Shown: piece after piece, positions 1-64,000 of the stretch
Layout of the letters: every line of letters begins with the position of its first letter
How positions within the stretch are numbered: position 1 is the stretch's first letter
NCBI RefSeq assembly: GCF_000745185.1
Contig: NZ_JQNJ01000001.1
Coordinates: forward strand, 1,883,501-1,947,500
DNA length: 64,000 nucleotides
Source of the DNA: Muricauda sp. MAR_2010_75
GTDB taxonomy: Bacteria > Bacteroidota > Bacteroidia > Flavobacteriales > Flavobacteriaceae
Reading direction: 5' to 3'
The notes under the pieces: generated by a model
Databases searched by the model: none
Told to the model about the DNA's origin: nothing
Seen by the model: the letters and a program-made list of their open reading frames with translations, nothing else
Translations under genes and position numbers: made by a program

Positions 1-2544
1 ATTATTGGCATTATGGATAAAAATGGTGTTGGCGTTGGTCACATCCAAACCACTTTCTACAATGGTGGTGGAGACCAACACATCAAACTCCCCATTCATA
101 AAGGCGAGCATGAGCTGTTCCAATTTTTTGCCCTCCATCTGCCCATGGCCAATACCAATTTTGGCATCGGGCACCAGGCGTTGGATCATCCCGGCTACTT
201 CCTTGATGTTCTCAATGCGATTATGAATAAAGAACACTTGTCCGCCACGTTGAATTTCATAGGAAATGGCATCCCGGATAATCTCTTCATTGAATCCGAT
301 GACCTGACTCTCGATAGGGTAGCGGTTGGGTGGTGGGGTGTTGATGACGGATAAGTCACGCGCCGCCATCAAACTAAATTGAAGCGTACGGGGGATGGGT
401 GTGGCGGTCAAGGTAAGCACATCCACATTTTCCTTGATGGAACGCAGTTTTTCCTTTACCGAAACTCCAAATTTTTGCTCTTCATCCACAATAAGCAGTC
501 CCAAATCCTTGAACTTCACATTTTTGTTCACCAATTGGTGCGTCCCAATGATGATATCGACTTTGCCACTTGCCAATCCCTCCAAAGTTTCTTTTTTTTC
601 TTTTGTGGTCCTAAACCGATTGAGGTATTCCACGGTGACCGGCATGTCTTTCAGGCGCTCCTTGAAAGTTCGGTTATGCTGAAAGGCCAAAATGGTGGTG
701 GGTACCAAAACAGCCACCTGTTTGCCATTGTCCACAGCCTTAAATGCCGCTCGGATGGCAACCTCGGTTTTTCCGAAGCCCACATCCCCACAAATAAGGC
801 GGTCCATGGGGCGTTCGCTTTCCATGTCCTTTTTTACATCTTGGGTGGATTTTTCCTGATCTAGGGTGTCCTCATAAATGAAAGAAGCCTCCAACTCGTG
901 CTGGAGATAACTATCTGGTGCATATTGAAACCCTTTTTCCAATCGTCTTTTGGCATACACCTGAATGAGATCAAAAGCAATTTTCTTAACCCGACTCTTG
1001 GTCTTTTGCTTCAACTTTTTCCAAGCGGCGGAACCCAGTTTATAGATTTTGGGTGGAGCACCATCCTTTCCGTTGTATTTAGAAATTTTGTGAAGAGAGT
1101 GGATGCTCACATATAAAATATCACGGTCGCCATAGATTAATTTTATGGCCTCTTGCTTTTTACCCTCCACATCAATTTTTTGCAACCCACCAAACTTCCC
1201 GATTCCATGATCAATGTGGGTCACATAGTCGCCTATTTCCAGTTTGTTGAGTTCCTTCAGGGTGATGGCCTGTTTTTTGGCGTAGCCATTTTTTAAATGG
1301 AATTTATGGTAGCGCTCAAAGATTTGGTGGTCGGTATAGCAAGCCAGTTTTAAGTCATGATCGATGAAGCCTTGGTAGAGCGGAAAAACCAAAGTTTGGT
1401 AATGTACGGTTTGGTCCACTTCATCAAAAATATCATGAAAACGCTTGGCCTGTTGCTCAGTGGAGCAGAAAATATAGTTGGTAAAACCTGCTTCGCGATT
1501 TTCGTTGAGGTTGTCAATGAGCAGATCAAATTTTTTGTTGAAAGAGGGTTGGGGTTTGGTATTGAATGTCACATTGAGCGCAGTCGAGATGTCATTTTTA
1601 GTACTATTGATTTCAACCAATGAAAAATCATCCAAGTGCAATTTCAGCAAAGCTGAATCCACAAAAAGTTCTTTGGGTTCGGCGTGTTTGATTTCCTTGC
1701 TGAGTTTGGTAAAGCTTTCTTCAGCTTTTGCAAAAAACGAATCAATCCGGTCATAAATCAAAGCGGGATTTTTGGCAAAGACTACGGTTTTAGGTGATAT
1801 GTATTTGAGAAAATTTTCTCGAGATTCCTGCAAAAACTTGTTTTCCACATTTGGGATGATGGTGATTTTCTTCACCTTATCCGTGGAAAGCTGTGTTTCT
1901 ACATCAAAGGTTCGGATACTATCCACTTCGTCCCCAAAAAATTCGATACGATAGGGTTCATCATGCGAAAAGGAAAACACGTCCACAATACCCCCGCGAA
2001 CTGAAAACTCCCCGGGTTCCGTTACAAAATCCACGCGTTTGAATTGGTATTCAAAGAGGACTTCGTTCAAAAAATCAAGGGAAAGGGTGTCCTCCAATTT
2101 TATTTTGAGCGTGTTTTTGTCCAGCTCCTTACGGGTCACCACCTTTTCAAACAATGCATCGGGATAAGTAACGATAATCGCTGGTTTTTTTCGGGAATTG
2201 ATGCGGTTCAGCACTTCGGCCCGTAACAACACATTGGCATTGTCGGTTTCCTCAATTTGATAGGGTCTTCGGTAGCTTCCCGGATAGAAAAGCACATCGT
2301 TTTCACCAATCAACTGTTCCAAATCATTGAGATGATAGGCAGCTTCCTCTTTGTCATTGAAAATCAATAAAAAAGGGGTGTCCGCCGAACCAAATGCTTC
2401 TGAAACCACAAAGGATAGGGAGGAACCCACCAATCCTTTAAGATTAATCTTGGCCTTGTTATTTTGGGATTGGGCAATAGTATCCTGCAGTTTCCTAAGA
2501 GGTGGAGACTGTGCAAAAAGATGGGAAATGGGGGTTTTGGTCAA
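1..2544 (-). CDS. mfd: Transcription-repair coupling factor Mfd, 3' end cut by window edge
   Basis: Mfd is a DNA translocase that removes stalled RNA polymerase and recruits UvrA to lesions. About 848 residues are visible out of roughly 1,100-1,150 usual for the family; the end of the translocase and the C-terminal domain lie outside the window. The N-terminal UvrB-like part begins with a TPISHLFAQSP stretch. The RNA-polymerase-interaction region (near GDYVTHIDHGIGKFGG) is followed by the helicase core with Walker A GDVGFGKTE near residue 585 and the Walker B-type VDEEQKFG near 690. There is no in-frame ATG between the upstream stop and the conserved N-terminus, so I take the TTG at 2544 as start. 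A repeat-derived segment lies in-frame at 1568-1593 (see findings). Identity is certain; the start is not. Confidence 0.95.
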   Translation of the reverse strand, partial: MTKTPISHLFAQSPPLRKLQDTIAQSQNNKAKINLKGLVGSSLSFVVSEAFGSADTPFLLIFNDKEEAAYHLNDLEQLIGENDVLFYPGSYRRPYQIEETDNANVLLRAEVLNRINSRKKPAIIVTYPDALFEKVVTRKELDKNTLKIKLEDTLSLDFLNEVLFEYQFKRVDFVTEPGEFSVRGGIVDVFSFSHDEPYRIEFFGDEVDSIRTFDVETQLSTDKVKKITIIPNVENKFLQESRENFLKYISPKTVVFAKNPALIYDRIDSFFAKAEESFTKLSKEIKHAEPKELFVDSALLKLHLDDFSLVEINSTKNDISTALNVTFNTKPQPSFNKKFDLLIDNLNENREAGFTNYIFCSTEQQAKRFHDIFDEVDQTVHYQTLVFPLYQGFIDHDLKLACYTDHQIFERYHKFHLKNGYAKKQAITLKELNKLEIGDYVTHIDHGIGKFGGLQKIDVEGKKQEAIKLIYGDRDILYVSIHSLHKISKYNGKDGAPPKIYKLGSAAWKKLKQKTKSRVKKIAFDLIQVYAKRRLEKGFQYAPDSYLQHELEASFIYEDTLDQEKSTQDVKKDMESERPMDRLICGDVGFGKTEVAIRAAFKAVDNGKQVAVLVPTTILAFQHNRTFKERLKDMPVTVEYLNRFRTTKEKKETLEGLASGKVDIIIGTHQLVNKNVKFKDLGLLIVDEEQKFGVSVKEKLRSIKENVDVLTLTATPIPRTLQFSLMAARDLSVINTPPPNRYPIESQVIGFNEEIIRDAISYEIQRGGQVFFIHNRIENIKEVAGMIQRLVPDAKIGIGHGQMEGKKLEQLMLAFMNGEFDVLVSTTIVESGLDVTNANTIFIHNANN
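1568..1594. repeat. Flavobacterial interspersed repeat motif inside mfd
   Basis: The sequence TGTCACATTGAGCGCAGTCG followed by AGATGTC matches, from memory, a dispersed intergenic repeat common in flavobacterial genomes. The same core, CTCAGC(G)GAGTCGA, occurs in the intergenic repeat cluster at 2660-2738. Here it lies inside mfd and is read in frame as the peptide DISTALNVT, near residue 320. The match to a genome-wide repeat is recalled, not searched. Confidence 0.5.
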
Positions 2545-2610
2545 TCCAAAAACTTTGTGGCAAAGATAAAGTGAAATGCTTTTATGAAAAATGTTTTTTT
2601 AATTTTTAGC

Positions 2611-2740
2611 CGTCATGCTGAACTTGTTTCAGCATCTCGCTCAAATGGGTTTCCGTGTCTTGCTTCGACTTCGCTCAGCATCCGAACGGAATGAAATTTT
2701 TATCTTATTAGTGCAGGACCCTCAGCGGAGTCGAAGGGGC
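2611..2740. repeat. Intergenic palindromic repeat cluster between mfd and the PdeM gene
   Basis: Three parts are seen: a hairpin at 2615-2635 (ATGCTGAA and TTCAGCAT around a 5-base loop), a CTTCGACTTCGCTCAGCAT unit at 2663-2681, and its near reverse complement CTCAGCGGAGTCGAAG at 2721-2736. The last two can pair into a longer stem. This is typical of the mobile interspersed repeats found in flavobacterial intergenic DNA. It lies downstream of the PdeM gene and upstream of mfd, so it might also act in mRNA processing. Confidence 0.6.
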
Positions 2741-2752
2741 ATTTTTGGAAAT

Positions 2753-3385
2753 TTAAACTTTTACAACAATATCTTCTACGATGGCATAGACTTCATCATC
2801 TTTTGAAGGATTTAGGGTATGGGTGCCGGTAAATTCTCCAAAAGCGGGCAAAATCATCTGGCTTTTGCTTTTAAAAAAACAAGGAAGTCTAAGTTTCTGT
2901 CGCCCAAATCCATGCAGTTTTACAGCGGGGTGAATGTGTCCACAGAGGGTAAAAAGATTCTTGCGTTCCTCCGGATGGTGTGTCAATAGAAAATCATCGA
3001 TGATGAGCTCTGGAAAAATTTCAATTTTGAGTTGTCCGTATTTTTCAGGGTCAATGATATCGTGGTTGCCCGATACCAAGATAATCTCGGCCGGTGTCTT
3101 GGCCACCCAATTTTCAAACAATTCCCATTCTTTATTTAAGGAAGAATGAAAGAGGTCACCCAAAAAACAGATTTGAAAGGGTTGAAAATCACCCACAATC
3201 CTATCGAGCAGCACATAATTTTTATGGATGGCCTTCCTTGGCACAGCTGCTCCGAACTTGCGAAAGTGAGACACTTTGCCCAGGTGCACATCGCTGATGA
3301 GCAGCATGGAACGTTCCTTCCAAAACAGTCCGCCCAAAGGGTGAAGCTGGAATTCTTGCTTTTTTATGTGGATGGCTTGGGTCAT
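2753..3385 (-). CDS. pdeM: Ligase-associated DNA damage response phosphoesterase (PdeM-like)
   Basis: This is a 210-residue calcineurin-like metallophosphoesterase. The dimetal-site motifs are all present in order: DVHLG (about residue 32), GDLFHS (76), GNHD (106), a THH segment and GHIHP (148). Family members are encoded in bacterial cassettes with an ATP-dependent DNA ligase, a beta-CASP exonuclease and an Lhr-like helicase, and are thought to act in DNA repair. The start overlaps the stop of the upstream helicase by 4 bases, so the two are translationally coupled. Ligase and exonuclease genes are not adjacent. The family is clear; the physiological substrate is unknown. Confidence 0.9.
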   Translation of the reverse strand: MTQAIHIKKQEFQLHPLGGLFWKERSMLLISDVHLGKVSHFRKFGAAVPRKAIHKNYVLLDRIVGDFQPFQICFLGDLFHSSLNKEWELFENWVAKTPAEIILVSGNHDIIDPEKYGQLKIEIFPELIIDDFLLTHHPEERKNLFTLCGHIHPAVKLHGFGRQKLRLPCFFKSKSQMILPAFGEFTGTHTLNPSKDDEVYAIVEDIVVKV

Positions 3386-5853
3386 CTTCTGTTCAGTTTA
3401 GCCGTCATTCGTTTGATGCGGTCCGCCAGTTTTTCATTGGACAATTTTTCCCGCAGCCTATCGGTGATGATGGGAAATGAAAACGGAGTTGGGTGTTGGC
3501 ATTGTTTCCAAACAATCTCTTGTTGGGTGATGCGTTCCAAGGCCAAACGCAAACGACCTTCTTCCAGTTGATGCTCAAAAGTCTCCGTAAAGGCTTGTTG
3601 GTAGAGAAGATTGTCGTCCTCAAAATCCTTGAACACATCAAACAAAAGCTCAGAACTGCTCTGCAGGTGTTTCATTTTCACCCCTTTTTCCGGGTAGCCC
3701 GTAAATACCATCCCACTGATTACGGCAATATCTCGGAACTTTCGTCGTGCCATTTCGTTGGAATTCAAACTTTTTTGAAGGTCCGAGAGCATAAACTCCG
3801 CAGTGAACAGATTGTTGTCCAAAATGGCTTGAATATCGATAGGTTTGTCCGACAGTAACTCAAAACCATAATCATTAAAAGCAAGTGAGCAGGTGATGGG
3901 AGTCAACAAACTAATGCGATAGGCCAATAAGCTGCTCATGCCCTCGTGGATGGCCCTCCCCTCAAAAGGATAAAAGATATGGTGGTGACCATCGTTGGTC
4001 TCAAACGTCTCAATCAAAAATTGATGGGGGAGTGGGACACTACTTTCTTCCCGTTGCTTTGCAAACATGGGAGCCAAAGATTGAATTTCCTTGGATTGCT
4101 TTGAAAAGGGTGTTTCGGCGGTATATAATTCTTGTCGAAGGAGTTCCGACATTTTTGCTGAAAAACTGAGTCGGCCACCCATCCAACTGGGCACTTTGTT
4201 GGTGCGTTTTGACGAATTCCGCACATGGGCAGCCATGCCCTTTATCCGAATGAATTCCAAGTTCCTCCCTGCAAAAGTGAAGACATCCCCGGGACTCAAT
4301 TTGGAGATGAAATACTCCTCAATGGAACCGATGTACCCTCCTTTTTGGTAGCGAACATGAATGGTAGCATCGCCCACAATGGTCCCAATTTGAAACCGGT
4401 GACGCATGGCAACGGCCCTGCTGTTCACCTTAAACCTGCCATCTTCTTCCACCTCCACTTTTTTGTATTCGTCGTAGCTTTTCAAGCTTTGACTACCCAT
4501 CACCAAAAAATTGAGAAGCCATTGCCATTGTTCATCACTTATGGCCTGATAGCAAAACGTCTGTTTAATTTCAGGATAGATTTCTTCGGGAAGAAACCCA
4601 TCGGAGACCGCCAAAGTAGTCAGGTATTGAATCAGCACATCAAAACTATTGAGATAGGGAATACGGTCTTCCACAGCACTGTTCAAAACCGCCTTTTGCA
4701 TAGCTGAGGCCTCAATGAGTTCCATGGCATGGGTGGGCAAAAAATAAATGACACTTTTCTTTCCGGGACGATGCCCACTTCGTCCCGCCCGTTGTAAAAA
4801 TCGGGCAACGCCCTTGGGTCCACCAATCTGTACCACAGTCTCCACTGGGGCAAAGTCCACGCCTAAATCCAAGCTTGAAGTGCAGACCACGGCCTTCAAA
4901 CTTTCATTTCTGATGGCCTGTTCCACCCAGAGTCGGGTTTCTTTATTGATGCTGCCGTGGTGCATGGCAATTTCCCCGGCAAATTCGGGATGTTTTTCCA
5001 AGATTTTTTGGAACCAGATTTCGCATTGACTTCGAGTATTGGTAAAAAGTAAAGTAGTCTTGCTATTGTTAATGATGGGAACCACTTCGTCCAACAAATG
5101 CAATCCCAAATGACCCCGCCAGGGGAAGGTTTCCATTTCCTTTGGAATGATACTTTTGACCGTAATTTTCTTGTTGAGGTTGGCCTTGACCAAGACCGAG
5201 TTTTCCAATTCCTTGGAGGAAGGCCCTAACAATACCTCTCGGGCCTGTTCCAAGTTGCCAATGGTGGCCGAGATGCCCCAAATCCGCAAGTCGGTGCAAA
5301 CCGTTTTTAATCGGGATAGTCCCAGTTCCATCTGAACCCCACGTTTGGTTCCCAAAAGCTCGTGCCATTCGTCCACCACTATGGCGGAACAGTCCTTAAA
5401 AAGCTTGGCATACCCTTTTGAGGAAAGCAACAATTGTAAACTTTCAGGTGTAGTGATCAACAGGTCGGGCATGGTGGTTTTCTGCCGGGCCCGCTCTTTG
5501 GTCGAAGTATCTCCAGTACGAACGCCCACGGTCATCTGGGTCTCCAAATCTTGGGTAATCCGTTCGGCGGATTGTTTAATTTCTTGGGAAAGGGCTCGGA
5601 GTGGGGTTATCCAAATGGCTTTTAAGCCTTTTTTGTGTTTGGTTTTGTATTGGGGATGGTTTTGGATGTAGTTCAACACAATGGGAAACCAAAGTGCATA
5701 GGTTTTCCCACTTCCGGTAGGAGCGTTCAAAAGGCCATGTTTTCCATCCAAAAAGGCATTCCAGGTCTCTTTTTGAAACGGGAAGGGCTCCCAGCTTTGT
5801 TGATGGAACCAGTTTTCGGCAATTCGGAAAAGTTCAGGCTCTTTTAGAGACAT
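3382..5853 (-). CDS. Ligase-associated Lhr-type DEXH helicase
   Basis: This roughly 823-residue superfamily 2 helicase is of the Lhr/ligase-associated type. Visible motifs are Walker A APTGSGKT (about residue 47), DEWH motif II, SATI motif III, and the C-terminal RecA-domain motifs SSLDLGVDF and QRAGRSGHRPG. A winged-helix and C-terminal Lhr region follow. I place the start at the ATG at 5853 (MSLKEPELF) rather than seven codons upstream, because the conserved N-terminus begins there. The gene is first in a two-gene operon with the PdeM-like gene. It probably remodels damaged DNA or DNA-RNA hybrids. The usual cassette partners, ligase and exonuclease, are missing upstream, where a divergent TerB-like gene begins. 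Confidence 0.93.
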   Translation of the reverse strand: MSLKEPELFRIAENWFHQQSWEPFPFQKETWNAFLDGKHGLLNAPTGSGKTYALWFPIVLNYIQNHPQYKTKHKKGLKAIWITPLRALSQEIKQSAERITQDLETQMTVGVRTGDTSTKERARQKTTMPDLLITTPESLQLLLSSKGYAKLFKDCSAIVVDEWHELLGTKRGVQMELGLSRLKTVCTDLRIWGISATIGNLEQAREVLLGPSSKELENSVLVKANLNKKITVKSIIPKEMETFPWRGHLGLHLLDEVVPIINNSKTTLLFTNTRSQCEIWFQKILEKHPEFAGEIAMHHGSINKETRLWVEQAIRNESLKAVVCTSSLDLGVDFAPVETVVQIGGPKGVARFLQRAGRSGHRPGKKSVIYFLPTHAMELIEASAMQKAVLNSAVEDRIPYLNSFDVLIQYLTTLAVSDGFLPEEIYPEIKQTFCYQAISDEQWQWLLNFLVMGSQSLKSYDEYKKVEVEEDGRFKVNSRAVAMRHRFQIGTIVGDATIHVRYQKGGYIGSIEEYFISKLSPGDVFTFAGRNLEFIRIKGMAAHVRNSSKRTNKVPSWMGGRLSFSAKMSELLRQELYTAETPFSKQSKEIQSLAPMFAKQREESSVPLPHQFLIETFETNDGHHHIFYPFEGRAIHEGMSSLLAYRISLLTPITCSLAFNDYGFELLSDKPIDIQAILDNNLFTAEFMLSDLQKSLNSNEMARRKFRDIAVISGMVFTGYPEKGVKMKHLQSSSELLFDVFKDFEDDNLLYQQAFTETFEHQLEEGRLRLALERITQQEIVWKQCQHPTPFSFPIITDRLREKLSNEKLADRIKRMTAKLNRR

Positions 5854-5932
5854 TGTTAGGTGATGATACAACAAATTGAAAAGTACGAATTTCTTTTGGT
5901 GCTATTTTACCTGCTTTTTTTGCGATAAGATT

Positions 5933-5940
5933 TATATTTG
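5933..5940 (+). promoter_or_regulatory. Bacteroidota -7 element for the TerB-like gene
   Basis: TATATTTG is an exact match to the Bacteroidota -7 consensus TAnnTTTG, 18 bases upstream of the ATG at 5959. No well-spaced -33 TTTG is obvious. Confidence 0.55.
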
Positions 5941-5958
5941 TGCCACAAAATTTGAGAT

Positions 5959-6387
5959 ATGCCGATTCTAGATCTTTACGAGCACGGAGACCACAGGAAA
6001 AACTTGGCCCACTTTGCCACTTTGGCCACTTTGGCCGCTATTGATGGGGAAATTAACCCCAAGGAAAGAGCCATTTTGGAAAAGTTTGCCTTTAAACTGA
6101 ACATTTCTGAGGATGAATTCAAAGAGGTCATGAAAAAGGAGAACAAATACCCCATTGAAACTCCGCATAGTGGTGAAAAACGCTATAAGAGGCTTTTCGA
6201 ATTTTTCCAGATTATTTTTTCGGACCACGAGATTGATGATGAGGAGCGAAGGATTGTTGAAAAATATGCCATAGGACTAGGGTTTCCCCCTAAAACGGCT
6301 TCACAGATCATTGATAAGTCCATTGCGATTTTCACGGGGAAAATCGATTTTGAGGATTACCACAGAATTGTGATACGAGAAGATTAA
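5959..6387 (+). CDS. TerB-like family protein
   Basis: This 142-residue all-alpha, charged protein contains the TerB-type pattern of paired acidic helices: [20 protein letters not shown] near residue 25 and [20 protein letters not shown] near residue 75. TerB domains are linked to tellurite and stress responses and can bind divalent metal through these conserved Asp/Glu residues. There is no signal peptide or membrane segment, so it should be cytosolic. It is a single-gene unit with its own promoter. Its stop codon overlaps the stop of convergent fbp by two bases. The exact role is unknown. Confidence 0.8.
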
Positions 6388-7397
6388 GATTGGGCATTTG
6401 CCATAAACTCTTCCGCTTTTTCCACCATTTTTTTACTTCCGCAGAAAAAAGGAACGCGTTCATGCAGTTCAGTGGGCTGTATGTCCATTATCCGGCGAAA
6501 CCCATCGCTAGCTTTTCCGTTGGCTTGTTCAGCCAAAAACGCCATGGGGTTACACTCATACAATAGTCGTAGTTTTCCATTTTGTGCCATACTGCTTTTG
6601 GGGTACATATAAATCCCTCCTTTGATCATATTTCTATGAAAATCGGAAACCAAAGAGCCAATGTATCTGGAAGTATAAGGTCTATCTCCTTCTTCTTTTT
6701 GGCAATATTTGATATAGTCCTTCACCCCTTGAGGAAAATGGATGTAATTCCCCTCGTTCACGGAGTAAATTTTACCGGTTTCGGGAAACTGCATGTTTGG
6801 ATGGGAAAGGTAAAACGTACCAAGAGCAGGGTTCAACGTAAATCCGTTTACGCCATGTCCCGTGGTATAGACATACATAGTGGAGGTTCCGTAAATGATG
6901 TAACCCGCGGCAATCTGATTTTTGCCCGGTTGCAAAAAATCTTCCAAGGTAACTGGAGTGCCTACCGGTGTTACCCTCCTGTAAATGGAAAAAATGGTTC
7001 CAACCGATACGTTAACATCAATATTGGATGAGCCATCCAAAGGGTCAATGAGCACCACGTATTTGTTCTGGTGTTGTTTGTCAAAACTGTTGATGCTGAT
7101 AAAATCGTCTTCTTCTTCTGAGGCTATCCCGCAAACAATTTCTCGATTCTTTAAAGTCTGAATAAATTTCTCATTGGCCAACACATCCAATTTTTGTTGA
7201 TCTTCTCCTTGAATATTCGTGTCACCAGCCGCACCAATAATGTCAACAAGACCCGCTTTGTTTACCTCATGGTTTACTACTTTGGCGGCTAAGCGGATTC
7301 CGTTGAGCAGTCTGGAGAGTTCTCCGGAGGTATATTGAAATGATTCTTGGTTGGCGATGATAAATTCGCCCATGGTGAGTCGCTGCTTATCAGACAT
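6384..7397 (-). CDS. fbp: Class 1 fructose-1,6-bisphosphatase
   Basis: This 337-residue enzyme dephosphorylates fructose-1,6-bisphosphate in gluconeogenesis. The family signature [20 protein letters not shown] is intact (around residue 118), as are the metal-site acidic segment SEEEDD, the substrate-binding tyrosine/arginine region [15 protein letters not shown] and the C-terminal P-T-E-L-H-x-R-V-P segment. Length is normal for class 1 FBPase. It is transcribed alone, convergent with the TerB-like gene and divergent from the acetyltransferase at 7508. Confidence 0.97.
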
Positions 7398-7480
7398 GGA
7401 ATACTGTTTTATTTACGGACAAATATCGGGCATTTTGTGAATCTAAAACGATTTCGTACCGCTAAAGTTTTAGATATTTA

Positions 7481-7488
7481 TAACTTTG
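7481..7488 (+). promoter_or_regulatory. -7 element for the acetyltransferase-aspartokinase operon
   Basis: TAACTTTG matches TAnnTTTG exactly and sits 19 bases before the ATG at 7508. Confidence 0.5.
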
Positions 7489-7507
7489 AGTTTTATTTGT
7501 AACAATT

Positions 7508-7990
7508 ATGGAATACGTGATCAGAGATGCAAGGAAGGAAGATATGGCCCAGGTGTTGGCACTGGTGCAAGAACTGGCCCATTTTGAAAAGGAACCTGAT
7601 GCTGTGGTTATCTCAAAAGAGGACTTGGAAAGAGACGGTTTTGGAGAACAAAAGCAATTCCATTGTTTTGTGGCGGAAGTGGGCGAAGAAATCGTAGGAA
7701 TTGCCTTGGTATATCCCAGATATTCCACATGGAAAGGTCCTGCAATCCATCTGGAAGATCTTATTGTTGCTGAGCGAATGCGTGGCAGTGGGCTTGGAAC
7801 GGCATTGCTGGATAAAGTGATAACGTATGGTCATGATCTAGGTGTTAGGAGAATTCAATGGGAAGTTTTGGATTGGAATGATCCGGCCATTGAATTCTAC
7901 GAGAAAAAAGGAGCTAAGGTACTTAGAGATTGGGATGTGGTTCAAATGGACGAACAAGGCATCAAAAATTATATGGAGAGTTTAAACTAA
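7508..7990 (+). CDS. GNAT N-acetyltransferase, diamine/thialysine (SSAT-like) type
   Basis: This 160-residue GNAT protein has strong overall resemblance to spermidine/spermine acetyltransferases: an ELAHFEKEPD N-terminal helix, GFGEQKQFHCFVAE, IHLEDLIVAERMRGSGLGTALL with the acetyl-CoA loop RGSGLG near residue 97, and WNDPAIEFYEKKGA. The likely substrate is a diamine, thialysine or similar small amine. The gene ends 22 bases before the aspartate kinase gene and probably shares its transcript. The family is confident, the substrate inferred. Confidence 0.85.
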   Translation: MEYVIRDARKEDMAQVLALVQELAHFEKEPDAVVISKEDLERDGFGEQKQFHCFVAEVGEEIVGIALVYPRYSTWKGPAIHLEDLIVAERMRGSGLGTALLDKVITYGHDLGVRRIQWEVLDWNDPAIEFYEKKGAKVLRDWDVVQMDEQGIKNYMESLN

Positions 7991-8012
7991 TTTTTACAAG
8001 AAGATATACTGA

Positions 8013-9263
8013 ATGAGAGTATTTAAGTTTGGTGGCGCATCTGTAAAAGATGCCAATGCAGTTAGAAATGTGGTACGGGTGTTGCAAGAAGTGGGCCATG
8101 AGGATACCTTGGTGGTGATTTCGGCCATGGGCAAGACCACCAATGCCATGGAAAAAGTGGTGGAATCGTATTTCAAGGATAAAAATTCCATTACAGCGGC
8201 CCTTCAGGAGGTCATAGATTACCATGACGGCATCTTGTCCGATTTGTTTGAAAATGCCAAGCATCCCATCTACGAGAAAGTAAAGCTGCTTTTTGAAGAA
8301 GTGAAAGGCTTTTTAACATGGAATAAATCTCCTAAATATGCCTTTGTCTATGATCAGGTTGTAGGTTATGGGGAATTGCTATCCACCACAATTATCAGTG
8401 CTTATCTGAACGAAATTGGTTTGTCCAATACGTGGTTGGATGTCCGTCAGTTGATCAAAACCGATAACAATTACCGCGATGCCCTAATAAATTGGGAGCG
8501 AACCCAGGCCGAGGTATCCGCTAGGGTAGATATGTCAAAGTTGAACATTACCCAAGGGTTTTTGGGCAGTGACGATAATAACTTCACCACAACTTTGGGC
8601 AGGGAAGGTTCTGATTACACGGCTGCTATATTGGCTTATTGCCTCAATGCCGAGTCGGTTACCATTTGGAAGGATGTTCCCGGTGTTTTGAATGCGGACC
8701 CACGAAACTTCAAAGAGACCCAATTGTTGGAGCAAATTTCCTATAGAGAAGCCATAGAATTGGCGTTTTATGGAGCGTCTGTGATTCACCCTAAGACACT
8801 CCAACCTTTACAGCGAAAAGAAATTCCCCTGCATGTAAAATCGTTTCTCAACCCAAAGGATATGGGCACAACTGTGGGTAAAGGAGTGGGGATCGTTCCC
8901 AAAACTCCTTGTTTCATTGTAAAGAAGAACCAAGTGCTGTTGAAACTTTCCTCACTGGATTTTTCATTCATCGTGGAGGACAACATCAGCGAGATTTTTA
9001 AATTGTTCCACGACCATCGCCTAAAAGTGGATATGATCCAGAACTCAGCCATTAGTTTTTCGGTGTGCTTGGACAATAAGTTTAATGGTCTTCAGCCCAT
9101 GTTGGAAGTACTCAAACGAAAATTCAAGGTGGTCTGCCATGAAGATGTTTCACTCTACACCATCCGGCATTTTGATGACAATGCGGTAAAATCCCTTCAA
9201 AATGGCAAATCCGTACTAGTGGAGCAGCGTGGCAAGGAAACCGTACAGCTCGTTGTAAAATAG
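8013..9263 (+). CDS. lysC: Aspartate kinase (monofunctional)
   Basis: This 416-residue enzyme phosphorylates aspartate, the entry step to lysine, threonine and methionine synthesis. The N-terminal KFGGASV motif (residues 5-11), the amino acid kinase core with TTLGREGSDYTAA, and the WKDVPGVLNADPR segment are all seen. The last roughly 130 residues hold the regulatory ACT-like region. There is no homoserine dehydrogenase domain, so it is not a ThrA-type fusion. It lies directly behind the SSAT-like gene. The symbol follows function; paralogues may exist elsewhere in the genome. Confidence 0.93.
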   Translation: MRVFKFGGASVKDANAVRNVVRVLQEVGHEDTLVVISAMGKTTNAMEKVVESYFKDKNSITAALQEVIDYHDGILSDLFENAKHPIYEKVKLLFEEVKGFLTWNKSPKYAFVYDQVVGYGELLSTTIISAYLNEIGLSNTWLDVRQLIKTDNNYRDALINWERTQAEVSARVDMSKLNITQGFLGSDDNNFTTTLGREGSDYTAAILAYCLNAESVTIWKDVPGVLNADPRNFKETQLLEQISYREAIELAFYGASVIHPKTLQPLQRKEIPLHVKSFLNPKDMGTTVGKGVGIVPKTPCFIVKKNQVLLKLSSLDFSFIVEDNISEIFKLFHDHRLKVDMIQNSAISFSVCLDNKFNGLQPMLEVLKRKFKVVCHEDVSLYTIRHFDDNAVKSLQNGKSVLVEQRGKETVQLVVK

Positions 9264-9346
9264 GGTTTAGTCCCCTACTTTTTATAGAAGAGGTCAATTA
9301 CCGTATTTTTCTATCTTTACGTATATCTAAACAATAAAGATAGCTC

Positions 9347-11167
9347 ATGGGGTTGGTTTCTGCGAAAGAAGTGGCTAAGGTGATTCACCTGGATAAGTAT
9401 GGATTCTTGGGCACTTTTGTGGGATGGCTTTTAATGGTGGCCACCAAGATTACCACAATAAATCGATTCTACAACAAAAACAAAGAACTCCCCGGACCGG
9501 AATTTTTGGATGCCATTCTGGAACATTACGAAATAGACTTTGAGATTCCGGAAGAGGATTTGAAACGATTGCCAAAAACTGGGCCATACATCACCATCAG
9601 CAACCACCCACTTGGAGGAATTGATGGGGTTTTGTTGCTCAAATTATTGTCAAAAGAGCGCCCTGATTTTAAAATCATCGCCAATTTTTTATTGCACCGT
9701 ATTGAGCCTTTAAGGCCTTACATCATGCCGGTAAATCCTTTTGAAAACCATAAAGATGCCAAGAGCAGCATTATGGGATTTAAAAGCGCATTGGCACACT
9801 TGAAGGAAGGTCACCCGCTGGGAATTTTCCCTGCTGGTGAAGTGTCTACCTACCGGGATGGCAAACTGGTGGTGGACAGGCCTTGGGAGGAAGCAGCCAT
9901 TAAGTTGATACGTAAGGCTGAGGTTCCCGTGGTGCCCATTTATTTCCATGCCCGCAACAGCAGACTTTTTTATACGCTTTCCAAAATAAACGATGTGTTT
10001 AGAACGGCCAAGCTGCCCTCAGAATTGACATCACAGAGTAGAAGGCCCATTAAAGTGAGAATTGGCCAGCCCATTTCGGTAAATACACAAAATGAAGAGG
10101 AGACTTTGGAATCTTTCACAGAATTACTTCGAAAGAAAACCTACCTCTTGGCGAATGTGTTTGAAAAGGAACGCTTGATTGACAAGGTGCCCACCAGTTT
10201 AAAAATTCCAAAACCTCCCAAAAAAATAGCTACACAGGTTAGTACAAAAGTATTGGAAGGCGAAATAGAACGATTACGCGAAAAGGACTGCAGGGTGTTG
10301 CAGAGCAAAAATTACGAGGTCTATTTGGCGCAACAGAAAGACATTCCTTTTTGCTTAAATGAGATTGGAAGGCAACGGGAGGTTACATTTCGGGAAGTGG
10401 GTGAAGGCACCAATAATGCTATTGATCTGGACAAGTTTGATTCGTATTACCACCACCTTTTTTTATGGGACGACGATGCGAAGACCATTGTAGGGGCCTA
10501 CAGAATGGGGTTGGGTTCGGAAATCTTCAAAAAATATGGGATAGATGGGTTTTACCTTCAGGATTTGTTCCGTTTTGAACCGGAACTTTACGGAATGATG
10601 GAACAATCCATTGAAATGGGCAGGGCTTATATCGTAAAGGAATATCAACAAAAACCCATGCCTTTGTTCTTGTTGTGGAAGGGCATTGTACACACGACAC
10701 TGAGACATCCAGAGCATAAATATTTAATTGGGGGCGTGAGCATCAGTAACCAGTTCTCCAATTTTTCCAAATCCTTGATGATCGAGTTTATGAAATCCAA
10801 TTATTGGGATCCCTATGTGGCCCAGTACATTCGTCCCAAAAAGGAGTTCAAGGTACAACTAAAGGATGCCGACAAGGAATTTGTGTTTGACGAGACCCAG
10901 GCCGACCTCAATAAGTTCGACAAATTGATCAGTGAGGTGGAACCCGGAAGCTTGCGATTGCCTGTTTTGATCAAAAAATACATCAAACAGAATGCAAAAG
11001 TAGTGGCATTCAATGTAGATCCGCTTTTCAACAATTCTGTGGATGGCTTAATGTACATTAGAATTGCAGACCTGCCCGAAGACACCGTTAAGCCCGTTAT
11101 GGAGGAGTTTCAGGCAGAGTTGGAGCGTAAAATGGCCGAAGGGACCGTGACCACCAATGGGAATTAA
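9347..11167 (+). CDS. olsF: Bifunctional OlsF-type ornithine lipid acyltransferase
   Basis: This 606-residue protein joins two acyltransferase domains. The N-terminal half is PlsC-like, with ISNHPLGGIDG (near residue 84) in the place of the usual HX4D box and FPAGEVSTYRDG as the FPEG-like block. The C-terminal half (about 310-560) resembles the GNAT-type N-acyltransferase OlsB, with FREVGEGT and IEMGRAYIVKEYQ segments. This order matches the known OlsF family, in which the C-terminal domain makes lyso-ornithine lipid and the N-terminal domain adds the second acyl chain. The product would be phosphorus-free ornithine (or other aminoacyl) lipid of the membrane. It could use another amino acid, for example glycine. 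Confidence 0.83.
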   Translation: MGLVSAKEVAKVIHLDKYGFLGTFVGWLLMVATKITTINRFYNKNKELPGPEFLDAILEHYEIDFEIPEEDLKRLPKTGPYITISNHPLGGIDGVLLLKLLSKERPDFKIIANFLLHRIEPLRPYIMPVNPFENHKDAKSSIMGFKSALAHLKEGHPLGIFPAGEVSTYRDGKLVVDRPWEEAAIKLIRKAEVPVVPIYFHARNSRLFYTLSKINDVFRTAKLPSELTSQSRRPIKVRIGQPISVNTQNEEETLESFTELLRKKTYLLANVFEKERLIDKVPTSLKIPKPPKKIATQVSTKVLEGEIERLREKDCRVLQSKNYEVYLAQQKDIPFCLNEIGRQREVTFREVGEGTNNAIDLDKFDSYYHHLFLWDDDAKTIVGAYRMGLGSEIFKKYGIDGFYLQDLFRFEPELYGMMEQSIEMGRAYIVKEYQQKPMPLFLLWKGIVHTTLRHPEHKYLIGGVSISNQFSNFSKSLMIEFMKSNYWDPYVAQYIRPKKEFKVQLKDADKEFVFDETQADLNKFDKLISEVEPGSLRLPVLIKKYIKQNAKVVAFNVDPLFNNSVDGLMYIRIADLPEDTVKPVMEEFQAELERKMAEGTVTTNGN

Positions 11168-11175
11168 GAAAGTAA

Positions 11176-12192
11176 ATGCTTGCTATGAGATTATCTGTAT
11201 TGCTATTTCTTTTTTTTATACTGCAAATTCAATCCCAAGAAGTTAAAGGAGTTATTTTTGACGCAAAGACCGAAGAGCCCATTTTTGGGGTGTCTGTATA
11301 TTATGATGGCAGTTCCGTTGGAACCATGACTGATGAAGATGGAAGTTTTAGGATACAACTTCCTTATCAAAACAAGGCCACTCTTGTCATCAGTCATTTA
11401 GGTTACGTGACCCAAAAAATACCAAACTTGCCTAGGGAAGCTGTACTTACTATTGCATTGGAGGAAGAAGTTGAAAGCTTGGAAGAAGTGGTACTTACTT
11501 CGGATCCTTTTACTAGAAAGGATAAAATGGAAGTCTTTAAATTGGAGTTCTTGGGAGATACACAGGGAGGTCGTGCCTGTGAAATTGTGAATGAGGAGGA
11601 TGTTCGCCTTTATTTCAATTCCGAAGACAATACCCTTTCAGCCTATAGCGACAAACCTGTGGTTGTCCAAAATGAATACTTGGGATATCTTGTTCATTTT
11701 AATATTGAGGAGTTTAAAATTTTCTTCAAATCAAAAAGTCTTAAACGAATAGACAACATATACCATACGCTTTTTGATGGAACTACCCGTTTTTATGATA
11801 CTTCTAATGGAGACTCCAAAATTGAGGGCAGAAGACAGCGGGCTTATTTAGGTTCCCCAAGGCATTTTATTCGGGCATGTTGGTACGGTGATGTTGAAAA
11901 TCAAAATTTCAGGTTGAAAAAGAGGTATAAGAGTGTGGAAATATCTGATTTCATCAAGAAAAATGGAGACTCATTAGGAGATTTACGTGAGGTTCGGTTT
12001 TACGGAGATCAATTCGTAATCTATCATAAGAAAAGGAGTAATTATAGGTCAACCCTCAAAATAAATGAAGTGGACACCACCTATATTATGGACAGATACG
12101 GTAATTACACACCCTTTGAAAGTCTAGTTTTTGGGGGGCACATGTCCAGCTACAGAATTGGGGATATGCTCCCTATGGATTATGGCTTTTAG
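11176..12192 (+). CDS. Secreted protein with N-terminal CarboxypepD_reg-like domain
   Basis: This 338-residue protein begins with a signal peptide (MRLSVLLFLFFILQIQSQE; a second ATG at 11185 fits equally well). Residues about 22-95 form a carboxypeptidase regulatory-like beta-sandwich, seen from VKGVIFDAKTEEPIFGVSVY, GTMTDEDGSFRI and LVISHLGY. This domain usually starts TonB receptors, but no plug or barrel follows. The remaining roughly 240 residues, rich in Tyr/Arg/Asp, are not recognised. It is likely periplasmic or outer-membrane associated. It lies 8 bases after olsF and may be co-transcribed. Function unknown. Confidence 0.75.
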   Translation: MLAMRLSVLLFLFFILQIQSQEVKGVIFDAKTEEPIFGVSVYYDGSSVGTMTDEDGSFRIQLPYQNKATLVISHLGYVTQKIPNLPREAVLTIALEEEVESLEEVVLTSDPFTRKDKMEVFKLEFLGDTQGGRACEIVNEEDVRLYFNSEDNTLSAYSDKPVVVQNEYLGYLVHFNIEEFKIFFKSKSLKRIDNIYHTLFDGTTRFYDTSNGDSKIEGRRQRAYLGSPRHFIRACWYGDVENQNFRLKKRYKSVEISDFIKKNGDSLGDLREVRFYGDQFVIYHKKRSNYRSTLKINEVDTTYIMDRYGNYTPFESLVFGGHMSSYRIGDMLPMDYGF

Positions 12193-12206
12193 AAGCGGTA
12201 ACTCTA

Positions 12207-12629
12207 TTAATCCATAAGTTCTTCCCGAACAAAATCATGACAAAATTCTTTTATTTCATCCCGGGTACTTACAAATGCTTCATGAATTTCCTGCTCTGAA
12301 CCCTGTACCTTTGATGGGTCGACAAAATTTTGATGAAGGCGCCTGGCATTTTTGGCCGGGATAAATGGACAGTGCTCCTTGGCATGGTCACATACCGTAA
12401 TGATATAATCCCACTCAATGTCCGCATATTCATCTACATGATTGGAGGTATGGTGTGAAATGTCAACCTTATCTTCTTTCATGACCGAAACCGCCAAGGG
12501 GTTGAGCCCATGGGTTTCAATACCGGCACTATAAATATTGGCCAGTTTGCTTTGAAAATGCTCTAAATACCCATGTGCCATTTGGCTTCGGCACGAGTTT
12601 CCTGTGCAAAGCACCAATATGTTTTTCAT
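12207..12629 (-). CDS. arsC: Arsenate reductase, thioredoxin-coupled LMW-PTP type
   Basis: This 140-residue protein has the phosphatase loop CTGNSCR (Cys8 to Arg14) and two further cysteines, Cys80 and Cys87, in TVCDHAKEHCP. These match the three catalytic cysteines (10, 82, 89) of the Staphylococcus-type ArsC, which reduces arsenate to arsenite with thioredoxin. It is the last gene of the minus-strand ars operon, 13 bases after the acetyltransferase gene. No arsenite exporter gene follows; the next gene downstream is on the other strand. Confidence 0.93.
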   Translation of the reverse strand: MKNILVLCTGNSCRSQMAHGYLEHFQSKLANIYSAGIETHGLNPLAVSVMKEDKVDISHHTSNHVDEYADIEWDYIITVCDHAKEHCPFIPAKNARRLHQNFVDPSKVQGSEQEIHEAFVSTRDEIKEFCHDFVREELMD

Positions 12630-12642
12630 TTTGATTTGATGT

Positions 12643-13134
12643 TTAGTCTATCCCAACATTGTTACTGCGCTTTTCAAATAACAGGTTGTCCTTCCAAACA
12701 CCATGTATTTTACCCACGCGTTCACGCTTGCCAATATAGCGAAAACCTACTTTTTCATGCAGTTTTATACTGGCTTTATTTTCAGGAAAAACACCGGATT
12801 GTATCGTCCAAAATCCGGTATTTTCACTTTCTTCAATGAGCTTTTCCAAAAGCAGTTTTCCAACACCTTTTCCACGACTGTTGGCACCAATGTATACGCT
12901 TACTTCACCAACTCCCCCATATACACATCTGCTGGAAACGGGAGAAAGGGCGGCCCAACCTAAAATGGTGCCTTCTTCCTCTGCGACCAATCGGCAAGAG
13001 GAAATATGCGCATTATCCCAGCTCTCATACGTGGGTGCGGTGGTTTCGAATGTCGCAAAGCCGGTGGCTATACCTTCAGTATAGATTTGGCACACTTGCT
13101 CCCAATCGGAGGCCTGCATACTGCGGATTACCAT
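12643..13134 (-). CDS. GNAT acetyltransferase, phosphinothricin/ArsN-like
   Basis: This 163-residue GNAT enzyme is of the Pat/Bar type: the N-terminus VIRSMQASDWEQVCQIYTEGI, the acetyl-CoA loop SRGKGVGK (near residue 98) and FPENKASIKLHEKVGFRYIGKRERVGK are typical. Relatives acetylate phosphinothricin or methionine sulfoximine, and the ars-operon members (ArsN1) acetylate the arsenical antibiotic arsinothricin. Its place between DUF6428 and arsC makes the ArsN role the best guess. Sequence alone cannot fix the substrate. Confidence 0.8.
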   Translation of the reverse strand: MVIRSMQASDWEQVCQIYTEGIATGFATFETTAPTYESWDNAHISSCRLVAEEEGTILGWAALSPVSSRCVYGGVGEVSVYIGANSRGKGVGKLLLEKLIEESENTGFWTIQSGVFPENKASIKLHEKVGFRYIGKRERVGKIHGVWKDNLLFEKRSNNVGID

Positions 13135-13143
13135 AGTTGTGGT

Positions 13144-13638
13144 TTAGCAACATCCAGATTCTGGAGAACAGCATGTAGAGGTTTCTTCCTTAACTTCAGC
13201 TTTGGGGTCCACACCACAAGTTTCCTTGGCCTTGCAATCTGTTTTTTCAACTGACAGTTTTACAATTAAGGATTGGTTGTCCAGCGCATAATCATCAACA
13301 AAAAGTTGAGCAGTATGAAAGTCTTCATTGCTGTACTCAAATTTAATTTCAGCGTCTTGCACCATGGGTTTAATGTGGTCTACTTTATTGAGTATGGCCA
13401 ATGCTTTGTAAACTGACATGTAATCTCTTTTGCCCTTTTCTTTTGGACTTTCCCAAAGTTGAACAATGGTCTCTTTCCAAAAGTCGGTCCCAGCACCGCA
13501 ATCCACAGAATCTATGGTGATGTTTTTTACTTCGGTAATATGATAGTTGGCCCCAACGAACTTTTCTGGAGCGTACTCAAAAAGCAAGCTTTTGTCTTGA
13601 TGTTGTTTTAATACGGATAGAAATTCTGATGTTTTCAT
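13144..13638 (-). CDS. DUF6428 family protein, cysteine-rich tail
   Basis: This is a protein of about 164 residues, starting at MKTSEFLSVLK two bases after the arsR stop; an upstream in-frame ATG lies inside arsR and is less likely. The body matches the DUF6428 family that recurs in Bacteroidota ars operons. The C-terminus is cysteine-rich: CKAKETCG near residue 136, then a CCSPESGCC end. Those thiols could bind arsenite and deliver it to a carrier, but this is inference. There is no signal peptide, so it is cytosolic. No biochemical function is known to me. Confidence 0.8.
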   Translation of the reverse strand: MKTSEFLSVLKQHQDKSLLFEYAPEKFVGANYHITEVKNITIDSVDCGAGTDFWKETIVQLWESPKEKGKRDYMSVYKALAILNKVDHIKPMVQDAEIKFEYSNEDFHTAQLFVDDYALDNQSLIVKLSVEKTDCKAKETCGVDPKAEVKEETSTCCSPESGCC

Positions 13639-13640
13639 AG

Positions 13641-13964
13641 TTAACAGCAATTACGATTAATATTTGAAAAGAACGTATGGAAGGAATGCTGTAATTCTTC
13701 CCACCGTTCTTGGTTGATACAATAACAAAGGTTTTTCCCTTCAAAAGTTCCTTTTAGGAGTCCAATTTTTTTGATTTCATTCAAATGTTGCGATATGGTA
13801 GGTTGGGCAAGACCGATGACATCCACCAGATCATTACAGATACAGGCATCCTGCTTGCTGATGTATTCCAAAATGGCAACGCGGGCAGGATGAGCCAAAA
13901 CCTTGGCAACATGGGCCAATTCATTGTGGGTTGGTGAAAACATATATGTTTTGGAAGCTCCCAT
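13641..13964 (-). CDS. arsR: ArsR/SmtB-family arsenite-responsive repressor
   Basis: This 107-residue winged-helix regulator carries the DNA-reading helix LAQPTISQHLNEIKKIGLL (residues 52-70). Cys41 and Cys43, in ACICNDLVDVI, lie in the helix that carries the ELCVCDL arsenite site of classic ArsR; the terminal Cys-Cys could add a third ligand. It is first in the operon arsR-DUF6428-arsN-arsC and probably represses its own promoter through the palindrome at 13993-14008. Confidence 0.9.
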   Translation of the reverse strand: MGASKTYMFSPTHNELAHVAKVLAHPARVAILEYISKQDACICNDLVDVIGLAQPTISQHLNEIKKIGLLKGTFEGKNLCYCINQERWEELQHSFHTFFSNINRNCC

Positions 13965-13981
13965 AGTTTTTATTTTGAATG

Positions 13982-13989
13982 CAAATATA
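13982..13989 (-). promoter_or_regulatory. -7 element of the ars operon
   Basis: On the minus strand TATATTTG matches TAnnTTTG exactly, 18 bases before the arsR ATG and directly next to the palindrome at 13993-14008. Confidence 0.55.
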
Positions 13990-13992
13990 AAT

Positions 13993-14008
13993 TAATATTG
14001 CAATATTA
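13993..14008. promoter_or_regulatory. Candidate ArsR operator (perfect 16-bp palindrome)
   Basis: TAATATTGCAATATTA is its own exact reverse complement. It lies between the likely -33 and -7 regions of the arsR promoter, where a bound repressor would block RNA polymerase. Confidence 0.7.
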
Positions 14009-14021
14009 CGATGATAGGAGC

Positions 14022-14052
14022 AAATAAAAAAGCCAGAAGGGGATTTTCTGGC
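14022..14052 (-). terminator. Terminator after the TM2 gene
   Basis: GCCAGAA (14032-14038) pairs with TTCTGGC (14046-14052). On the minus strand the stem is followed by TTTTTTATTT, a normal intrinsic terminator that separates the TM2 gene from the ars promoter. Confidence 0.7.
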
Positions 14053-14061
14053 CTATTTTTT

Positions 14062-14430
14062 TTAGAACCAAGGTTTTTTGCCCACTTGATAGGTGTTGTA
14101 AAACTCCTCATCAGATTTGGTCAAATAGATGATTCCTTCTATCAAACCTATGATCCATGTAGCTGAGGCGGCTATACCACAAGTAACAGCACCTAGTATA
14201 ATGGTGATTACCAGTAAAATAATGCCCTCTTTATTGTACCCTAAAATGAATTTATGTATACCAAATCCACCAAGTACAATTGCTAGAATACCTGCAAGGA
14301 TTTTCTTGTTGTCACCCCCGGCGCCTTTGAGTCCTTCTGTAAATTCGTCAGCGGTTTTTTTTGCTTCTTCTTTGAAGTCTTTTCCAGCTTCTTCTGCTTG
14401 ATCTCCTAAGTCTTTCTTTTCTTCAGACAT
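14062..14430 (-). CDS. TM2 domain membrane protein
   Basis: This 122-residue protein has an acidic/lysine-rich helical N-terminus (residues 1-42) followed by a TM2 domain: GGFGIHKFILGYNKEGIILL and two hydrophobic helices joined near IAASATWIIGLIEGIIYL. TM2 proteins are small inner-membrane proteins of unclear role. It is monocistronic or the last gene of the unit starting at DUF4199, with a terminator directly downstream. Confidence 0.85.
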   Translation of the reverse strand: MSEEKKDLGDQAEEAGKDFKEEAKKTADEFTEGLKGAGGDNKKILAGILAIVLGGFGIHKFILGYNKEGIILLVITIILGAVTCGIAASATWIIGLIEGIIYLTKSDEEFYNTYQVGKKPWF

Positions 14431-14483
14431 GGTTTTTAATGTGTTGGTTAAACGATATCTAAATGTAATAAATAATTTAATAG

Positions 14484-14870
14484 CTATAGAAATGCTTTAT
14501 CAACAGGTTCCCAGAGCTCCAATTTGTTTCCCTCCGGATCCATGATCCATCCAAATTTTCCGTAGTCGTATTCCTCAATATCACCAACCACGGTGACCCC
14601 TTCTTTTTTCAATTCCTCAAGGAGTTCCACAAGGTTTTCTACCCTAAAGTTCATCATAAATTGCTTATCACTAGGTTGAAAATATGTTGTATCTTCCTTA
14701 AACGGACCCCATTGGGTGGAACAGTCATTACCTTGCTTATCTTTCCACCAAAAGGTGCACCCATATTGATCCGTGTTCAATCCTAGATGGGTTTTGTACC
14801 ATTCCTTGATTTTGTTCGGGTCCTTCGTTTTAAAGAAAAAACCACCAATTCCGGTTACTCTATTTTTCAT
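14484..14870 (-). CDS. VOC (glyoxalase/bleomycin-resistance fold) protein
   Basis: This is a 128-residue single VOC domain of two beta-alpha-beta-beta-beta modules. The first runs from IGGFFFKTKDPNKIKEWYKTHLG, the second from FMMNFRVENLVELLEELKK to FGWIMDPEGNKLELWEP, whose late Glu is a usual metal ligand. The start codon overlaps the stop of the DUF4199 gene by 4 bases, so they are coupled. Substrate unknown. Confidence 0.85.
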   Translation of the reverse strand: MKNRVTGIGGFFFKTKDPNKIKEWYKTHLGLNTDQYGCTFWWKDKQGNDCSTQWGPFKEDTTYFQPSDKQFMMNFRVENLVELLEELKKEGVTVVGDIEEYDYGKFGWIMDPEGNKLELWEPVDKAFL

Positions 14871-15400
14871 GATTTTGGTTTATGGTTGTTAGCTAATTTT
14901 CTCTGCAAGACCAATGCGGAAAGCAGCGAAATGATAAATCCAATTACAAAGACGGTCAGAGCCATCACCACAAAGGAAAATAGTGGATTGGAAAAAAGTT
15001 CCTTTTGTGATTCCATTTCTGCCAATTTTGCTTCAAATTCATCAGCAGGGAGAGATGCCTTTAGGGTCTCAACGCTGTGGTTGTAATACTCGGTCGTAAA
15101 CTCTGGGTTGAGCACTTCAGTATAAAAAACATCAAGAATCCCAAAAGCAAGGGCAGTAATTAAACTGATCAAAATCCCAATTAGAAGTGCTTTTTTGAAA
15201 CTTACCTTACCGTCATTTTCTATGTCCCTATACTGTTTAATACCAAAAAAGACAAAGCCCAAGGATACAATCATGGAGATATACCCCAAAACTTCTTGGG
15301 AAAAATAGGGAAGGTCGTCTAAAACAAACCAACTTAGAAGAAATAGTACACAAATGGTTATGGATCCATACAGCCCAAATTTGAAAACAGTTTTTTTCAT
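14867..15400 (-). CDS. DUF4199 integral membrane protein
   Basis: This protein of about 177 residues has four predicted membrane helices (near 8-28, 38-55, 75-95 and 145-168) and a soluble loop between the third and fourth. The pattern and the N-terminal MKKTVFKFGLYGS match DUF4199. I choose the ATG at 15400 because a -7 element at 15425-15432 lies inside the longer open frame. It neighbours a membrane-bound LuxR-type regulator, a pairing often seen in flavobacteria. Function unknown. Confidence 0.8.
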   Translation of the reverse strand: MKKTVFKFGLYGSITICVLFLLSWFVLDDLPYFSQEVLGYISMIVSLGFVFFGIKQYRDIENDGKVSFKKALLIGILISLITALAFGILDVFYTEVLNPEFTTEYYNHSVETLKASLPADEFEAKLAEMESQKELFSNPLFSFVVMALTVFVIGFIISLLSALVLQRKLANNHKPKS

Positions 15401-15424
15401 GGTAAATGCGTTAAAAGATTGACT

Positions 15425-15432
15425 CAAAAGTA
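15425..15432 (-). promoter_or_regulatory. -7 element upstream of DUF4199 gene
   Basis: On the minus strand TACTTTTG matches TAnnTTTG, 24 bases before the chosen ATG at 15400. Confidence 0.45.
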
Positions 15433-15498
15433 GGAGTTGAGTCAAAGGAATAGCTCATACTAAAGTACCAAATAAGGAAGTATTGATCTTAAACTGAG

Positions 15499-15915
15499 CT
15501 AAATACCCAAAATTTGGAGGTCTTTTGCTTTTTGAATGGCCTGCGTACGACGCTTGGCATCCAGTTTTACCAAAAGGTTGGAAACATGAGTTTTAACAGT
15601 ACTTTCCGAGACAAAAAGTGTCTCGGCAATTTCCTTGTTGGACAGTCCTTTGGAAATCTGTACCAATACTTCATATTCACGCTCACTAATTCCGAGCTGC
15701 TTTATCTTTTTTGGATTGATGGCAGTATTGGGGATTTCCTTTTTTCTCTGCGTTTTCTTGTTGATATAGATACCAATAAAGAAAAAAACCACGGCGATTA
15801 TTGCAATGATGATTTCAATAGAAATATCACCGGACATATAGGCATATTTGCTCAGTTGAAAGAGAACAAGCAGTGCAACAATCAAGGCAGAAAAAACAAA
15901 AATGGTCTTTTTCAC
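15499..15915 (-). CDS. Membrane-anchored LuxR-type transcription regulator
   Basis: This 138-residue protein has two N-terminal membrane helices (about residues 4-22 and 34-52), a basic linker (KKTQRKKE) and a C-terminal LuxR/NarL helix-turn-helix (about 70-135: LGISEREYEVLVQISKGLSN, VSESTVKTHVSNLLVKLDAK). There is no receiver domain, so phosphorylation by a standard kinase is not expected. It must find its DNA while fixed to the inner membrane or after release. It lies between a 2-hydroxyacid dehydrogenase gene (9-base gap) and DUF4199. Confidence 0.85.
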   Translation of the reverse strand: MKKTIFVFSALIVALLVLFQLSKYAYMSGDISIEIIIAIIAVVFFFIGIYINKKTQRKKEIPNTAINPKKIKQLGISEREYEVLVQISKGLSNKEIAETLFVSESTVKTHVSNLLVKLDAKRRTQAIQKAKDLQILGI

Positions 15916-15924
15916 CCACTAAAA

Positions 15925-16857
15925 TTAGCAAAATCTTGCTTTGACCTTATTAACAATGGTCTGGGCCAATTTTTCATTGCTTTCCACGGTCCATCCCGCC
16001 ACATGGGGAGTGAGAATTACGTTTTTGGCCTTTCGGAGATATTTAAATGCTTTGGGTTTTTGAATGAACATGTTTTCAAACGACTTTTTCTCATATTCCA
16101 ACACATCCAATCCTGCGCCCAATATTTTTCCTGATTTTAAGGCCGTGACCAAATCTTTGGTGACCACACATTTTCCCCGGGCGGTGTTCAACAACCAGAA
16201 CGGTTTATGAAAACCATTGATGAATTCCGAAGTGATCATGCCAATGGTGAGTTCGGTTTGGGGGACATGTAGGCTCACCACATCTGATTTTTGTTGAAAT
16301 TCCATGATGCCGACTTGCCGGGCATTTTCATCGCCAACGCCACCTACAATATCGTAACAGATGACCTCTACATCAAAACCCTTTAGTTTTTTGGCAAAGG
16401 CCTTGCCCATATTTCCATAGCCAATGATTCCCACAGTTTTCCCATCCAGTTCAACCCCTCGGTTACCTTCACGGTCCCATTTCCCTTTCTTGACCTCGCG
16501 GTTGGCCTTGGCTAATTTGTTCAGAAGCGACAACAACATGCCCAAGGTATGCTCGCCTACGGCATTTCGGTTTCCTTCCGGGGCAGAAGCCAAAAAAATA
16601 CCTTTTTCCTTGGCGTATTGGGTGTCTATATTTTCCAATCCAGCACCTACCCTGCCAATGAATTTTAAGTTGGTGGCCTTGTCCAAAAACTGTTGGTCTA
16701 TGGTAAACCTGCTACGGATGATTATCCCATCGTATTGATCAATGGTTTTTTCAATCGCTTCTTTGGTTGAAGTGTAGTCTTCATGGTTTTCAAACCCTAA
16801 TTGGGCAAATTGCTCTAGCAAAAGGGGATGGTTGGTGTCCAGGTGGAGAACTTTCAT
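15925..16857 (-). CDS. D-2-hydroxyacid dehydrogenase, phosphoglycerate dehydrogenase-like
   Basis: This 310-residue NAD-dependent D-isomer-specific 2-hydroxyacid dehydrogenase has the Rossmann motif GIIGYGNMGKAFAKKL (about residue 143), LNTARGKCVV carrying the catalytic Arg, a downstream Glu and the catalytic His in TPHVAGWTVES. It lacks the C-terminal ACT domain of full-length SerA. It could serve serine synthesis or reduce another 2-oxoacid. It is followed closely by the LuxR-type gene. Confidence 0.88.
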   Translation of the reverse strand: MKVLHLDTNHPLLLEQFAQLGFENHEDYTSTKEAIEKTIDQYDGIIIRSRFTIDQQFLDKATNLKFIGRVGAGLENIDTQYAKEKGIFLASAPEGNRNAVGEHTLGMLLSLLNKLAKANREVKKGKWDREGNRGVELDGKTVGIIGYGNMGKAFAKKLKGFDVEVICYDIVGGVGDENARQVGIMEFQQKSDVVSLHVPQTELTIGMITSEFINGFHKPFWLLNTARGKCVVTKDLVTALKSGKILGAGLDVLEYEKKSFENMFIQKPKAFKYLRKAKNVILTPHVAGWTVESNEKLAQTIVNKVKARFC

Positions 16858-16875
16858 GCGTCAAATATACAACTC

Positions 16876-17241
16876 CTAGATTTTTGGGTAATGGGTCTGT
16901 GTTTTTTCATGTTGCACCGCTCCGGTATGGGCAGTAGTAAGTTTTTCGAACAGGAGAACATGGACCTCTTCACCATCTTTGGTGATGGGATTGTGTTCCA
17001 CTCCTTTGGGCACTACTATAATTTCACCTTCGTTAACCACTTCGGTACGATCCCGAAATTGCATATACAAGGTTCCTTTGATCACTTGGAAGAGTTCATC
17101 TTCATGCTCATGGGCATGCCACACAAATTCCCCTTCAAGTTTGGCCAAGAGTACTTGCATCTCATCCACCACGGCAATTTGGTGTGGGTGCCATTGTTGG
17201 GTAAATTCAGAATGTTTTTGTTTTAGATTGATGGATTTCAT
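16876..17241 (-). CDS. Small cupin-domain protein
   Basis: This is a single-domain cupin of about 121 residues. Motif 1 is WHAHEHEDELFQVIKG, with the His-His-Glu metal ligands, and motif 2 is VPKGVEHNPI. I start at 17241 (MKSINLKQKH), because the longer frame would run back through the upstream SnoaL-like gene. The stop of that gene is 10 bases away, suggesting one transcript. The fold is clear; substrate and metal unknown. Confidence 0.83.
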   Translation of the reverse strand: MKSINLKQKHSEFTQQWHPHQIAVVDEMQVLLAKLEGEFVWHAHEHEDELFQVIKGTLYMQFRDRTEVVNEGEIIVVPKGVEHNPITKDGEEVHVLLFEKLTTAHTGAVQHEKTQTHYPKI

Positions 17242-17251
17242 GACAATAAAA

Positions 17252-17611
17252 TTAATTTGTTGGGATAGGTAGATTGTGCATGCGTAAAAATGATAATTTG
17301 TCCCAATAGCCCCGTTGGAATTTGATTTTTCCATCAACAATGTGAAAGAAACCGCAGCCTCTTAGGCCCAAAAGATCTTTCCATTCCAAAATGGCCCATT
17401 GCCCATCCTCAAAGATGTTTTCCACAATACAGACCATGTCGGCAGTCTCAAATTCACATTTGAACATATTGTAAATGGCATCTTTGCCAACAACAGGATC
17501 GTTGGTCACTTGATGGTTGATAGCATCGGAATGGTAAAGTTTAGCTATTTCAGCTGCATCACCTTGGTTGAAGATTTTGACCCAATGTTCAACAACTTGT
17601 TTTGGTCCCAT
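17252..17611 (-). CDS. SnoaL-like (NTF2 fold) protein
   Basis: This 119-residue protein of the NTF2-like fold is seen from VEHWVKIFNQGDAAEIAKLYHSDA near the N-terminus and FFHIVDGKIKFQRGYWD near the end. Members are isomerases, hydrolases or plain ligand binders. It precedes the cupin gene by 10 bases, and the two probably act on one small-molecule substrate. Substrate unknown. Confidence 0.83.
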   Translation of the reverse strand: MGPKQVVEHWVKIFNQGDAAEIAKLYHSDAINHQVTNDPVVGKDAIYNMFKCEFETADMVCIVENIFEDGQWAILEWKDLLGLRGCGFFHIVDGKIKFQRGYWDKLSFLRMHNLPIPTN

Positions 17612-17639
17612 ATTTACTAAATGGATTTATTGTGATGAA

Positions 17640-18992
17640 TTATATCCCCAAAATCATTTTGGCAATCCAAAAATAAATTAAGATTCCAAAAATGTCATTG
17701 CTGGTGGTTATAAAAGGACCGGTAGCAATGGCGGGATCAATGTTTCTTTTATGAAGGAACAAAGGGATAAATGTGCCGATTAACCCGGCGACAACGATGA
17801 CAACCACTAGGGAGAGTGATATGGCCAGGGCTGTGGCAAAAGCCCCTTTCCAAATCCAAGTGAACAACATGAGTAAAATGGCGAGAATAAATCCATTTAA
17901 GAGCGCCAACAGCATTTCTTTTAAAAGACGATTGCTTACGCTTCCCTTAAGGTCGTCGTTGGCAAGTCCTTGAACAATAATGGCACTGGATTGCACGCCT
18001 ACATTACCGGCCATGGCGGCTATCAATGGGGTGAAGAAAAACAGGACGGCATGCTTGGAAATCATTTCTTCAAATCCTCCCATTATGGCAGCGGCACCTA
18101 GTCCACCCATTAACCCCAATATGAGCCAAGGCAATCGGGCACGTGTCAGTTCCCAAATACTGTCATCGGCTTCCACGCCTTGAGAGATACCGGCCGCCAT
18201 TTGATAATCCCTGTCAGCTTCCTCACGGATTACGTCCACAATATCATCAATGGTGATGCGGCCAACCAATCTTCCAATTTCGTCCACAACGGGAATGGCC
18301 TCCAAATCGTATTTGGACATGATCTTGGCTACTTCTTCCCCTTTTTCGTTGACATTTACGGCATCGACCTTGGATATATAAACATCTTTAATATGTGTTT
18401 TAGCAGAGGTTGTGAGCAAATCCTTTAAGGATAACCTACCTTTAAGCTTTCCCTCATCATCCACCACATAAATGGAGTGGACCCGGGTCACATTTTCGGC
18501 CTGGGCCCGCATCTCCTTGACGCAGGTGGTCACGGTCCAATTTTCATTGACCTTTACCAACTCCTTGGCCATGAGCCCCCCAGCCGAATCATCGTCATAA
18601 CGCAAAAGGTCCACAATGTCCTTGGCGTGATCTCTATCCTCTATCTCGGATATAACCTCCTGAACGAGTTCCTTTGGAAGTTCGTTGATGATGTCTGCGG
18701 CATCATCGGTATCCAATTCGGACAGCTCATCTGCAATTTCTTTGGCGGTGAGGTTCTTCAGAACGGCTTCCCGAATATCCTCGTGCATTTCCGCCAGGAT
18801 GTCCGAAGTCTTTTCACTGTCCAAAAGTTTGATGAGATAGGTGGCCTCCTCCACATTGAGCTCGTCCGCAATTTCTGCGATATCCGCATAGTGGAATTCT
18901 TGCATCATCGACTGTAGACTACTGTTCTTTTGATCAGCGATCAGTTGTCGGATGTCTTCTAAAAGCTCGTCTGTAAGTTTAAACGGGGTCAT
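17640..18992 (-). CDS. mgtE: Magnesium transporter MgtE
   Basis: This 450-residue Mg2+ channel/transporter has an N-terminal MgtE superhelical domain of acidic repeats (about 20-130), two CBS domains (about 135-255) that sense cytosolic Mg2+, and five membrane helices in the last 180 residues. The start codon lies within the end of rsmA (14-base overlap), so it is translationally coupled to it; no Mg2+ riboswitch fits in that space. Confidence 0.95.
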
Positions 18993-19851
18993 CGGCTATC
19001 TTTTGGGTCAACGTTACAAAATCTGCCACACTGAGCTGTTCCGGGCGCTGGTCAAAGATAGTATCTTCTTTTAGATTATTGGAGAGATTGAAGGTTTTAA
19101 GACTATTGCGAAGGGTCTTCCGCCGTTGGTTGAACGCTGTTTTCACCACTTTAAAGAAGAGGCGTTCGTCACAGGGCAGGTTGAGCTCTTTTTTCCGAAT
19201 CAACCGTAGTACCCCAGAATCCACCTTTGGTGGTGGGTTGAATACCCCGGGGGGAACGCTGAACAAATATTCAGCCTTATAATACGCCTGAACCAATACG
19301 GAGAGTATACCATACGTTTTGCTTCCAGGGCCTTCACAGATACGTTGGGCCACCTCTTTTTGGAACATTCCGGAAAACTCTGGCACCTGTTTTCGCATTT
19401 CCAACATTTTAAAGACAATCTGACTGGAAATGTTATAAGGAAAGTTTCCGGTGATGGCAAATTGCTCATCTCCGTAGAGTTCCTGTAAATCGAATTTTAG
19501 GAAATCCGCCTCAATGACATTGAGGCCATTAGTTTTTTTGAATATTTCAGGATGTTCCAAGGGAAAACTGTGGTTCAGGTACACAATGGATTCCTCATCC
19601 AAGTCCATGGCCACCAAATCTATGCCCCTCATGAGCAGATATTTGGTGAGCACACCCATGCCCGGTCCAATTTCCAAGACATTGGAATATCCGTCCATGG
19701 AGAGGGTGTCGGCTATTTTTTGGGCAATGGCCTCGTCTTTTAGAAAGTGCTGGCCTAAGTGTTTCTTGGCTTTTACAGTACCATCTTCCTGTCCGTTTTT
19801 AGCCTTTCCAGCTTTGCCGTTACCCAGCTTTCTTTTGTTCTTTTTGGACAC
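18979..19851 (-). CDS. rsmA: 16S rRNA A1518/A1519 N6-dimethyltransferase
   Basis: RsmA (KsgA) dimethylates two adenines of helix 45 late in 30S assembly. The 290 residues include [13 protein letters not shown] motif [12 protein letters not shown] (about residue 61), the catalytic NFPYNISS (about 137) and the C-terminal [11 protein letters not shown]. Ahead of the conserved start lies a 28-residue Lys/Gly-rich extension, unusual in length. No closer start codon is present, so the extension appears real. It forms a run with the GGCT gene upstream and mgtE downstream. Confidence 0.95.
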
Positions 19852-19869
19852 AGGGGGTTTTTTTGCAAG

Positions 19870-20178
19870 TTACTGGGAATTTTCGATATAGACCCAGGCC
19901 ACAACCCCAGATTCCAAATGGAATTTTTCCCGTTTGTACGCGCTGGTTTCGTAGATATCGGCTTTTTTCAGGTCTGCCATGGATACTTCATACACCATGC
20001 CCTCCACCTTATCTTCACCATTTTGGGTATGGAGTACCAAAGGGTAACGACCATACACCGCATTTTCAAATCGCTTAAAGCCAAATAGAAAATCGGATTT
20101 TCCGTCCAAAATGCGTCCAAAAATATACTCCTGTACCTGAAGATCCTGTAAGGTGCCGTAGGTAAAAAGATATTCCAA
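19870..20178 (-). CDS. Gamma-glutamylcyclotransferase family protein
   Basis: This small AIG2/GGCT-fold protein of about 102 residues is recognised by the N-terminal YLFTYGTLQD substrate loop. A candidate catalytic acid lies in VEGMVYEVSMADLKKADIYE. No in-frame ATG lies between the stop of the DUF4286 gene and this motif, so I propose the TTG at 20178, four bases after that stop. The longer open frame is an overlap with DUF4286. It lies 18 bases before rsmA. It may release 5-oxoproline from gamma-glutamyl compounds. Confidence 0.8.
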   Translation of the reverse strand: MEYLFTYGTLQDLQVQEYIFGRILDGKSDFLFGFKRFENAVYGRYPLVLHTQNGEDKVEGMVYEVSMADLKKADIYETSAYKREKFHLESGVVAWVYIENSQ

Positions 20179-20182
20179 ACTG

Positions 20183-20500
20183 TTAGGGTATTTGTTGATT
20201 GATGACTTCAAGTTCGGTCCTGAACGCCACGAATTTATTGGGAAATTTGTTTTGGGCTTCTTCCCGCAGTCGTTCAGCATCAAACTGGTAGTAACATTCC
20301 AAAGTTTTTCGGTCTGGCGTGGTATACTGAATCGAATAGGTGACGCCTCCCATTTCTTCTTCGACCAAAACCTTGACCATTTTAGCATGGGAGAACCGTC
20401 CCGTTTTCAACATATCAGGAATATGTTTGTCCCGCATCCATGTAAGCCATTCATCATGGACACTTTCATCGATGTTGATGGTAACGTTGTAAATGAGCAT
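20183..20500 (-). CDS. DUF4286 family protein
   Basis: This 105-residue protein starts at MLIYNVTINIDESVHDEWLTWM, the family's usual N-terminus; an upstream in-frame ATG at 20545 adds 15 unconserved residues. DUF4286 has a ferredoxin-like fold of unknown role, widespread in Bacteroidota. It heads the run DUF4286-GGCT-rsmA-mgtE. Confidence 0.85.
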   Translation of the reverse strand: MLIYNVTINIDESVHDEWLTWMRDKHIPDMLKTGRFSHAKMVKVLVEEEMGGVTYSIQYTTPDRKTLECYYQFDAERLREEAQNKFPNKFVAFRTELEVINQQIP

Positions 20501-20622
20501 CTGCCTTTGGTTTGGAAGGGTGAAAATTAATGTATTTTTTGACAATTCGATAGGTAAAACAAGTCATTTCAAAATGAATATCGATACCCAGCCGGAACAA
20601 TCGAGAAATCTATTTGGTGAAT

Positions 20623-20662
20623 GCTGATGATGAGATTCCCGTTTGCACGGGAATGACACTGT
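20623..20662. repeat. Interspersed palindromic repeat (GATTCCCG type)
   Basis: ATTCCCGT (20635-20642) and ACGGGAAT (20647-20654) form a perfect 8-bp stem within GAGATTCCCGTTTGCACGGG then AATGAC. This is, from memory, a widely dispersed intergenic repeat. It sits downstream of the TPR gene. Confidence 0.6.
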
Positions 20663-20664
20663 AA

Positions 20665-22458
20665 TCAATTAATGGCATCACCGCGGAGCCTTCTAAAATT
20701 CTTACGTGCCTGGGGAAAGTAATAACTGTCCTGGTAGTTGTAGATGATCTTCTCGTAATGACTTTTGGCTTTTTCGGGCTCGTTCAGGATATTTCGGTAG
20801 AGTTCGCCCAAGGCAAAATGGGCATCATCGGCCAAAATCCCATCCGAATAGAACTCCACAATTTTTTTATAGTTGAATTCGGCGCTTTCATAATCCTTTT
20901 GAGCTTCCAAAAGTTCTGCCTGTTTTAAAAGAGCTTCATCCTCAATTTTCTCACCTTTATGATTTTGTAAAATGTCTTCCAAAACTGCAATGGCCTCCTT
21001 TTTTTTATTTTGATAGGCCATCAAGTCGGCACGGGCGTATTTTTTTAATGCGGTCTTTGTGGAATCTTCCAAGGAGTTATCCGAAATCAATAGGCTCAAC
21101 TGCATGGCATCGTTGGCAATTAACTGTGAGGTGGAACCCCGGAGCACCTTCAATTGGGTAAGGGCCCAATCAAAATCACCTTTGTAAAAACTGGTTTGGG
21201 CCACTTTAAAGCGTGCATTTTGACCCAAAACATCATTTTTGAGGCTTTTTTGTACTTGCGTGAAATTAATTAACGCCTGATTGAATTTTTGGTCGTACAC
21301 CAGAATATCGCCCAAAGCCAACTTTACATATGCCACTGCCATGCGGTTCATGGGGAGTTCCAAACTTTCCTTGAGCAAAGCAATAGCAGGTTCTGGACGC
21401 TCTCTTTTAAACGTGAGGAAATTGGCATAGGCAATCTGGAGTTGAAGCGTTCTACTTTGGTTTCCATACTCAGCCTCCAAATCCTGAAACTTTTTTTCCA
21501 CTTCATCCAATGTCTTTTCTGTAGGATTCAGCAACGCAATATCAATGAGATTGAGTTGGGCATTGAGTTTGGTTCTAGGTTCGCTTGCATTGTCAACGAT
21601 ATATTCAAAAATGGCTGTGGCATTTTCAAGGTCATTGTCCTCCAAGGCAATCTCACCCAAATTCTCCAAGCGGTCCATAGTGTTTTCATCGGTCCGCTTA
21701 AAAATGGCCTTTTCTTGACTGAAGGCACTGTTGTATTGTTTTTGTTGAACAAAGAGCCAACTCAACAATTCGTTCCAAAGAATGTCTGGGTTTTTCTGTG
21801 CATTTTGGAGCAGCACTTTACGGAGTAAGATGTTGTTGGTATCTGCCGGGTCTTCGGAAATAAAATCGTCGATATTTCGGAGTACGTTGGAACGAGAGGT
21901 GCGACCTTGCCAAATGAGATTCAGGTAGGACTGGTACATTTTTTCAATATCGCCCTGTTCCCCATAAATTCGGGCCAACTGAAAATCGTAGTTCAATTCA
22001 GGCTTCAATGCCATAGCTTTTGAATAGGCTTTCACGGCATAATCGAGGAGGGCATATTTTTGAAACCGATAACCCACACTGTATCCATAATTGGGGTTTT
22101 CATCAATCTTTTGAATGGCCTTGTCGTAGTATTCGCTAGCTCGGTCCGCTTGGTTTTGGAGCGTGTAATTATAGCCCAATTCAATAAAAAACGTGGGAAA
22201 AGCGTAGGGGTCGTCAATTTTCTCCAGCAGGAAACTCTCTGCATCTTCGTACCGTTCCAATTGTTGGTAGCAGGCTACCAGTCCTTCGGAATAATCGGTG
22301 CGTCTTGGGTTTTGTTCCACCAATTTTGCATAGAAGATCACCGCTTTTTCATAATCCCCATCATTGAAGTACTGCTTGGCCAGAAAGTCTTCCTGGGCAT
22401 GGGAGTAGGTCAGTAGGCAAAGGCACGATATGAGAAATAAAAAGTATCGCAATAGCAC
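20665..22458 (-). CDS. Secreted tetratricopeptide-repeat protein
   Basis: This 597-residue protein has a signal peptide (cleavage near YSHAQ, residue 21) and many TPR units through its length, such as AKQYFNDGDYEKAVIFYAKL, LGYNYTLQNQADRASEYYDKAI and ALGELYRNILNEPEKAKSHYEKI. It is predicted to be a periplasmic or outer-membrane scaffold. Flavobacterial relatives are annotated only as TPR proteins. It has its own -7 element at 22468-22475 and lies downstream of serS on the same strand. Partners unknown. Confidence 0.85.
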   Translation of the reverse strand: MLLRYFLFLISCLCLLTYSHAQEDFLAKQYFNDGDYEKAVIFYAKLVEQNPRRTDYSEGLVACYQQLERYEDAESFLLEKIDDPYAFPTFFIELGYNYTLQNQADRASEYYDKAIQKIDENPNYGYSVGYRFQKYALLDYAVKAYSKAMALKPELNYDFQLARIYGEQGDIEKMYQSYLNLIWQGRTSRSNVLRNIDDFISEDPADTNNILLRKVLLQNAQKNPDILWNELLSWLFVQQKQYNSAFSQEKAIFKRTDENTMDRLENLGEIALEDNDLENATAIFEYIVDNASEPRTKLNAQLNLIDIALLNPTEKTLDEVEKKFQDLEAEYGNQSRTLQLQIAYANFLTFKRERPEPAIALLKESLELPMNRMAVAYVKLALGDILVYDQKFNQALINFTQVQKSLKNDVLGQNARFKVAQTSFYKGDFDWALTQLKVLRGSTSQLIANDAMQLSLLISDNSLEDSTKTALKKYARADLMAYQNKKKEAIAVLEDILQNHKGEKIEDEALLKQAELLEAQKDYESAEFNYKKIVEFYSDGILADDAHFALGELYRNILNEPEKAKSHYEKIIYNYQDSYYFPQARKNFRRLRGDAIN

Positions 22459-22467
22459 ATTTTATTT

Positions 22468-22475
22468 CAAATATA
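22468..22475 (-). promoter_or_regulatory. -7 element for the TPR gene
   Basis: On the minus strand TATATTTG matches TAnnTTTG, 9 bases before the ATG at 22458, giving a very short leader. Confidence 0.5.
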
Positions 22476-22529
22476 ACGCAGAAAAGCGGGGGATTCTGTT
22501 AAGTGAATCCAAATAAATCGATGAAATCC

Positions 22530-23801
22530 CTAGTCAATCGTATCAAAACCGCAGTAGGGAACCAAAACCTCGGGGATTTTGATGTCGGTATCGGTTTGAT
22601 AGTTCTCCAAAATTCCTGCCACAACCCGTGGCAAGGCCAAAGCGCTTCCGTTTAAGGTATGTGCCAATTGACTTTTCCCATTTTCATCCTTAAAACGAAG
22701 TTTTAATCGGTTGGCTTGAAAGGTTTCAAAATTGGAAACAGAACTGATTTCCAGCCATCGGTCTTGGGCCGTTGAAAACACCTCAAAATCATAAGTTAGG
22801 GCAGAGGTAAAGCCCAAATCACCACCACAAAGCCGAAGAATACGATACGGCAATTTCAATTCACGAAGAATATTTTTCACGTGCTCCACCATCTCATCCA
22901 AAGCTTGGTAAGAGTTGTTGGGGTGTTCCATGCGCACAATCTCAACCTTGTCAAATTGGTGCAAGCGGTTCAGGCCACGGACATGGGCTCCGTAACTTCC
23001 AGCCTCCCTCCTAAAACAAGGCGTGTAACCGGTATATTTGATGGGAAAATCACTTTCGGCCAAAATATCGTCTCGGTGCAAGTTGGTCACGGGTACTTCG
23101 GCAGTGGGGATCAAATACAGATTGTCTTCCTGAACATGGTACATTTGGCCTTCTTTGTCTGGTAATTGACCCGTTCCGTAACCAGATGCTTCATTCACCA
23201 TAAGCGGAACCTGCATTTCGGTGTAGCCAGCTTCGGTGTTTTTGTCCAAGAAATAAGCAATCAACGCACGCTGCAAACGGGCGCCTTTTCCTTTGTAAAC
23301 GGGGAAACCTGCTCCTGTGATTTTAACCCCAAGTTCAAAATCAATGATGTCATATTTTTTGGCCAGTTCCCAGTGGGGCAATGCCTTTTCGGTCAATGTG
23401 GGGACATCACCTTCACGAAAAACTTCTTCGTTGTCCTCCTCAGTGCTTCCGGAGGGGACAGACTCATGCGGAATGTTGGGAATGAGGTACAACTCTTCCT
23501 GCAAAGCGGCAGTTGTGGCATTTAGGTCATCACCCAATTGCTTTGAAGCTTCCTTCAATCCCGAGGTTTTTTCCTTTAAAGCATTGGCTTCCTGTGCTTT
23601 TCCAGATTTGAAAAGTATACCAATTTCTTTTGAAAGTTTGTTGGATTCGGCCAAGGTATTGTCCAGTTCGGTTTGGATGGAACGTCTTTTTTCATCCAAC
23701 TCAATGACTTTTGATAGCATGGGGGAGGCATCGATATTTCGCTTTTTTAAAGCGGTGATGATGTTCTCCTTATTTTCCCTAATGGTCTGTAATTGAAGCA
23801 T
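22530..23801 (-). CDS. serS: Seryl-tRNA synthetase
   Basis: This is a class II synthetase of 423 residues. The N-terminal coiled-coil arm that binds tRNA-Ser spans about 30-100. Motif 2 is seen at TPCFRREAGSYGAHVRGLNR and motif 3 at NGSALALPRVVAGILEN. I use the ATG at 23801 (MLQLQTIREN), the conserved start. A -7 element at 23819-23826 lies downstream of the longer candidate at 23840 and excludes it. Confidence 0.97.
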   Translation of the reverse strand: MLQLQTIRENKENIITALKKRNIDASPMLSKVIELDEKRRSIQTELDNTLAESNKLSKEIGILFKSGKAQEANALKEKTSGLKEASKQLGDDLNATTAALQEELYLIPNIPHESVPSGSTEEDNEEVFREGDVPTLTEKALPHWELAKKYDIIDFELGVKITGAGFPVYKGKGARLQRALIAYFLDKNTEAGYTEMQVPLMVNEASGYGTGQLPDKEGQMYHVQEDNLYLIPTAEVPVTNLHRDDILAESDFPIKYTGYTPCFRREAGSYGAHVRGLNRLHQFDKVEIVRMEHPNNSYQALDEMVEHVKNILRELKLPYRILRLCGGDLGFTSALTYDFEVFSTAQDRWLEISSVSNFETFQANRLKLRFKDENGKSQLAHTLNGSALALPRVVAGILENYQTDTDIKIPEVLVPYCGFDTID

Positions 23802-23818
23802 GGCCTTATTTTGAGCGG

Positions 23819-23826
23819 CAAATTTA
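23819..23826 (-). promoter_or_regulatory. -7 element for serS
   Basis: On the minus strand TAAATTTG matches TAnnTTTG, 17 bases before the ATG at 23801. Confidence 0.55.
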
Positions 23827-23862
23827 GGGAATTTACCCATCTTACACTACATGGGAAACAAT

Positions 23863-23870
23863 TACCTTTG
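23863..23870 (+). promoter_or_regulatory. -7 element for the VOC gene at 23895
   Basis: TACCTTTG matches TAnnTTTG, 24 bases before the ATG at 23895. It is divergent from the serS promoter. Confidence 0.5.
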
Positions 23871-23894
23871 CGATGTTGAATTAAATAGTCTAGT

Positions 23895-24275
23895 ATGATT
23901 TTTGAGCACTTTGCAGTGAATGTGGCTGATGCAGTTTCGGTTGTTGAATGGTATACGTCAAATATGGGTCTAAAGGCACGTGTGGCTGATAAAACCCCTC
24001 CTTTTATGACCTTTTTGGAAGATAGTACAGGGCGTGTGGTTATCGAGTTTTACCAACGCACCGATGCCCCAGTCACTGATTTTTCCAAAGAAAACTCATT
24101 GAGTTTCCACGTTGCTTTTGTATCCCAAAATGCTGAACAGGACAAAAAACGCTTGGTGGAAAATGGTGCAACTTTCGAGTTGGAGGTGAACTTGGAAGAT
24201 GGAAGCCATATTGTGATGCTTCGTGATCCGTGGGGCATGCCCTTGCAATTGTGTCAAAGAGCCAATCCTTTTTAA
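23895..24275 (+). CDS. VOC (glyoxalase fold) protein
   Basis: This is a 126-residue single VOC domain: FEHFAVNVADAVSVVEWYTSNMG for the first module, LSFHVAFVSQNAEQDKKRLVENGA and MLRDPWGMPLQLCQR for the second. The two His at the strand starts (FEHFAV, SFHVAF) and the Glu in VVIEFYQR could bind a metal. It is monocistronic, and its end overlaps the stop of the convergent carboxylase-like gene by 4 bases. Substrate unknown. Confidence 0.83.
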   Translation: MIFEHFAVNVADAVSVVEWYTSNMGLKARVADKTPPFMTFLEDSTGRVVIEFYQRTDAPVTDFSKENSLSFHVAFVSQNAEQDKKRLVENGATFELEVNLEDGSHIVMLRDPWGMPLQLCQRANPF

Positions 24276-25609
24276 TCACCGGTTTTTGTTGAATCTACTG
24301 ATTGACTGGGCAAAATCCAGTCATTGTGGGCAAAGTGTTTCCAGGGGACGCTGGCCAGGTCTACTTTTGGGTCGATAAAATCGTAGTATTCACCGCTGTT
24401 TATTTTTACCTTGTTGGTGACAAAGACCTGAATGTCCTTGCCTTTTTTGGCATATTCCCTTTTTAACCGTTGGGCAAATTGCCATGCAAAATCGGGGTAA
24501 CAGGCAACTTTTCTCCGTTGCTTTTTGGTGAGATAGTCGTCCAAATCAATAAAATTGACTTTATCGGTTTCCTTGTTGATGACACGGTAGCGGATGGTCC
24601 CCGAACGACTTCTGAGCATCATACGCCAACTCAATCTGTGGCCTTCCTCGGTCCACAGTACATCATCTTTAAAAGCATAATGGCGCAACGGAAGCACCAG
24701 TTGGATTATAAAATAAATCCCTAAAATCCCTAGGATCAGATTTCTGTTCTTTGGTATCGTCAAGACTTTTTCTACCACAATGTTTTTGGTTTTCAGAAAG
24801 ATATTTCGAATCGTTTGTGGCTCAAAAAAGAAAACGGTAAATGCCAGGGATAGATATGGGAAAATCCCAATCCTAAACACGTAGCTATTGAACAGGTGAA
24901 AGAATATGGCCAAACCAAAGGCAATCTTTCGTGTTGGTTTCCAAAGTAGGGCGGGAACAATGAGCAAATCAAATAAAATCCCGAAAAAAGCAATGATTTT
25001 GTGCACCCATTTCTGTTGGAGCAGCTCTCCCACCAAAAAATAATCGCTCTTGCTGTTCATTAAGATTTCAATGATGCTGAAATCCAGCCAATCCCCATAC
25101 AATTTGGCCACGGAGGCATAGGTGTACACAATGAACAATTGCAGAATAATGGTCCATCGTACCCAGTTGGGCATGGTATGAGAGCGTAGATTTGGGTTCA
25201 GTTTGGCATCCAATGAAGCATCCCTGTTTGCGGGTAAAAAAGCCATGATGAAAGCGAGGAGCATTAACAGATAGTAGTGGTTGTTGTATGAGGTTTTCTG
25301 CATCAGATACACCGCTGCCCACATAAATGCAAAGGCAAGTGCGCTGAACCGGTATTTATAGCCGAGGGTTATTAAGATTCCCAAGGTGCCCATAATGGCA
25401 AAATAAATGTACATGCCGTTCCCGGGTAAGGGCTGGAGCCACTCAAAACCTATAAAACTAAAGGTGAACTGGGGCTCAACAAGGGTTCTGCGGACCCATC
25501 CCGTGGCGATGGCTCCATAACATTCCGCACTGACCAAGAGCCCATAGAAAATCCGGAAAACAACAAGTTGGGCGTTGTCTATCTTCTTAAAAAGAAACCG
25601 ATTCAGCAT
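24272..25609 (-). CDS. HTTM membrane protein, vitamin-K-dependent gamma-carboxylase homologue
   Basis: This 445-residue protein has a multi-helix HTTM membrane region (about residues 15-315) followed by a soluble C-terminal region of about 125 residues. The latter strongly recalls animal gamma-glutamyl carboxylase: GHRLSWRMMLRSRSG corresponds to the GYSWDMMVHSRSH segment, and FIDPKVDLASVPWKHFAHNDWILP to IFDPRVDIVQAAWSPF...W. Whether it carboxylates proteins or uses menaquinone is unknown. It sits 1 base after ribF, so both are one transcript. Confidence 0.85.
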   Translation of the reverse strand: MLNRFLFKKIDNAQLVVFRIFYGLLVSAECYGAIATGWVRRTLVEPQFTFSFIGFEWLQPLPGNGMYIYFAIMGTLGILITLGYKYRFSALAFAFMWAAVYLMQKTSYNNHYYLLMLLAFIMAFLPANRDASLDAKLNPNLRSHTMPNWVRWTIILQLFIVYTYASVAKLYGDWLDFSIIEILMNSKSDYFLVGELLQQKWVHKIIAFFGILFDLLIVPALLWKPTRKIAFGLAIFFHLFNSYVFRIGIFPYLSLAFTVFFFEPQTIRNIFLKTKNIVVEKVLTIPKNRNLILGILGIYFIIQLVLPLRHYAFKDDVLWTEEGHRLSWRMMLRSRSGTIRYRVINKETDKVNFIDLDDYLTKKQRRKVACYPDFAWQFAQRLKREYAKKGKDIQVFVTNKVKINSGEYYDFIDPKVDLASVPWKHFAHNDWILPSQSVDSTKTGD

Positions 25610-26539
25610 CTATTTGGAGATTAGGTCCAGCGAAAAATTCTTGTCTTTTTTCAATTGTTCCCGCAATTCTTCAACAGAGTTGAACTTGTGCTCATCGCGA
25701 ATGCGGTGTAAGATCTTGACCTGTATTTTTTGGTCGTAAAGGTTGCCATCAAACTCAAAAAAATTGACCTCTATGCTTTTTTCGGTACCGGACACCGTTG
25801 GATTGAACCCAATGTTCATCATCCCAAAATACTTCTTCCCATTAAGCGTGCTTTTAACCACATAAGCTCCATTTTTTGGAATGAGCTTATAATTTTCTGG
25901 AATGTGGAGGTTTGCTGTGGGAAAGCCAAACTGTTTGCCCAAGCCCTTCCCCTTTTTAATGGTGCCGGTGAGCATATAGGCATAACTTAAGTAGCTGTTG
26001 GCCGTTGCCACATCGCCTTCCATAAGGGCATTTCTGATTTTGGTGGAACTCACGGAGACATCGTCGATTTCCTGTGCTGGGATTTCTTCCACTTCAAAAT
26101 CCAATGCATTTCCAAATGCGATGAGATCTTGGATATTGGCATTTCTGTTGCGTCCAAACCTGTGATCGTAGCCAATAATAATCTTTTTGGCCTTGAGGCT
26201 ATTGACCAAAATATCGCGAACGAAGTCAGTTGCTGAAAGTCGTGAAAATGCCTTGGTAAATGGGTGAATTACCAAATAATCCAGCCCCAAACCTTCCATG
26301 ATCTGGGTTTTTTCCTCAATGGTATTCAAAAGTTTTATGTCCGTATCTTTCTGTAATACCATCCTGGGATGGGGGAAAAAAGTGAGTACCGTGGATTTTA
26401 ATCCGGTGTTTTTGGCATTATTTATGAGGCGTTCCAATATCTTACGATGGCCCATATGGACACCATCAAAAGTACCGATGGTAATTACGGTTTGATTTGT
26501 AAGATGCTTAAAAAGAGAAATGTCTTGGATTGTTTCCAC
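25610..26539 (-). CDS. ribF: Bifunctional riboflavin kinase / FAD synthetase
   Basis: This 309-residue enzyme makes FMN then FAD from riboflavin. The N-terminal nucleotidyltransferase half has GTFDGVHMGHRKIL (about residue 22) and IIGYDHRFGRNR; the C-terminal kinase half has GKQFGFPTANL (about 197) and IGFNPTV. No FMN riboswitch is seen. It is followed at once by the carboxylase-like gene. Confidence 0.96.
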   Translation of the reverse strand: METIQDISLFKHLTNQTVITIGTFDGVHMGHRKILERLINNAKNTGLKSTVLTFFPHPRMVLQKDTDIKLLNTIEEKTQIMEGLGLDYLVIHPFTKAFSRLSATDFVRDILVNSLKAKKIIIGYDHRFGRNRNANIQDLIAFGNALDFEVEEIPAQEIDDVSVSSTKIRNALMEGDVATANSYLSYAYMLTGTIKKGKGLGKQFGFPTANLHIPENYKLIPKNGAYVVKSTLNGKKYFGMMNIGFNPTVSGTEKSIEVNFFEFDGNLYDQKIQVKILHRIRDEHKFNSVEELREQLKKDKNFSLDLISK

Positions 26540-26563
26540 CTAATCAAGAAATAAAAAAAGGCT

Positions 26564-26571
26564 TATTTTTG
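26564..26571 (+). promoter_or_regulatory. -7 element for the metalloprotease gene
   Basis: TATTTTTG matches TAnnTTTG, 25 bases before the ATG at 26597. Confidence 0.5.
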
Positions 26572-26596
26572 AAATTGACTGACGCCCTACATATGT

Positions 26597-29500
26597 ATGA
26601 AAGCTAAATTACATCTTGTTTTTTCAATAACCATATTTTTTAGCTGCTTTTGTACCTATGGGCAGCAAGCGTATTGGAAATCCATCCCCAAACAATCCAG
26701 TCTAAAGAGTGCCTCCATCAAGGATATGGGAAAGGCACAAGCCCTTTTTTCTTTGGACAAAAACCTATTTACCGAGAAGCTACAAGGATTTTCAACTTCC
26801 AAAAATGCAAAACATACCATATACCTGCCAGACAGTGACGGAAACGTGATTCCCTTTGCACTTAAGGAAACTCCTGTTCTTCATCCTGAATTGTCGGCAA
26901 AATACCCCCAGATAAAGTCTTTTACAGGGGTTAGCTTGGACGGAAAACACAAAATAAAACTCAGTAGTTCCCATAAAGGCATTGAAAGTATGGTGGTTGA
27001 TTTGAAAAATCAAAAAATAGCCTTTTTGGAACCTGTGTTGAATGATGACAATTCGTATGTGTTGTACAACAAGGGAGAGCGTTCAGAGTTGGAGAACAGC
27101 TTTCTGTGCAAGACCGAAGTACTATTGCAGGATAAAACAATGTCAGGTGGAGGCACGGGCAAAACCATTGTGCCCTTGGTGGATGACCAGTTGCTCAGAA
27201 AGTTCCGGATTGCCGTTTCGGCAACCGGAGAATATACGGGATATCATGGGGGTACGGTAGCGGATGCCCTGGCAGCAATCAATACAACCCTAACACGGAT
27301 AAATGAGATTTTTGAAACGGATTTGGGTGTTACGTTGGAGTTGATTGCGAATAATGACTTGGTCATCTTCACAGACCCCAATACCGACCCGTATAATGGT
27401 AGTCTTAATTCACAAGTGCAAACTACACTTACGTCAACTATTGGTGAAGCCAATTATGATGTTGGGCATTTATTTCATCGTGTGGATGATCCTGAGCAGA
27501 ACAACGGTAATGCAGGGTTTATAGGTGCTGTTTGTGCCGACAATCAAAAAGGAAGTGGGTTCTCTGCCTCTTTTGAACCGGAAGGTGATGTTTTTGATCT
27601 GGATTATGTGGCCCACGAGTTGGGACATCAATTTGGGGCCAACCATACCTGGTCATTCGAGTCCGAAGGAACGGGGGTACAAACAGAACCTGCAAGTGGG
27701 AGTACCATAATGGGTTATGCTGGAATTGTTCCGGGTAACAATGTGGCACCCAATGGGGATGATTACTTCCATTTTATCAGCATATTTCAAATATCGAATT
27801 ACCTACAATCCGTAGCCTGTGCCCAAACCACCGCCCAGACCAATTCGCCACCTGTATTAACACCGGTAGGGGATTACAATATTCCAAGAGGAACCGCATT
27901 TGTATTGGAAGGGATAGCAACCGACCCAGACGTGGGTGATGTGCTGACTTATACTTGGGAACAAATAAACGATGGAGTGGTCACCACCAGCACTTTTGGA
28001 CCCACCAACCCCAGTGGAGCCAATTTTAGATCACTGCCGCCCAGCACAGACCCAGCGCGGTATTTTCCAAGATTGAGCGAAGTAGTCCAAGGGAACTTGA
28101 CCCAAGTAAACCCATTGGAAAACGATGCTTGGGAAACTGTTTCCGATATTGAACGGACCTTGAGTTTTGCCTGTACGGTTCGGGACAATGCCTCAGGAGG
28201 TGGACAAGTGGTTTCCGATGTGCTCGATGTAAATGTCTTTAAGAAAGCAGGTCCTTTTGTGGTAACATCGCAAGCCTCCAATGAAACCTATCAGGCGGGC
28301 TCTGCACAAGAAATTACTTGGGATGTGGCCAATACCAATAGCACACCCATTGATGCGCAAACCGTTGATATTTTTCTTTCGTTGGATGGTGGGATGAGCT
28401 TTCCCATCACTTTGGCCGATGATACCCTCAACGATGGTTCTGAAGTGGTGCTTATCCCGGGAGATGTTACCAATACGGCTCGGATTATGGTAAAGGCCAG
28501 TGACAATGTATTTTTTGCCATCAATGCCTCTGACTTTACCATTGAGCAATCAGAGGTGGTCTTGAACTTTCAAGAGCTTTCCTTTACCGTATGTCAACCT
28601 AGCGATATAGTTATTCCCTTTACCTACCAAACGTTTGGCGGGTTCAGTGAAACATCAACTTTTTCCGCTGATGTTCCTGCGGGTCTGTCAGCATCATTTT
28701 CTCCAACGCAAGCCAGTGCTGATGATACTGCAGTGGACTTGACAATTTCAAATACCAATGCTGTTGCAGCAGGGGTGTACGATATTATGGTTACGGCTAC
28801 TTCCGCATCAATAACAAAGAATGTTACGATCTCCCTCACTATTGAGGATGCGACTTTTGCTGATGCTGTCCTCGTGTCACCTGCAAATATGCAAATAGCC
28901 ACCACGTTGAACCCGCAATTGAGCTGGGAGACCAATCCTTTATATTCAAATTATGATGTTGAAGTGGCTACGGATGTTGGGTTCACCGATGTTGTCTCAT
29001 CGGCCACAGTGCCTTTTACATTTTACCAAGTAAACGGATTGGACGAACAGACCGAGTATTTTTGGAGAGTCCGGCCAAGCAACGATTGCGGAACAGGAAC
29101 TTTTGGTACGCCATTTAGTTTTACCACCATTCAGGTGGATTGTAAAAGCGCAGAACCTCGAAATGGCCTCCCTTTGGAGATTTCTTCCATAGCAACACCA
29201 ACAGTCACAAGCTCAATACATTTTTTTGAAGATCTTCCCATTTCCGATATCAATGTGAGTTTGGAGGTTGACCATACATTTTTGGAGGATCTGGTCATTA
29301 ATTTAATCTCACCGGCCGGGACCCGTGTTGCCCTTGTTTCCAATACCTGTGGGAGCTTGAACAACATCAACGCCATTTTTGATGATGATGGCGCTCCGAT
29401 TACATGCTCCGGAAATCCGGCAATTACGGGAACAGTCAGCCCATTGGGGTCTTTAGCGTCACTTAATGGGGAATCCATTTTGGGAGAATGGATACTGGAA

Positions 29501-30394
29501 ATCAAAGATACCGCTGCAAGTGACGGTGGTGCTTTGGTCGCTTTTTCCATGGATGTGTGCGTGGAAGGGACCTACAGACCAGATGAAGACGAAGATGGGG
29601 TTTTTGACGATGGCGATGATCTATGTCTGGGCACGCCAAAAGGAGTGGAAGTGGACACAAATGGTTGCCCGGTGTACCGATTTCCTTCGGACAATTTTGC
29701 AATAGTAATTCAAAGTGAAACCTGTAGAAGTAGCAACAATGGCGCCATAACCATAACCCCATTTGATACTTCCATAACTTATACAGCAGTATTGGACGGT
29801 GGTGGAACGCCATCTACCGTGGACTTCACGGATGAACATACGTTCCTAAATCTGGGAGCTGGAGATTATTCCTTGTGTATTACAGGTACCAATGGGCTGG
29901 TCACCTACCAAGAAACGTGTTTTGACATCAGCATTACAGAACCAGATATTTTGGATGTGGAAGCCATTACAAATGCAGAAATCTTGGATGTTACGTTAAG
30001 TGGGGCCGGCTTCTACAACGTAGAACTCAATGGACTGGTGATACAAACCGAAAATTCCAAGCTCCAACTTCAACTGGCAGAAGGAAAAAATGTGTTGCGA
30101 GTGTACTCCAACCTCCCCTGTCAAGGGGTAGTTGAAAAAACCGTGTTTTACTCCTCCCGTCCTGTTCTTTCACCTAACCCTGTAGATTCCGTTACAGAAG
30201 TGTATTTGAATGGGTACAAGGGAAATGTGGACATCCAAATTTTTACTGCGGATGGGCGTTTGGTCAGAACAGACTCCAAATCGGTCAATGGGAATAATCT
30301 TGAGTTGGATTTGTCTTCCTTGTCCAAAGGAATCTATTATCTGGGTATTGAAAAAGCAGGCGTAAAGGAAATGTTTAAATTTATAAAAAGATGA
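26597..30394 (+). CDS. T9SS-secreted reprolysin-type zinc metalloprotease
   Basis: This 1265-residue secreted protease has a signal peptide (to about residue 23), a propeptide to about 200 and a catalytic domain. The zinc motif HELGHQFGANH begins near residue 340, with His340, Glu341, His344 and His350. Fibronectin/Ig-like regions follow (about 420-850), then a proprotein convertase P-domain (about 852-991), an acidic calcium-binding-like stretch (DEDEDGVFDDGDD, near 995) and a type IX sorting domain in the last 75 residues (LSPNPVDS to the Lys-Arg end). It should be exported and fixed to or released from the cell surface, probably to digest proteins. Its stop overlaps the next gene. Confidence 0.93.
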   Translation: MKAKLHLVFSITIFFSCFCTYGQQAYWKSIPKQSSLKSASIKDMGKAQALFSLDKNLFTEKLQGFSTSKNAKHTIYLPDSDGNVIPFALKETPVLHPELSAKYPQIKSFTGVSLDGKHKIKLSSSHKGIESMVVDLKNQKIAFLEPVLNDDNSYVLYNKGERSELENSFLCKTEVLLQDKTMSGGGTGKTIVPLVDDQLLRKFRIAVSATGEYTGYHGGTVADALAAINTTLTRINEIFETDLGVTLELIANNDLVIFTDPNTDPYNGSLNSQVQTTLTSTIGEANYDVGHLFHRVDDPEQNNGNAGFIGAVCADNQKGSGFSASFEPEGDVFDLDYVAHELGHQFGANHTWSFESEGTGVQTEPASGSTIMGYAGIVPGNNVAPNGDDYFHFISIFQISNYLQSVACAQTTAQTNSPPVLTPVGDYNIPRGTAFVLEGIATDPDVGDVLTYTWEQINDGVVTTSTFGPTNPSGANFRSLPPSTDPARYFPRLSEVVQGNLTQVNPLENDAWETVSDIERTLSFACTVRDNASGGGQVVSDVLDVNVFKKAGPFVVTSQASNETYQAGSAQEITWDVANTNSTPIDAQTVDIFLSLDGGMSFPITLADDTLNDGSEVVLIPGDVTNTARIMVKASDNVFFAINASDFTIEQSEVVLNFQELSFTVCQPSDIVIPFTYQTFGGFSETSTFSADVPAGLSASFSPTQASADDTAVDLTISNTNAVAAGVYDIMVTATSASITKNVTISLTIEDATFADAVLVSPANMQIATTLNPQLSWETNPLYSNYDVEVATDVGFTDVVSSATVPFTFYQVNGLDEQTEYFWRVRPSNDCGTGTFGTPFSFTTIQVDCKSAEPRNGLPLEISSIATPTVTSSIHFFEDLPISDINVSLEVDHTFLEDLVINLISPAGTRVALVSNTCGSLNNINAIFDDDGAPITCSGNPAITGTVSPLGSLASLNGESILGEWILEIKDTAASDGGALVAFSMDVCVEGTYRPDEDEDGVFDDGDDLCLGTPKGVEVDTNGCPVYRFPSDNFAIVIQSETCRSSNNGAITITPFDTSITYTAVLDGGGTPSTVDFTDEHTFLNLGAGDYSLCITGTNGLVTYQETCFDISITEPDILDVEAITNAEILDVTLSGAGFYNVELNGLVIQTENSKLQLQLAEGKNVLRVYSNLPCQGVVEKTVFYSSRPVLSPNPVDSVTEVYLNGYKGNVDIQIFTADGRLVRTDSKSVNGNNLELDLSSLSKGIYYLGIEKAGVKEMFKFIKR

Positions 30395-31077
30395 TTCGGA
30401 ATTTAGCAATAGTGTCCATCTTGGCCTTATTGGTTTCGTGCGGGGGCAATGACGACCCACCACCGGTTCCGGAAGGGGCTGCGCTGGTCTTTCCAGAAGA
30501 AAATTCGGAATGCACCACCGGGGTCAGTATCAATGAGACATTAAGCCAGGTGACCTTCCAGTGGATGGCTTCTTCCAACACGGATAGGTATAGCTTGAGT
30601 GTGGTTAATTTGGACACGAATGTTCCCCAGACAATATCCACGGCAGCAACATCGGCCAGCTTGTCCATTGCCAAAGGCACTCCCTTTTCATGGTCGGTTA
30701 CATCCATCAGTTCCAATTCCGATCAAACCGCAACAAGTGAAACATGGTTGTTCTACAATGCAGGCTCCGAAACCACCTATGCCCCCTTTCCAGCACAGTT
30801 GGTGAATCCAATTTCTGGAGCTACCGTTCAAAAAGATTTGGCCAATGAGGTTCTTTTGGAATGGCAGGGCGCGGATGTGGACAATGACATTGCTTCGTTT
30901 GAAGTATTTTTTTCCGATGAAAATCCACCAACAACATCATTGGGAGCTCTTGATTCTGAAACCATGGAGCTTTCCGTCAGCGTAAATTCTGACACTATAT
31001 ATTATTGGAGAATCATTACAACTGATTTGGAAGGAAACAGCTCCGATTCTGGAGTGTTCGACTTCAAGGTATTCTGA
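30391..31077 (+). CDS. Surface lipoprotein with fibronectin-like domains
   Basis: This 228-residue lipoprotein has a signal peptide with a lipobox ending at Cys17 (ALLVSC), a GGND linker (possible surface export signal), and two beta-sandwich regions with WMASSNTDRYSLSV and EWQGADVDNDIASFEVFF, typical of fibronectin type III-like folds. It overlaps the metalloprotease stop by 4 bases (ATGA) and is therefore co-translated. It may hold substrate or protease at the surface. Confidence 0.8.
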   Translation: MIRNLAIVSILALLVSCGGNDDPPPVPEGAALVFPEENSECTTGVSINETLSQVTFQWMASSNTDRYSLSVVNLDTNVPQTISTAATSASLSIAKGTPFSWSVTSISSNSDQTATSETWLFYNAGSETTYAPFPAQLVNPISGATVQKDLANEVLLEWQGADVDNDIASFEVFFSDENPPTTSLGALDSETMELSVSVNSDTIYYWRIITTDLEGNSSDSGVFDFKVF

Positions 31078-31710
31078 TTAGGTACCGTTGAAGTGGTTCA
31101 TGGTGTTTTTTACCCCGGCAAAGACAAAAGAACGGATAAGTTCCGTGGATTTTTTAAAGCGTTCGGGGAGTGCTTTGGCCTCTTCCGGGGTCCATTGCCC
31201 CAAAACATAGTCCACTTGTCTCCCTTTGCTGAATTCGGACCCCACACCAAATCGAAAACGATGGTATTGAGTAGTCTGCAAAGTATTTTGGATATCCTTT
31301 AGACCATTGTGACCACCATCGCTTCCCTTGGTCTTTAACCGAATGGTACCAAAAGGCAGATTGATATCGTCAGTGATGATAAGCACATTATCCAAAGCAA
31401 TACTCTCCTTTTCCATCCAATATTTTACAGCCTTCCCACTTAAATTCATGTAGGTGGATGGTTTTAGACATAGCACGCTTCTCCCTTTAAATTTAAAGGA
31501 AGCTATTGAACCTAATTTGGCGCTTTCAAAGGTGAAGCTTTCTTCTTCGGCCAAGAAATCCAACACCTTGAACCCAACATTATGTCGGGTTTCTTCATAT
31601 TCAGAACCGATGTTTCCAAGGCCAACAACAAGGAATTTTTTCATAAGGTCAGTTTCTTGTAGTAGTGTTTTTTGGGAACCAAATAGGTTTTTTATTAGTT
31701 GAAACAACAT
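31078..31710 (-). CDS. pth: Peptidyl-tRNA hydrolase
   Basis: Pth frees tRNA from stalled peptidyl-tRNA. KKFLVVGLGNIGSEYEETRHNVGF contains the substrate Asn and the catalytic His; the catalytic Asp is in LIITDDINLPFG, and GSDGGHNGLKDI is typical. The conserved domain begins at the inner ATG at 31644, preceded by a 22-residue extension that is common in flavobacterial Pth, so I keep the upstream start at 31710. It is the third gene of prs-rplY-pth, but a strong hairpin lies before it. Confidence 0.95.
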   Translation of the reverse strand: MLFQLIKNLFGSQKTLLQETDLMKKFLVVGLGNIGSEYEETRHNVGFKVLDFLAEEESFTFESAKLGSIASFKFKGRSVLCLKPSTYMNLSGKAVKYWMEKESIALDNVLIITDDINLPFGTIRLKTKGSDGGHNGLKDIQNTLQTTQYHRFRFGVGSEFSKGRQVDYVLGQWTPEEAKALPERFKKSTELIRSFVFAGVKNTMNHFNGT

Positions 31711-31735
31711 TAGGAACCATTTTGCCTAAAAATAC

Positions 31736-31783
31736 AAAAGCATCCCAAATTTTACAGTGTTGTAAAACCGGGATGCTTTTTTA
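31736..31783. terminator. Long hairpin between rplY and pth
   Basis: AAAAGCATCCC (31736-31746) pairs with GGGATGCTTTT (31770-31780), with an inner TTTTACA/TGTAAAA stem. On the minus strand, TTTTGTATTTTT follows. It probably ends or attenuates prs-rplY transcription ahead of pth. Confidence 0.65.
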
Positions 31784-31797
31784 ATAATACTCTAAAA

Positions 31798-32457
31798 CTA
31801 TTCTGTAGCTTCAGCTTCTGGGGCCTCACCACCTTCGGCTCCGCCTTCAGCAGCAACTTCAGCACCTTCTTCTGTTTCTTCATCTTCATCCTCAAGCTCA
31901 TCATCAATGGAAGTTCTTGAAGCTTTCACCTGTACAATGGCCGTACTTTCTGGGTGTAAAATGGTATAATCATCATTCAACACGGTTTCTACTGCAATAG
32001 TACCGCCAATTCTAAGTTTGGAGATGTCTACTGTGATAAAATCAGGAAGTAGATCAGGCAATGCCTTAATGGCAAGTTTACGCTTTCTAAACAGTAAACG
32101 ACCACCGTTACGTACCCCTGGGGAATTTCCTTCCAAACGAACAGGGATGTTCATGGTAACAGGTTTATCCTCAAACAATTGATAGAAATCGATGTGAAGG
32201 ATTTTATCGGTTACGGGATGAAACTGAATATCCTGCAAAACGGCACTCAATTTTTCACCACTTTCCAACTCAATCACAACTGTGTGTGCGTTGGGGGTGT
32301 ACACTAAATCTCTGAACGAGATTTCATCAGCTGAAAAGTGCAATGGCTTATCCCCTCCGTACAGCACGCAAGGGACCTTTCCAGCATTACGTAGGGCCTT
32401 GGTAGATACCTTGCCCACGCTTTCTCTTTGGGATCCTTTGATAGTAATTGACTTCAT
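31798..32457 (-). CDS. rplY: Ribosomal protein bL25, Ctc form
   Basis: This 219-residue 5S-rRNA-binding protein has an N-terminal L25 domain (about 1-95, with [13 protein letters not shown]) and a C-terminal TL5/Ctc beta domain (to about 185). An acidic tail rich in Glu and Ala follows, as in other Bacteroidota. It lies 19 bases after prs, the usual order. Confidence 0.95.
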
Positions 32458-32476
32458 TGTAAAATATTAAATTGAT

Positions 32477-33418
32477 TTACATTAAAAATTTTGATGATAT
32501 TGAGGTGTTATGGTGTACCCTATGCATGACATCTGCAAAAAGGTCGGCACAACTCAATACCTTTATTTTTTTCTTGGTCTCGTCGATGGGAATGGAATCG
32601 GTAACGATCAATTCCGACAACTTTGATTTCTCTATTCGTTCATAGGCTTTACCGGACAACAATCCGTGGGTGGTAACAGCTCTAACGCTTTCAGCCCCTC
32701 TTTCCATCATCAGGTCAGCTGCTTTGGTCAAGGTACCTGCGGTATCCACCATATCATCTACCAAAACCACGTTTTTTCCCTGTACGTCACCAATGAGTTC
32801 CATATGTGAAATTACATTGGCCTTGGCGCGTTGCTTGTAACAGATAACCACATCACATTCCAAAGCCTTGGAATAGGCGTAAGCTCTTTTGGAACCACCC
32901 ATATCCGGGGAGGCAATGCAAAGATTGTCCAAGTTCAACGCTTTCAAATAAGGCAGGAACAAGGTCGATGCAAAAAGATGGTCCACTGGTTTTTCAAAGA
33001 ACCCTTGAATCTGATCCGCGTGGAGGTCCATGGTAATGATCCGTGTGGCACCGGCGGTCTCCAACATCTTGGCGACCAATTTTGCAGCAATGGGCACACG
33101 GGGTTTATCCTTTCTGTCTTGACGGGCCCAACCGAAGTAGGGCATAACTGCCGTAATATGTCTGGCAGAAGCCCGTTTGGCGGCATCAAGCATCAATAGC
33201 ATTTCCATAAGGTTCTCCGAGCTTGGGTTCGTGGACCCAATGATAAAAATGCGTGCACCACGTATGGATTCTTCGAAAGAAGGCTGAAACTCCCCGTCAC
33301 TGTATCTGGAAAATTGAATCTTTCCCAAATCAGCACCGTAAGAAGCCGCTATCTTCTTGCCAAGATCAACACTTTGCGTACAAGCAAAAATTTTGGGCTC
33401 GGGAACTTGATATGCCAT
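32477..33418 (-). CDS. prs: Ribose-phosphate pyrophosphokinase
   Basis: This 313-residue enzyme makes PRPP from ribose-5-phosphate and ATP for nucleotide, His and Trp synthesis. It shows FSRYSDGEFQPSFEESIRG, ATP loop residues in FGWARQDRKDKPRVPI, the metal-site signature DLHADQIQGFF and the PRPP loop VDDMVDTAGTL. It heads prs-rplY(-pth), with a -7 element at 33469-33476. Confidence 0.96.
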   Translation of the reverse strand: MAYQVPEPKIFACTQSVDLGKKIAASYGADLGKIQFSRYSDGEFQPSFEESIRGARIFIIGSTNPSSENLMEMLLMLDAAKRASARHITAVMPYFGWARQDRKDKPRVPIAAKLVAKMLETAGATRIITMDLHADQIQGFFEKPVDHLFASTLFLPYLKALNLDNLCIASPDMGGSKRAYAYSKALECDVVICYKQRAKANVISHMELIGDVQGKNVVLVDDMVDTAGTLTKAADLMMERGAESVRAVTTHGLLSGKAYERIEKSKLSELIVTDSIPIDETKKKIKVLSCADLFADVMHRVHHNTSISSKFLM

Positions 33419-33468
33419 TGCAAACTCTTGTTAACTAGCTTTTTGAAGCGCTTTTTTATAAAGAGGTG

Positions 33469-33476
33469 CAAATTTA
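33469..33476 (-). promoter_or_regulatory. -7 element for prs-rplY
   Basis: On the minus strand TAAATTTG matches TAnnTTTG, about 50 bases before the prs ATG. Confidence 0.45.
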
Positions 33477-33516
33477 AAAATTAATTCGGGTTGCTAAAGG
33501 AATAAACAAAGTATTT

Positions 33517-33549
33517 TTTGGTGGTAAATGAAATTATTTTTTAGCTTTG
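33517..33549 (+). promoter_or_regulatory. Promoter of tRNA-Leu
   Basis: TTTG (33517-33520), 21 bases, then TAGCTTTG (33542-33549) fit the Bacteroidota -33/-7 pattern. The mature tRNA starts 36 bases later. Confidence 0.65.
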
Positions 33550-33585
33550 CATCCGCAATTAAAATAAGCCACAGTAATTGCTTAT

Positions 33586-33667
33586 GCCTTGGTGGCGGAA
33601 TTGGTAGACGCGCTGGATTCAAAATCCAGTTCTTTCGGGAGTGTGGGTTCGATTCCCACCCAAGGTA
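33586..33667 (+). tRNA. tRNA-Leu (anticodon CAA)
   Basis: The acceptor stem GCCTTGG pairs with CCAAGGT (one G-U). The anticodon stem CTGGA/TCCAG encloses TTCAAAA, giving anticodon CAA, which reads UUG. There is a long variable arm and a T-loop GGTTCGATTCC. Discriminator A; the CCA end is not encoded. Confidence 0.93.
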
Positions 33668-33670
33668 CTG

Positions 33671-33702
33671 AAAACCCCTGTAAGCACAGGGGTTTTTTCT
33701 TT
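33671..33702 (+). terminator. Intrinsic terminator after tRNA-Leu
   Basis: AAAACCCCTGT (33671-33681) and ACAGGGGTTTT (33686-33696) form a perfect 11-bp stem around AAGC, followed by a T-rich run. Confidence 0.9.
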
Positions 33703-34233
33703 TTTGAAGTGATGTAAAAGTGACGCTATAGAGGTGAAAAATGATAAAATCACTAATCTAAAATTTCAGAATCCGTCCAGCATTACGAATAAATTTGGCC
33801 ACAAATCTTCGAAATGTCCTAACCCCATAACAAGTCAATAATTGGCAGTAAAATCTAAGTATTATTTCAGCATAAGCGGTGCAAAATTACGGCTGTAATA
33901 TTTAATGTCAATTAATGCTGAATATTTTGAATGTTCCCATGATATGTGGTTAGAGAGAGCAGTTTAATGATTATCTTTATACGAAGATATTTTGTTCAAA
34001 CCCTTTTCTAAAAACTTACAAATATCATATTGCCAAATAGAGAAAAGGTTTTTTGCACATCTATTTACCAATACTTCACAATTCTTCAGGGTACGGGAAT
34101 CAAAACAAAATGATGTTTCCTTTATAGGGTTTGGTGTTTTAGCATAAAAGTGACATCCACAACTTGACTTGAGAGCACAATACCTAAAACTAATGTGCTG
34201 CGGAAATGAGCAGTTAAACCTAAAACTAACAGA
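33703..34233. other. Gene-free AT-rich stretch with a short direct repeat
   Basis: I find no convincing gene here. ACCTAAAACTAA occurs twice, at 34182-34193 and 34218-34229 (36 bases apart), just before the methyltransferase start; it may be a regulatory site. A near-perfect AACC(C)TTTTCT/AGAAAAGGTT inverted pair lies around 34000-34055. No copy of the tRNA 3' end, no integrase and no clear promoter are seen. Confidence 0.5.
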
Positions 34234-35139
34234 ATGGCAGAAAAAGCAGATTTGGATTTTACGTACACCACTATAGACGAGATATTCCGTTTGAGCATGG
34301 GTGAAACCGCTGATTACAGTGGCGCCAAATATGATGGCGATTTTTCAATGTCCTTGGAGGATGCACAAAGGGAAAAACATCGGTTTATAGCGGATAGCAT
34401 ACACGTTAAATATGGAAGCAAAGTATTGGACATGGCCTGTGGCTGGGGACCCTTTATCAAATATGCTTCCCAAGATAGGGGTGCCATTTGTACGGGCCTG
34501 ACCTTATCTGAGGGACAAGCCGAAGCCTGTCAGAAAAATGGAATGAAGGTCATTGTAAAGGATTGTCGCTATGTAGTACCGGAAGACTTTGGAATGTTTG
34601 ATGCCATATCTTGCATAGGAGGTTTGGAACATTTTTGCTCCATTGAGGAATGGAAAGAAGGTAAACAAGAAAAAGTGTACAGTGACTTCTTTAAAATCGT
34701 GGCAGATTTGTTGCCAAAAGGAGGCAGGTTCTATATGCAAACGATGACTTTCAGTAAAAATATGATTGAGTATGAAGAAATGGATGTCAATGCCAAAAAA
34801 GGCTCTGCGGCCCATGTCATGGCATTGATGGTCAAGGAGTTTCCGGGTTCATGGCTGCCCTACGGCCCAGAAATGGTAATACGAAATGCAGAACCAAATT
34901 TTAAATTGATCTCGCAAAGTAGTGGAAGATTGGACTATATCGAGACGATAAGCCAATGGCGAAAGAAGTTCAGGAAGTTCAACCTAAAAAAATATTGGCT
35001 CTATCTATCCTTGGTTCCCAAATACATAATGGACAAAGAGTTTAGGCATCAAGTGGCCGTCTTTAAAATCAGCCCAAACAAAATATGCTTTGAAAAGGAA
35101 ATAATGGACCATTATCGATTGGTATTTGAGAAAATTTAG
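34234..35139 (+). CDS. SAM methyltransferase of the cyclopropane-fatty-acid synthase family
   Basis: This 301-residue class I methyltransferase has motif I VLDMACGWGPF (about residue 69), GLTLSEGQ (about 89), which is typical of CFA/mycolic acid methyltransferases, and GGLEHF at about 129 where CFA enzymes have GMFEHV. The C-terminal KYWLYLSLVPKYI segment may touch membrane lipid. It could modify unsaturated phospholipid chains or another small lipid. The lack of the exact CFA motif leaves the substrate open. It lies upstream of an AraC regulator and near a desaturase gene. Confidence 0.78.
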   Translation: MAEKADLDFTYTTIDEIFRLSMGETADYSGAKYDGDFSMSLEDAQREKHRFIADSIHVKYGSKVLDMACGWGPFIKYASQDRGAICTGLTLSEGQAEACQKNGMKVIVKDCRYVVPEDFGMFDAISCIGGLEHFCSIEEWKEGKQEKVYSDFFKIVADLLPKGGRFYMQTMTFSKNMIEYEEMDVNAKKGSAAHVMALMVKEFPGSWLPYGPEMVIRNAEPNFKLISQSSGRLDYIETISQWRKKFRKFNLKKYWLYLSLVPKYIMDKEFRHQVAVFKISPNKICFEKEIMDHYRLVFEKI

Positions 35140-35199
35140 GCAATCAGAAGTTTTTTGATCAAAACTTCACCATTGAGCAAGGCCATTGAACATGAATGA

Positions 35200-35760
35200 A
35201 TGAAATTATATATAAAATACATGGTCAGTCTTCGCTGTAAAATGTTGGTAAAGGAAGAGCTGACAAAGTTGGGGTTGGGTTATGCTACATTGAATCTGGG
35301 CATGGTTGAAACTATGGGGGAAATTGCTCCTGAAAAGCGGATCCAACTCAAAACTAATCTACTGAGGTCTGGATTGGAATTATTGGATGATAAGAAGAGC
35401 ATATTAATTGAAAAAATTAAGAATGTAATCATTGAAATGATCCATCATACTGATGAAATCCCAAAAACCAATTACTCTGGGTATCTGAGCGAAAAATTGG
35501 GATATGACTACACATATTTGTCCAACACTTTTTCTGAAGTGAAAGGAATCACCATACAGCATTATATCATTAGACATAAAATTGAAAGAGTAAAAGAGTT
35601 GCTTTTATATGACGAGCTCAATCTTACCCAAATAGCATATAAACTCCATTATAGCAGTTCCGCACATCTCTCCAATCAATTTAAAAAAGTCACGGGTCTT
35701 ACGCCCTCCTATTATAAAAGTTTAAAGGCAAAAAGGACGCAAAACTTGGAAAACCTGTGA
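35200..35760 (+). CDS. AraC-family transcription regulator (short form)
   Basis: This 186-residue regulator has an N-terminal domain (about 1-80: KLYIKYMVSLRCKMLVKEEL, LGYATLNLGMVE) that looks like a small alpha/beta ferredoxin-type fold. A C-terminal AraC double helix-turn-helix (about 90-180) follows, with NLTQIAYKLHYSSSAHLSNQFKKVTG. The family is common in Bacteroidota accessory DNA. It has no cupin sensor. It lies 60 bases after the methyltransferase and may control it or the small genes downstream. Confidence 0.83.
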   Translation: MKLYIKYMVSLRCKMLVKEELTKLGLGYATLNLGMVETMGEIAPEKRIQLKTNLLRSGLELLDDKKSILIEKIKNVIIEMIHHTDEIPKTNYSGYLSEKLGYDYTYLSNTFSEVKGITIQHYIIRHKIERVKELLLYDELNLTQIAYKLHYSSSAHLSNQFKKVTGLTPSYYKSLKAKRTQNLENL

Positions 35761-35865
35761 TATATGTAAAGTTTGTAATTATTTATGTAGCAGACTTCAC
35801 CTTATTCTTATGCACCTTTGTTCATTGCTGGTAACTTAATAATCAGTGGGATAATAAACCATACT

Positions 35866-36024
35866 ATGGACATATTTAAAAAAGATATATCGGTTAAAGG
35901 AATTCTAGGAAAACTTATCAGTTTTTCCAATCCGATTATTGAAGGCTTGCGATTAAAATATGGAGAAGAAAGTGAATTGAACAGAAGTTTAGTACCTGGG
36001 TTGATTCGAATTAAAAAGAATTGA
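35866..36024 (+). CDS. Small hypothetical protein
   Basis: This 52-residue basic protein reads MDIFKKDISVKGILGKLISF and ends RSLVPGLIRIKKN. An in-frame ATG at 35818 would add 16 residues. I do not recognise it. It sits before a strong terminator (36105-36150), which supports a transcript ending here. It could be a gene remnant. Confidence 0.35.
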   Translation: MDIFKKDISVKGILGKLISFSNPIIEGLRLKYGEESELNRSLVPGLIRIKKN

Positions 36025-36104
36025 AAATAATCTTTAAAGCAATGTTAGCGCATATGCTTTGAAGCAATTTAATTTGGTGATACGTGCTTTTAAATTTTTA
36101 GAAG

Positions 36105-36150
36105 CCCAAAAAAGAGCAGGAACTAAAAAACACTGCTCTTTTTTCTTGGG
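36105..36150 (+). terminator. Intrinsic terminator downstream of 36024
   Basis: CCCAAAAAAGAGCAG (36105-36119) pairs with CTGCTCTTTTTTCTTGGG (36133-36150) with small bulges; the run of T lies within the 3' arm. Confidence 0.7.
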
Positions 36151-36236
36151 ATTACATGTCTCTCGCCCAAAAGAACATTTTACGACCATTACCCCAACCA
36201 TACTTGTTATTCTAAGCCAACAATAATCATTCAGTT

Positions 36237-36305
36237 GTGAGAAAATGTGCCATACTTTTCATTTTGTTTATAGCAATGCTGGTACTGGCCAACACACTAC
36301 CATGA
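36237..36305 (+). CDS. Possible 22-residue hydrophobic peptide ORF
   Basis: A GTG start gives a short peptide with a basic N-terminus and one hydrophobic helix (RKCAILFILFIAMLVLANTLP). It ends 27 bases before the Lys-rich ORF at 36333. It could be a membrane micro-peptide or chance; there is no independent support. Confidence 0.25.
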   Translation: MRKCAILFILFIAMLVLANTLP

Positions 36306-36332
36306 AGCAATTACAATTTAAATAAACACACG

Positions 36333-36449
36333 ATGTCAAAGGAAAAAGAAGGAAAGAAAAAGTCAGGAAAAACACCACCCTCAAAAACCCCTAAAGAAAA
36401 AAAGGCAGCCAAAAAAGCCAAGCGGAATGCCAAAAATAGGTCGGAATAG
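36333..36449 (+). CDS. Small lysine-rich basic protein
   Basis: This 38-residue ORF starts MSKEKEGKKKSGKTPPSKTP and ends KKAKRNAKNRSE. About 40% of residues are lysine, with Pro/Thr linkers and no hydrophobic core. It is almost surely disordered and would bind nucleic acid or ribosome. Similar tiny Lys-rich proteins occur in flavobacteria, as far as I recall. It lies just before the cupin gene. Confidence 0.55.
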   Translation: MSKEKEGKKKSGKTPPSKTPKEKKAAKKAKRNAKNRSE

Positions 36450-36480
36450 GTGGAAGATACCAAATTTATATTATTTGATT

Positions 36481-36813
36481 ATGGACAAGGGTGAATTTGA
36501 GGAATCCAAGACATTTAACCTAGCGGATATGTTGGAATTCAATTCCAATGCCATTGTGGTAAAGAATATTAGTGTTCAGGAAAGCTCTATCATTCAAGCA
36601 TTTGCATTTGATTTCGGCAAGGTTTTGTCCCATAATGAATCGCCCTTTATTCGATTCATCCATATCATTGAAGGAAAGGCCGAGGTTGTCATAAACGGGA
36701 ATTCCACTTTTATGGGGAGAGGAGATTCCATAATCATCCCTGCATCCACACCATGCTCTTTTGAAGCAAATCACAAGTTCAAGATGCTATGTGTCACTAT
36801 AAAAAATGAATGA
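36481..36813 (+). CDS. Small cupin-fold protein (AraC-sensor-like)
   Basis: This 110-residue protein starts at MDKGEFEESKTFN (36481); the longer frame from 36427 overlaps the Lys-rich ORF. The core IRFIHIIEGKAEVVINGNST plus GRGDSIIIPASTPCSFEA forms a cupin barrel like those ahead of AraC helix-turn-helix domains, but no DNA-binding domain follows. The metal-ligand His set is incomplete. It may be a stand-alone ligand sensor or a remnant of a regulator. Confidence 0.7.
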   Translation: MDKGEFEESKTFNLADMLEFNSNAIVVKNISVQESSIIQAFAFDFGKVLSHNESPFIRFIHIIEGKAEVVINGNSTFMGRGDSIIIPASTPCSFEANHKFKMLCVTIKNE

Positions 36814-36849
36814 CCCCATATATATTCCATCTGTACAAAAGCGTATCCA

Positions 36850-37056
36850 GTGAAAAAGAATTACATAATAAAAAAATATAAAAAAGGAGATCTTGTTTGC
36901 GCAAAGGTAAGGCCCTCTGTCATTCTTGTTGTACGATTGTACGTTCGTAAAATATATCACTGCACCATTCAGAATGATTCTATGGCAAATGAGTTACTTT
37001 ATTTTGATAGTGAGCTAAGGCCATACATAAGTGGTCTATCTATAATAAAAGATTAA
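36850..37056 (+). CDS. Small conserved hypothetical protein
   Basis: This 68-residue basic protein has the pattern YKKGDLVCAKVRPSVILVVRL then IYHCTIQND and a C-terminal LLYFDSELRPY. It looks like a small beta-barrel of the kind annotated as hypothetical in many flavobacteria, but I cannot name a family. It ends before a terminator shared with convergent cspA. Confidence 0.6.
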   Translation: MKKNYIIKKYKKGDLVCAKVRPSVILVVRLYVRKIYHCTIQNDSMANELLYFDSELRPYISGLSIIKD

Positions 37057-37114
37057 CAGAAAATAAGATGGAACAAGGTATCTTGGTTTATGGTGAGAAC
37101 GGGACAATTGCCCA

Positions 37115-37145
37115 TAAAAAAACCATCTTTTCAAGATGGTTTTTG
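37115..37145. terminator. Bidirectional terminator, 36850 gene / cspA
   Basis: AAAAAACCATCTT and AAGATGGTTTTT flank a short TTC loop; both strands end in a T-run. It serves the convergent genes on either side. Confidence 0.8.
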
Positions 37146-37166
37146 TTGGTTCTTGGATTATGGAAT

Positions 37167-37364
37167 CTAATTGATCAATAATTCTACATTCACGGCGTTC
37201 ATGCCCTTCTGACCCCTTTCCATTGTAAATTTCACCTTATCGTTTTCACGGATTTTATCCACGAGACCACTTTGGTGCACAAACACATCATCATTGGAGT
37301 CGTTGGGCTGAATAAAGCCAAAGCCCTTTGCTTCATTAAAAAATTTTACTGTTCCTTCTTGCAT
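37167..37364 (-). CDS. Cold-shock domain protein
   Basis: This 65-residue CspA-type RNA chaperone carries RNP1 KGFGFIQP (about residue 13) and RNP2 DVFVHQSG (about 26), with the usual GTVKFFN start. It melts mRNA structure in cold or stress. It is 56 bases downstream of a desaturase gene on the same strand; that leader may contain cold-responsive structure. Confidence 0.95.
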   Translation of the reverse strand: MQEGTVKFFNEAKGFGFIQPNDSNDDVFVHQSGLVDKIRENDKVKFTMERGQKGMNAVNVELLIN

Positions 37365-37420
37365 TACTTTATGTTTACTATTAATATTCTATTTAATGTT
37401 TGTTCCTTATCATCACCCAT

Positions 37421-38551
37421 CTATCCGGTAAGAATAGGTTGTGCTTTGCCTAACTTCCGTAATACCCCAACATGGTCTATGATAGCTGTGATAAATGTTC
37501 TTTTTGTGTTATAAGGTATCCCATATTCCTTTGCAGTATCCGCTACGATGCCAGATATTTTTCTGTAATGTACATGGCAGACATTGGGCAATAGATGATG
37601 CTCCACCTGATAGTTCAACCCACCAATGAGCCATGAAAATATTCTGCTCTTGGGAGAAAAATTAGTTGTTGTGGCCAGTTGGTGGTCTGCCCAATCACTT
37701 GAAATTACCCCATCTTCATTGGGCAGTGGGAATTCCGTGTTCGGCATAATGTGGGCCACCTGAAATACGATACTGATCAACAGGCCCGTAACAAAGTGCA
37801 TGCTCAGAAAGGCCAGGATAATGATCCATGGGGCCAGAGGTACAACCAACAAGGGTATGACCAAGGCATACGAAAAGTATATCAACTTCCATCCAATAAT
37901 CTTCAGAAGCGCATTTCTGTAACCATTCTTTTTGTCGAAAAATCCCATTTTCCGATACCGATCAAGTCTTATGAAATCTTTGGTGGTTATCCAAGAGACA
38001 GTAGATAGCCCATAAAAGAACCATACATACAAGTATTGGAATCTATGCAGGCCATTTTTTTTGGCATGTGGGGAGAACCTAAGGAAAAAAGGAGCGTTAA
38101 TGTCATCGTCTGCCCCTTCTATGTTGGTATAGGTATGATGGAGTACATTGTGTTGGATTTTCCAAACAGCGGCATTGCCACCTATAAGGTTCATGGTGTA
38201 TCCAAGATATTTGTTCACTTTTTGATTTTTGGAGTAAGATCCATGGATGGCGTCGTGCATAATGCCCATTCCTATTCCGGCCATTCCTATTCCGCTAATT
38301 ATATAAAAACCAAATAGCAATAAGGGAGTGGTGATTGTTCCAATATTTATGAAAATTAAGGGGGTAAAAAAAACGGAGAGCATGACCATGGTCTTCACAA
38401 CCATACTTTTGTTGGCATGTCTACTAATATTGTTTGTTTTAAAATATGTACTGACCCTGTTTCTCAACGTTTTTGAAAAATCAGAATTTGAATTTTTTGA
38501 AAACTTTGGCTTGTTAATGTCGTTTATTGCGGTTCGGTCTTGTTCACGCAT
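37421..38551 (-). CDS. Acyl-lipid/acyl-CoA front-end type fatty acid desaturase
   Basis: This 376-residue membrane di-iron desaturase has three His boxes: HDAIH, HNVLHH and QVEHHLLP. The Gln in the third box is typical of front-end (delta-6/linoleoyl-type) desaturases. Four or more membrane helices lie at about 50-95 and 205-265. I start at MREQDRTAIND (38551); an upstream ATG at 38593 adds 14 residues. Its neighbour cspA suggests a cold-response pair that restores membrane fluidity and translation. Confidence 0.9.
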   Translation of the reverse strand: MREQDRTAINDINKPKFSKNSNSDFSKTLRNRVSTYFKTNNISRHANKSMVVKTMVMLSVFFTPLIFINIGTITTPLLLFGFYIISGIGMAGIGMGIMHDAIHGSYSKNQKVNKYLGYTMNLIGGNAAVWKIQHNVLHHTYTNIEGADDDINAPFFLRFSPHAKKNGLHRFQYLYVWFFYGLSTVSWITTKDFIRLDRYRKMGFFDKKNGYRNALLKIIGWKLIYFSYALVIPLLVVPLAPWIIILAFLSMHFVTGLLISIVFQVAHIMPNTEFPLPNEDGVISSDWADHQLATTTNFSPKSRIFSWLIGGLNYQVEHHLLPNVCHVHYRKISGIVADTAKEYGIPYNTKRTFITAIIDHVGVLRKLGKAQPILTG

Positions 38552-39210
38552 GTGATATAAAGGATAATGAATAAGCGCAATTGGCTTGGGCATGTTGAAG
38601 ATTTATCCAAATATGGGGACCATTACATAACAGTCCAAATCCACACAGGCGTCAACATCCTTAACGTTTGGCTTAAAATATTTGACTACGTTATAAATTA
38701 AAAAGAAGAGAGCTGAAAATGAATTGAGGATCCGCGAAGACTAAATTGACTTGGGCTTTCTGAATTTTAACATCACAAATTTACCATTTATCTGGGCAGT
38801 ATTACCCAATACTGTGTTAATTGTTGAGAATAAGTAGTTTAAGGAGTAAAGGATGAATTACCATTTCAATGCCAATTGGAATAAGAAAAATGAATGCGCA
38901 GTGGGAAGTTAGGACCATTCCTTATTGCAAAATAAACAGGACAAACAAGTTAAGTTCCAATTTAAATCCTTTCCTTTACAGCGCATCACGGATAATGGAC
39001 GATGATTGCTCCAATCCTTAAATAAAAAGATCGCCCTCTCCTTTACCTATTTCCAAATTCACAAGGGGCCACTTCTTAGTTATTTTTTGCTTGAACCAAT
39101 AGTAGCGTTTTAAAGGCCAGACAGGCCTAAAGTCCAAAGTTGTATATGCCATGGGACCATCATATCCCTTAAATGGCAGTATTTAATAATTAGTACTAAA
39201 AAGAAAATAT
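38552..39210. other. Gene-free stretch upstream of the S21 paralogue
   Basis: There are about 650 AT-rich bases with stop codons in all frames. The only Shine-Dalgarno-like site is AAGGAG at 38841, before a 19-codon ORF (38853-38912) that I do not believe. No clear promoter, RNA gene or repeat is seen. It may hold regulatory DNA for the divergent desaturase gene and the rpsU-like gene. Confidence 0.5.
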
Positions 39211-39405
39211 ATGCTAATCATAAAGTTAGTTCCAGGCGAGAACATAGAAAGGGCCTTAAAAAGGTACAGGAACAAGGTGAGGAACACCCAACAGTTGAAA
39301 CGTATCAGGGAGAACCAAGAGTTTACCAAAAAATCCGAGGAGAAGAGAGAGAATCTGAAAAAAGCGATTCATAAGAATGAATATTTGAAAAAGAATGAGG
39401 AGTGA
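39211..39405 (+). CDS. rpsU: Divergent ribosomal protein bS21
   Basis: This 64-residue protein keeps the S21 core GENIERALKRYRNKVRNTQQL and the Arg/Lys-rich C-terminal helix (FTKKSEEKRENLKKA). The N-terminus (LIIKLVPGEN) and tail differ from what I recall of flavobacterial housekeeping S21. bS21 sits at the anti-Shine-Dalgarno end of 16S rRNA and influences mRNA choice in Flavobacteria. No Shine-Dalgarno is seen before this start. It is 4 bases ahead of an NYN-LOTUS gene, and probably a second, conditional S21 copy. Confidence 0.85.
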   Translation: MLIIKLVPGENIERALKRYRNKVRNTQQLKRIRENQEFTKKSEEKRENLKKAIHKNEYLKKNEE

Positions 39406-39409
39406 TTTT

Positions 39410-40147
39410 ATGGACAAAGATCTAAACCTGGCCGTCCTAATAGATGGCGACAATATCCCCTCCAAATATGTCAAGGAAATGTTGGAAGAGATTGCCAAAT
39501 ATGGAAATCCAAGTATTAAAAGGATTTATGGCGATTGGACAAAGCCAAGTTTGACAAAATGGAAGGATGTCCTACTAAAAAATGCCATTACCCCTGTACA
39601 ACAATATGGGTATACCACGGGCAAGAATTCAACGGACAGTGCCATGATCATTGATGCAATGGATATACTGTATTCCGGAAAAGTAAATGGTTTTTCCCTG
39701 GTTTCCAGTGACAGTGATTTTACCAGATTGGCCATTCGGCTAAGAGAGGCCGGGATGACAGTCTTTGGTATTGGAGAACGAAAGACCCCAGATCCCTTTA
39801 TCGTTTCTTGCGACAAGTTCATATACCTTGAAATACTAAATAAGACCCATGTAGGGGAGTCCAACGCCCCAGAAAAAAACGATAAAAACAAGGTCGATAA
39901 AATCACACCTAAGGTTGTTGACCTTATCCTTTCCACTATAGCAGATGTGGAGGATGAAGAAGGTTGGGCCTTCTTGGGCGAGGTGGGGACTTTGTTGCAA
40001 AAGAAACAGCCCAATTTTGATGCAAGAAACTACGGGTTTCGAAAACTTACACCTTTGGTAAAATCCATAGGTCAAATTGAAATAGGGTCCAGAAAAAATC
40101 CAAAGGGCAACGGGAACCTGATTTATGTAAGGACAATGACCCAATGA
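39410..40147 (+). CDS. NYN (PIN-like) RNase with C-terminal LOTUS/OST-HTH domain
   Basis: This protein has 245 residues. The NYN domain (about 5-145) keeps the acidic metal site: Asp12 and Asp14 (IDGDN), Asp76 (NSTDSAM) and Asp101/Asp103 (SSDSDF), as in LabA/MARF1-type RNases. The LOTUS domain (about 165-240) is seen from EEGWAFLGEVG and NFDARNYGFRKLTPLV; such domains bind RNA, notably G-rich RNA. It likely cleaves RNA chosen by the LOTUS domain. I use the ATG at 39410, because the one at 39395 lies in the S21 gene. It sits between S21 and sigma factor genes. Confidence 0.88.
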   Translation: MDKDLNLAVLIDGDNIPSKYVKEMLEEIAKYGNPSIKRIYGDWTKPSLTKWKDVLLKNAITPVQQYGYTTGKNSTDSAMIIDAMDILYSGKVNGFSLVSSDSDFTRLAIRLREAGMTVFGIGERKTPDPFIVSCDKFIYLEILNKTHVGESNAPEKNDKNKVDKITPKVVDLILSTIADVEDEEGWAFLGEVGTLLQKKQPNFDARNYGFRKLTPLVKSIGQIEIGSRKNPKGNGNLIYVRTMTQ

Positions 40148-40159
40148 AAAACATAACCT

Positions 40160-41026
40160 ATGAGATCTCTTACCATATCAAAGCAAATAACAGCAAGGGA
40201 TACCCTTTCCTTGAACAAATACCTCAGTGATATAAGCCGTATTCCAATGATTACTGAAGAGGAAGAGGTTAATCTGGCAGTTCGCATAAGGCAAGGGGAC
40301 AACGAGGCTCTGGAAAAACTGGTCTCGGCCAATTTACGATTTGTGGTGTCTGTGGCGAAACAATACCAATCAAGGGGACTCAATTTGCATGATCTCATTA
40401 ACGAGGGAAATGTTGGGCTTGTCAGAGCAGCATCCAAATTTGATGAAACACGTGGTTTCAAGTTTATTTCATATGCTGTATGGTGGATACGTCAAGGAAT
40501 CATACAGGCACTTACGGAAAAATCAAGAATGGTGAGATTGCCCTTGAACAAAATAAATGTAATCAACAAAATAAAGAAGGTCACCTCTCATTTTGAACAA
40601 GTTCATCAAAGACCACCCACTGCAGAAGAAATATCCGAACAGATAGATTTCTCACTTTCAGAAATCCAAATATGCTTAAAGCACTCTTCTTGGCCTCTTT
40701 CCATGGATGAACCATTAAAAATTGGTGATGGAGGATTGAGTTTGCACGACACAATGCGCTCCGATGAGTTTGGTAGTCCAGAACAAAAGTTAATCAACCA
40801 TTCATTACAAATGGAGATTGATGGTGTTTTGGATATTCTATCGTATCGCGAAGCCTTTGTGATCAAAATGATTTTTGGAATAGGAGTGGAAGATTCCATG
40901 GGATTGGAAGAAATTGCTTTTCATTTAGGTTTAACCAAAGAAAGAGTGCGACAAATAAAAGTAACAGCTTTGGCCAAGTTAAGAAACTCCTCCAAAATTG
41001 AATTTCTGAAGCAGTATTTGGAATAA
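40160..41026 (+). CDS. Divergent RpoD-like sigma-70 factor
   Basis: This 288-residue sigma factor resembles the short Bacteroidota primary sigma. It has region 1.2/2 (DTLSLNKYLSDISRIPMITE, ANLRFVVSVAKQYQ, INEGNVGLVRAASKFDETRG, YAVWWIRQ), region 3 and region 4 with a helix-turn-helix (GLEEIAFHLGLTKERVRQIK). Many positions differ from the housekeeping protein, especially in regions 3 and 4, so this is likely an alternative sigma. It follows the NYN-LOTUS gene by 12 bases and is probably co-transcribed with S21. No anti-sigma gene is adjacent. Confidence 0.88.
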   Translation: MRSLTISKQITARDTLSLNKYLSDISRIPMITEEEEVNLAVRIRQGDNEALEKLVSANLRFVVSVAKQYQSRGLNLHDLINEGNVGLVRAASKFDETRGFKFISYAVWWIRQGIIQALTEKSRMVRLPLNKINVINKIKKVTSHFEQVHQRPPTAEEISEQIDFSLSEIQICLKHSSWPLSMDEPLKIGDGGLSLHDTMRSDEFGSPEQKLINHSLQMEIDGVLDILSYREAFVIKMIFGIGVEDSMGLEEIAFHLGLTKERVRQIKVTALAKLRNSSKIEFLKQYLE

Positions 41027-41209
41027 ATATTTTTTGCAGAAACGAATAACGAATATAAGCTGTTAATGGCCATTCAACGTGGAAACTCTCCAAGGCACTT
41101 GAAAACCCCGTTGGTATTTACTGGAAGGTTTTTTTTGTTGGAAACAGGTATGGAATACGAATGTTCGGCTTCACGTTTTACAAAGACTAAACCACTCCTT
41201 TAAATTTCA

Positions 41210-41217
41210 TATTTTTG
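41210..41217 (+). promoter_or_regulatory. -7 element abutting the DUF6660 start codon
   Basis: TATTTTTG matches TAnnTTTG and ends 4 bases before the ATG at 41222, so transcription from it would be leaderless or start inside the gene. Confidence 0.35.
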
Positions 41218-41221
41218 GGGC

Positions 41222-41548
41222 ATGAAAGTTTTGGCGGTCATTTTATCATTGCTTACGATTCTGCTTTCATCGTATCCATGTTGCCAGGAGACCGATTCTT
41301 GTTCCGAAGAATTATTGGTGGGCCAAAGTGGACACGACGATTCAGATGAGCCTCCGCTTAGCGAGGATTCGCCTTGTTCCCCTTTTTATACCTGTGGCAG
41401 ATGTCCTGGGTTTACCATTAGGGATGAAGCAGTGGATTTCATCTACCTGGAGGTTGATAAGGAAACGCCACCAATGACTTATCTTGAACTTTTGCCCAAG
41501 GAAGTATATTTCTTTTCCCTAAAACCCCCTCGCACTTTTGGAGTATAG
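41222..41548 (+). CDS. DUF6660 small exported Cys-rich protein
   Basis: This 108-residue protein has a signal peptide (MKVLAVILSLLTILLSSYPC) and a mature part with Cys pairs (PCCQETDSC) and a CGRCPG motif. It matches the DUF6660 group that commonly precedes TonB receptors in Bacteroidota. The thiols may bind a metal such as copper (inference). It ends 67 bases before the receptor gene and is likely co-transcribed. Confidence 0.75.
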   Translation: MKVLAVILSLLTILLSSYPCCQETDSCSEELLVGQSGHDDSDEPPLSEDSPCSPFYTCGRCPGFTIRDEAVDFIYLEVDKETPPMTYLELLPKEVYFFSLKPPRTFGV

Positions 41549-41615
41549 CCTATTGTAGACAAAACACACACTTGGCTTTATGGTCAAGGTTCAAAATACT
41601 TCAAAAACCCAACAA

Positions 41616-43793
41616 ATGAAATTACGATTGTTTTTGGTGCTGTCCGTTTTTGGGATGGCATCCACTCTTGCGCAGAACACCCTAAACATTGTGGTCAAAG
41701 ACTCTTTAAGTGGTGAACCCATGATTGGGGTCACAGCAGTTTTGGCATCGTTGGACAAAGGGGCCATATCCAACGAAGAGGGAAAAATAAAAATAGAAGA
41801 TATTCCCAATGGAACGTTCCAATTGCGGTTAAGCTATCTTGGTTATGCCACCTTGGAACAAACCCTTACCTTTCCCTTGGATGATGATCGTCAGGTACGG
41901 ACCATTTCCCTGATACCACAGACCGAAGAGATGGAAGAGATTACCCTGGTATCCACTAGGAGCAGCCGAACCATTGAGGACATCCCTACACGGGTTGAGG
42001 TCATCGCAGGGGAGGAACTCTCTGAAAAGGGAAACATGAAACCGGGGGACATTCGAATGCTGCTCAATGAAAGCACAGGAATCCGAACCCAACAGACCTC
42101 GGCCACCAGCTACAACTCCAGTATCCGTATACAAGGCTTGGATGGGAAGTATACCCAACTCCTTCGGGATGGGTTTCCCCTATATTCTGGGTTTGCCAGT
42201 GGGCTCAGTCTCATGCAGATCGCACCTTTGGACCTGAAACAGGTGGAGGTCATCAAGGGCTCGAGTTCCACTTTGTATGGTGGAGGTGCCATCGCTGGGC
42301 TGGTAAACCTCATTTCCAAGACCCCTCAAGATGAGCCTGAACTCAGCTTTATGGCCAACGGAACCTCTGCCCTTGGTCTGGATCTTAGTGGTTTCTATTC
42401 GGAGAAGTTCAACAAAGTGGGAACAACGGTATTCGCTTCGTATAATCTTGGAACGCCTTACGATCCTGCAGATATTGGATTGACGGCCATTCCCGAGTTT
42501 GACCGCTTTACCCTGAACCCAAAACTGTATTGGTATCTTAACGAAGGCACAGAACTGCTGTTGGGCATCAATGCCATTTGGGAGGACCGTCTTGGGGGAA
42601 ACATGGACTATGTCAAGGGTGATGCTGTGGCGGACCCCTATTTTGAATCCAACGAAACCGAAAGGGTCTCCACCCAATTGGGATTCAAACATGCCTTTAA
42701 TGACCGCAACCGATTTGAGGTCAAGAACAGTTTCAGTTTTTATGACCGTACCATACAAATCCCGGACTTTACCTTTTCGGGATACCAACGCTCGTCCTTC
42801 AGTGAACTTAACTTTTCAACCAGTTCGGAAGATGATGTGGAATGGGTCTTTGGCGCCAATCTGTGGACAGAATATTTTAACGATACCCGGGAAGATCAGA
42901 CCGAAGCCTTGGACCAGTCCTACCAGATTTTTGGACTGTTCGCACAAAATGTATGGCCTATTGGTGAAACCTTTTCCGTAGAAACCGGGTTTCGGGCCGA
43001 CTTTCATTCCAATTATGGGGCCATGGCACTCCCCAGACTGTCCGTGCTCTACGAGCCCAATAGTGCATTGACCTTTCGATTTGGAGGCGGCTTAGGGTAT
43101 AAGACCCCCACTGTATTTACAGAGGATGCGGAACGACTGCAGTTCCGTAACGTACTGCCCATCAATACGGATGAAGCTGATCTGGAACGCTCCTTGGGCG
43201 GTAATTTTGATGTGAACTATAAATGGGTCCCCCTGTCGGGGATGACAATGTCCATCAATACGCTACTTTTCTATACTAAGATCAATGACCCCATGACACT
43301 GGTACCGAATGGAAACGGATTCTATGAATTCCTACAATACGGGGGGTATGTGGACACGCGCGGTGCTGAGGTCAACCTCAAGATAAAATATGGGGATTTT
43401 AAACTGTTCACTGGGTATACCCACGCCAATGTGAAACAACATGAAAATGGGACGGTCTCAGACTTTCCATTGGTGGCCAAGCACCGATTGAACAATGTGC
43501 TGATGTTTGAAAAGGAAGATAATCTCTGGGTTGGTCTTGAAGCCTATTATTACAGTCCACAGCAATTGGGCAACGGTGAAACAGGCGAATCCTATTGGAT
43601 CGTTGGGCTGATGAGTGAAAAGAAGCTCGGGGAAAAATTTTCGGTCTTCTTGAACTTTGAGAATTTTTTGGACACCCGACAAACTAGGTTTGGCACAATC
43701 TATACAGGAAATATCAGTGATCCCCAGTTTTTGGACATTTACGCCCCTGTTGATGGTTTCGTGATCAATGGTGGATTTAAGATCAAGATATAG
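41616..43793 (+). CDS. TonB-dependent outer-membrane receptor
   Basis: This 725-residue receptor has a signal peptide, a CarboxypepD_reg-like domain (VVKDSLSGEPMIGVTAVL, about 22-105), a plug (about 110-230, with IEDIPTRVEVI and GGGAIAGLVNLISKTP) and a beta-barrel to the end. No STN domain is present, so it does not signal by itself. There is no SusD partner, which argues against a glycan system; a metal chelate, consistent with DUF6660, is more likely. I start at 41616 (MKLRLFLVLSVFG), the proper signal peptide. Confidence 0.9.
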   Translation: MKLRLFLVLSVFGMASTLAQNTLNIVVKDSLSGEPMIGVTAVLASLDKGAISNEEGKIKIEDIPNGTFQLRLSYLGYATLEQTLTFPLDDDRQVRTISLIPQTEEMEEITLVSTRSSRTIEDIPTRVEVIAGEELSEKGNMKPGDIRMLLNESTGIRTQQTSATSYNSSIRIQGLDGKYTQLLRDGFPLYSGFASGLSLMQIAPLDLKQVEVIKGSSSTLYGGGAIAGLVNLISKTPQDEPELSFMANGTSALGLDLSGFYSEKFNKVGTTVFASYNLGTPYDPADIGLTAIPEFDRFTLNPKLYWYLNEGTELLLGINAIWEDRLGGNMDYVKGDAVADPYFESNETERVSTQLGFKHAFNDRNRFEVKNSFSFYDRTIQIPDFTFSGYQRSSFSELNFSTSSEDDVEWVFGANLWTEYFNDTREDQTEALDQSYQIFGLFAQNVWPIGETFSVETGFRADFHSNYGAMALPRLSVLYEPNSALTFRFGGGLGYKTPTVFTEDAERLQFRNVLPINTDEADLERSLGGNFDVNYKWVPLSGMTMSINTLLFYTKINDPMTLVPNGNGFYEFLQYGGYVDTRGAEVNLKIKYGDFKLFTGYTHANVKQHENGTVSDFPLVAKHRLNNVLMFEKEDNLWVGLEAYYYSPQQLGNGETGESYWIVGLMSEKKLGEKFSVFLNFENFLDTRQTRFGTIYTGNISDPQFLDIYAPVDGFVINGGFKIKI

Positions 43794-43805
43794 TTTTTCC
43801 AAAAC

Positions 43806-43837
43806 AGGATGCTAAGAAATTATTTTCTTGGCATCCT
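43806..43837. terminator. Hairpin between convergent genes
   Basis: AGGATGCTAAGAAA (43806-43819) pairs with TTTCTTGGCATCCT (43824-43837), one mismatch. The T tails are short on both strands. It is a likely bidirectional terminator. Confidence 0.65.
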
Positions 43838-43884
43838 ACTCTTTAAACCATGGAATTCAATTTACACAAAGCGTGTGACCTTTG

Positions 43885-44775
43885 TTATTTTCTTTTCTTG
43901 GCAATGAACCAATAACTAATTCCCGCCGACCAATAGAATACACTCTCCAATTCCTCTTCAAAAACACCATCTTCGGTTGTCAGGGTGGCACTGCTCTGGG
44001 GGAATGCCCATACCGGAGTAAATGAAAAAATGAAATGGTTGTGATGGTATTGTAGTGGGATGCTCAATTCTAAGTTCAACAGGTTGAATTCTGAAGCCTC
44101 CGCAATTTCAACCGTGGTGGTCTCTATGGGTTCAGTGCTTCCGGCACCTTTGCCCTGACCTTTTCGGTTTCCCAAACGGCTGGTGCTGTAGTATTCCTGA
44201 TAAAAATATTGTGACCCGGCAAACACAGATGCCCTAGGGGTTATCAATAATGACCGGTTGAACGCATAGAAGGTATGGTCCATCAACAAGCCCATGAAAA
44301 TGTCAGGTGAGCTATTTTTATTGAAGTAACTGCTCACGTACACCGATAGTTCCACGGCCTTTAAATCATAGCTCAGTATCCCCGTGATGTCGGCCACGAC
44401 CTCAGACTGCACATTATAGCTATCCTCATTGTAAAAATAGGCAGTTCCCGAAGCGCCACCGCTCCATTTGTTGGAATCGAACAAAAACCCAGCAGTGGTA
44501 AAAAACAGGTCCACCCGCTGCTCATCTGAACGGGTAAGGTAGGATGCAGATACATCCAAAAACAATCCGGATTTGTCATAATAACCGATGGATGGCAGAA
44601 TATAAGGTGCCGCAATAGAGTCACGTCTACCCATAAAAAGGGCGTCGTTCATATAACTCAAATCCACCAAAAAATAGGATTCCTCAGTGTTTGAACTTTC
44701 CTTAGTGGTTTTCTGGGCATGGAGTTCAGTGACTGTACAGGCCAACATCAGCAATATGGGCAACAAACGTTTCAT
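43885..44775 (-). CDS. Predicted outer-membrane beta-barrel protein
   Basis: This protein of about 296 residues has a signal peptide (MKRLLPILLMLACTVTELHAQ) and alternating aromatic/polar beta strands through the rest, ending FYWSAGISYWFIAKKRK. It has the look of an 8-12-strand barrel. A Gly/Arg-rich loop (RLGNRKGQGKGAG) lies near residue 205. No family is recognised. It lies downstream of the DUF6799 gene on the same strand and may belong to the FecI-controlled unit. Confidence 0.65.
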   Translation of the reverse strand: MKRLLPILLMLACTVTELHAQKTTKESSNTEESYFLVDLSYMNDALFMGRRDSIAAPYILPSIGYYDKSGLFLDVSASYLTRSDEQRVDLFFTTAGFLFDSNKWSGGASGTAYFYNEDSYNVQSEVVADITGILSYDLKAVELSVYVSSYFNKNSSPDIFMGLLMDHTFYAFNRSLLITPRASVFAGSQYFYQEYYSTSRLGNRKGQGKGAGSTEPIETTTVEIAEASEFNLLNLELSIPLQYHHNHFIFSFTPVWAFPQSSATLTTEDGVFEEELESVFYWSAGISYWFIAKKRK

Positions 44776-44798
44776 GGTGCTAAAATTCAATGTATATG

Positions 44799-44830
44799 AG
44801 ATCTGGCTCCAGCTGGTTGGGGCCAGATCT
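44799..44830. other. Perfect inverted repeat between OMP and DUF6799 genes
   Basis: AGATCTGGC (44799-44807) and GCCAGATCT (44822-44830) form a 9-bp stem without a T-run. It may be an mRNA-processing or partial-termination hairpin. Confidence 0.5.
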
Positions 44831-44844
44831 TTATTGCAAACCCA

Positions 44845-45528
44845 TTACCCGCTTATCCCTTTTTTCTTTTGGATAGCATTGGGCTTAACACCTTTTTTGT
44901 TCTTCATGTTTTTGATGTTCTTCATGTTTTTTTGAAGCATCATTTTTCGATGTTGATAGGTGTTCATGAATTTTTCCCCAGCAAGGTTCAAACATTCCCC
45001 ATTTTGAAGTCGCATTTGCTGACGATCTTGGTTCATGTAGGTGCCATTTGGGTCAATACTTCCGCCATTGGCCAATTCTAACCGTTGTTGCAAACGATTT
45101 TGGGATTGGGTCCTAATTTGATACAATTCGCCATCAATGAGCATCACGTGGAACCTGTTTTGGTTTCTTTGTTGGATCTGCGCATTGGTAAGTCCCATGT
45201 CGTTCTGCATGATTTTATACCGATATTGATACTCGTTTCGGTATTTAATGCCATCATTGTCCAAACATTCCCCATCTTTTAATCGAAGTCTATCACGATC
45301 TCGGGTCAAATAAGAACCATTGGGATTCACAACTGTTCCGTCATTTAGGGTAATGGGGTCCTGTAAATGGATTTGATCGCGGTCACGAATTTGGAGCACG
45401 TCACCATCGACCAACATTAAACGGTCTCGATCTTGATCGGGATCTTGGACCCTGTCCCTATCCCTGTCCTGCGCCATCAGCGTAGCTGTTCCAAGAACGG
45501 CCAACGCCAGTAAAACTAATTTTTTCAT
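44845..45528 (-). CDS. DUF6799 repeat protein, secreted, Arg/Asp-rich
   Basis: This 227-residue protein has a signal peptide (MKKLVLLALAVLGTATLMAQ), an Asp-Arg repeat (DRDRDRVQDPDQDRDR), then two copies of a roughly 70-residue DUF6799 unit. These align at VDGDVLQIRDRD/IDGELYQIRTQS, NPNGSYLTRDRDRLRLKDGE/DPNGTYMNQDRQQMRLQNGE and the KIM/KMM ends. A Lys/Asn/Met tail (KNMKNIKNMKNKKG) closes it. It is predicted to be periplasmic; role unknown. An ATG at 45648 would add 40 residues and is unlikely. Confidence 0.75.
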   Translation of the reverse strand: MKKLVLLALAVLGTATLMAQDRDRDRVQDPDQDRDRLMLVDGDVLQIRDRDQIHLQDPITLNDGTVVNPNGSYLTRDRDRLRLKDGECLDNDGIKYRNEYQYRYKIMQNDMGLTNAQIQQRNQNRFHVMLIDGELYQIRTQSQNRLQQRLELANGGSIDPNGTYMNQDRQQMRLQNGECLNLAGEKFMNTYQHRKMMLQKNMKNIKNMKNKKGVKPNAIQKKKGISG

Positions 45529-45678
45529 GGTACTCGTATTTAAATAAATTATCAGGGATAAAAGTAAAACCATTAAAAAGGGGGCACAATGACAAAAGTC
45601 ATGAAAAGCCTTTAAAATAAAGGGGTTTGGCGAATTTTTAGGTAACAAATGTTACATAATGGACAGGATACAATAAGC

Positions 45679-48246
45679 CTAAAAAAAGACCCTTACCGTG
45701 AGGTTTGGAGTGAAACCCAGCGAATGCCTATGGATCACTTGCTCTAAAATTAGTTCACCATTTTGTTGGGAGGTTCGGTGAATGATGGAAAGGGGTACAA
45801 TACGATCGTAAATGTTAAGTACTGAGAAGCCCAGTTGCATTAGGGAATTGCTTTCTCTCAATCCAAACTGATAGACTACCGAAGCATCCAATCGGTGAAA
45901 ATCGGGTAATCGCCCTGCATTTAAGGAGCCAAAACTCACTTGTTGGGTCTCCTCGTCATAGCTTTTGATGAGGGTAACTGGTAGGCCCGTGCGGTATTGC
46001 CACCCCAATGATAATTGAAAACCTTTCAATTGTAGGCTATTGGATATTCGAAAACTATGGGTGATGTCGTTGTTTCCAGAAAAGCTGCCTTCTTGAACTG
46101 CATCAAAAGTAAAATTGACATCATTGAAGGAGTAGCCCATCCAAAATCGATAGTTTCGGAAGCGCTTTTTAATAAGCAGGTCCATTCCCAAAATGCGACT
46201 TTTGCCCTCACTGAGTTCTGGCTGGGGAAGATTGAAACCTTGGCTGTAGGTGGTGAGCCCGGTAAGACGCTTGTGAAAAAGCTCTGCATCCAGAGTCCAT
46301 CCCTTTTTGTCATAAAGAAGACCTGCTGAAATCTGGTTACCTTGTAAAAGTGGAAAATTGACATCGTCTGAAAGACGCCAAATGTTGTTGTCCAGCCGAA
46401 GTTCGGTTTGGTTGAATTCAATTAACTGCGAAATAGGTTGGTTGCGTCTCTCCAACCCAGCCCGAATCCGTGTCGATTTGGAGATGGGAAGTTCCAAATT
46501 CAAGCGGGGTTCCAAGTAAATATTTCCCAAACTACCATAATGCACCGCCCGAAGCCCTAATTTATAAATACCCGAACTGGCTTTGGTGATGGTATATTCC
46601 CCAAACAGTACATTTTTAAAATTACTCTCATTCACTGGTAGACTTATATTATTTTCCGGCTCAACATTGGATGTGGCGCTTAAGTCTATTTCCAAATTGG
46701 TATTGGAGAGTTGGTACCCAAAAGTCAACTGGTCATTGTTCTTAAACATTCTGTCTGACTTCAATTCCAAGCCAAAATCACTGATTTTGTTACCTCTGAT
46801 ATTGGTTTCCTCCAAGTCATTTTCGTACAGCTCTTCGTTTTTGTAATAGGAATCGTAAGATGAAAAGTAGGCGGTGATTTCTTCCGTTTGGGTTGGGGAG
46901 GTATGATGCGTCCAGTTGGCACTAACCCCGCCATTTCCAGTAGTAAGCGAATCTTTTTTGGTTTCTCCATCATTCATAAAGGAGAATTGGGTGCGGTTTC
47001 GGGTCATCAGCGCACTAATGGCAATCTTGTCCTTTGGGGAAGGTTGATATACATACTTGGCATTTAAGTCATAAAACCGAAAGTCATTGTCACTACTCTC
47101 GTAGGTGTAATCATCATCCGTGTTCACATTCAACGGGTTGCCACGGCTATCAGTTATGGCACCGGTATTGTTGAAAATTTTCCGTTCATACGCTTCATAG
47201 GTGGGTCCTTCAAACACATCCAAATAGGCATTTCTGGCAAATAGAGATAGTGATGATTTTTGGGACATGGGAATTTTTAGATAGCCATCCGCACTCAATC
47301 CATCAATCCCAATCCCTCCGGAAACCTTTTGGGCGACTTTGTCATTGGTAGTGATGTCGATGACCCCAGAAACCCGGTCTCCATAAATTGCACTGGTGCC
47401 TGTTTTATAGATTAGCGCCTTTTCAGTGGCGTACGGATTGAATCTTGAGAACATGCCGTACAAATACCCTGAATTGAAGACCCGAATATGGTCGAACAGC
47501 ACCAAATTTTGATCCGAAGTTCCTCCATGGATTTGAATCCCCGATGCCGATTCATCCAAGCTGGAAACCCCAGGAATCATTTGGATGCTTTGCAATATAT
47601 CTGGAGTGGTTTGCCCGGGAATGGGTCCCAAGGGTTTTTGGGTGAGGGTAATGGAACCATCTCTGTTCCGGTCAATCCCCGTGGTAATGTACGAGGTAAC
47701 CACCACTTCTTGGAGTTGTTTGTAGACAGGTGAAAGATAAAATGCAGTGCAATTCTCTGTCGGTTGAACACTCACAGCACCATAACCCGAAACTTGGAGC
47801 AGGTAGTGCGACTTTCCTGTATGTTCAAATTGAAGGAACCCTTTTGGATTGGTTTCGAGCACCAAGGTTGAGTCGACTACGACCTGATTTTCCGTAATGG
47901 GCAACAGCGTTTCTCGGTCCAATAAAGAAATGCAGATTCGGTTTGGATTGGAAATGGGCGTGATAATCACCTGGGGCTGTCCTTCAATTTTTTCGAAATG
48001 AAGTCCTGTTTGTGCTTCGAGTACGGCAAGAAGTTCAATCAAAGTGAGTCCGTCCACCTGAACCGTAACCGTTTTCTTATTGACCATATCCTCCGCAAAG
48101 GAAAAACTGAGTTGGGTGTCCGCTTCCAATTGGCCAATGACGTCTTTTAGCGGGGTATTCTCAAATCCATAAAATAGATTTTCTTGGGCATAGGTCATGC
48201 ACATGCCCAATAGGAACACTAAAAATAGGATACCAATTTGCCTCAT
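45679..48246 (-). CDS. FecA-type TonB receptor with STN signalling domain
   Basis: This 855-residue receptor has a signal peptide and an STN domain (about 22-95, YGFENTPLKDVIGQLEA, VDGLTLIELLAVLEAQTG) that contacts FecR in the periplasm. A carboxypeptidase-regulatory-like segment, a plug (about 215-330, with PDILQSIQMIPGVSSLDESA and IQIHGGTSDQNLVLFD) and a barrel ending LTVRVFF follow. It directly abuts the fecR gene. No SusD lies nearby. The ligand is unknown; iron chelate or small peptide are options. Confidence 0.92.
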   Translation of the reverse strand: MRQIGILFLVFLLGMCMTYAQENLFYGFENTPLKDVIGQLEADTQLSFSFAEDMVNKKTVTVQVDGLTLIELLAVLEAQTGLHFEKIEGQPQVIITPISNPNRICISLLDRETLLPITENQVVVDSTLVLETNPKGFLQFEHTGKSHYLLQVSGYGAVSVQPTENCTAFYLSPVYKQLQEVVVTSYITTGIDRNRDGSITLTQKPLGPIPGQTTPDILQSIQMIPGVSSLDESASGIQIHGGTSDQNLVLFDHIRVFNSGYLYGMFSRFNPYATEKALIYKTGTSAIYGDRVSGVIDITTNDKVAQKVSGGIGIDGLSADGYLKIPMSQKSSLSLFARNAYLDVFEGPTYEAYERKIFNNTGAITDSRGNPLNVNTDDDYTYESSDNDFRFYDLNAKYVYQPSPKDKIAISALMTRNRTQFSFMNDGETKKDSLTTGNGGVSANWTHHTSPTQTEEITAYFSSYDSYYKNEELYENDLEETNIRGNKISDFGLELKSDRMFKNNDQLTFGYQLSNTNLEIDLSATSNVEPENNISLPVNESNFKNVLFGEYTITKASSGIYKLGLRAVHYGSLGNIYLEPRLNLELPISKSTRIRAGLERRNQPISQLIEFNQTELRLDNNIWRLSDDVNFPLLQGNQISAGLLYDKKGWTLDAELFHKRLTGLTTYSQGFNLPQPELSEGKSRILGMDLLIKKRFRNYRFWMGYSFNDVNFTFDAVQEGSFSGNNDITHSFRISNSLQLKGFQLSLGWQYRTGLPVTLIKSYDEETQQVSFGSLNAGRLPDFHRLDASVVYQFGLRESNSLMQLGFSVLNIYDRIVPLSIIHRTSQQNGELILEQVIHRHSLGFTPNLTVRVFF

Positions 48247-49164
48247 CTATTCGCCAGACAAGGTAACAATTCTTTTGTCTGCGGAAATATGATATGTGAT
48301 GCCCATGGGTTCCATGGTGGTTTTAAGGGCATTTTCAAGGTTTTTGTGCGTAAATCTTCCGGTAAAGAGACGGTCAATTTGAACCGAATTCAACTCAAAA
48401 GTAACGGGAAATTGAACCGATAGCTCCTCCAGAACTTCAGAAAAAGGCTGTTCCATAAAAGATGAATACCCTTTTTTCCAATCGGGGGCATCTGCTGAAA
48501 ATTCTGTCTGCTGTAATTGACCTTCTTTGATTTCAAGTGCCATTCCCTGCGAGAGTTCGGTGGGGTTGGACTGGGTTAATGGGGTAAAGACAATGACACC
48601 TTCATAGCATTGCACTTTAAAATCCTTTCGGTCCCGTATGTTGAATTGGGTGCCCAATACGGCAATGGTTCCTTTACGGGTATTGACGGTAAAATTTCCG
48701 CTCGGTTGCACATCAAAAAAGGCTTCCCCTTCAAAATCCACAATACGGTCTTCTTCCCAACCAAATCGCTTGTAAGATAATTTGGAGTTGGCATTTAGCT
48801 CAATTAGGGAGCCATCGGCAAGAAGTACGGTCTCATTTTCGCCAATACCAGTGGAATAGGTTTTATATCCGTAGAAATAGGTATACCCTGCAAACAACAA
48901 AGCAATGGATGCGACGGCGGCCACCCACCAAAGCCGTCTTACTTTTGGTTCTTTTTGGACATTTTTGTTCTTTTCGGTCACCAATGCCAATGCCTTTTCC
49001 ACATCAATCTCAGGACCATTTAGGGACTGGGCCGTATTGTCAATGGCCATAAGTTGCCTGTAGACATCAGATGCCTCGAACCCTGCCAACTCCTCTGGAG
49101 TCAACGCTCCGGCTATCCATCGGGTCAAAAAATCTTCATTGGCGTAATTTTCATCCATAGGCAC
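48247..49164 (-). CDS. FecR-type anti-sigma factor
   Basis: This 305-residue protein has an N-terminal cytosolic FecI-binding part (about 1-85), one membrane helix (about 86-105: WWVAAVASIALLFAGYTYF), the periplasmic FecR domain (about 110-210: TVLLADGSLIELNANSKL) and a C-terminal DUF4974/STN-like domain (PFSEVLEELSVQF). It holds the sigma factor until the receptor signals. It is 43 bases after the sigma gene and 0 bases before the receptor. Confidence 0.93.
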   Translation of the reverse strand: MPMDENYANEDFLTRWIAGALTPEELAGFEASDVYRQLMAIDNTAQSLNGPEIDVEKALALVTEKNKNVQKEPKVRRLWWVAAVASIALLFAGYTYFYGYKTYSTGIGENETVLLADGSLIELNANSKLSYKRFGWEEDRIVDFEGEAFFDVQPSGNFTVNTRKGTIAVLGTQFNIRDRKDFKVQCYEGVIVFTPLTQSNPTELSQGMALEIKEGQLQQTEFSADAPDWKKGYSSFMEQPFSEVLEELSVQFPVTFELNSVQIDRLFTGRFTHKNLENALKTTMEPMGITYHISADKRIVTLSGE

Positions 49165-49207
49165 AATTGCTCTTATTTAAATGACAGTTGATTCCTCTTT
49201 CACCCTA

Positions 49208-49729
49208 TTAAAATTTTAAATCTTTTCCCAAAACCTCACGGAGTTGAAGCAAAGCTTTGCTCATTCTTCGTTCTATGGCCTTTACACCGACCCCAGTTAT
49301 TTCGGCAATTTCAGAATAGGTTTTCTTTTCTATTCGGCTCAATAAATACACTTCCCGTTCTTTTGGTGGCAAGGAGGCAATGGCGGATTTCAATTTTTCA
49401 TGGAATTCCTCCATCTCCATTAAATATTCAGGACTTTCATAATCCACGGAAGGATTCACCTTTCTCAAATGCTTCAAGACAATTTTCTCATGCTCTTTTT
49501 CATTGAGAAATGCATTGTTGGCCGCACGGTAGAGGTATGCCTTCACTTTGGAAAAAGAAACGGTGGCACACAATTTCCAAAGCTTCACAAAAACATTCTG
49601 TACAATGTCCTCCGCCTGTTGCAGGTCCCCACATTTATAATAGACATATCGCGTCACCGCCTCATAATGTGTGCGGAATATTCGGTCGTAGATTTTTTGC
49701 GCGCAAATGGATGGTTCTTCCTCTGTCAT
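49208..49729 (-). CDS. FecI-type ECF sigma factor
   Basis: This 173-residue ECF sigma has region 2 (YYKCGDLQQAEDIVQNVFVKLW) and region 4 (LPPKEREVYLLSRIEKKTYSEIAEITGVGVKAIERRMSKAL). It pairs with the adjacent FecR and STN-TonB receptor. I start at MTEEEPSICAQ (49729), because the -7 element at 49760-49767 overlaps the ATG at 49762. Confidence 0.93.
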   Translation of the reverse strand: MTEEEPSICAQKIYDRIFRTHYEAVTRYVYYKCGDLQQAEDIVQNVFVKLWKLCATVSFSKVKAYLYRAANNAFLNEKEHEKIVLKHLRKVNPSVDYESPEYLMEMEEFHEKLKSAIASLPPKEREVYLLSRIEKKTYSEIAEITGVGVKAIERRMSKALLQLREVLGKDLKF

Positions 49730-49759
49730 GTGCTGATTAGGGCGAAACTGCTTTTCAAA

Positions 49760-49767
49760 CAAAAATA
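49760..49767 (-). promoter_or_regulatory. -7 element for the fecI-fecR-receptor operon
   Basis: On the minus strand TATTTTTG matches TAnnTTTG, about 30 bases before the chosen start. Confidence 0.5.
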
Positions 49768-49836
49768 ATTAGAAAAAATAGGGTGTATGGTTTTTTGCCT
49801 GTCTTAGTAATGAAAAAGAATTGTAACATCTGAACT

Positions 49837-50280
49837 ATGCATTGTAAAAAATGGTTGACAGCCTTCTTTATGGGCTGTTTTTTACTCATACAGAACCTCA
49901 CCGCCCAAGAGTGGCAAACCAATTTTGAAAAGGCCAAGGACTTGGCCCAAAAGAAGGATAACCATATTGTTTTGGTCTTTCAAGGGTCTGACTGGTGTGC
50001 GCCTTGCATTAAGCTAGATCGTGAGGTTTGGAGTACCGCAGAATTCCAAAATCTGGCCAAGGACCATTTTGTGATGCTCAAGGCCGATTTCCCCAGAAAA
50101 CAAAAAAACAGATTGCCCGAAGCGCAAGAGGAGCACAACAAAATGTTGGCCTCTAAATATAATCCTAATGGATACTTCCCTTTTGTGGTGGTGTTGGATG
50201 CATCGGGAAAGGTGTTGGGCGAGACCGCCTATGAAAAAACTACCCCAAAAGCCTATTTCAACAAGTTGAACGCATTCTAA
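49837..50280 (+). CDS. Exported thioredoxin-like protein
   Basis: This 147-residue periplasmic thioredoxin fold has a signal peptide (to about LTAQ, residue 24) and the redox motif WCAPC (Cys54/Cys57). The cis-Pro loop is GYFPFVVVLD. It starts a cluster with apbE, DUF4266 and DUF3570 (gaps of about 10 bases), so it probably keeps a cysteine of a partner reduced, perhaps the CGC end of the DUF4266 lipoprotein. Confidence 0.88.
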   Translation: MHCKKWLTAFFMGCFLLIQNLTAQEWQTNFEKAKDLAQKKDNHIVLVFQGSDWCAPCIKLDREVWSTAEFQNLAKDHFVMLKADFPRKQKNRLPEAQEEHNKMLASKYNPNGYFPFVVVLDASGKVLGETAYEKTTPKAYFNKLNAF

Positions 50281-50290
50281 TAATCTGAAG

Positions 50291-51322
50291 ATGCCCAGGA
50301 TAAATCAATTCTTATTGAATACCGCCCTTTTCCTTTTTGTGATTTCTGGGTATTCCCAAGAAACAGATACTGCCGGTCAACTTCAAGTCTTTCAGCGGAC
50401 CCTGAAATTGATGGGCAGCCGGTTTGATTTGACCGTGGTTGCCGAAAATCAAACCCAAGGTGATGCTTATTTGGACATGGCCATTGCTGAAATTTCACGC
50501 ATTGAACGCTTAATTTCTTCTTGGGATGCCAATTCGCAGACGTCCAAAATCAATCAAAATGCTGGGGTGGCTCCGGTGAAAGTGGACCGCGAACTTCTCA
50601 ATCTGATTGAAAGGGCCATCAAAATTTCAAAATTGACCCAGGGGGCCTTTGATATCAGCTATGCTTCCATGGACCGCATCTGGAAATTTGACGGTTCTGT
50701 TATGGAAATGCCATCCGAAGAAGCCATAAGACAGTCGGTAGCCAAAGTGGGCTACCAAAACATTGTGTTGGATCAAGAAAAGGGTACCGTATTCCTGAAG
50801 AAAGAAGGCATGAAAATCGGGTTTGGTGCCATTGGAAAAGGATATGCCGCGGATAGGGCCAAGGCCTTATTGCTGAAGAATGGTGTCACTTCCGGAATCA
50901 TTAATGCTTCTGGTGATCTCAATGCTTGGGGCACCCAGCCCGACGGTAAGGATTGGATGGTAGCCATCGTGAACCCGCTCAACAAGGAGAAGGTGTTCTC
51001 TTGGTTGCCGGTAAAGGACCAAGCAGTGGTAACATCGGGTAATTATGAAAAGTTCATCATCCTAAACGGAGAACGCTATACCCATATCATCGACCCAAGA
51101 ACAGGGCATCCCAGCAAAGGGGTACGCAGCGCGACCATTTTTACCGCAAATGCGGAATTGGCCGATGCGCTGGCCACTTCAATTTTTGTGATGGGAGTGA
51201 ATACCGGCTTGGACTTCGTGAATCAATTAAAGGGGGTGGAGTGCATACTGGTGGACGACAATAATCAAATCATCACCTCCAAAAATATTGCCCTTAAAGC
51301 GGTGGAAACCCAAAGTAGATAA
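50291..51322 (+). CDS. apbE: FAD:protein FMN transferase
   Basis: ApbE attaches FMN from FAD to a Thr/Ser of exported redox proteins. The 343 residues include a signal peptide, MGSRFDLTVV, FGAIGKGYAADRA (about residue 177), INASGDLNAWG, HIIDPRTGHP and the metal-site segment ANAELADALATSIFVMG. Its partners here, thioredoxin, DUF4266 and DUF3570, suggest that one of them is flavinylated. Confidence 0.93.
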   Translation: MPRINQFLLNTALFLFVISGYSQETDTAGQLQVFQRTLKLMGSRFDLTVVAENQTQGDAYLDMAIAEISRIERLISSWDANSQTSKINQNAGVAPVKVDRELLNLIERAIKISKLTQGAFDISYASMDRIWKFDGSVMEMPSEEAIRQSVAKVGYQNIVLDQEKGTVFLKKEGMKIGFGAIGKGYAADRAKALLLKNGVTSGIINASGDLNAWGTQPDGKDWMVAIVNPLNKEKVFSWLPVKDQAVVTSGNYEKFIILNGERYTHIIDPRTGHPSKGVRSATIFTANAELADALATSIFVMGVNTGLDFVNQLKGVECILVDDNNQIITSKNIALKAVETQSR

Positions 51323-51330
51323 ATCCAATT

Positions 51331-51540
51331 ATGAAGAAGATTTTAATTGCCCTCTATTGTTTGTCAAGCCTGTCGTCCTGTGCAGTGCTCCATGAGTATG
51401 AAAAAGTCAACATCAATGACCCAGACATGGTTTTGGCTGATAAAAAACTGGCAAAATTCGAGACGAGTTATCAGGTGTACCGCGAAGGCGCTTCTGGTGG
51501 AAACGGTGGAAAAACTGGTGGGGGTTGTGGTTGTAATTAG
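51331..51540 (+). CDS. DUF4266 lipoprotein with C-terminal Gly-Cys motif
   Basis: This 69-residue lipoprotein has a lipobox Cys at 17 (LSSLSSC), a charged helix (NINDPDMVLADKKLAKFETS) and a Gly-rich tail ending GGGCGCN, the hallmark of DUF4266. The two end cysteines may bind metal or form a redox pair served by the neighbouring thioredoxin (inference). Confidence 0.88.
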   Translation: MKKILIALYCLSSLSSCAVLHEYEKVNINDPDMVLADKKLAKFETSYQVYREGASGGNGGKTGGGCGCN

Positions 51541-51547
51541 CAGGAAT

Positions 51548-53038
51548 ATGAACAGATTTTGGTTGATACTTTTATGCATCCCCATTTTTGGGGCGGCCCA
51601 GCAGGAGAATGTCAATTCCTATAAAAAACGGGTCTTGGAAACCACCGAAGTGGATATCCTTTCCAGCTATTACGAACAGACCGGAAACAATGCTTCCGTC
51701 ACTGGAGGTATCGGTAACGAAAAGCTTACCGATGTAGCACCATCCATTGTGGTAAGCGTTCCATTAAATGATGACGATGTGTTGAGTGTGGATGTGGGCA
51801 TCTCTACGTACACCTCTGCTTCTTCCAGCAATTTAAACCCGTTTGATGTGACCGGTTCAGGGGGGTTAAGTGGAGCTTCCAGTGGTAGTGGAGGCGGTGG
51901 CGGAGATGACGACGACGAAGAGGATGATGATAACAATGGAGGAAGCTATACCGGGGCCATTGGAAGTCCTTGGGTGGCCTCTTCAGGCGCATCCCGCCAA
52001 GATACCTGGGGAAGTGTTAACATTGGATATTCTCACAGTTCGGACGATCGTGACCAGATTGTGAGCGCCAATGTGTCTTTTGCCACGGAGTATGACTACA
52101 CCTCCATTGGTTTTGGTGGGGGCTATACGCGACTTTTCAATGAAAAAAATACGGAACTAAGTGTCAAGGGAAGTGTGTTCTTGGACCAGTGGAATCCCAG
52201 ATATCCTACTGAGTTGGATAGCTATCTGGAAGTGGATGGGAATCTGAACGCCGGATTCTTCTCTGAGGTGGATATTTGGAATAGGAATGGGGTTCTTACC
52301 GATAAACAGAGTGCAAATACATGGCGACCTGTGGATGGTTTCAGTTTGATTTCTGATAAGAAAAGGAACAGTTTTGCACTATCGGTTTCTTTGTCGCAGA
52401 TATTGGGCAAGAACACTCAAATTTCAATCTTCGCCGATTTGGTGCAACAACAGGGATGGCTTTCCAATCCCATGCAAAGGGTCTATTTTGCGGACGTACC
52501 CAACTATTTTATTGGAAATCCCGCCAGTATTCCCTTTTACACCTCTGCACAGAACAGGGATGTGTTCATGTTGGCCGATGATATGGAACGCCTGCCCGAC
52601 AACCGTTTCAAGATACCGGTGGGCATCCGTTTGAACCAGTACATCAATGAAATTCTGACCGTACGCACCTATTATCGCTACTATTTTGATGACTGGGGGT
52701 TGAGGTCCCATACTGCAAGTGTGGAGCTTCCGGTGAAGATTGCCCAGAAATTTACTCTTTATCCATCCTATCGCTATTACACCCAGACCCAGATAGACTA
52801 TTTCGCGCCGTTTGATGAGCATTTGTCAACCAATCAATATTACACTTCGGACTATGATCTTTCAGCATACGACGCCCATCAGGTTGGGTTTGGAGTCACT
52901 TACACGGACATTTTCACCCAGTTCAAGACTTTGGGATTTGGCTTAAAGAGCATTGATGTAAAGTATAACAACTATCACCGGACCACTGGCCTAAAGGCCA
53001 ACTATTTTGGTCTGGGATTCAAATTTGAAATGAATTAG
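51548..53038 (+). CDS. DUF3570 outer-membrane beta-barrel protein
   Basis: This protein has 496 residues with a signal peptide (MNRFWLILLCIPIFGAAQ), a DUF3570 N-terminal part and a barrel ending in an aromatic-rich strand (YFGLGFKFEMN). An insertion at about 103-140 is Gly/Ser-rich and then strongly acidic (DDDDEEDDD). SGAS occurs at 108-111 and 146-149; this resembles the Ser/Thr-Gly-Ala-Thr/Ser core of ApbE targets, but the preceding Asp is absent. The real start is the ATG at 51548; the longer frame overlaps DUF4266. Confidence 0.87.
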   Translation: MNRFWLILLCIPIFGAAQQENVNSYKKRVLETTEVDILSSYYEQTGNNASVTGGIGNEKLTDVAPSIVVSVPLNDDDVLSVDVGISTYTSASSSNLNPFDVTGSGGLSGASSGSGGGGGDDDDEEDDDNNGGSYTGAIGSPWVASSGASRQDTWGSVNIGYSHSSDDRDQIVSANVSFATEYDYTSIGFGGGYTRLFNEKNTELSVKGSVFLDQWNPRYPTELDSYLEVDGNLNAGFFSEVDIWNRNGVLTDKQSANTWRPVDGFSLISDKKRNSFALSVSLSQILGKNTQISIFADLVQQQGWLSNPMQRVYFADVPNYFIGNPASIPFYTSAQNRDVFMLADDMERLPDNRFKIPVGIRLNQYINEILTVRTYYRYYFDDWGLRSHTASVELPVKIAQKFTLYPSYRYYTQTQIDYFAPFDEHLSTNQYYTSDYDLSAYDAHQVGFGVTYTDIFTQFKTLGFGLKSIDVKYNNYHRTTGLKANYFGLGFKFEMN

Positions 53039-53093
53039 AGAGTAAGCTTTTAAAAACAAAGCTCATTTATATATTGAATTAATTGGAATACCC

Positions 53094-55061
53094 ATGAAGT
53101 TAAAATTATTTCCTTCGCGTTACGCCCTGATCAATGCCTTTGCACTTCTATTTTTGGCACTTTCGTTTTTGATGCGGCTGTCATTTTTGGCCATGGATTT
53201 CTCAGAAGTGGACCATTCGCTACTTGGGTTATTGAAGATATTTTTTGTGGGATTGTTCTTTGATTTGGGAACGGTCTCCTTTTTCTATGTGGTGGCATCC
53301 CTGTATTTTTTGCTCTTTCCCAAACGGTTTTATGGTTCAGTGGCGGATAAGGTTTTGGTTTACTTTGGATTATCCTCAGGGCTACTGAGTATCTACTTTT
53401 CCTTTTTTGCGGAAATCACCTTTTGGGACGAATTTCAAAGGCGGTTCAATTTCATAGCGGTGGATTATCTTATCTACACCTACGAAGTAGTGAAGAATAT
53501 CAACGAATCCTATCCCTTGCCACTCTTGATTGGTGGCATGGTCATTTTAGTCTTGGCTACGGTTTGGCTTTTCGCACGTAAGGGGTTTTTCAAAAAAGCA
53601 TTTTCGGCAAATGATGGATTTCAAGTGAAGTTGGTTCCTTTTTTGGCGGCCATTTTGGTAATGTCGTTTTATACCGCTTCCATTGAAAACGATTCCGCTG
53701 AAATCTCAGAAAACAGATACAATAATGAACTGTCCAAAGCGGGAATTTATTCCTTCTTCGCAGCGTTTCGGAACAATGAACTCAGCTATACCGATTTTTA
53801 CAAAACCATTTCAGAAAAGGAAGCCCTTGATAAGGTGCAAGAGGAGATTAGTGGCCCTTTGGACAGTCTACTTCATCCCCAAGACGATATTCTTCGGGCC
53901 GTAAAGGGAGGTGTTGAAAAAAAGCCGAATATCATCTTGATTTGTGTTGAAAGTTTAAGTGCCGACTACTTAGGCATCTTCGGAAATGAAAACCAACTGA
54001 CCCCAAATTTGGACTCTATCGCCCAGGCGGAGACCTATTTCTCCAACTTGTATGCCACCGGTACCCGTACTGTGCGAGGTATGGAAGCCATTACCTTGAG
54101 TGTTCCCCCAACTCCGGGTAGGAGCATTGTTAAGCGCAAGCATAATCAAAACCTGTTCACCATTGGTGAGATTTTTAAAGAAAAGGGATACGATAGAACT
54201 TTCTTTTATGGCGGCGATGGGTATTTTGACAATATGGACAAATTCTTCAGCGGTAATGGGTTTGATATTGTGGATCGAGGGCGTGGATTCTTACCATCTG
54301 GTGAAATAGTCACCTCGCGTAAAAACATCGAAGATGATGAGGTCACTTTTGAAAATGCTTGGGGCGTTTGTGATGAGGATATTTTTAATAAAGTTTTAAA
54401 GGAAGCGGACAAATCTGCAATGCAGGGCAAGCCCTTTTTTGATTTTATCATGACCACGTCTAACCATAAACCCTATACCTACCCAGCGGATAAAATTGAT
54501 ATTCCTTCAGGTTCGGGACGGAGTGGAGCCGTAAAGTACACCGATTTCGCCATTGGGCAATTTTTGAAACAGGCCAGGACCAAACCGTGGTACAACAATT
54601 CTGTTTTTGTGATTATGGCAGATCACTGCGCCAGCAGTGCTGGAAGGTGGGAATTGGATGTGCATAACTACCACATTCCAGCCCTAATTGTAAATCTTAA
54701 TGGAGGCAAAGGTTATAAGGTTACCCAACAGTGTTCCCAGATTGATGTAATGCCCACCCTCTTTTCATTATTGGGCTGGAACTATAATAACAATTTTTTT
54801 GGGCGAGATGTATTCAGTATGCAACCCGATGACCAAAGAGCTTTTGTAGGCAATTACAGGAAACTGGGCTTATTAAAAGACCACGAATTAATGGTGTTGG
54901 GCGATGGCAAGACTGCCAATCAATATAACTGGGATCAAAAGGATAATAGTTTGACGAAGGAGCCGATGGACACTTCATTTTTAACAGAGACCATTTCGTA
55001 TTATCAACTCGCCGATCACCTGTACAATAATGGCGGACTTGATTTAAAAGCAAACCTGTGA
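53094..55061 (+). CDS. LtaS/OpgB-like membrane phosphoglycerol transferase (sulfatase fold)
   Basis: This 655-residue protein has five N-terminal membrane helices (to about 205) and an extracytoplasmic alkaline phosphatase/sulfatase-fold domain (about 270-600). Seen are the metal Glu in ICVESLSADYLG, a Thr-rich TGTRTVRGMEA segment likely to hold the nucleophile, and the metal loop MADHCASSAG. There is no CxPSR sulfatase motif, so it is not a formylglycine sulfatase. It probably transfers phosphoglycerol or phosphoethanolamine to glycans or lipids. The next gene overlaps it. Confidence 0.83.
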   Translation: MKLKLFPSRYALINAFALLFLALSFLMRLSFLAMDFSEVDHSLLGLLKIFFVGLFFDLGTVSFFYVVASLYFLLFPKRFYGSVADKVLVYFGLSSGLLSIYFSFFAEITFWDEFQRRFNFIAVDYLIYTYEVVKNINESYPLPLLIGGMVILVLATVWLFARKGFFKKAFSANDGFQVKLVPFLAAILVMSFYTASIENDSAEISENRYNNELSKAGIYSFFAAFRNNELSYTDFYKTISEKEALDKVQEEISGPLDSLLHPQDDILRAVKGGVEKKPNIILICVESLSADYLGIFGNENQLTPNLDSIAQAETYFSNLYATGTRTVRGMEAITLSVPPTPGRSIVKRKHNQNLFTIGEIFKEKGYDRTFFYGGDGYFDNMDKFFSGNGFDIVDRGRGFLPSGEIVTSRKNIEDDEVTFENAWGVCDEDIFNKVLKEADKSAMQGKPFFDFIMTTSNHKPYTYPADKIDIPSGSGRSGAVKYTDFAIGQFLKQARTKPWYNNSVFVIMADHCASSAGRWELDVHNYHIPALIVNLNGGKGYKVTQQCSQIDVMPTLFSLLGWNYNNNFFGRDVFSMQPDDQRAFVGNYRKLGLLKDHELMVLGDGKTANQYNWDQKDNSLTKEPMDTSFLTETISYYQLADHLYNNGGLDLKANL

Positions 55062-55945
55062 AAAGCGTCCATTTTATTGTAAACCCCATTGCTGGAAAAG
55101 GCGACTGTACCATCGACGAAGCCTTGTTATCTCATTATTTTGAGCCAGAATACTTTGATGTGTGTATTAAAGTTTCCAACTATCCCGGACATGCCACAGA
55201 ACTGGCAAAAGCTTCCATGCTACAAGGAGCTCAGATTATTGTGGCCTGCGGAGGAGATGGGACCATCAATGAGGTGGCTACCTGTCTGGTGCATTCTAAA
55301 GTACAGTTGGGAATTGTGCCCATGGGCTCGGGAAATGGGCTGGCCGAGAGCCTCAAAATTCCCCGAAATCTAAAAAAGGCACTGGAAACCATAAAGCAAG
55401 GGGAAACCAACCGAATAGATGTGGCCATGGTCAATGGGAAACCTTTTTTCAGCAATATGGGGATTGGTTTTGATGCAAAGGTCATCTCCAACTACAATGC
55501 TTCCCAGCAGCGAAGATTTTGGGCCTACCTGAAAGCGGTGTTCAAATCGATGAAGGATTTCAATAGTAATGAACGCATCAAGGTTGAAATGAACGGCAAA
55601 AGTTTTAATACAAATCCCTTTATGTTTTTTGTTTCCAATTCCAAAGTGATGGGTTATGACATCTCCCTTACGCGAATGGCATCTTTACAAGATGGCTTGT
55701 TGGATGTGGTCATTATTGATACTTTGAGCAAGGGCGAAATGTTGCTTGTGGGACTTTTTATTCTACTGCGATTGAATCAGTATCTGAAGAAAATCCAATA
55801 TTTCAAAGTGAAGGAACTCAAGCTGGCTTTTGAGGATTCCTATGCGCATCATCTCATGCAAGCTGATGGGGAACTCCACAATCTTGATGACGCCGAAGTG
55901 GTCGTCAAAATTGAAGAAAAAGCGCTTCAAGTATTGGTGCCTTAA
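55058..55945 (+). CDS. YegS/DgkB-like lipid kinase, GTG start
   Basis: This 295-residue kinase of the diacylglycerol/sphingosine kinase fold has VNPIAGKG at the start, the nucleotide loop CGGDGTINEVA (about residue 64), MGSGNGLAESLKI (about 90) and GIGFDAKV. A GTG start overlaps the stop of the transferase gene (GTGA), so the two are coupled. A DAG kinase would recycle diacylglycerol left when phosphatidylglycerol gives up its head group. Confidence 0.88.
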   Translation: MKSVHFIVNPIAGKGDCTIDEALLSHYFEPEYFDVCIKVSNYPGHATELAKASMLQGAQIIVACGGDGTINEVATCLVHSKVQLGIVPMGSGNGLAESLKIPRNLKKALETIKQGETNRIDVAMVNGKPFFSNMGIGFDAKVISNYNASQQRRFWAYLKAVFKSMKDFNSNERIKVEMNGKSFNTNPFMFFVSNSKVMGYDISLTRMASLQDGLLDVVIIDTLSKGEMLLVGLFILLRLNQYLKKIQYFKVKELKLAFEDSYAHHLMQADGELHNLDDAEVVVKIEEKALQVLVP

Positions 55946-56050
55946 AATCATATCTTCTTTTCTTACTAGCCTAAACCTGAAAAGGCACACTTCTTAAATC
56001 ATTGAAAAACAAATACTTATTTGTGAATGCGCAGTCTTTTGAAATGGCTG

Positions 56051-56071
56051 TGTTGATAACCCTGTGGATAA
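56051..56071. promoter_or_regulatory. Pair of DnaA-box-like sites
   Basis: TGTTGATAA (56051-56059) and TGTGGATAA (56063-56071). The latter is the exact complement of the consensus box TTATCCACA; the former differs by one base. They sit 50-70 bases before the candidate -7 element. Confidence 0.6.
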
Positions 56072-56120
56072 ATGTTTTGGCTTGATGACACTTGTCAGAT
56101 TTTTTCCGGAGCCTAGATTT

Positions 56121-56128
56121 TACGTTTG
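56121..56128 (+). promoter_or_regulatory. -7 element candidate for nrdBA
   Basis: TACGTTTG matches TAnnTTTG. It implies a leader of about 135 bases before the nrdB ATG. Confidence 0.45.
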
Positions 56129-56161
56129 TTCCGATGATTTTTTCAACCTCAAAAATTCCAA

Positions 56162-56182
56162 TGTTGATAAAACTGTTGAGAA
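56162..56182. promoter_or_regulatory. Second pair of DnaA-box-like sites
   Basis: TGTTGATAA (56162-56170) and TGTTGAGAA (56174-56182), with nearly the same 12-base spacing as the upstream pair (56051, 56063). Confidence 0.45.
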
Positions 56183-56268
56183 CCAAAAAGAGGTCATGTA
56201 AAATCAAAGTAAAGAAAACATGAATTTTACATTCAGTTCACATAGGACAAATCCAAACACTTTTTCTC

Positions 56269-57543
56269 ATGCACATTTCTCACATTACTAAAAGGGATTT
56301 TAGTACACAGCCCTTCGACTTGCACAAAATCACCAACGCAATCCTAAAAGCCATGACAGCCGTGGACCATGGTCAAATGGAAGATGCCCAGAACATTGCC
56401 AATAATGTTGAAAAAGCATTATTGGAACGAAAAGAACAAGATGAACACTATGTTCCCACGGTAGAGGAAGTTCAGGACGTTGTTGAGAATGTGCTGATGA
56501 ACAGTGAGTTCCACGACGTGGCCAAAGCCTACATTATTTACAGGAACAAAAGGGCGCAAATGCGTGAGACGGATATTTTTGAAAAGCGTATCAACCTAAA
56601 GCCTTACGAGTACCCGCAGCTGTATGAATATGTGCCCGCCATTCGCCATTCCTATTGGATTCACACCGAATTTAATTTCACCAGCGACATTCAGGATTTT
56701 AAATCTGGACTTTCGGATGCGGAAAGAAGTGCCATTAAAAACACCATGTTGGCCATCTCCCAAATTGAGGTGGCGGTAAAAACGTTTTGGGGCGATATCT
56801 ACCACCGTATGCCCAAACCTGAAATTGGTTCGGTGGGAGCCACTTTTGCCGAAAGTGAGGTACGCCACCATGATGCGTATTCGCACTTGCTTGAAATTTT
56901 GGGATTGAACCAAGAGTTTGAGAACCTTAAGAAAAAACCTGTGATCATGAAGCGGGTGCAGTATTTGGAAACGGCCCTTAAAAATGCCAAAAGCGAGAAC
57001 AACAAGGAATATGCGGAATCTATTTTGCTCTTTTCTCTTTTTATAGAGCACGTGTCCCTCTTTTCCCAATTTTTGATCATTATGGCCTTCAACAAGCACA
57101 AAAATGTGCTTAAGGGGATTTCCAATGTGGTGGAAGCCACCTCAAAAGAAGAACAGATTCACGGCGATTTTGGAATAGATGTCATCAATATCATCAAAAA
57201 AGAACATCCAGAGTGGTTTGACGATGACTACAAAGCCATGATTCAGGAAATATGTGAAAATGCGTTTGAGGCCGAGAGCAAAATTGTGGACTGGATTTTT
57301 GAGGAGGGCGAATTGGATTTCTTGCCGAAAACTGTGGTAAACGAATTCATTAAGAACCGTTTCAATAACTCTTTGGAGAGCATAGGCATTGCCAAAGTGT
57401 TTGAGGTGGACCAAAAACTATTGGAGCAAACCGAGTGGTTTGATGATGAAATTATCGGAACCAAACATGGCGACTTTTTTGTAAAACGATCCATCAACTA
57501 TAGCAAAAGAACACAAAGTATAACCAGCGACGACCTTTTTTAA
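56269..57543 (+). CDS. nrdB: Ribonucleotide reductase beta subunit with N-terminal ATP-cone (class Id-like)
   Basis: This protein has 424 residues: an ATP-cone (about 4-95, ITKRDFSTQPFDLHKITNAI) fused to the ferritin-like metal domain. Metal ligands are Glu167 (SQIEVAV), Glu197 and His200 (SEVRHHDAY), and later Glu/His in FIEHVSL. Tyr204 occupies the radical-Tyr position. Flavobacterial relatives (Leeuwenhoekiella, F. johnsoniae) use a dimanganese cofactor and leave that Tyr unoxidised, and the cone shuts the enzyme off at high dATP by beta oligomer formation. It is followed directly by nrdA. Confidence 0.93.
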   Translation: MHISHITKRDFSTQPFDLHKITNAILKAMTAVDHGQMEDAQNIANNVEKALLERKEQDEHYVPTVEEVQDVVENVLMNSEFHDVAKAYIIYRNKRAQMRETDIFEKRINLKPYEYPQLYEYVPAIRHSYWIHTEFNFTSDIQDFKSGLSDAERSAIKNTMLAISQIEVAVKTFWGDIYHRMPKPEIGSVGATFAESEVRHHDAYSHLLEILGLNQEFENLKKKPVIMKRVQYLETALKNAKSENNKEYAESILLFSLFIEHVSLFSQFLIIMAFNKHKNVLKGISNVVEATSKEEQIHGDFGIDVINIIKKEHPEWFDDDYKAMIQEICENAFEAESKIVDWIFEEGELDFLPKTVVNEFIKNRFNNSLESIGIAKVFEVDQKLLEQTEWFDDEIIGTKHGDFFVKRSINYSKRTQSITSDDLF

Positions 57544-57546
57544 ATT

Positions 57547-59340
57547 ATGGAGAACAAAGCCCAATCCCCCCAAATTGAAGACGTAAAACAAGAAAACAAA
57601 AGCCAAGAACTTGTAAATGCACGAAAAAGTGCCTTGGCACAACTCAAGGAAAAAGAAGAAAGCTCAGGATTTGAATGGCTCAATGAATACAGCCGTCAAT
57701 TCTTGGCCTCGGGCTATTTGACCGATGGCGTTACCCCAGAAGGGCGGATTCGGGAGATAGCAGACCGGGCTGAACAGATTTTGCAGATTCCAGGGTATTC
57801 CGATAAGTTTTATAACTATATGTCGGAGGGTTTTTTCTCTTTGGCATCACCGGTTTGGTCCAACTTTGGGAAAAAACGTGGGTTGCCCATCAGCTGTTTC
57901 GGCTCCCATATTGATGATGATATGGGGAATATCCTGTACACCCAATCCGAAGTGGGCATGATGTCCAAGCTGGGGGGAGGTACTTCGGGCTATTTTGGAA
58001 AAATTAGGCACAGGGGAGCCCCTGTAAAAAATAACGGGCAGGCTTCTGGAGCGGTACACATTATGCAGTTGTTTGAGTCCATGGTAGATGTGGTGAGCCA
58101 AGGTTCCGTTCGTCGTGGTCGCTTTTCGCCGTACTTGCCCATAGACCATAAGGACATTATGGAATTTTTGGAAATCGGAACCGAAGGGAACCCCATTCAA
58201 CAACTGACCCATGGCGTTACCGTTACCAATCAATGGATGCAGGAAATGATTGATGGTGATACGGACAAAAGAACTATTTGGGCCAAGGTGTTGCAACGTA
58301 GGGGAGAAATGGGCTATCCGTATGTGTTCTTTTCCGACAATGCCAATAATGGAGCCGCCGATGTGTATAAGGACAAAGAACACCGCATTCACGCCAGTAA
58401 CCTTTGTACCGAAATCATGTTGCCCTCCAATGATAATTGGTCCTTTGTATGCGTATTGTCCAGTATCAATGTGTTGCATTACGATAAATGGAAAAATACC
58501 GATGCGGTGGAGACCATGGTCTATTTCTTGGATGCCGTGATCACGGAGTTTGTGGAAAAACTGGAAGCCTATCGGGATTCATCCGATCGTGATGACAGAC
58601 AGACCTTCCTGTTTATGGAACGAGCTTATAATTTTGCCAAGGAGAACAGAGCTTTGGGATTGGGTGCTTTGGGATGGCATTCCCTGTTGCAATCCAAAAG
58701 ATTGGCCTTTGATAGCCAAGAAGCCTATAACCTGAACAGTGAAATATTCAAAGGAATCAAGGAACGCTCCTACAAAGCTTCTGCAGAACTGGCGGAACGC
58801 TTTGGAGAGCCTGAAGTTTTAAAGGGCTATGGAAGACGCAATGCAACCCTAAATGCCATTGCACCAACCACTTCCTCAGCTTTTATTTTAGGTCAGGTAT
58901 CCCAAGGAATTGAACCGATTTGGTCCAATTGTTATGTTAAAGATATTGCTAAGATCAAAGTGACCATCAAGAATCCGTATTTGATGGATTTGCTGGAAGA
59001 AAAAGGTCAAAATAACCCAGAGGTTTGGAAAAGCATTCGCGATATGGATGGATCTGTTCAACATCTGGACTTCTTAACCGAGGAAGAGAAATCCGTCTTC
59101 AAAACCTATTCGGAGTTGGACCAATTGGATATTGTATACCAAGCGGCCAACAGACAGAACCATATTGACCAAGGGCAATCGGTGAATATTATTGTTCATC
59201 CGGACATGCCTACCAAGGAAATCAACAAAATACACGTAACAGCTTGGAAATTGGGGTTAAAATCGCTGTACTATCAACACAGTATGAATGCGGCCCAAAA
59301 ATTCAAGCAAAAGAAGGAATGTGCCAGTTGCGAGGCATAA
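57547..59340 (+). CDS. nrdA: Ribonucleotide reductase alpha subunit without ATP-cone
   Basis: The 597-residue catalytic subunit starts straight into the core. Active-site cysteines are seen in LPISCFG, NLCTEI (thiyl radical Cys) and SFVCVLSS; the Asn/Glu pair is in NLCTE. The redox tail ends ECASCEA. Loop GQASGAVHIM is typical. It lacks the about 100-residue N-terminal ATP-cone of the E. coli-type NrdA, matching its presence on NrdB. It starts 3 bases after nrdB. Confidence 0.95.
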   Translation: MENKAQSPQIEDVKQENKSQELVNARKSALAQLKEKEESSGFEWLNEYSRQFLASGYLTDGVTPEGRIREIADRAEQILQIPGYSDKFYNYMSEGFFSLASPVWSNFGKKRGLPISCFGSHIDDDMGNILYTQSEVGMMSKLGGGTSGYFGKIRHRGAPVKNNGQASGAVHIMQLFESMVDVVSQGSVRRGRFSPYLPIDHKDIMEFLEIGTEGNPIQQLTHGVTVTNQWMQEMIDGDTDKRTIWAKVLQRRGEMGYPYVFFSDNANNGAADVYKDKEHRIHASNLCTEIMLPSNDNWSFVCVLSSINVLHYDKWKNTDAVETMVYFLDAVITEFVEKLEAYRDSSDRDDRQTFLFMERAYNFAKENRALGLGALGWHSLLQSKRLAFDSQEAYNLNSEIFKGIKERSYKASAELAERFGEPEVLKGYGRRNATLNAIAPTTSSAFILGQVSQGIEPIWSNCYVKDIAKIKVTIKNPYLMDLLEEKGQNNPEVWKSIRDMDGSVQHLDFLTEEEKSVFKTYSELDQLDIVYQAANRQNHIDQGQSVNIIVHPDMPTKEINKIHVTAWKLGLKSLYYQHSMNAAQKFKQKKECASCEA

Positions 59341-59379
59341 TGTAAACTAGCTCAAACTAGTACCAACCTAACTTTAATT

Positions 59380-59413
59380 AACCCCCGACCACATGGTTTG
59401 GGGGTTGTTTTTT
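59380..59413 (+). terminator. Intrinsic terminator after nrdA
   Basis: AACCCCC (59380-59386) pairs with GGGGGTT (59400-59406), followed by a GTTTTTT run. Confidence 0.85.
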
Positions 59414-59631
59414 GTTGGGTATAGCCCAAACAATTGTTAATCTTAACGTTGTATGCCCATTGATTCAAAGCAGTTTCTATTTTTGTGGAACAAGAATCGC
59501 CTGGGAGATAGTCCAATGGGCTGGATTTGATCGTAAAATAGCTGTAGCATTACTTTTGTTTCCGGCAAAAGAATCTGCAGCATACCCTTCTGGGGAAGGT
59601 AAACAACAAGAAATAGCAACCTCAACCTCGC

Positions 59632-61302
59632 ATGAAACCAGTTACACAATATACCAAAAGTGGGCGCATCAATATTGCGTACCAAGTTTTTGGTTCAGGT
59701 ACTGTAGACATGGTTTACATTCCCGGATGGGTTTCCAATATTGATTTGATGTGGGCTTGTCCAGAACTAGTGGATTTTTTACAGGAATTGGGAAAAATAG
59801 CCCGAGTTATTTTGTTCGATAAAAGAGGAACAGGTCTTTCCGATCGTATAGTGGAACTTTCCACTTTGGAGGAACGGATGGACGATATTAGGGCCGTGAT
59901 GGACGCTGTTGGCTCTGAAAAGGCTATTTTGTTCGGACATTCCGAGGGAGGTTCCGTGTCTGCGCTGTTTGCCGCAACCTATCCCAACCGCATTATTTCG
60001 TTGATCACCTTTGGAATATTTGCCAAGCGAAAGTATGCTCAAAACTATCCTTGGGCACCTACCAACGAAGAACGCCAAAGGGTGTATGATATGATCGAGA
60101 ATTGTTGGGGCAGTGGGGAAATGAACTTGGAGACATTGGCCCCATCAAAGGCAAACGACAAAGATTTCATGGATTGGCTGGCCAACTACTTTCGTTCAGG
60201 GGCTAGTCCAAGCGCTGCTTTGGTGCTTACCAAAATGAATACAGAGGTGGATATCATCAATATTTTGGGTTCCATTAAAGTTCCGTCACTGATTCTTCAG
60301 CGAACCAATGATGTTGATGTGAAGATTGAGGAAGGGAAGTTCATAGCAGAGCGCATATCAGGAGCTAAATTTGTTGAGCTGCAAGGTGACGACCATTTGT
60401 TTTGGGTGGGTAATACGGAAGAGGTGCTCAAAGAAATCAGAAATTTCATATTGAACCTAAAGCCTAAAGGCGTATATGACCAACAACTCTTTACCATAGC
60501 CGCTGCCCGAATTTTTGCTGAGGAACGGGCCAAACCAGAGCAACAAGAACTTATAGCCCAATTTGTTGCCCAATATCGTGGAAAGGTGATTCAGTGCGAT
60601 GGGAGAACCTTCTTTGCCACTTTTGAGGGACCCAGCAAAGCAGTTCATTGTTATATGAACCTGTTTGATACCGTAAAAAGCATGAATGCCCAAATGTCTG
60701 TGGGGATTCATATTAAAGAGGGGGCTGTTGATGAAGCCCACTTTGTAAGTGCGGAGACCGAACGCTTTGTGGAGTCAATTCTGGAACAGGCTAAGCCAAA
60801 TCAAATATTGATTACCCAAACGGTGAAATATCTGTTGTCTGGGGCCGGGCTGAACTTCAAACAGAACAAAACTATCCTGGAACCAAGATCGGGAGAACCA
60901 CACATGCTCTTTGCTGTTACCGATGATTTGATATCTGATGGGTATCTGGATGGCTTTCACCAACATCAACTTCCCGTGAATGATTCTTTTTTGGAAAATG
61001 TTCTGGAGATTATAGAATCCCATCTGAGTGATGAATTGTTCGGGGTGGAAATGCTGTGCAGGGAAATAGGAGTGAGTGAACGTCAATTGCAACGAAAGCT
61101 CAAAGCGGTAACCAATAAATCCCCAATCCAACTAATTTCATCGGTCCGGTTGCACCGGGCAAAAGAGTTGATGCTGGAAAACAGGCACAATGTGGCGGAA
61201 ATTGCCTATCAAACCGGATTTTCCAATCCTTCCTATTTTTCCAAATCCTTTAAAAAGGAATTTGGAAAAAGCCCATCCACTTTTCTTCAGGAGTACGCTT
61301 AG
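59632..61302 (+). CDS. Alpha/beta-hydrolase - degenerate cyclase - AraC fusion regulator
   Basis: This 556-residue protein has three parts. Residues about 1-275 form an alpha/beta hydrolase with nucleophile elbow GHSEGGS and DKRGTGLSDR. About 285-430 match a class III adenylate cyclase domain (GKVIQCDGRTFFATFEGPSKAVHC, MSVGIHIKEGAV, ILITQTVKYLLSGAGL), but the first metal-binding segment (DIVGST type) is missing, so it is probably inactive. About 445-556 is an AraC helix-turn-helix (MLCREIGVSERQLQRKLKAVT, NVAEIAYQTGFSNPSYFSKSF). It likely senses a ligand through the hydrolase pocket. Confidence 0.87.
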   Translation: MKPVTQYTKSGRINIAYQVFGSGTVDMVYIPGWVSNIDLMWACPELVDFLQELGKIARVILFDKRGTGLSDRIVELSTLEERMDDIRAVMDAVGSEKAILFGHSEGGSVSALFAATYPNRIISLITFGIFAKRKYAQNYPWAPTNEERQRVYDMIENCWGSGEMNLETLAPSKANDKDFMDWLANYFRSGASPSAALVLTKMNTEVDIINILGSIKVPSLILQRTNDVDVKIEEGKFIAERISGAKFVELQGDDHLFWVGNTEEVLKEIRNFILNLKPKGVYDQQLFTIAAARIFAEERAKPEQQELIAQFVAQYRGKVIQCDGRTFFATFEGPSKAVHCYMNLFDTVKSMNAQMSVGIHIKEGAVDEAHFVSAETERFVESILEQAKPNQILITQTVKYLLSGAGLNFKQNKTILEPRSGEPHMLFAVTDDLISDGYLDGFHQHQLPVNDSFLENVLEIIESHLSDELFGVEMLCREIGVSERQLQRKLKAVTNKSPIQLISSVRLHRAKELMLENRHNVAEIAYQTGFSNPSYFSKSFKKEFGKSPSTFLQEYA

Positions 61303-61446
61303 GCCATATTTTTCATATTCATTCTTTTAGATTTCTACAACGGACTATTTGATGCATTTTATCCTTTTTTGGTCTTCCCAGATAGTGATTTACCTAAATC
61401 TTCAAAATTTGTTTGTAATTGAAAACAAGGCATTTAAGGCCTAAAA

Positions 61447-61528
61447 TGTCGGAAATGTTATAGTCTGACGGGTTTGTGCTGGCATCTTGTCGGAAAAGTT
61501 ATCTAATTCGGCGGATTTGTTCTAATTC
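61447..61528. promoter_or_regulatory. Tandem 41-bp repeat, candidate AraC-type operator array
   Basis: TGTCGGAAA starts at 61447 and again at 61488. Each copy is followed about 20 bases on by a CGG-TTTGT half-site (GACGGGTTTGTGCT, GGCGGATTTGTTCT). Four half-sites with two-turn spacing suggest AraC-type binding. Confidence 0.55.
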
Positions 61529-61546
61529 CAAGGGTTTCTCTCAACA

Positions 61547-61554
61547 TATCTTTG
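61547..61554 (+). promoter_or_regulatory. -7 element for the GPLAKN-repeat gene
   Basis: TATCTTTG matches TAnnTTTG, 30 bases before the ATG at 61585. The repeat array ends where the -33 region would be. Confidence 0.6.
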
Positions 61555-61584
61555 CCTCGCTAAAAATCAGAAATAACAAATGTC

Positions 61585-61896
61585 ATGAAAAAACAAATTT
61601 TTACAACAATTGCATTTGCGCTTTTTACCATAGGATGTATGCATGCGCAGCACATTCAAGAAACAGGGCCTTTGGCCAAGAACCGTAAGCCTTGGAAAGA
61701 CCCAAAGCCCAGCACGCCCATTATGATCAAAAAGCACGAAAAACTTACGGGGCCTTTGGCCAAGAACAGAAAACCTTGGAAAGATGAATGCGAATTGCAG
61801 CCTATAGTTTTTGTGGAACGCAAAAGTCTTCAAGGACCCATGGCCAAAAATGTGCGCCCGGAAAGGGACAATTACTTCGAGGATTATACGAGGTAA
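61585..61896 (+). CDS. Small exported protein with three GPLAKN repeats
   Basis: This 103-residue protein has a signal peptide (MKKQIFTTIAFALFTIGCMHAQ) and three copies of a 12-residue unit: GPLAKNRKPWKD (about 28-39), the same again (about 56-67) and GPMAKNVRPERD (about 83-94), each spaced by about 16 residues. The middle linker has DECEL. The mature part is small, basic and likely extended. I do not recognise the family. A good promoter and a direct-repeat array sit upstream. Confidence 0.65.
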   Translation: MKKQIFTTIAFALFTIGCMHAQHIQETGPLAKNRKPWKDPKPSTPIMIKKHEKLTGPLAKNRKPWKDECELQPIVFVERKSLQGPMAKNVRPERDNYFEDYTR

Positions 61897-61938
61897 GGAG
61901 TTTATTTATCAATCAAAAAATCATCAAAAAACGAACAC

Positions 61939-62052
61939 ATGAGACCGGAAAAGCGTAATGCATTTAAACAGAAACAGCAGCCTGCCCTTGGGTATGGATG
62001 GAGCGCCAAGAGAAGGTATAGACCCATAGTTAGACCGCTCTTCAACTTTTGA
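61939..62052 (+). CDS. Possible 37-residue basic protein
   Basis: A short ORF downstream of the repeat protein reads MRPEKRNAFKQKQQPALGYG and ends RRYRPIVRPLFNF. It has about 11 Arg/Lys residues, no signal peptide and no known family. The 42-base gap suggests the same transcript. It could be chance. Confidence 0.35.
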   Translation: MRPEKRNAFKQKQQPALGYGWSAKRRYRPIVRPLFNF

Positions 62053-62178
62053 TAGTATCACTATTTAATGTGAACATCGCATCCCTTAAGTTTTGTATAC
62101 TATCATATAGAATTCGCTAATGAAGGGCCATAAAAGGTGGCCCTCTCTTTTTCCTAAGAACATTAAAATCAACTTGTT

Positions 62179-63774
62179 ATGATTAGTACAACGCAGATTG
62201 ATAATCATGCGGCAGACTCCCTTTTTCGCATATTGGATCATGGAAAGAAGAAATCCATTGAGTCTGATAAATTTCTGGACAAATTGGCTCGCACCGGAAT
62301 CTTATCTGATGACCCAAGAATTCAAGAGTTGCTCAATATTTTTAGAGTAAAGGAACAAGAGAAGCGAAAAAGTCCAACCATAAGCTCATCGGAGTTCAAT
62401 GAAATCCTGAAGCAAAATGCACTGATAAAAAAATCACTGACAGAAAACTTGGTGATTCCCGACTTTGAATTTTTCTGTAAGGAAGTGGAAGACATTTTTC
62501 AGGAAACCCTTAAAAACACGGATGGGAAAGTAGCAGATTATATTCCACAACTGGCTAGGGTAAATCCCGATCATTTTGCGGTTTCCATTTGTACGGTGGA
62601 TGGGCAGCGGTTTTCCTTTGGCGATTCCAAAGTCAATTTTTGCTTGCAATCCTCTTGCAAGCCCATTAATTATTGCTTGGCCTTGGAAGAACTTGGGGAG
62701 TACAAAGTACATTGCCATGTTGGTAGGGAACCCAGCGGACAATCCTTTAATGAATTGGCGTTGAACTCAAAGGGGCTTCCACACAACCCTATGATCAATG
62801 CAGGGGCCATGATGAGTTGCTCTCTCATCGATAGGGAAAATAATACAGCGGATCGTTTTGATAAAGTCAGCAAAACATGGCAAGCCTTGTGTGGGGATAA
62901 ACCTGTAAGCTTCAACAACGCTGTCTACCTGTCGGAACGCCAAACGGCGGACAGAAACTTTGCACTTGCGTATTTCATGCGGGAAAAGAATGCCTTTCCC
63001 GAAAAGACAAACCTCACCGAGACCTTGGAATTTTATTTTCAATGCTGCTCTATAGAATCCTGCACAAATGATTTATCGGTGGCAGCAGCGACCTTGGCCA
63101 ATGCAGGGACCAATCCATTGACAGGGAAAGGAATTTTTAAATCATCAACGGTGCAAAACTGCCTGTCGTTAATGTTGAGTTGCGGCATGTACGATTTCTC
63201 GGGGGAGTTCGCTTTTAAGATTGGTCTTCCCGCCAAAAGTGGGGTTTCTGGAGCTTTGATGTTGGTCATTCCCAATTTAATGGGCATCAGCATTTGGTCA
63301 CCGAGACTGGACCAAGTAGGAAATACCGTAAGAGGAGTGGAATTCTGTAAACGTCTTGTGGAACGCTTCAGTTTTCACCAATACGACTCCTTAACCGGTC
63401 ATTGCAAGAAAATCAATCCAAGAAGAAAACAAAATGAGCTCATGGCTTCCAAAGTGATGGAACTAATTCGAGCGGCAAGTTTTGGCGACATGGATGAGAT
63501 TTATCGTTTGCAAGCGGAAGGGGTTAGTCCCAATACTGCTGATTATGATGGACGTACCCCACTGCATTTGGCTGCATGTGAAAATCAAGTAGAGGTAGTC
63601 AAACATCTCATTGGAAATGGAGTGCATCTTTCTCCAAAAGATCGATGGGGCAACACCCCCTTGAATGACGCTACAAGATTTAAGAATAAGGAAATAAAAG
63701 CCATGCTGGAGCAAGCCATAAAAATCAAAAGAAATGGTAAGGCTAATGTACTGGCAGCGGTAGCTAACAATTAA
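62179..63774 (+). CDS. glsA: Glutaminase with EF-hand-like and ankyrin domains (animal GLS architecture)
   Basis: This 531-residue glutaminase turns glutamine into glutamate and ammonia. Residues about 10-105 form an EF-hand-like helical domain (LFRILDHGKKKSIESDKFLDKL). The serine-dependent beta-lactamase fold catalytic domain follows (about 107-420), with SSCK as the S-x-x-K motif in CLQSSCKPINY, NPMINAGAM and the lid region near GLPAKSGVSG. Ankyrin repeats (about 440-515, YDGRTPLHLAACENQVEVVKHL) end it. Simple bacterial glutaminases have only about 310 residues. It lies 11 bases before amt. Confidence 0.92.
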   Translation: MISTTQIDNHAADSLFRILDHGKKKSIESDKFLDKLARTGILSDDPRIQELLNIFRVKEQEKRKSPTISSSEFNEILKQNALIKKSLTENLVIPDFEFFCKEVEDIFQETLKNTDGKVADYIPQLARVNPDHFAVSICTVDGQRFSFGDSKVNFCLQSSCKPINYCLALEELGEYKVHCHVGREPSGQSFNELALNSKGLPHNPMINAGAMMSCSLIDRENNTADRFDKVSKTWQALCGDKPVSFNNAVYLSERQTADRNFALAYFMREKNAFPEKTNLTETLEFYFQCCSIESCTNDLSVAAATLANAGTNPLTGKGIFKSSTVQNCLSLMLSCGMYDFSGEFAFKIGLPAKSGVSGALMLVIPNLMGISIWSPRLDQVGNTVRGVEFCKRLVERFSFHQYDSLTGHCKKINPRRKQNELMASKVMELIRAASFGDMDEIYRLQAEGVSPNTADYDGRTPLHLAACENQVEVVKHLIGNGVHLSPKDRWGNTPLNDATRFKNKEIKAMLEQAIKIKRNGKANVLAAVANN

Positions 63775-63785
63775 AAAAAACAGAT

Positions 63786-64000
63786 ATGGATACTGGAGAT
63801 ACAGCATGGGTATTAATAGCCACGGCACTTGTAATGCTAATGACACCCGCAGGACTGGCCCTTTTTTATGGGGGACTTTCCAACAAGAAGAACGTAATCA
63901 ATACCGTTGGAATGAGTTATGTTGCCTTTTGTGTGGCTACACTGGCTTGGGTAGCTGTAGGGTATAGCATTGCCTTTGGCCCAGAGGGGCACCCGATTTT
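63786..64000 (+). CDS. amt: Ammonium transporter Amt, 5' part only
   Basis: The first 71 residues of an Amt/MEP/Rh channel are present. They have an extracellular N-terminus, a first helix (TAWVLIATALVMLMTPAGLALFYGG) and the start of the second (NTVGMSYVAFCVATLAWVAVGYSIAFG). The TPAGLALFYGG motif is diagnostic. The gene runs past the window end. It is co-transcribed with the glutaminase, linking ammonia release and ammonium flux. Confidence 0.93.
   Translation, partial: MDTGDTAWVLIATALVMLMTPAGLALFYGGLSNKKNVINTVGMSYVAFCVATLAWVAVGYSIAFGPEGHPI

Follow-up and report, generated by a model that had tools for sequence, protein, structure and literature searches.

In Flavobacteriaceae, genes predicted to encode paralogues of the ribosomal protein bS21 are repeatedly found on the same strand beside genes for predicted paralogues of the sigma factor RpoD, in several gene orders. 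We analysed a stretch of 64,000 nucleotides of the Muricauda sp. MAR_2010_75 genome (hereafter the window), in which a third gene, coding for a protein with NYN and LOTUS domains, separates the two. The comparisons presented below suggest that the stable element is the combination of an alternative bS21 with an alternative RpoD-type sigma, and that the NYN-LOTUS gene is a frequent third member in the lineage of the window. What the analysis shows are the genes, their linkage and co-inheritance, selection on them and a contrast in Shine-Dalgarno sequences; entry of the variant into ribosomes, promoter specificity, nuclease activity, the switch and its signal are inferred. The three genes (the trio) are:

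39211..39405, + strand: rpsU paralogue (alternative bS21) of 64 aa, with His at position 54 and without a Shine-Dalgarno sequence (PF01165)
39410..40147, + strand: NYN-LOTUS protein of 245 aa, predicted nuclease; an alternative ORF start at 39395 is possible (NYN and OST-HTH/LOTUS Pfam domains)
40160..41026, + strand: RpoD-like alternative sigma of 288 aa, regions 1.2-4 (Sigma70 Pfam regions)

The coordinates and the gaps of 4 bases between S21 and NYN and of 12 bases between NYN and sigma agree with the initial annotation of this DNA, and its description of S21 and sigma as divergent is fair. The window S21 exceeds the cut-off of the Pfam Ribosomal_S21 family (PF01165; 35.3 bits, cut-off 27) and falls short of that of the TIGR00030 equivalog (23.1, cut-off 28.95). 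The sigma has a primary-type architecture, with regions 1.2, 2, 3 and 4 of Sigma70 all above their Pfam cut-offs, and its scores remain below the cut-offs of both RpoD_Cterm (TIGR02393; 226, cut-off 354) and RpoS (TIGR02394; 248, cut-off 379). In the middle protein, the NYN (132.9 bits) and LOTUS/OST-HTH (PF12872; 62.5 bits) domains score above the Pfam cut-offs. When the trio genes of the window were compared with those of three relatives, dN/dS values were 0.014-0.071 in eight of nine comparisons, the ninth (S21 versus L015) being saturated; such low values point to purifying selection on the trio genes.

The window genome (4.42 Mb, one contig) harbours three S21 genes, one NYN gene and three RpoD-class sigmas. 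Its best-scoring S21 gene has an extended Shine-Dalgarno (SD) sequence, and its primary sigma gene adjoins pnp (L133). The initial annotation had named as fatal to its proposal of a three-gene module the case that the genome has no rpsU other than this one, or that the sigma is its primary one; these counts rule out both. A second SD-less S21 paralogue (L132:5860-6057; C1:1979865-1980056) is found upstream of proC-proB-proA. It is preceded by an unassigned ORF of 147 aa, and S21 proteins with similar scores were found again in many genomes of the genus. The second-class sigma of the window genome (L134; classes are described below) has no S21 neighbour and is not adjacent to this second S21 gene.

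The trio is conserved, with gaps in its distribution, within the genus. Defining trio-type S21 by a score of 100 bits or more, a cut chosen in this analysis, we found it in 35 of 71 genus genomes and the NYN gene in 34; both are present in 33, S21 only in two, NYN only in one and neither in 35 (Fisher 1e-16, kinship ignored). The one genome with NYN but without trio-type S21 (G790) has an NYN protein that is only 68% identical. S21 and NYN are separated by -5 to +11 bases in all 35 genus copies compared (33 genomes), which, together with the low dN/dS, argues that the linkage of the trio is not due to chance. NYN and sigma are each present in 27 of 28 retrieved genus loci: L401 (G808) lacks NYN but keeps S21-sigma, and L417 stops at a contig end before the expected sigma. 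NYN is also missing from G814, where S21-sigma is kept, so that two genus genomes are of this type. The co-occurrence of S21 and NYN and the rarity of S21-sigma without NYN (two cases) suggest that gain and loss were largely those of the whole block. As about half of the genus is devoid of the trio, it is not essential. Two trio-type copies are present in each of G799 and G828, and the neighbours of the compared genus loci differ. The second copy of G799 (L430, G799:C10:123500-135500) is close to genes for Fic, SSB, RadC, a RES/Xre toxin-antitoxin pair and a BfmA/BtgA mobilisation protein. The differing neighbours, the double copies and this mobilisation gene make a spread via mobile elements plausible.

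The searches proposed with the initial annotation, for co-occurrence in related genomes and for a second rpsU and rpoD, thus bore it out in that S21 and NYN occur together in 33 of 71 genus genomes, as conserved neighbours, and in that the window genome has a separate SD-bearing rpsU and a separate primary sigma elsewhere. The notion of a fixed trio did not hold. NYN is optional in the genus (two genomes), and in two genomes of another genus (G223 and G380) S21-NYN has no adjacent sigma; the most recurrent pairing is therefore that of S21 with sigma.

This pairing recurs in the family beyond the genus. Among the best 30 S21 loci by rank from 397 family genomes, 13 have a sigma gene within the 1.5 kb flank, and among SD-less S21 loci of the same ranking, taken with wider flanks, a sigma gene is nearby in 18 of 39 and not in the other 21; the two sets overlap in genomes, and since ranking by a trio-type S21 query favours the trio, neither fraction is a family-wide frequency. 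By rough reckoning, far fewer than 1% of randomly chosen places in a genome would have a sigma gene so close. All S21-neighbouring sigmas within 1.5 kb are on the S21 strand. In contrast, none of the 19 loci of SD-bearing housekeeping rpsU genes has a sigma gene within 1.5 kb. The gene orders include S21-NYN-sigma, S21-sigma (G191 and G172), csp-S21-sigma, with a cold-shock-domain protein gene in front (G219), and sigma-S21 (e.g. G069, G283, G097, G024 and G171). NYN precedes S21 in L279, and in L037 the sigma gene is ~2 kb away on the opposite strand. Three genomes (G154, G098 and G097) have two S21-sigma pairs each, one of either kind, in addition to an SD-bearing rpsU without a sigma neighbour; in the third-class pair of G097, S21 and sigma are 1.4 kb apart. 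Outside the family, each of the 77 genomes matching the paralogue profile (E 1e-12, a strict threshold that weaker paralogues could escape) has one copy, except G430 with two.

We classified the sigmas of 18 genomes that had been picked because many of them hold a pair. Relative to the primary sigma of the window genome, their 45 RpoD-class sigmas comprise 18 primary (94-100% identical), 16 second-class (69-83%) and 11 more divergent proteins (47-66%). The second-class sigmas are those in the sigma-S21 order. A fourth RpoD-class sigma of G191 (G191:C2:473673-474530) is 64% identical to the primary. In a sigma tree with several long branches and unconverged bootstrap, support of 99/98 separates 19 trio-class rows from the 38 rows of primary and second-class sigmas. 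Most DNA-contact residues appear to be retained in the window sigma, as judged by eye from the alignment. With regions 1.2-4 and its kinship to RpoD, this protein resembles group 2 (RpoS-like) alternative primary-type sigmas, and its best NCBIfam scores are of the RpoS and RpoD types. It differs from them in that it lies under every curated cut-off shown save that of the general sigma70-ECF superfamily, and in having its own S21.

The clearest difference between the two kinds of S21 concerns the control of their own genes: housekeeping rpsU has an extended SD and the paralogues do not. The same 18 genomes contain 42 S21 genes, with one SD-bearing gene per genome and 24 genes without the extended SD. 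Pairing energies computed against the 16S tail range from -16.7 to -17.6 kcal/mol for 19 housekeeping leaders and from -9.8 to +2.9 kcal/mol for 57 distinct paralogue leaders, of which only L348 (-9.8), L016 (-9.1) and L274 (-5.5) are below -5 kcal/mol. At -2.5 kcal/mol, the window S21 leader lacks the extended SD typical of housekeeping rpsU in Bacteroidia. In a provisional tree of 64 columns, housekeeping S21 proteins form one clade (100/100), and neither the trio nor the sigma-linked labels form single clades. A study of Flavobacterium johnsoniae shows that bS21 sequesters the anti-SD, with Tyr54 stacking on A1534, and that ribosomes without bS21 can translate rpsU thanks to its extended SD, an SD-dependent autoregulation in an order, Flavobacteriales, in which strong SDs are otherwise rare (PMC9976891). 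Devoid of the extended SD, the paralogues should stand outside this autoregulatory loop. The same extended SD is found in housekeeping rpsU of 18 of 18 genomes here; the study treats rpsU as the single SD gene, and its list of paralogues is without Flavobacteriales (PMC9976891), in contrast with the SD-less paralogues described above.

That an alternate S21 changes the use of SD sequences, as the initial annotation had suggested, is weakly supported. The window protein retains most bS21 core residues in the alignment, but where typical housekeeping S21 has Tyr54, it carries His, as do L013 and L014; the 28 genus loci have Tyr in 16 and His in 12. However, Tyr is present in 52 of 57 distinct paralogues (His in four, Phe in one), and one of 19 housekeeping S21 proteins has His (L335 of G219), the other 18 having Tyr. 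We therefore rejected the loss of Tyr54 as a general mark of the S21 variant; altered SD use is not evident, and a freed anti-SD would be lineage-specific at most. L335, with an SD and yet His54, offers a natural test of the role of Tyr54.

The middle gene codes for a predicted nuclease. All 20 aligned NYN rows share residues D12, D14, D76, D82, D101 and D103, and we take the conserved Asp of the NYN domain to be catalytic. A structural model of modest confidence (mean pLDDT 64.9, pTM 0.50) retrieved with Foldseek first a Vibrio protein of unknown function and next MARF1 from mouse and human, through their NYN domains (5yaa, 6fdl). At the sequence level, the C-terminal part of the protein matches 2kpm and 2kzv, two domains of solved structure that are otherwise uncharacterised. 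MARF1 is reported to be an endoribonuclease (PMC6294520). The bacterial proteins would share with MARF1 the NYN nuclease fold and a LOTUS domain, but the trio protein has a single predicted LOTUS domain, and its bacterial family is common outside the trio operon. NYN-LOTUS proteins were found in 132 of 299 sampled family genomes, usually outside a trio. S21 adjoins in six of 30 retrieved family loci, with sigma as well in five, and in nine of the 80 loci of another search, with sigma in eight, some flanks being short in both sets. Relatives in 370 plasmid records, seven phage records and seven viral contigs also argue that the family is not specific to the trio operon. Proteins 70-75% identical to that of the window are found in metagenome-assembled genomes named Ignavibacteria/Ignavibacteriales, Candidatus Scalindua, Melioribacteraceae, Neomarinimicrobiota and Caldithrix (L021, L025, L031, L036, L047, L060 and L062), through either horizontal transfer or binning errors. 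An SD-like GAGGAG overlapping the last S21 codons would have placed the NYN gene in an SD-driven regulon; it is absent from several relatives, and we discarded this idea.

The region upstream of S21 contains a conserved block and several recurrent neighbours:

38966..39110 (boundaries approximate), + strand: leader block in front of S21, conserved and non-coding, probably a promoter or regulatory region (locus comparison)
39072-39093, + strand: leader core CTTCTTAGTTATTTTTTGCTTG, 22 bases (motif search)
37421..38593, - strand: fatty-acid desaturase (Pfam; recurrent neighbour with csp)
37167..37364, - strand: cold-shock-domain protein, csp (Pfam; recurrent neighbour)
36427..36813, + strand: cupin protein (Pfam; recurrent neighbour pair with the AraC-type regulator)
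35200..35760, + strand: AraC-type regulator, HTH_18 (recurrent neighbour)

The leader block is kept in 12 distinct loci, including those of G191 and G172 (L270 repeats L018). The window has a single copy of its 22-base core, and 100 shuffled sequences had none. A search of five genomes gave seven matches: four with at most two mismatches, all upstream of S21, and three with three mismatches; G229 gave none, and a reversed-pattern control gave five. With one good site per genome and such a control, a genome-wide regulon defined by this motif is unsupported. Two other readings of the leader were discarded: that its RNA is structured (z -0.23; 36500-41300 matched nothing in Rfam at E up to 1), and that a small upstream ORF is conserved, since the frames are broken in relatives.

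The proximity to cspA and a desaturase that had been pointed out for the window does recur. Among 63 retrieved loci scanned, with the window as the query, L013, L135, L265 and L429 share with the window a csp-desaturase pair close to the module, and L017, L136 and L432 share with it an AraC-cupin pair; most of the loci have neither. In the window genome, csp and the desaturase gene are upstream on the opposite strand and hence outside the trio operon. A gene for a CMAS (cyclopropane-synthase-like) methyltransferase (34234-35139) is in this neighbourhood too; together with csp and the genes for the desaturase, the AraC-type regulator and the cupin, it may form a membrane-lipid cluster. In eight distinct loci of other genera (L136, L137, L138, L257, L259, L260, L264 and L268), csp is on the S21 strand at most 105 bases upstream, an arrangement found in none of the 19 housekeeping rpsU loci. 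By eye, a hairpin followed by a T-run is present in seven of nine distinct csp-S21 intergenic regions (L136, L138, L257, L259, L260, L264 and L158), while L137 has a hairpin with a weak T-run and L268 has none; these terminator-like hairpins could be sites of Csp-dependent antitermination. The neighbours may thus point to cold or membrane stress, and use in the cold or in stationary phase is a guess from gene content.

Pairs of rpsU and sigma genes have a precedent in the enterobacterial rpsU-dnaG-rpoD operon, known as the macromolecular synthesis operon. Like the trio, it has genes for bS21 and for a primary-type sigma together on the same strand, but it comprises the housekeeping copies and dnaG, whereas both trio genes are paralogues, NYN-LOTUS or nothing is found between S21 and sigma, and NYN may take the place of dnaG. 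Francisella tularensis also has several bS21 homologues in one genome; the abstract of the study concerned shows incorporation of bS21-1, -2 and -3 into heterogeneous ribosomes, proposed to steer translation, and mentions no dedicated sigma (PMC9578407), whereas for the trio S21 entry into ribosomes is a prediction. Phage-encoded bS21 is likewise an extra S21 away from the host operon, but none of 80 viral S21 loci kept has a sigma or NYN relative in its flank. In agreement with the initial annotation, no S21-sigma or S21-NYN-sigma system was found named in the open-licence literature.

The reading that we favour, with a confidence that we put at about even, is an accessory and perhaps cold-related stress operon in which an alternative sigma would act together with an S21 that is free of autoregulation and would remodel ribosomes; the nuclease is an optional part. 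A signal, possibly cold or membrane stress as the neighbours suggest, would switch on the leader. The alternative sigma would compete with RpoD for RNA polymerase and thereby redirect transcription, and the bS21 variant would enter 30S subunits at the platform beside the anti-SD tail. Because its gene is without the extended SD, the variant would escape the autoregulation to which housekeeping bS21 is subject. Translation of housekeeping rpsU depends on bS21-lacking ribosomes, so that a variant that fills these ribosomes should switch housekeeping rpsU off, which would make the replacement self-reinforcing. This effect on the rpsU loop, by removal of bS21-free ribosomes, is the main testable prediction, should the variant be in ribosomes. 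Where present, NYN-LOTUS would probably trim or clear RNA during the switch. A bolder form, possible but rather doubtful, is a modular sigma/ribosome switch throughout Flavobacteriaceae, in which each non-primary RpoD-type sigma would bring an SD-less bS21 and hence its own class of ribosomes, the variant would shut housekeeping rpsU and lock the swap, and His54 lineages would also free the anti-SD. If so, G154, G098 and G097, with their two pairs and an unpaired SD-bearing rpsU, would have three types of ribosomes.

A plainer account would be that S21 and sigma are paired as proteins of growth rate and macromolecular synthesis, the paralogues serving as dosage or environmental back-up with no special ribosome. 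The linkage of rpsU with rpoD is classical, the paralogue keeps most bS21 core residues and usually Tyr54, and the DNA-contact residues of the sigma are mostly retained by eye. However, the housekeeping genes are unpaired in the loci compared (0/19 SD-bearing rpsU with sigma within 1.5 kb, primary sigma of the window genome beside pnp); the pairing is found with faster-evolving, SD-less paralogues, and we consider this account unlikely. The patchy distribution in the genus (35/71), the double copies in G799 and G828, the differing neighbours and the surroundings of the second G799 copy (Fic, SSB, RadC, RES/Xre and the BfmA/BtgA mobilisation gene) would suit a horizontally spread module for host take-over or anti-phage defence that reprogrammes or poisons expression. 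NYN-LOTUS relatives in plasmid, phage and viral records are in line with such cargo, as is the statement, in the F. johnsoniae study, that phages often carry bS21 (PMC9976891). However, no trio came up in the viral and plasmid collections, as judged by flanks for viral S21 loci (0/80 with a sigma or NYN relative) and by the NYN query alone for plasmids and phages, and the sole PADLOC match was a generic one, of the sigma to MzaA, with a fraction of its length. Cargo of this kind appears distinctly improbable. Least probable is that read-through of a terminator by Csp turns on S21 and its partners in the cold, S21 simply keeping initiation going. The eight csp-S21 loci against 0/19 for housekeeping rpsU, the hairpins with T-runs in 7/9 regions and the report that in F. 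johnsoniae the bS21 C-terminus influences initiation at rpsU more strongly in the cold (PMC9976891) all point that way. In the genus of the window, however, csp does not precede S21 within one transcription unit, and these genomes have another leader, which lacks structure.

Whether bacteria make purposeful use of specialised ribosomes is debated. The repeated tie between a bS21 paralogue and an alternative sigma hints, on genetic grounds, at joint regulation of promoter choice and of the make-up of ribosomes. The idea is directly testable, as the tie is found in the group in which the effect of bS21 on mRNA selection has already been measured. A spare S21 travelling with a spare sigma in marine flavobacteria suggests that transcription and ribosomes may change together.
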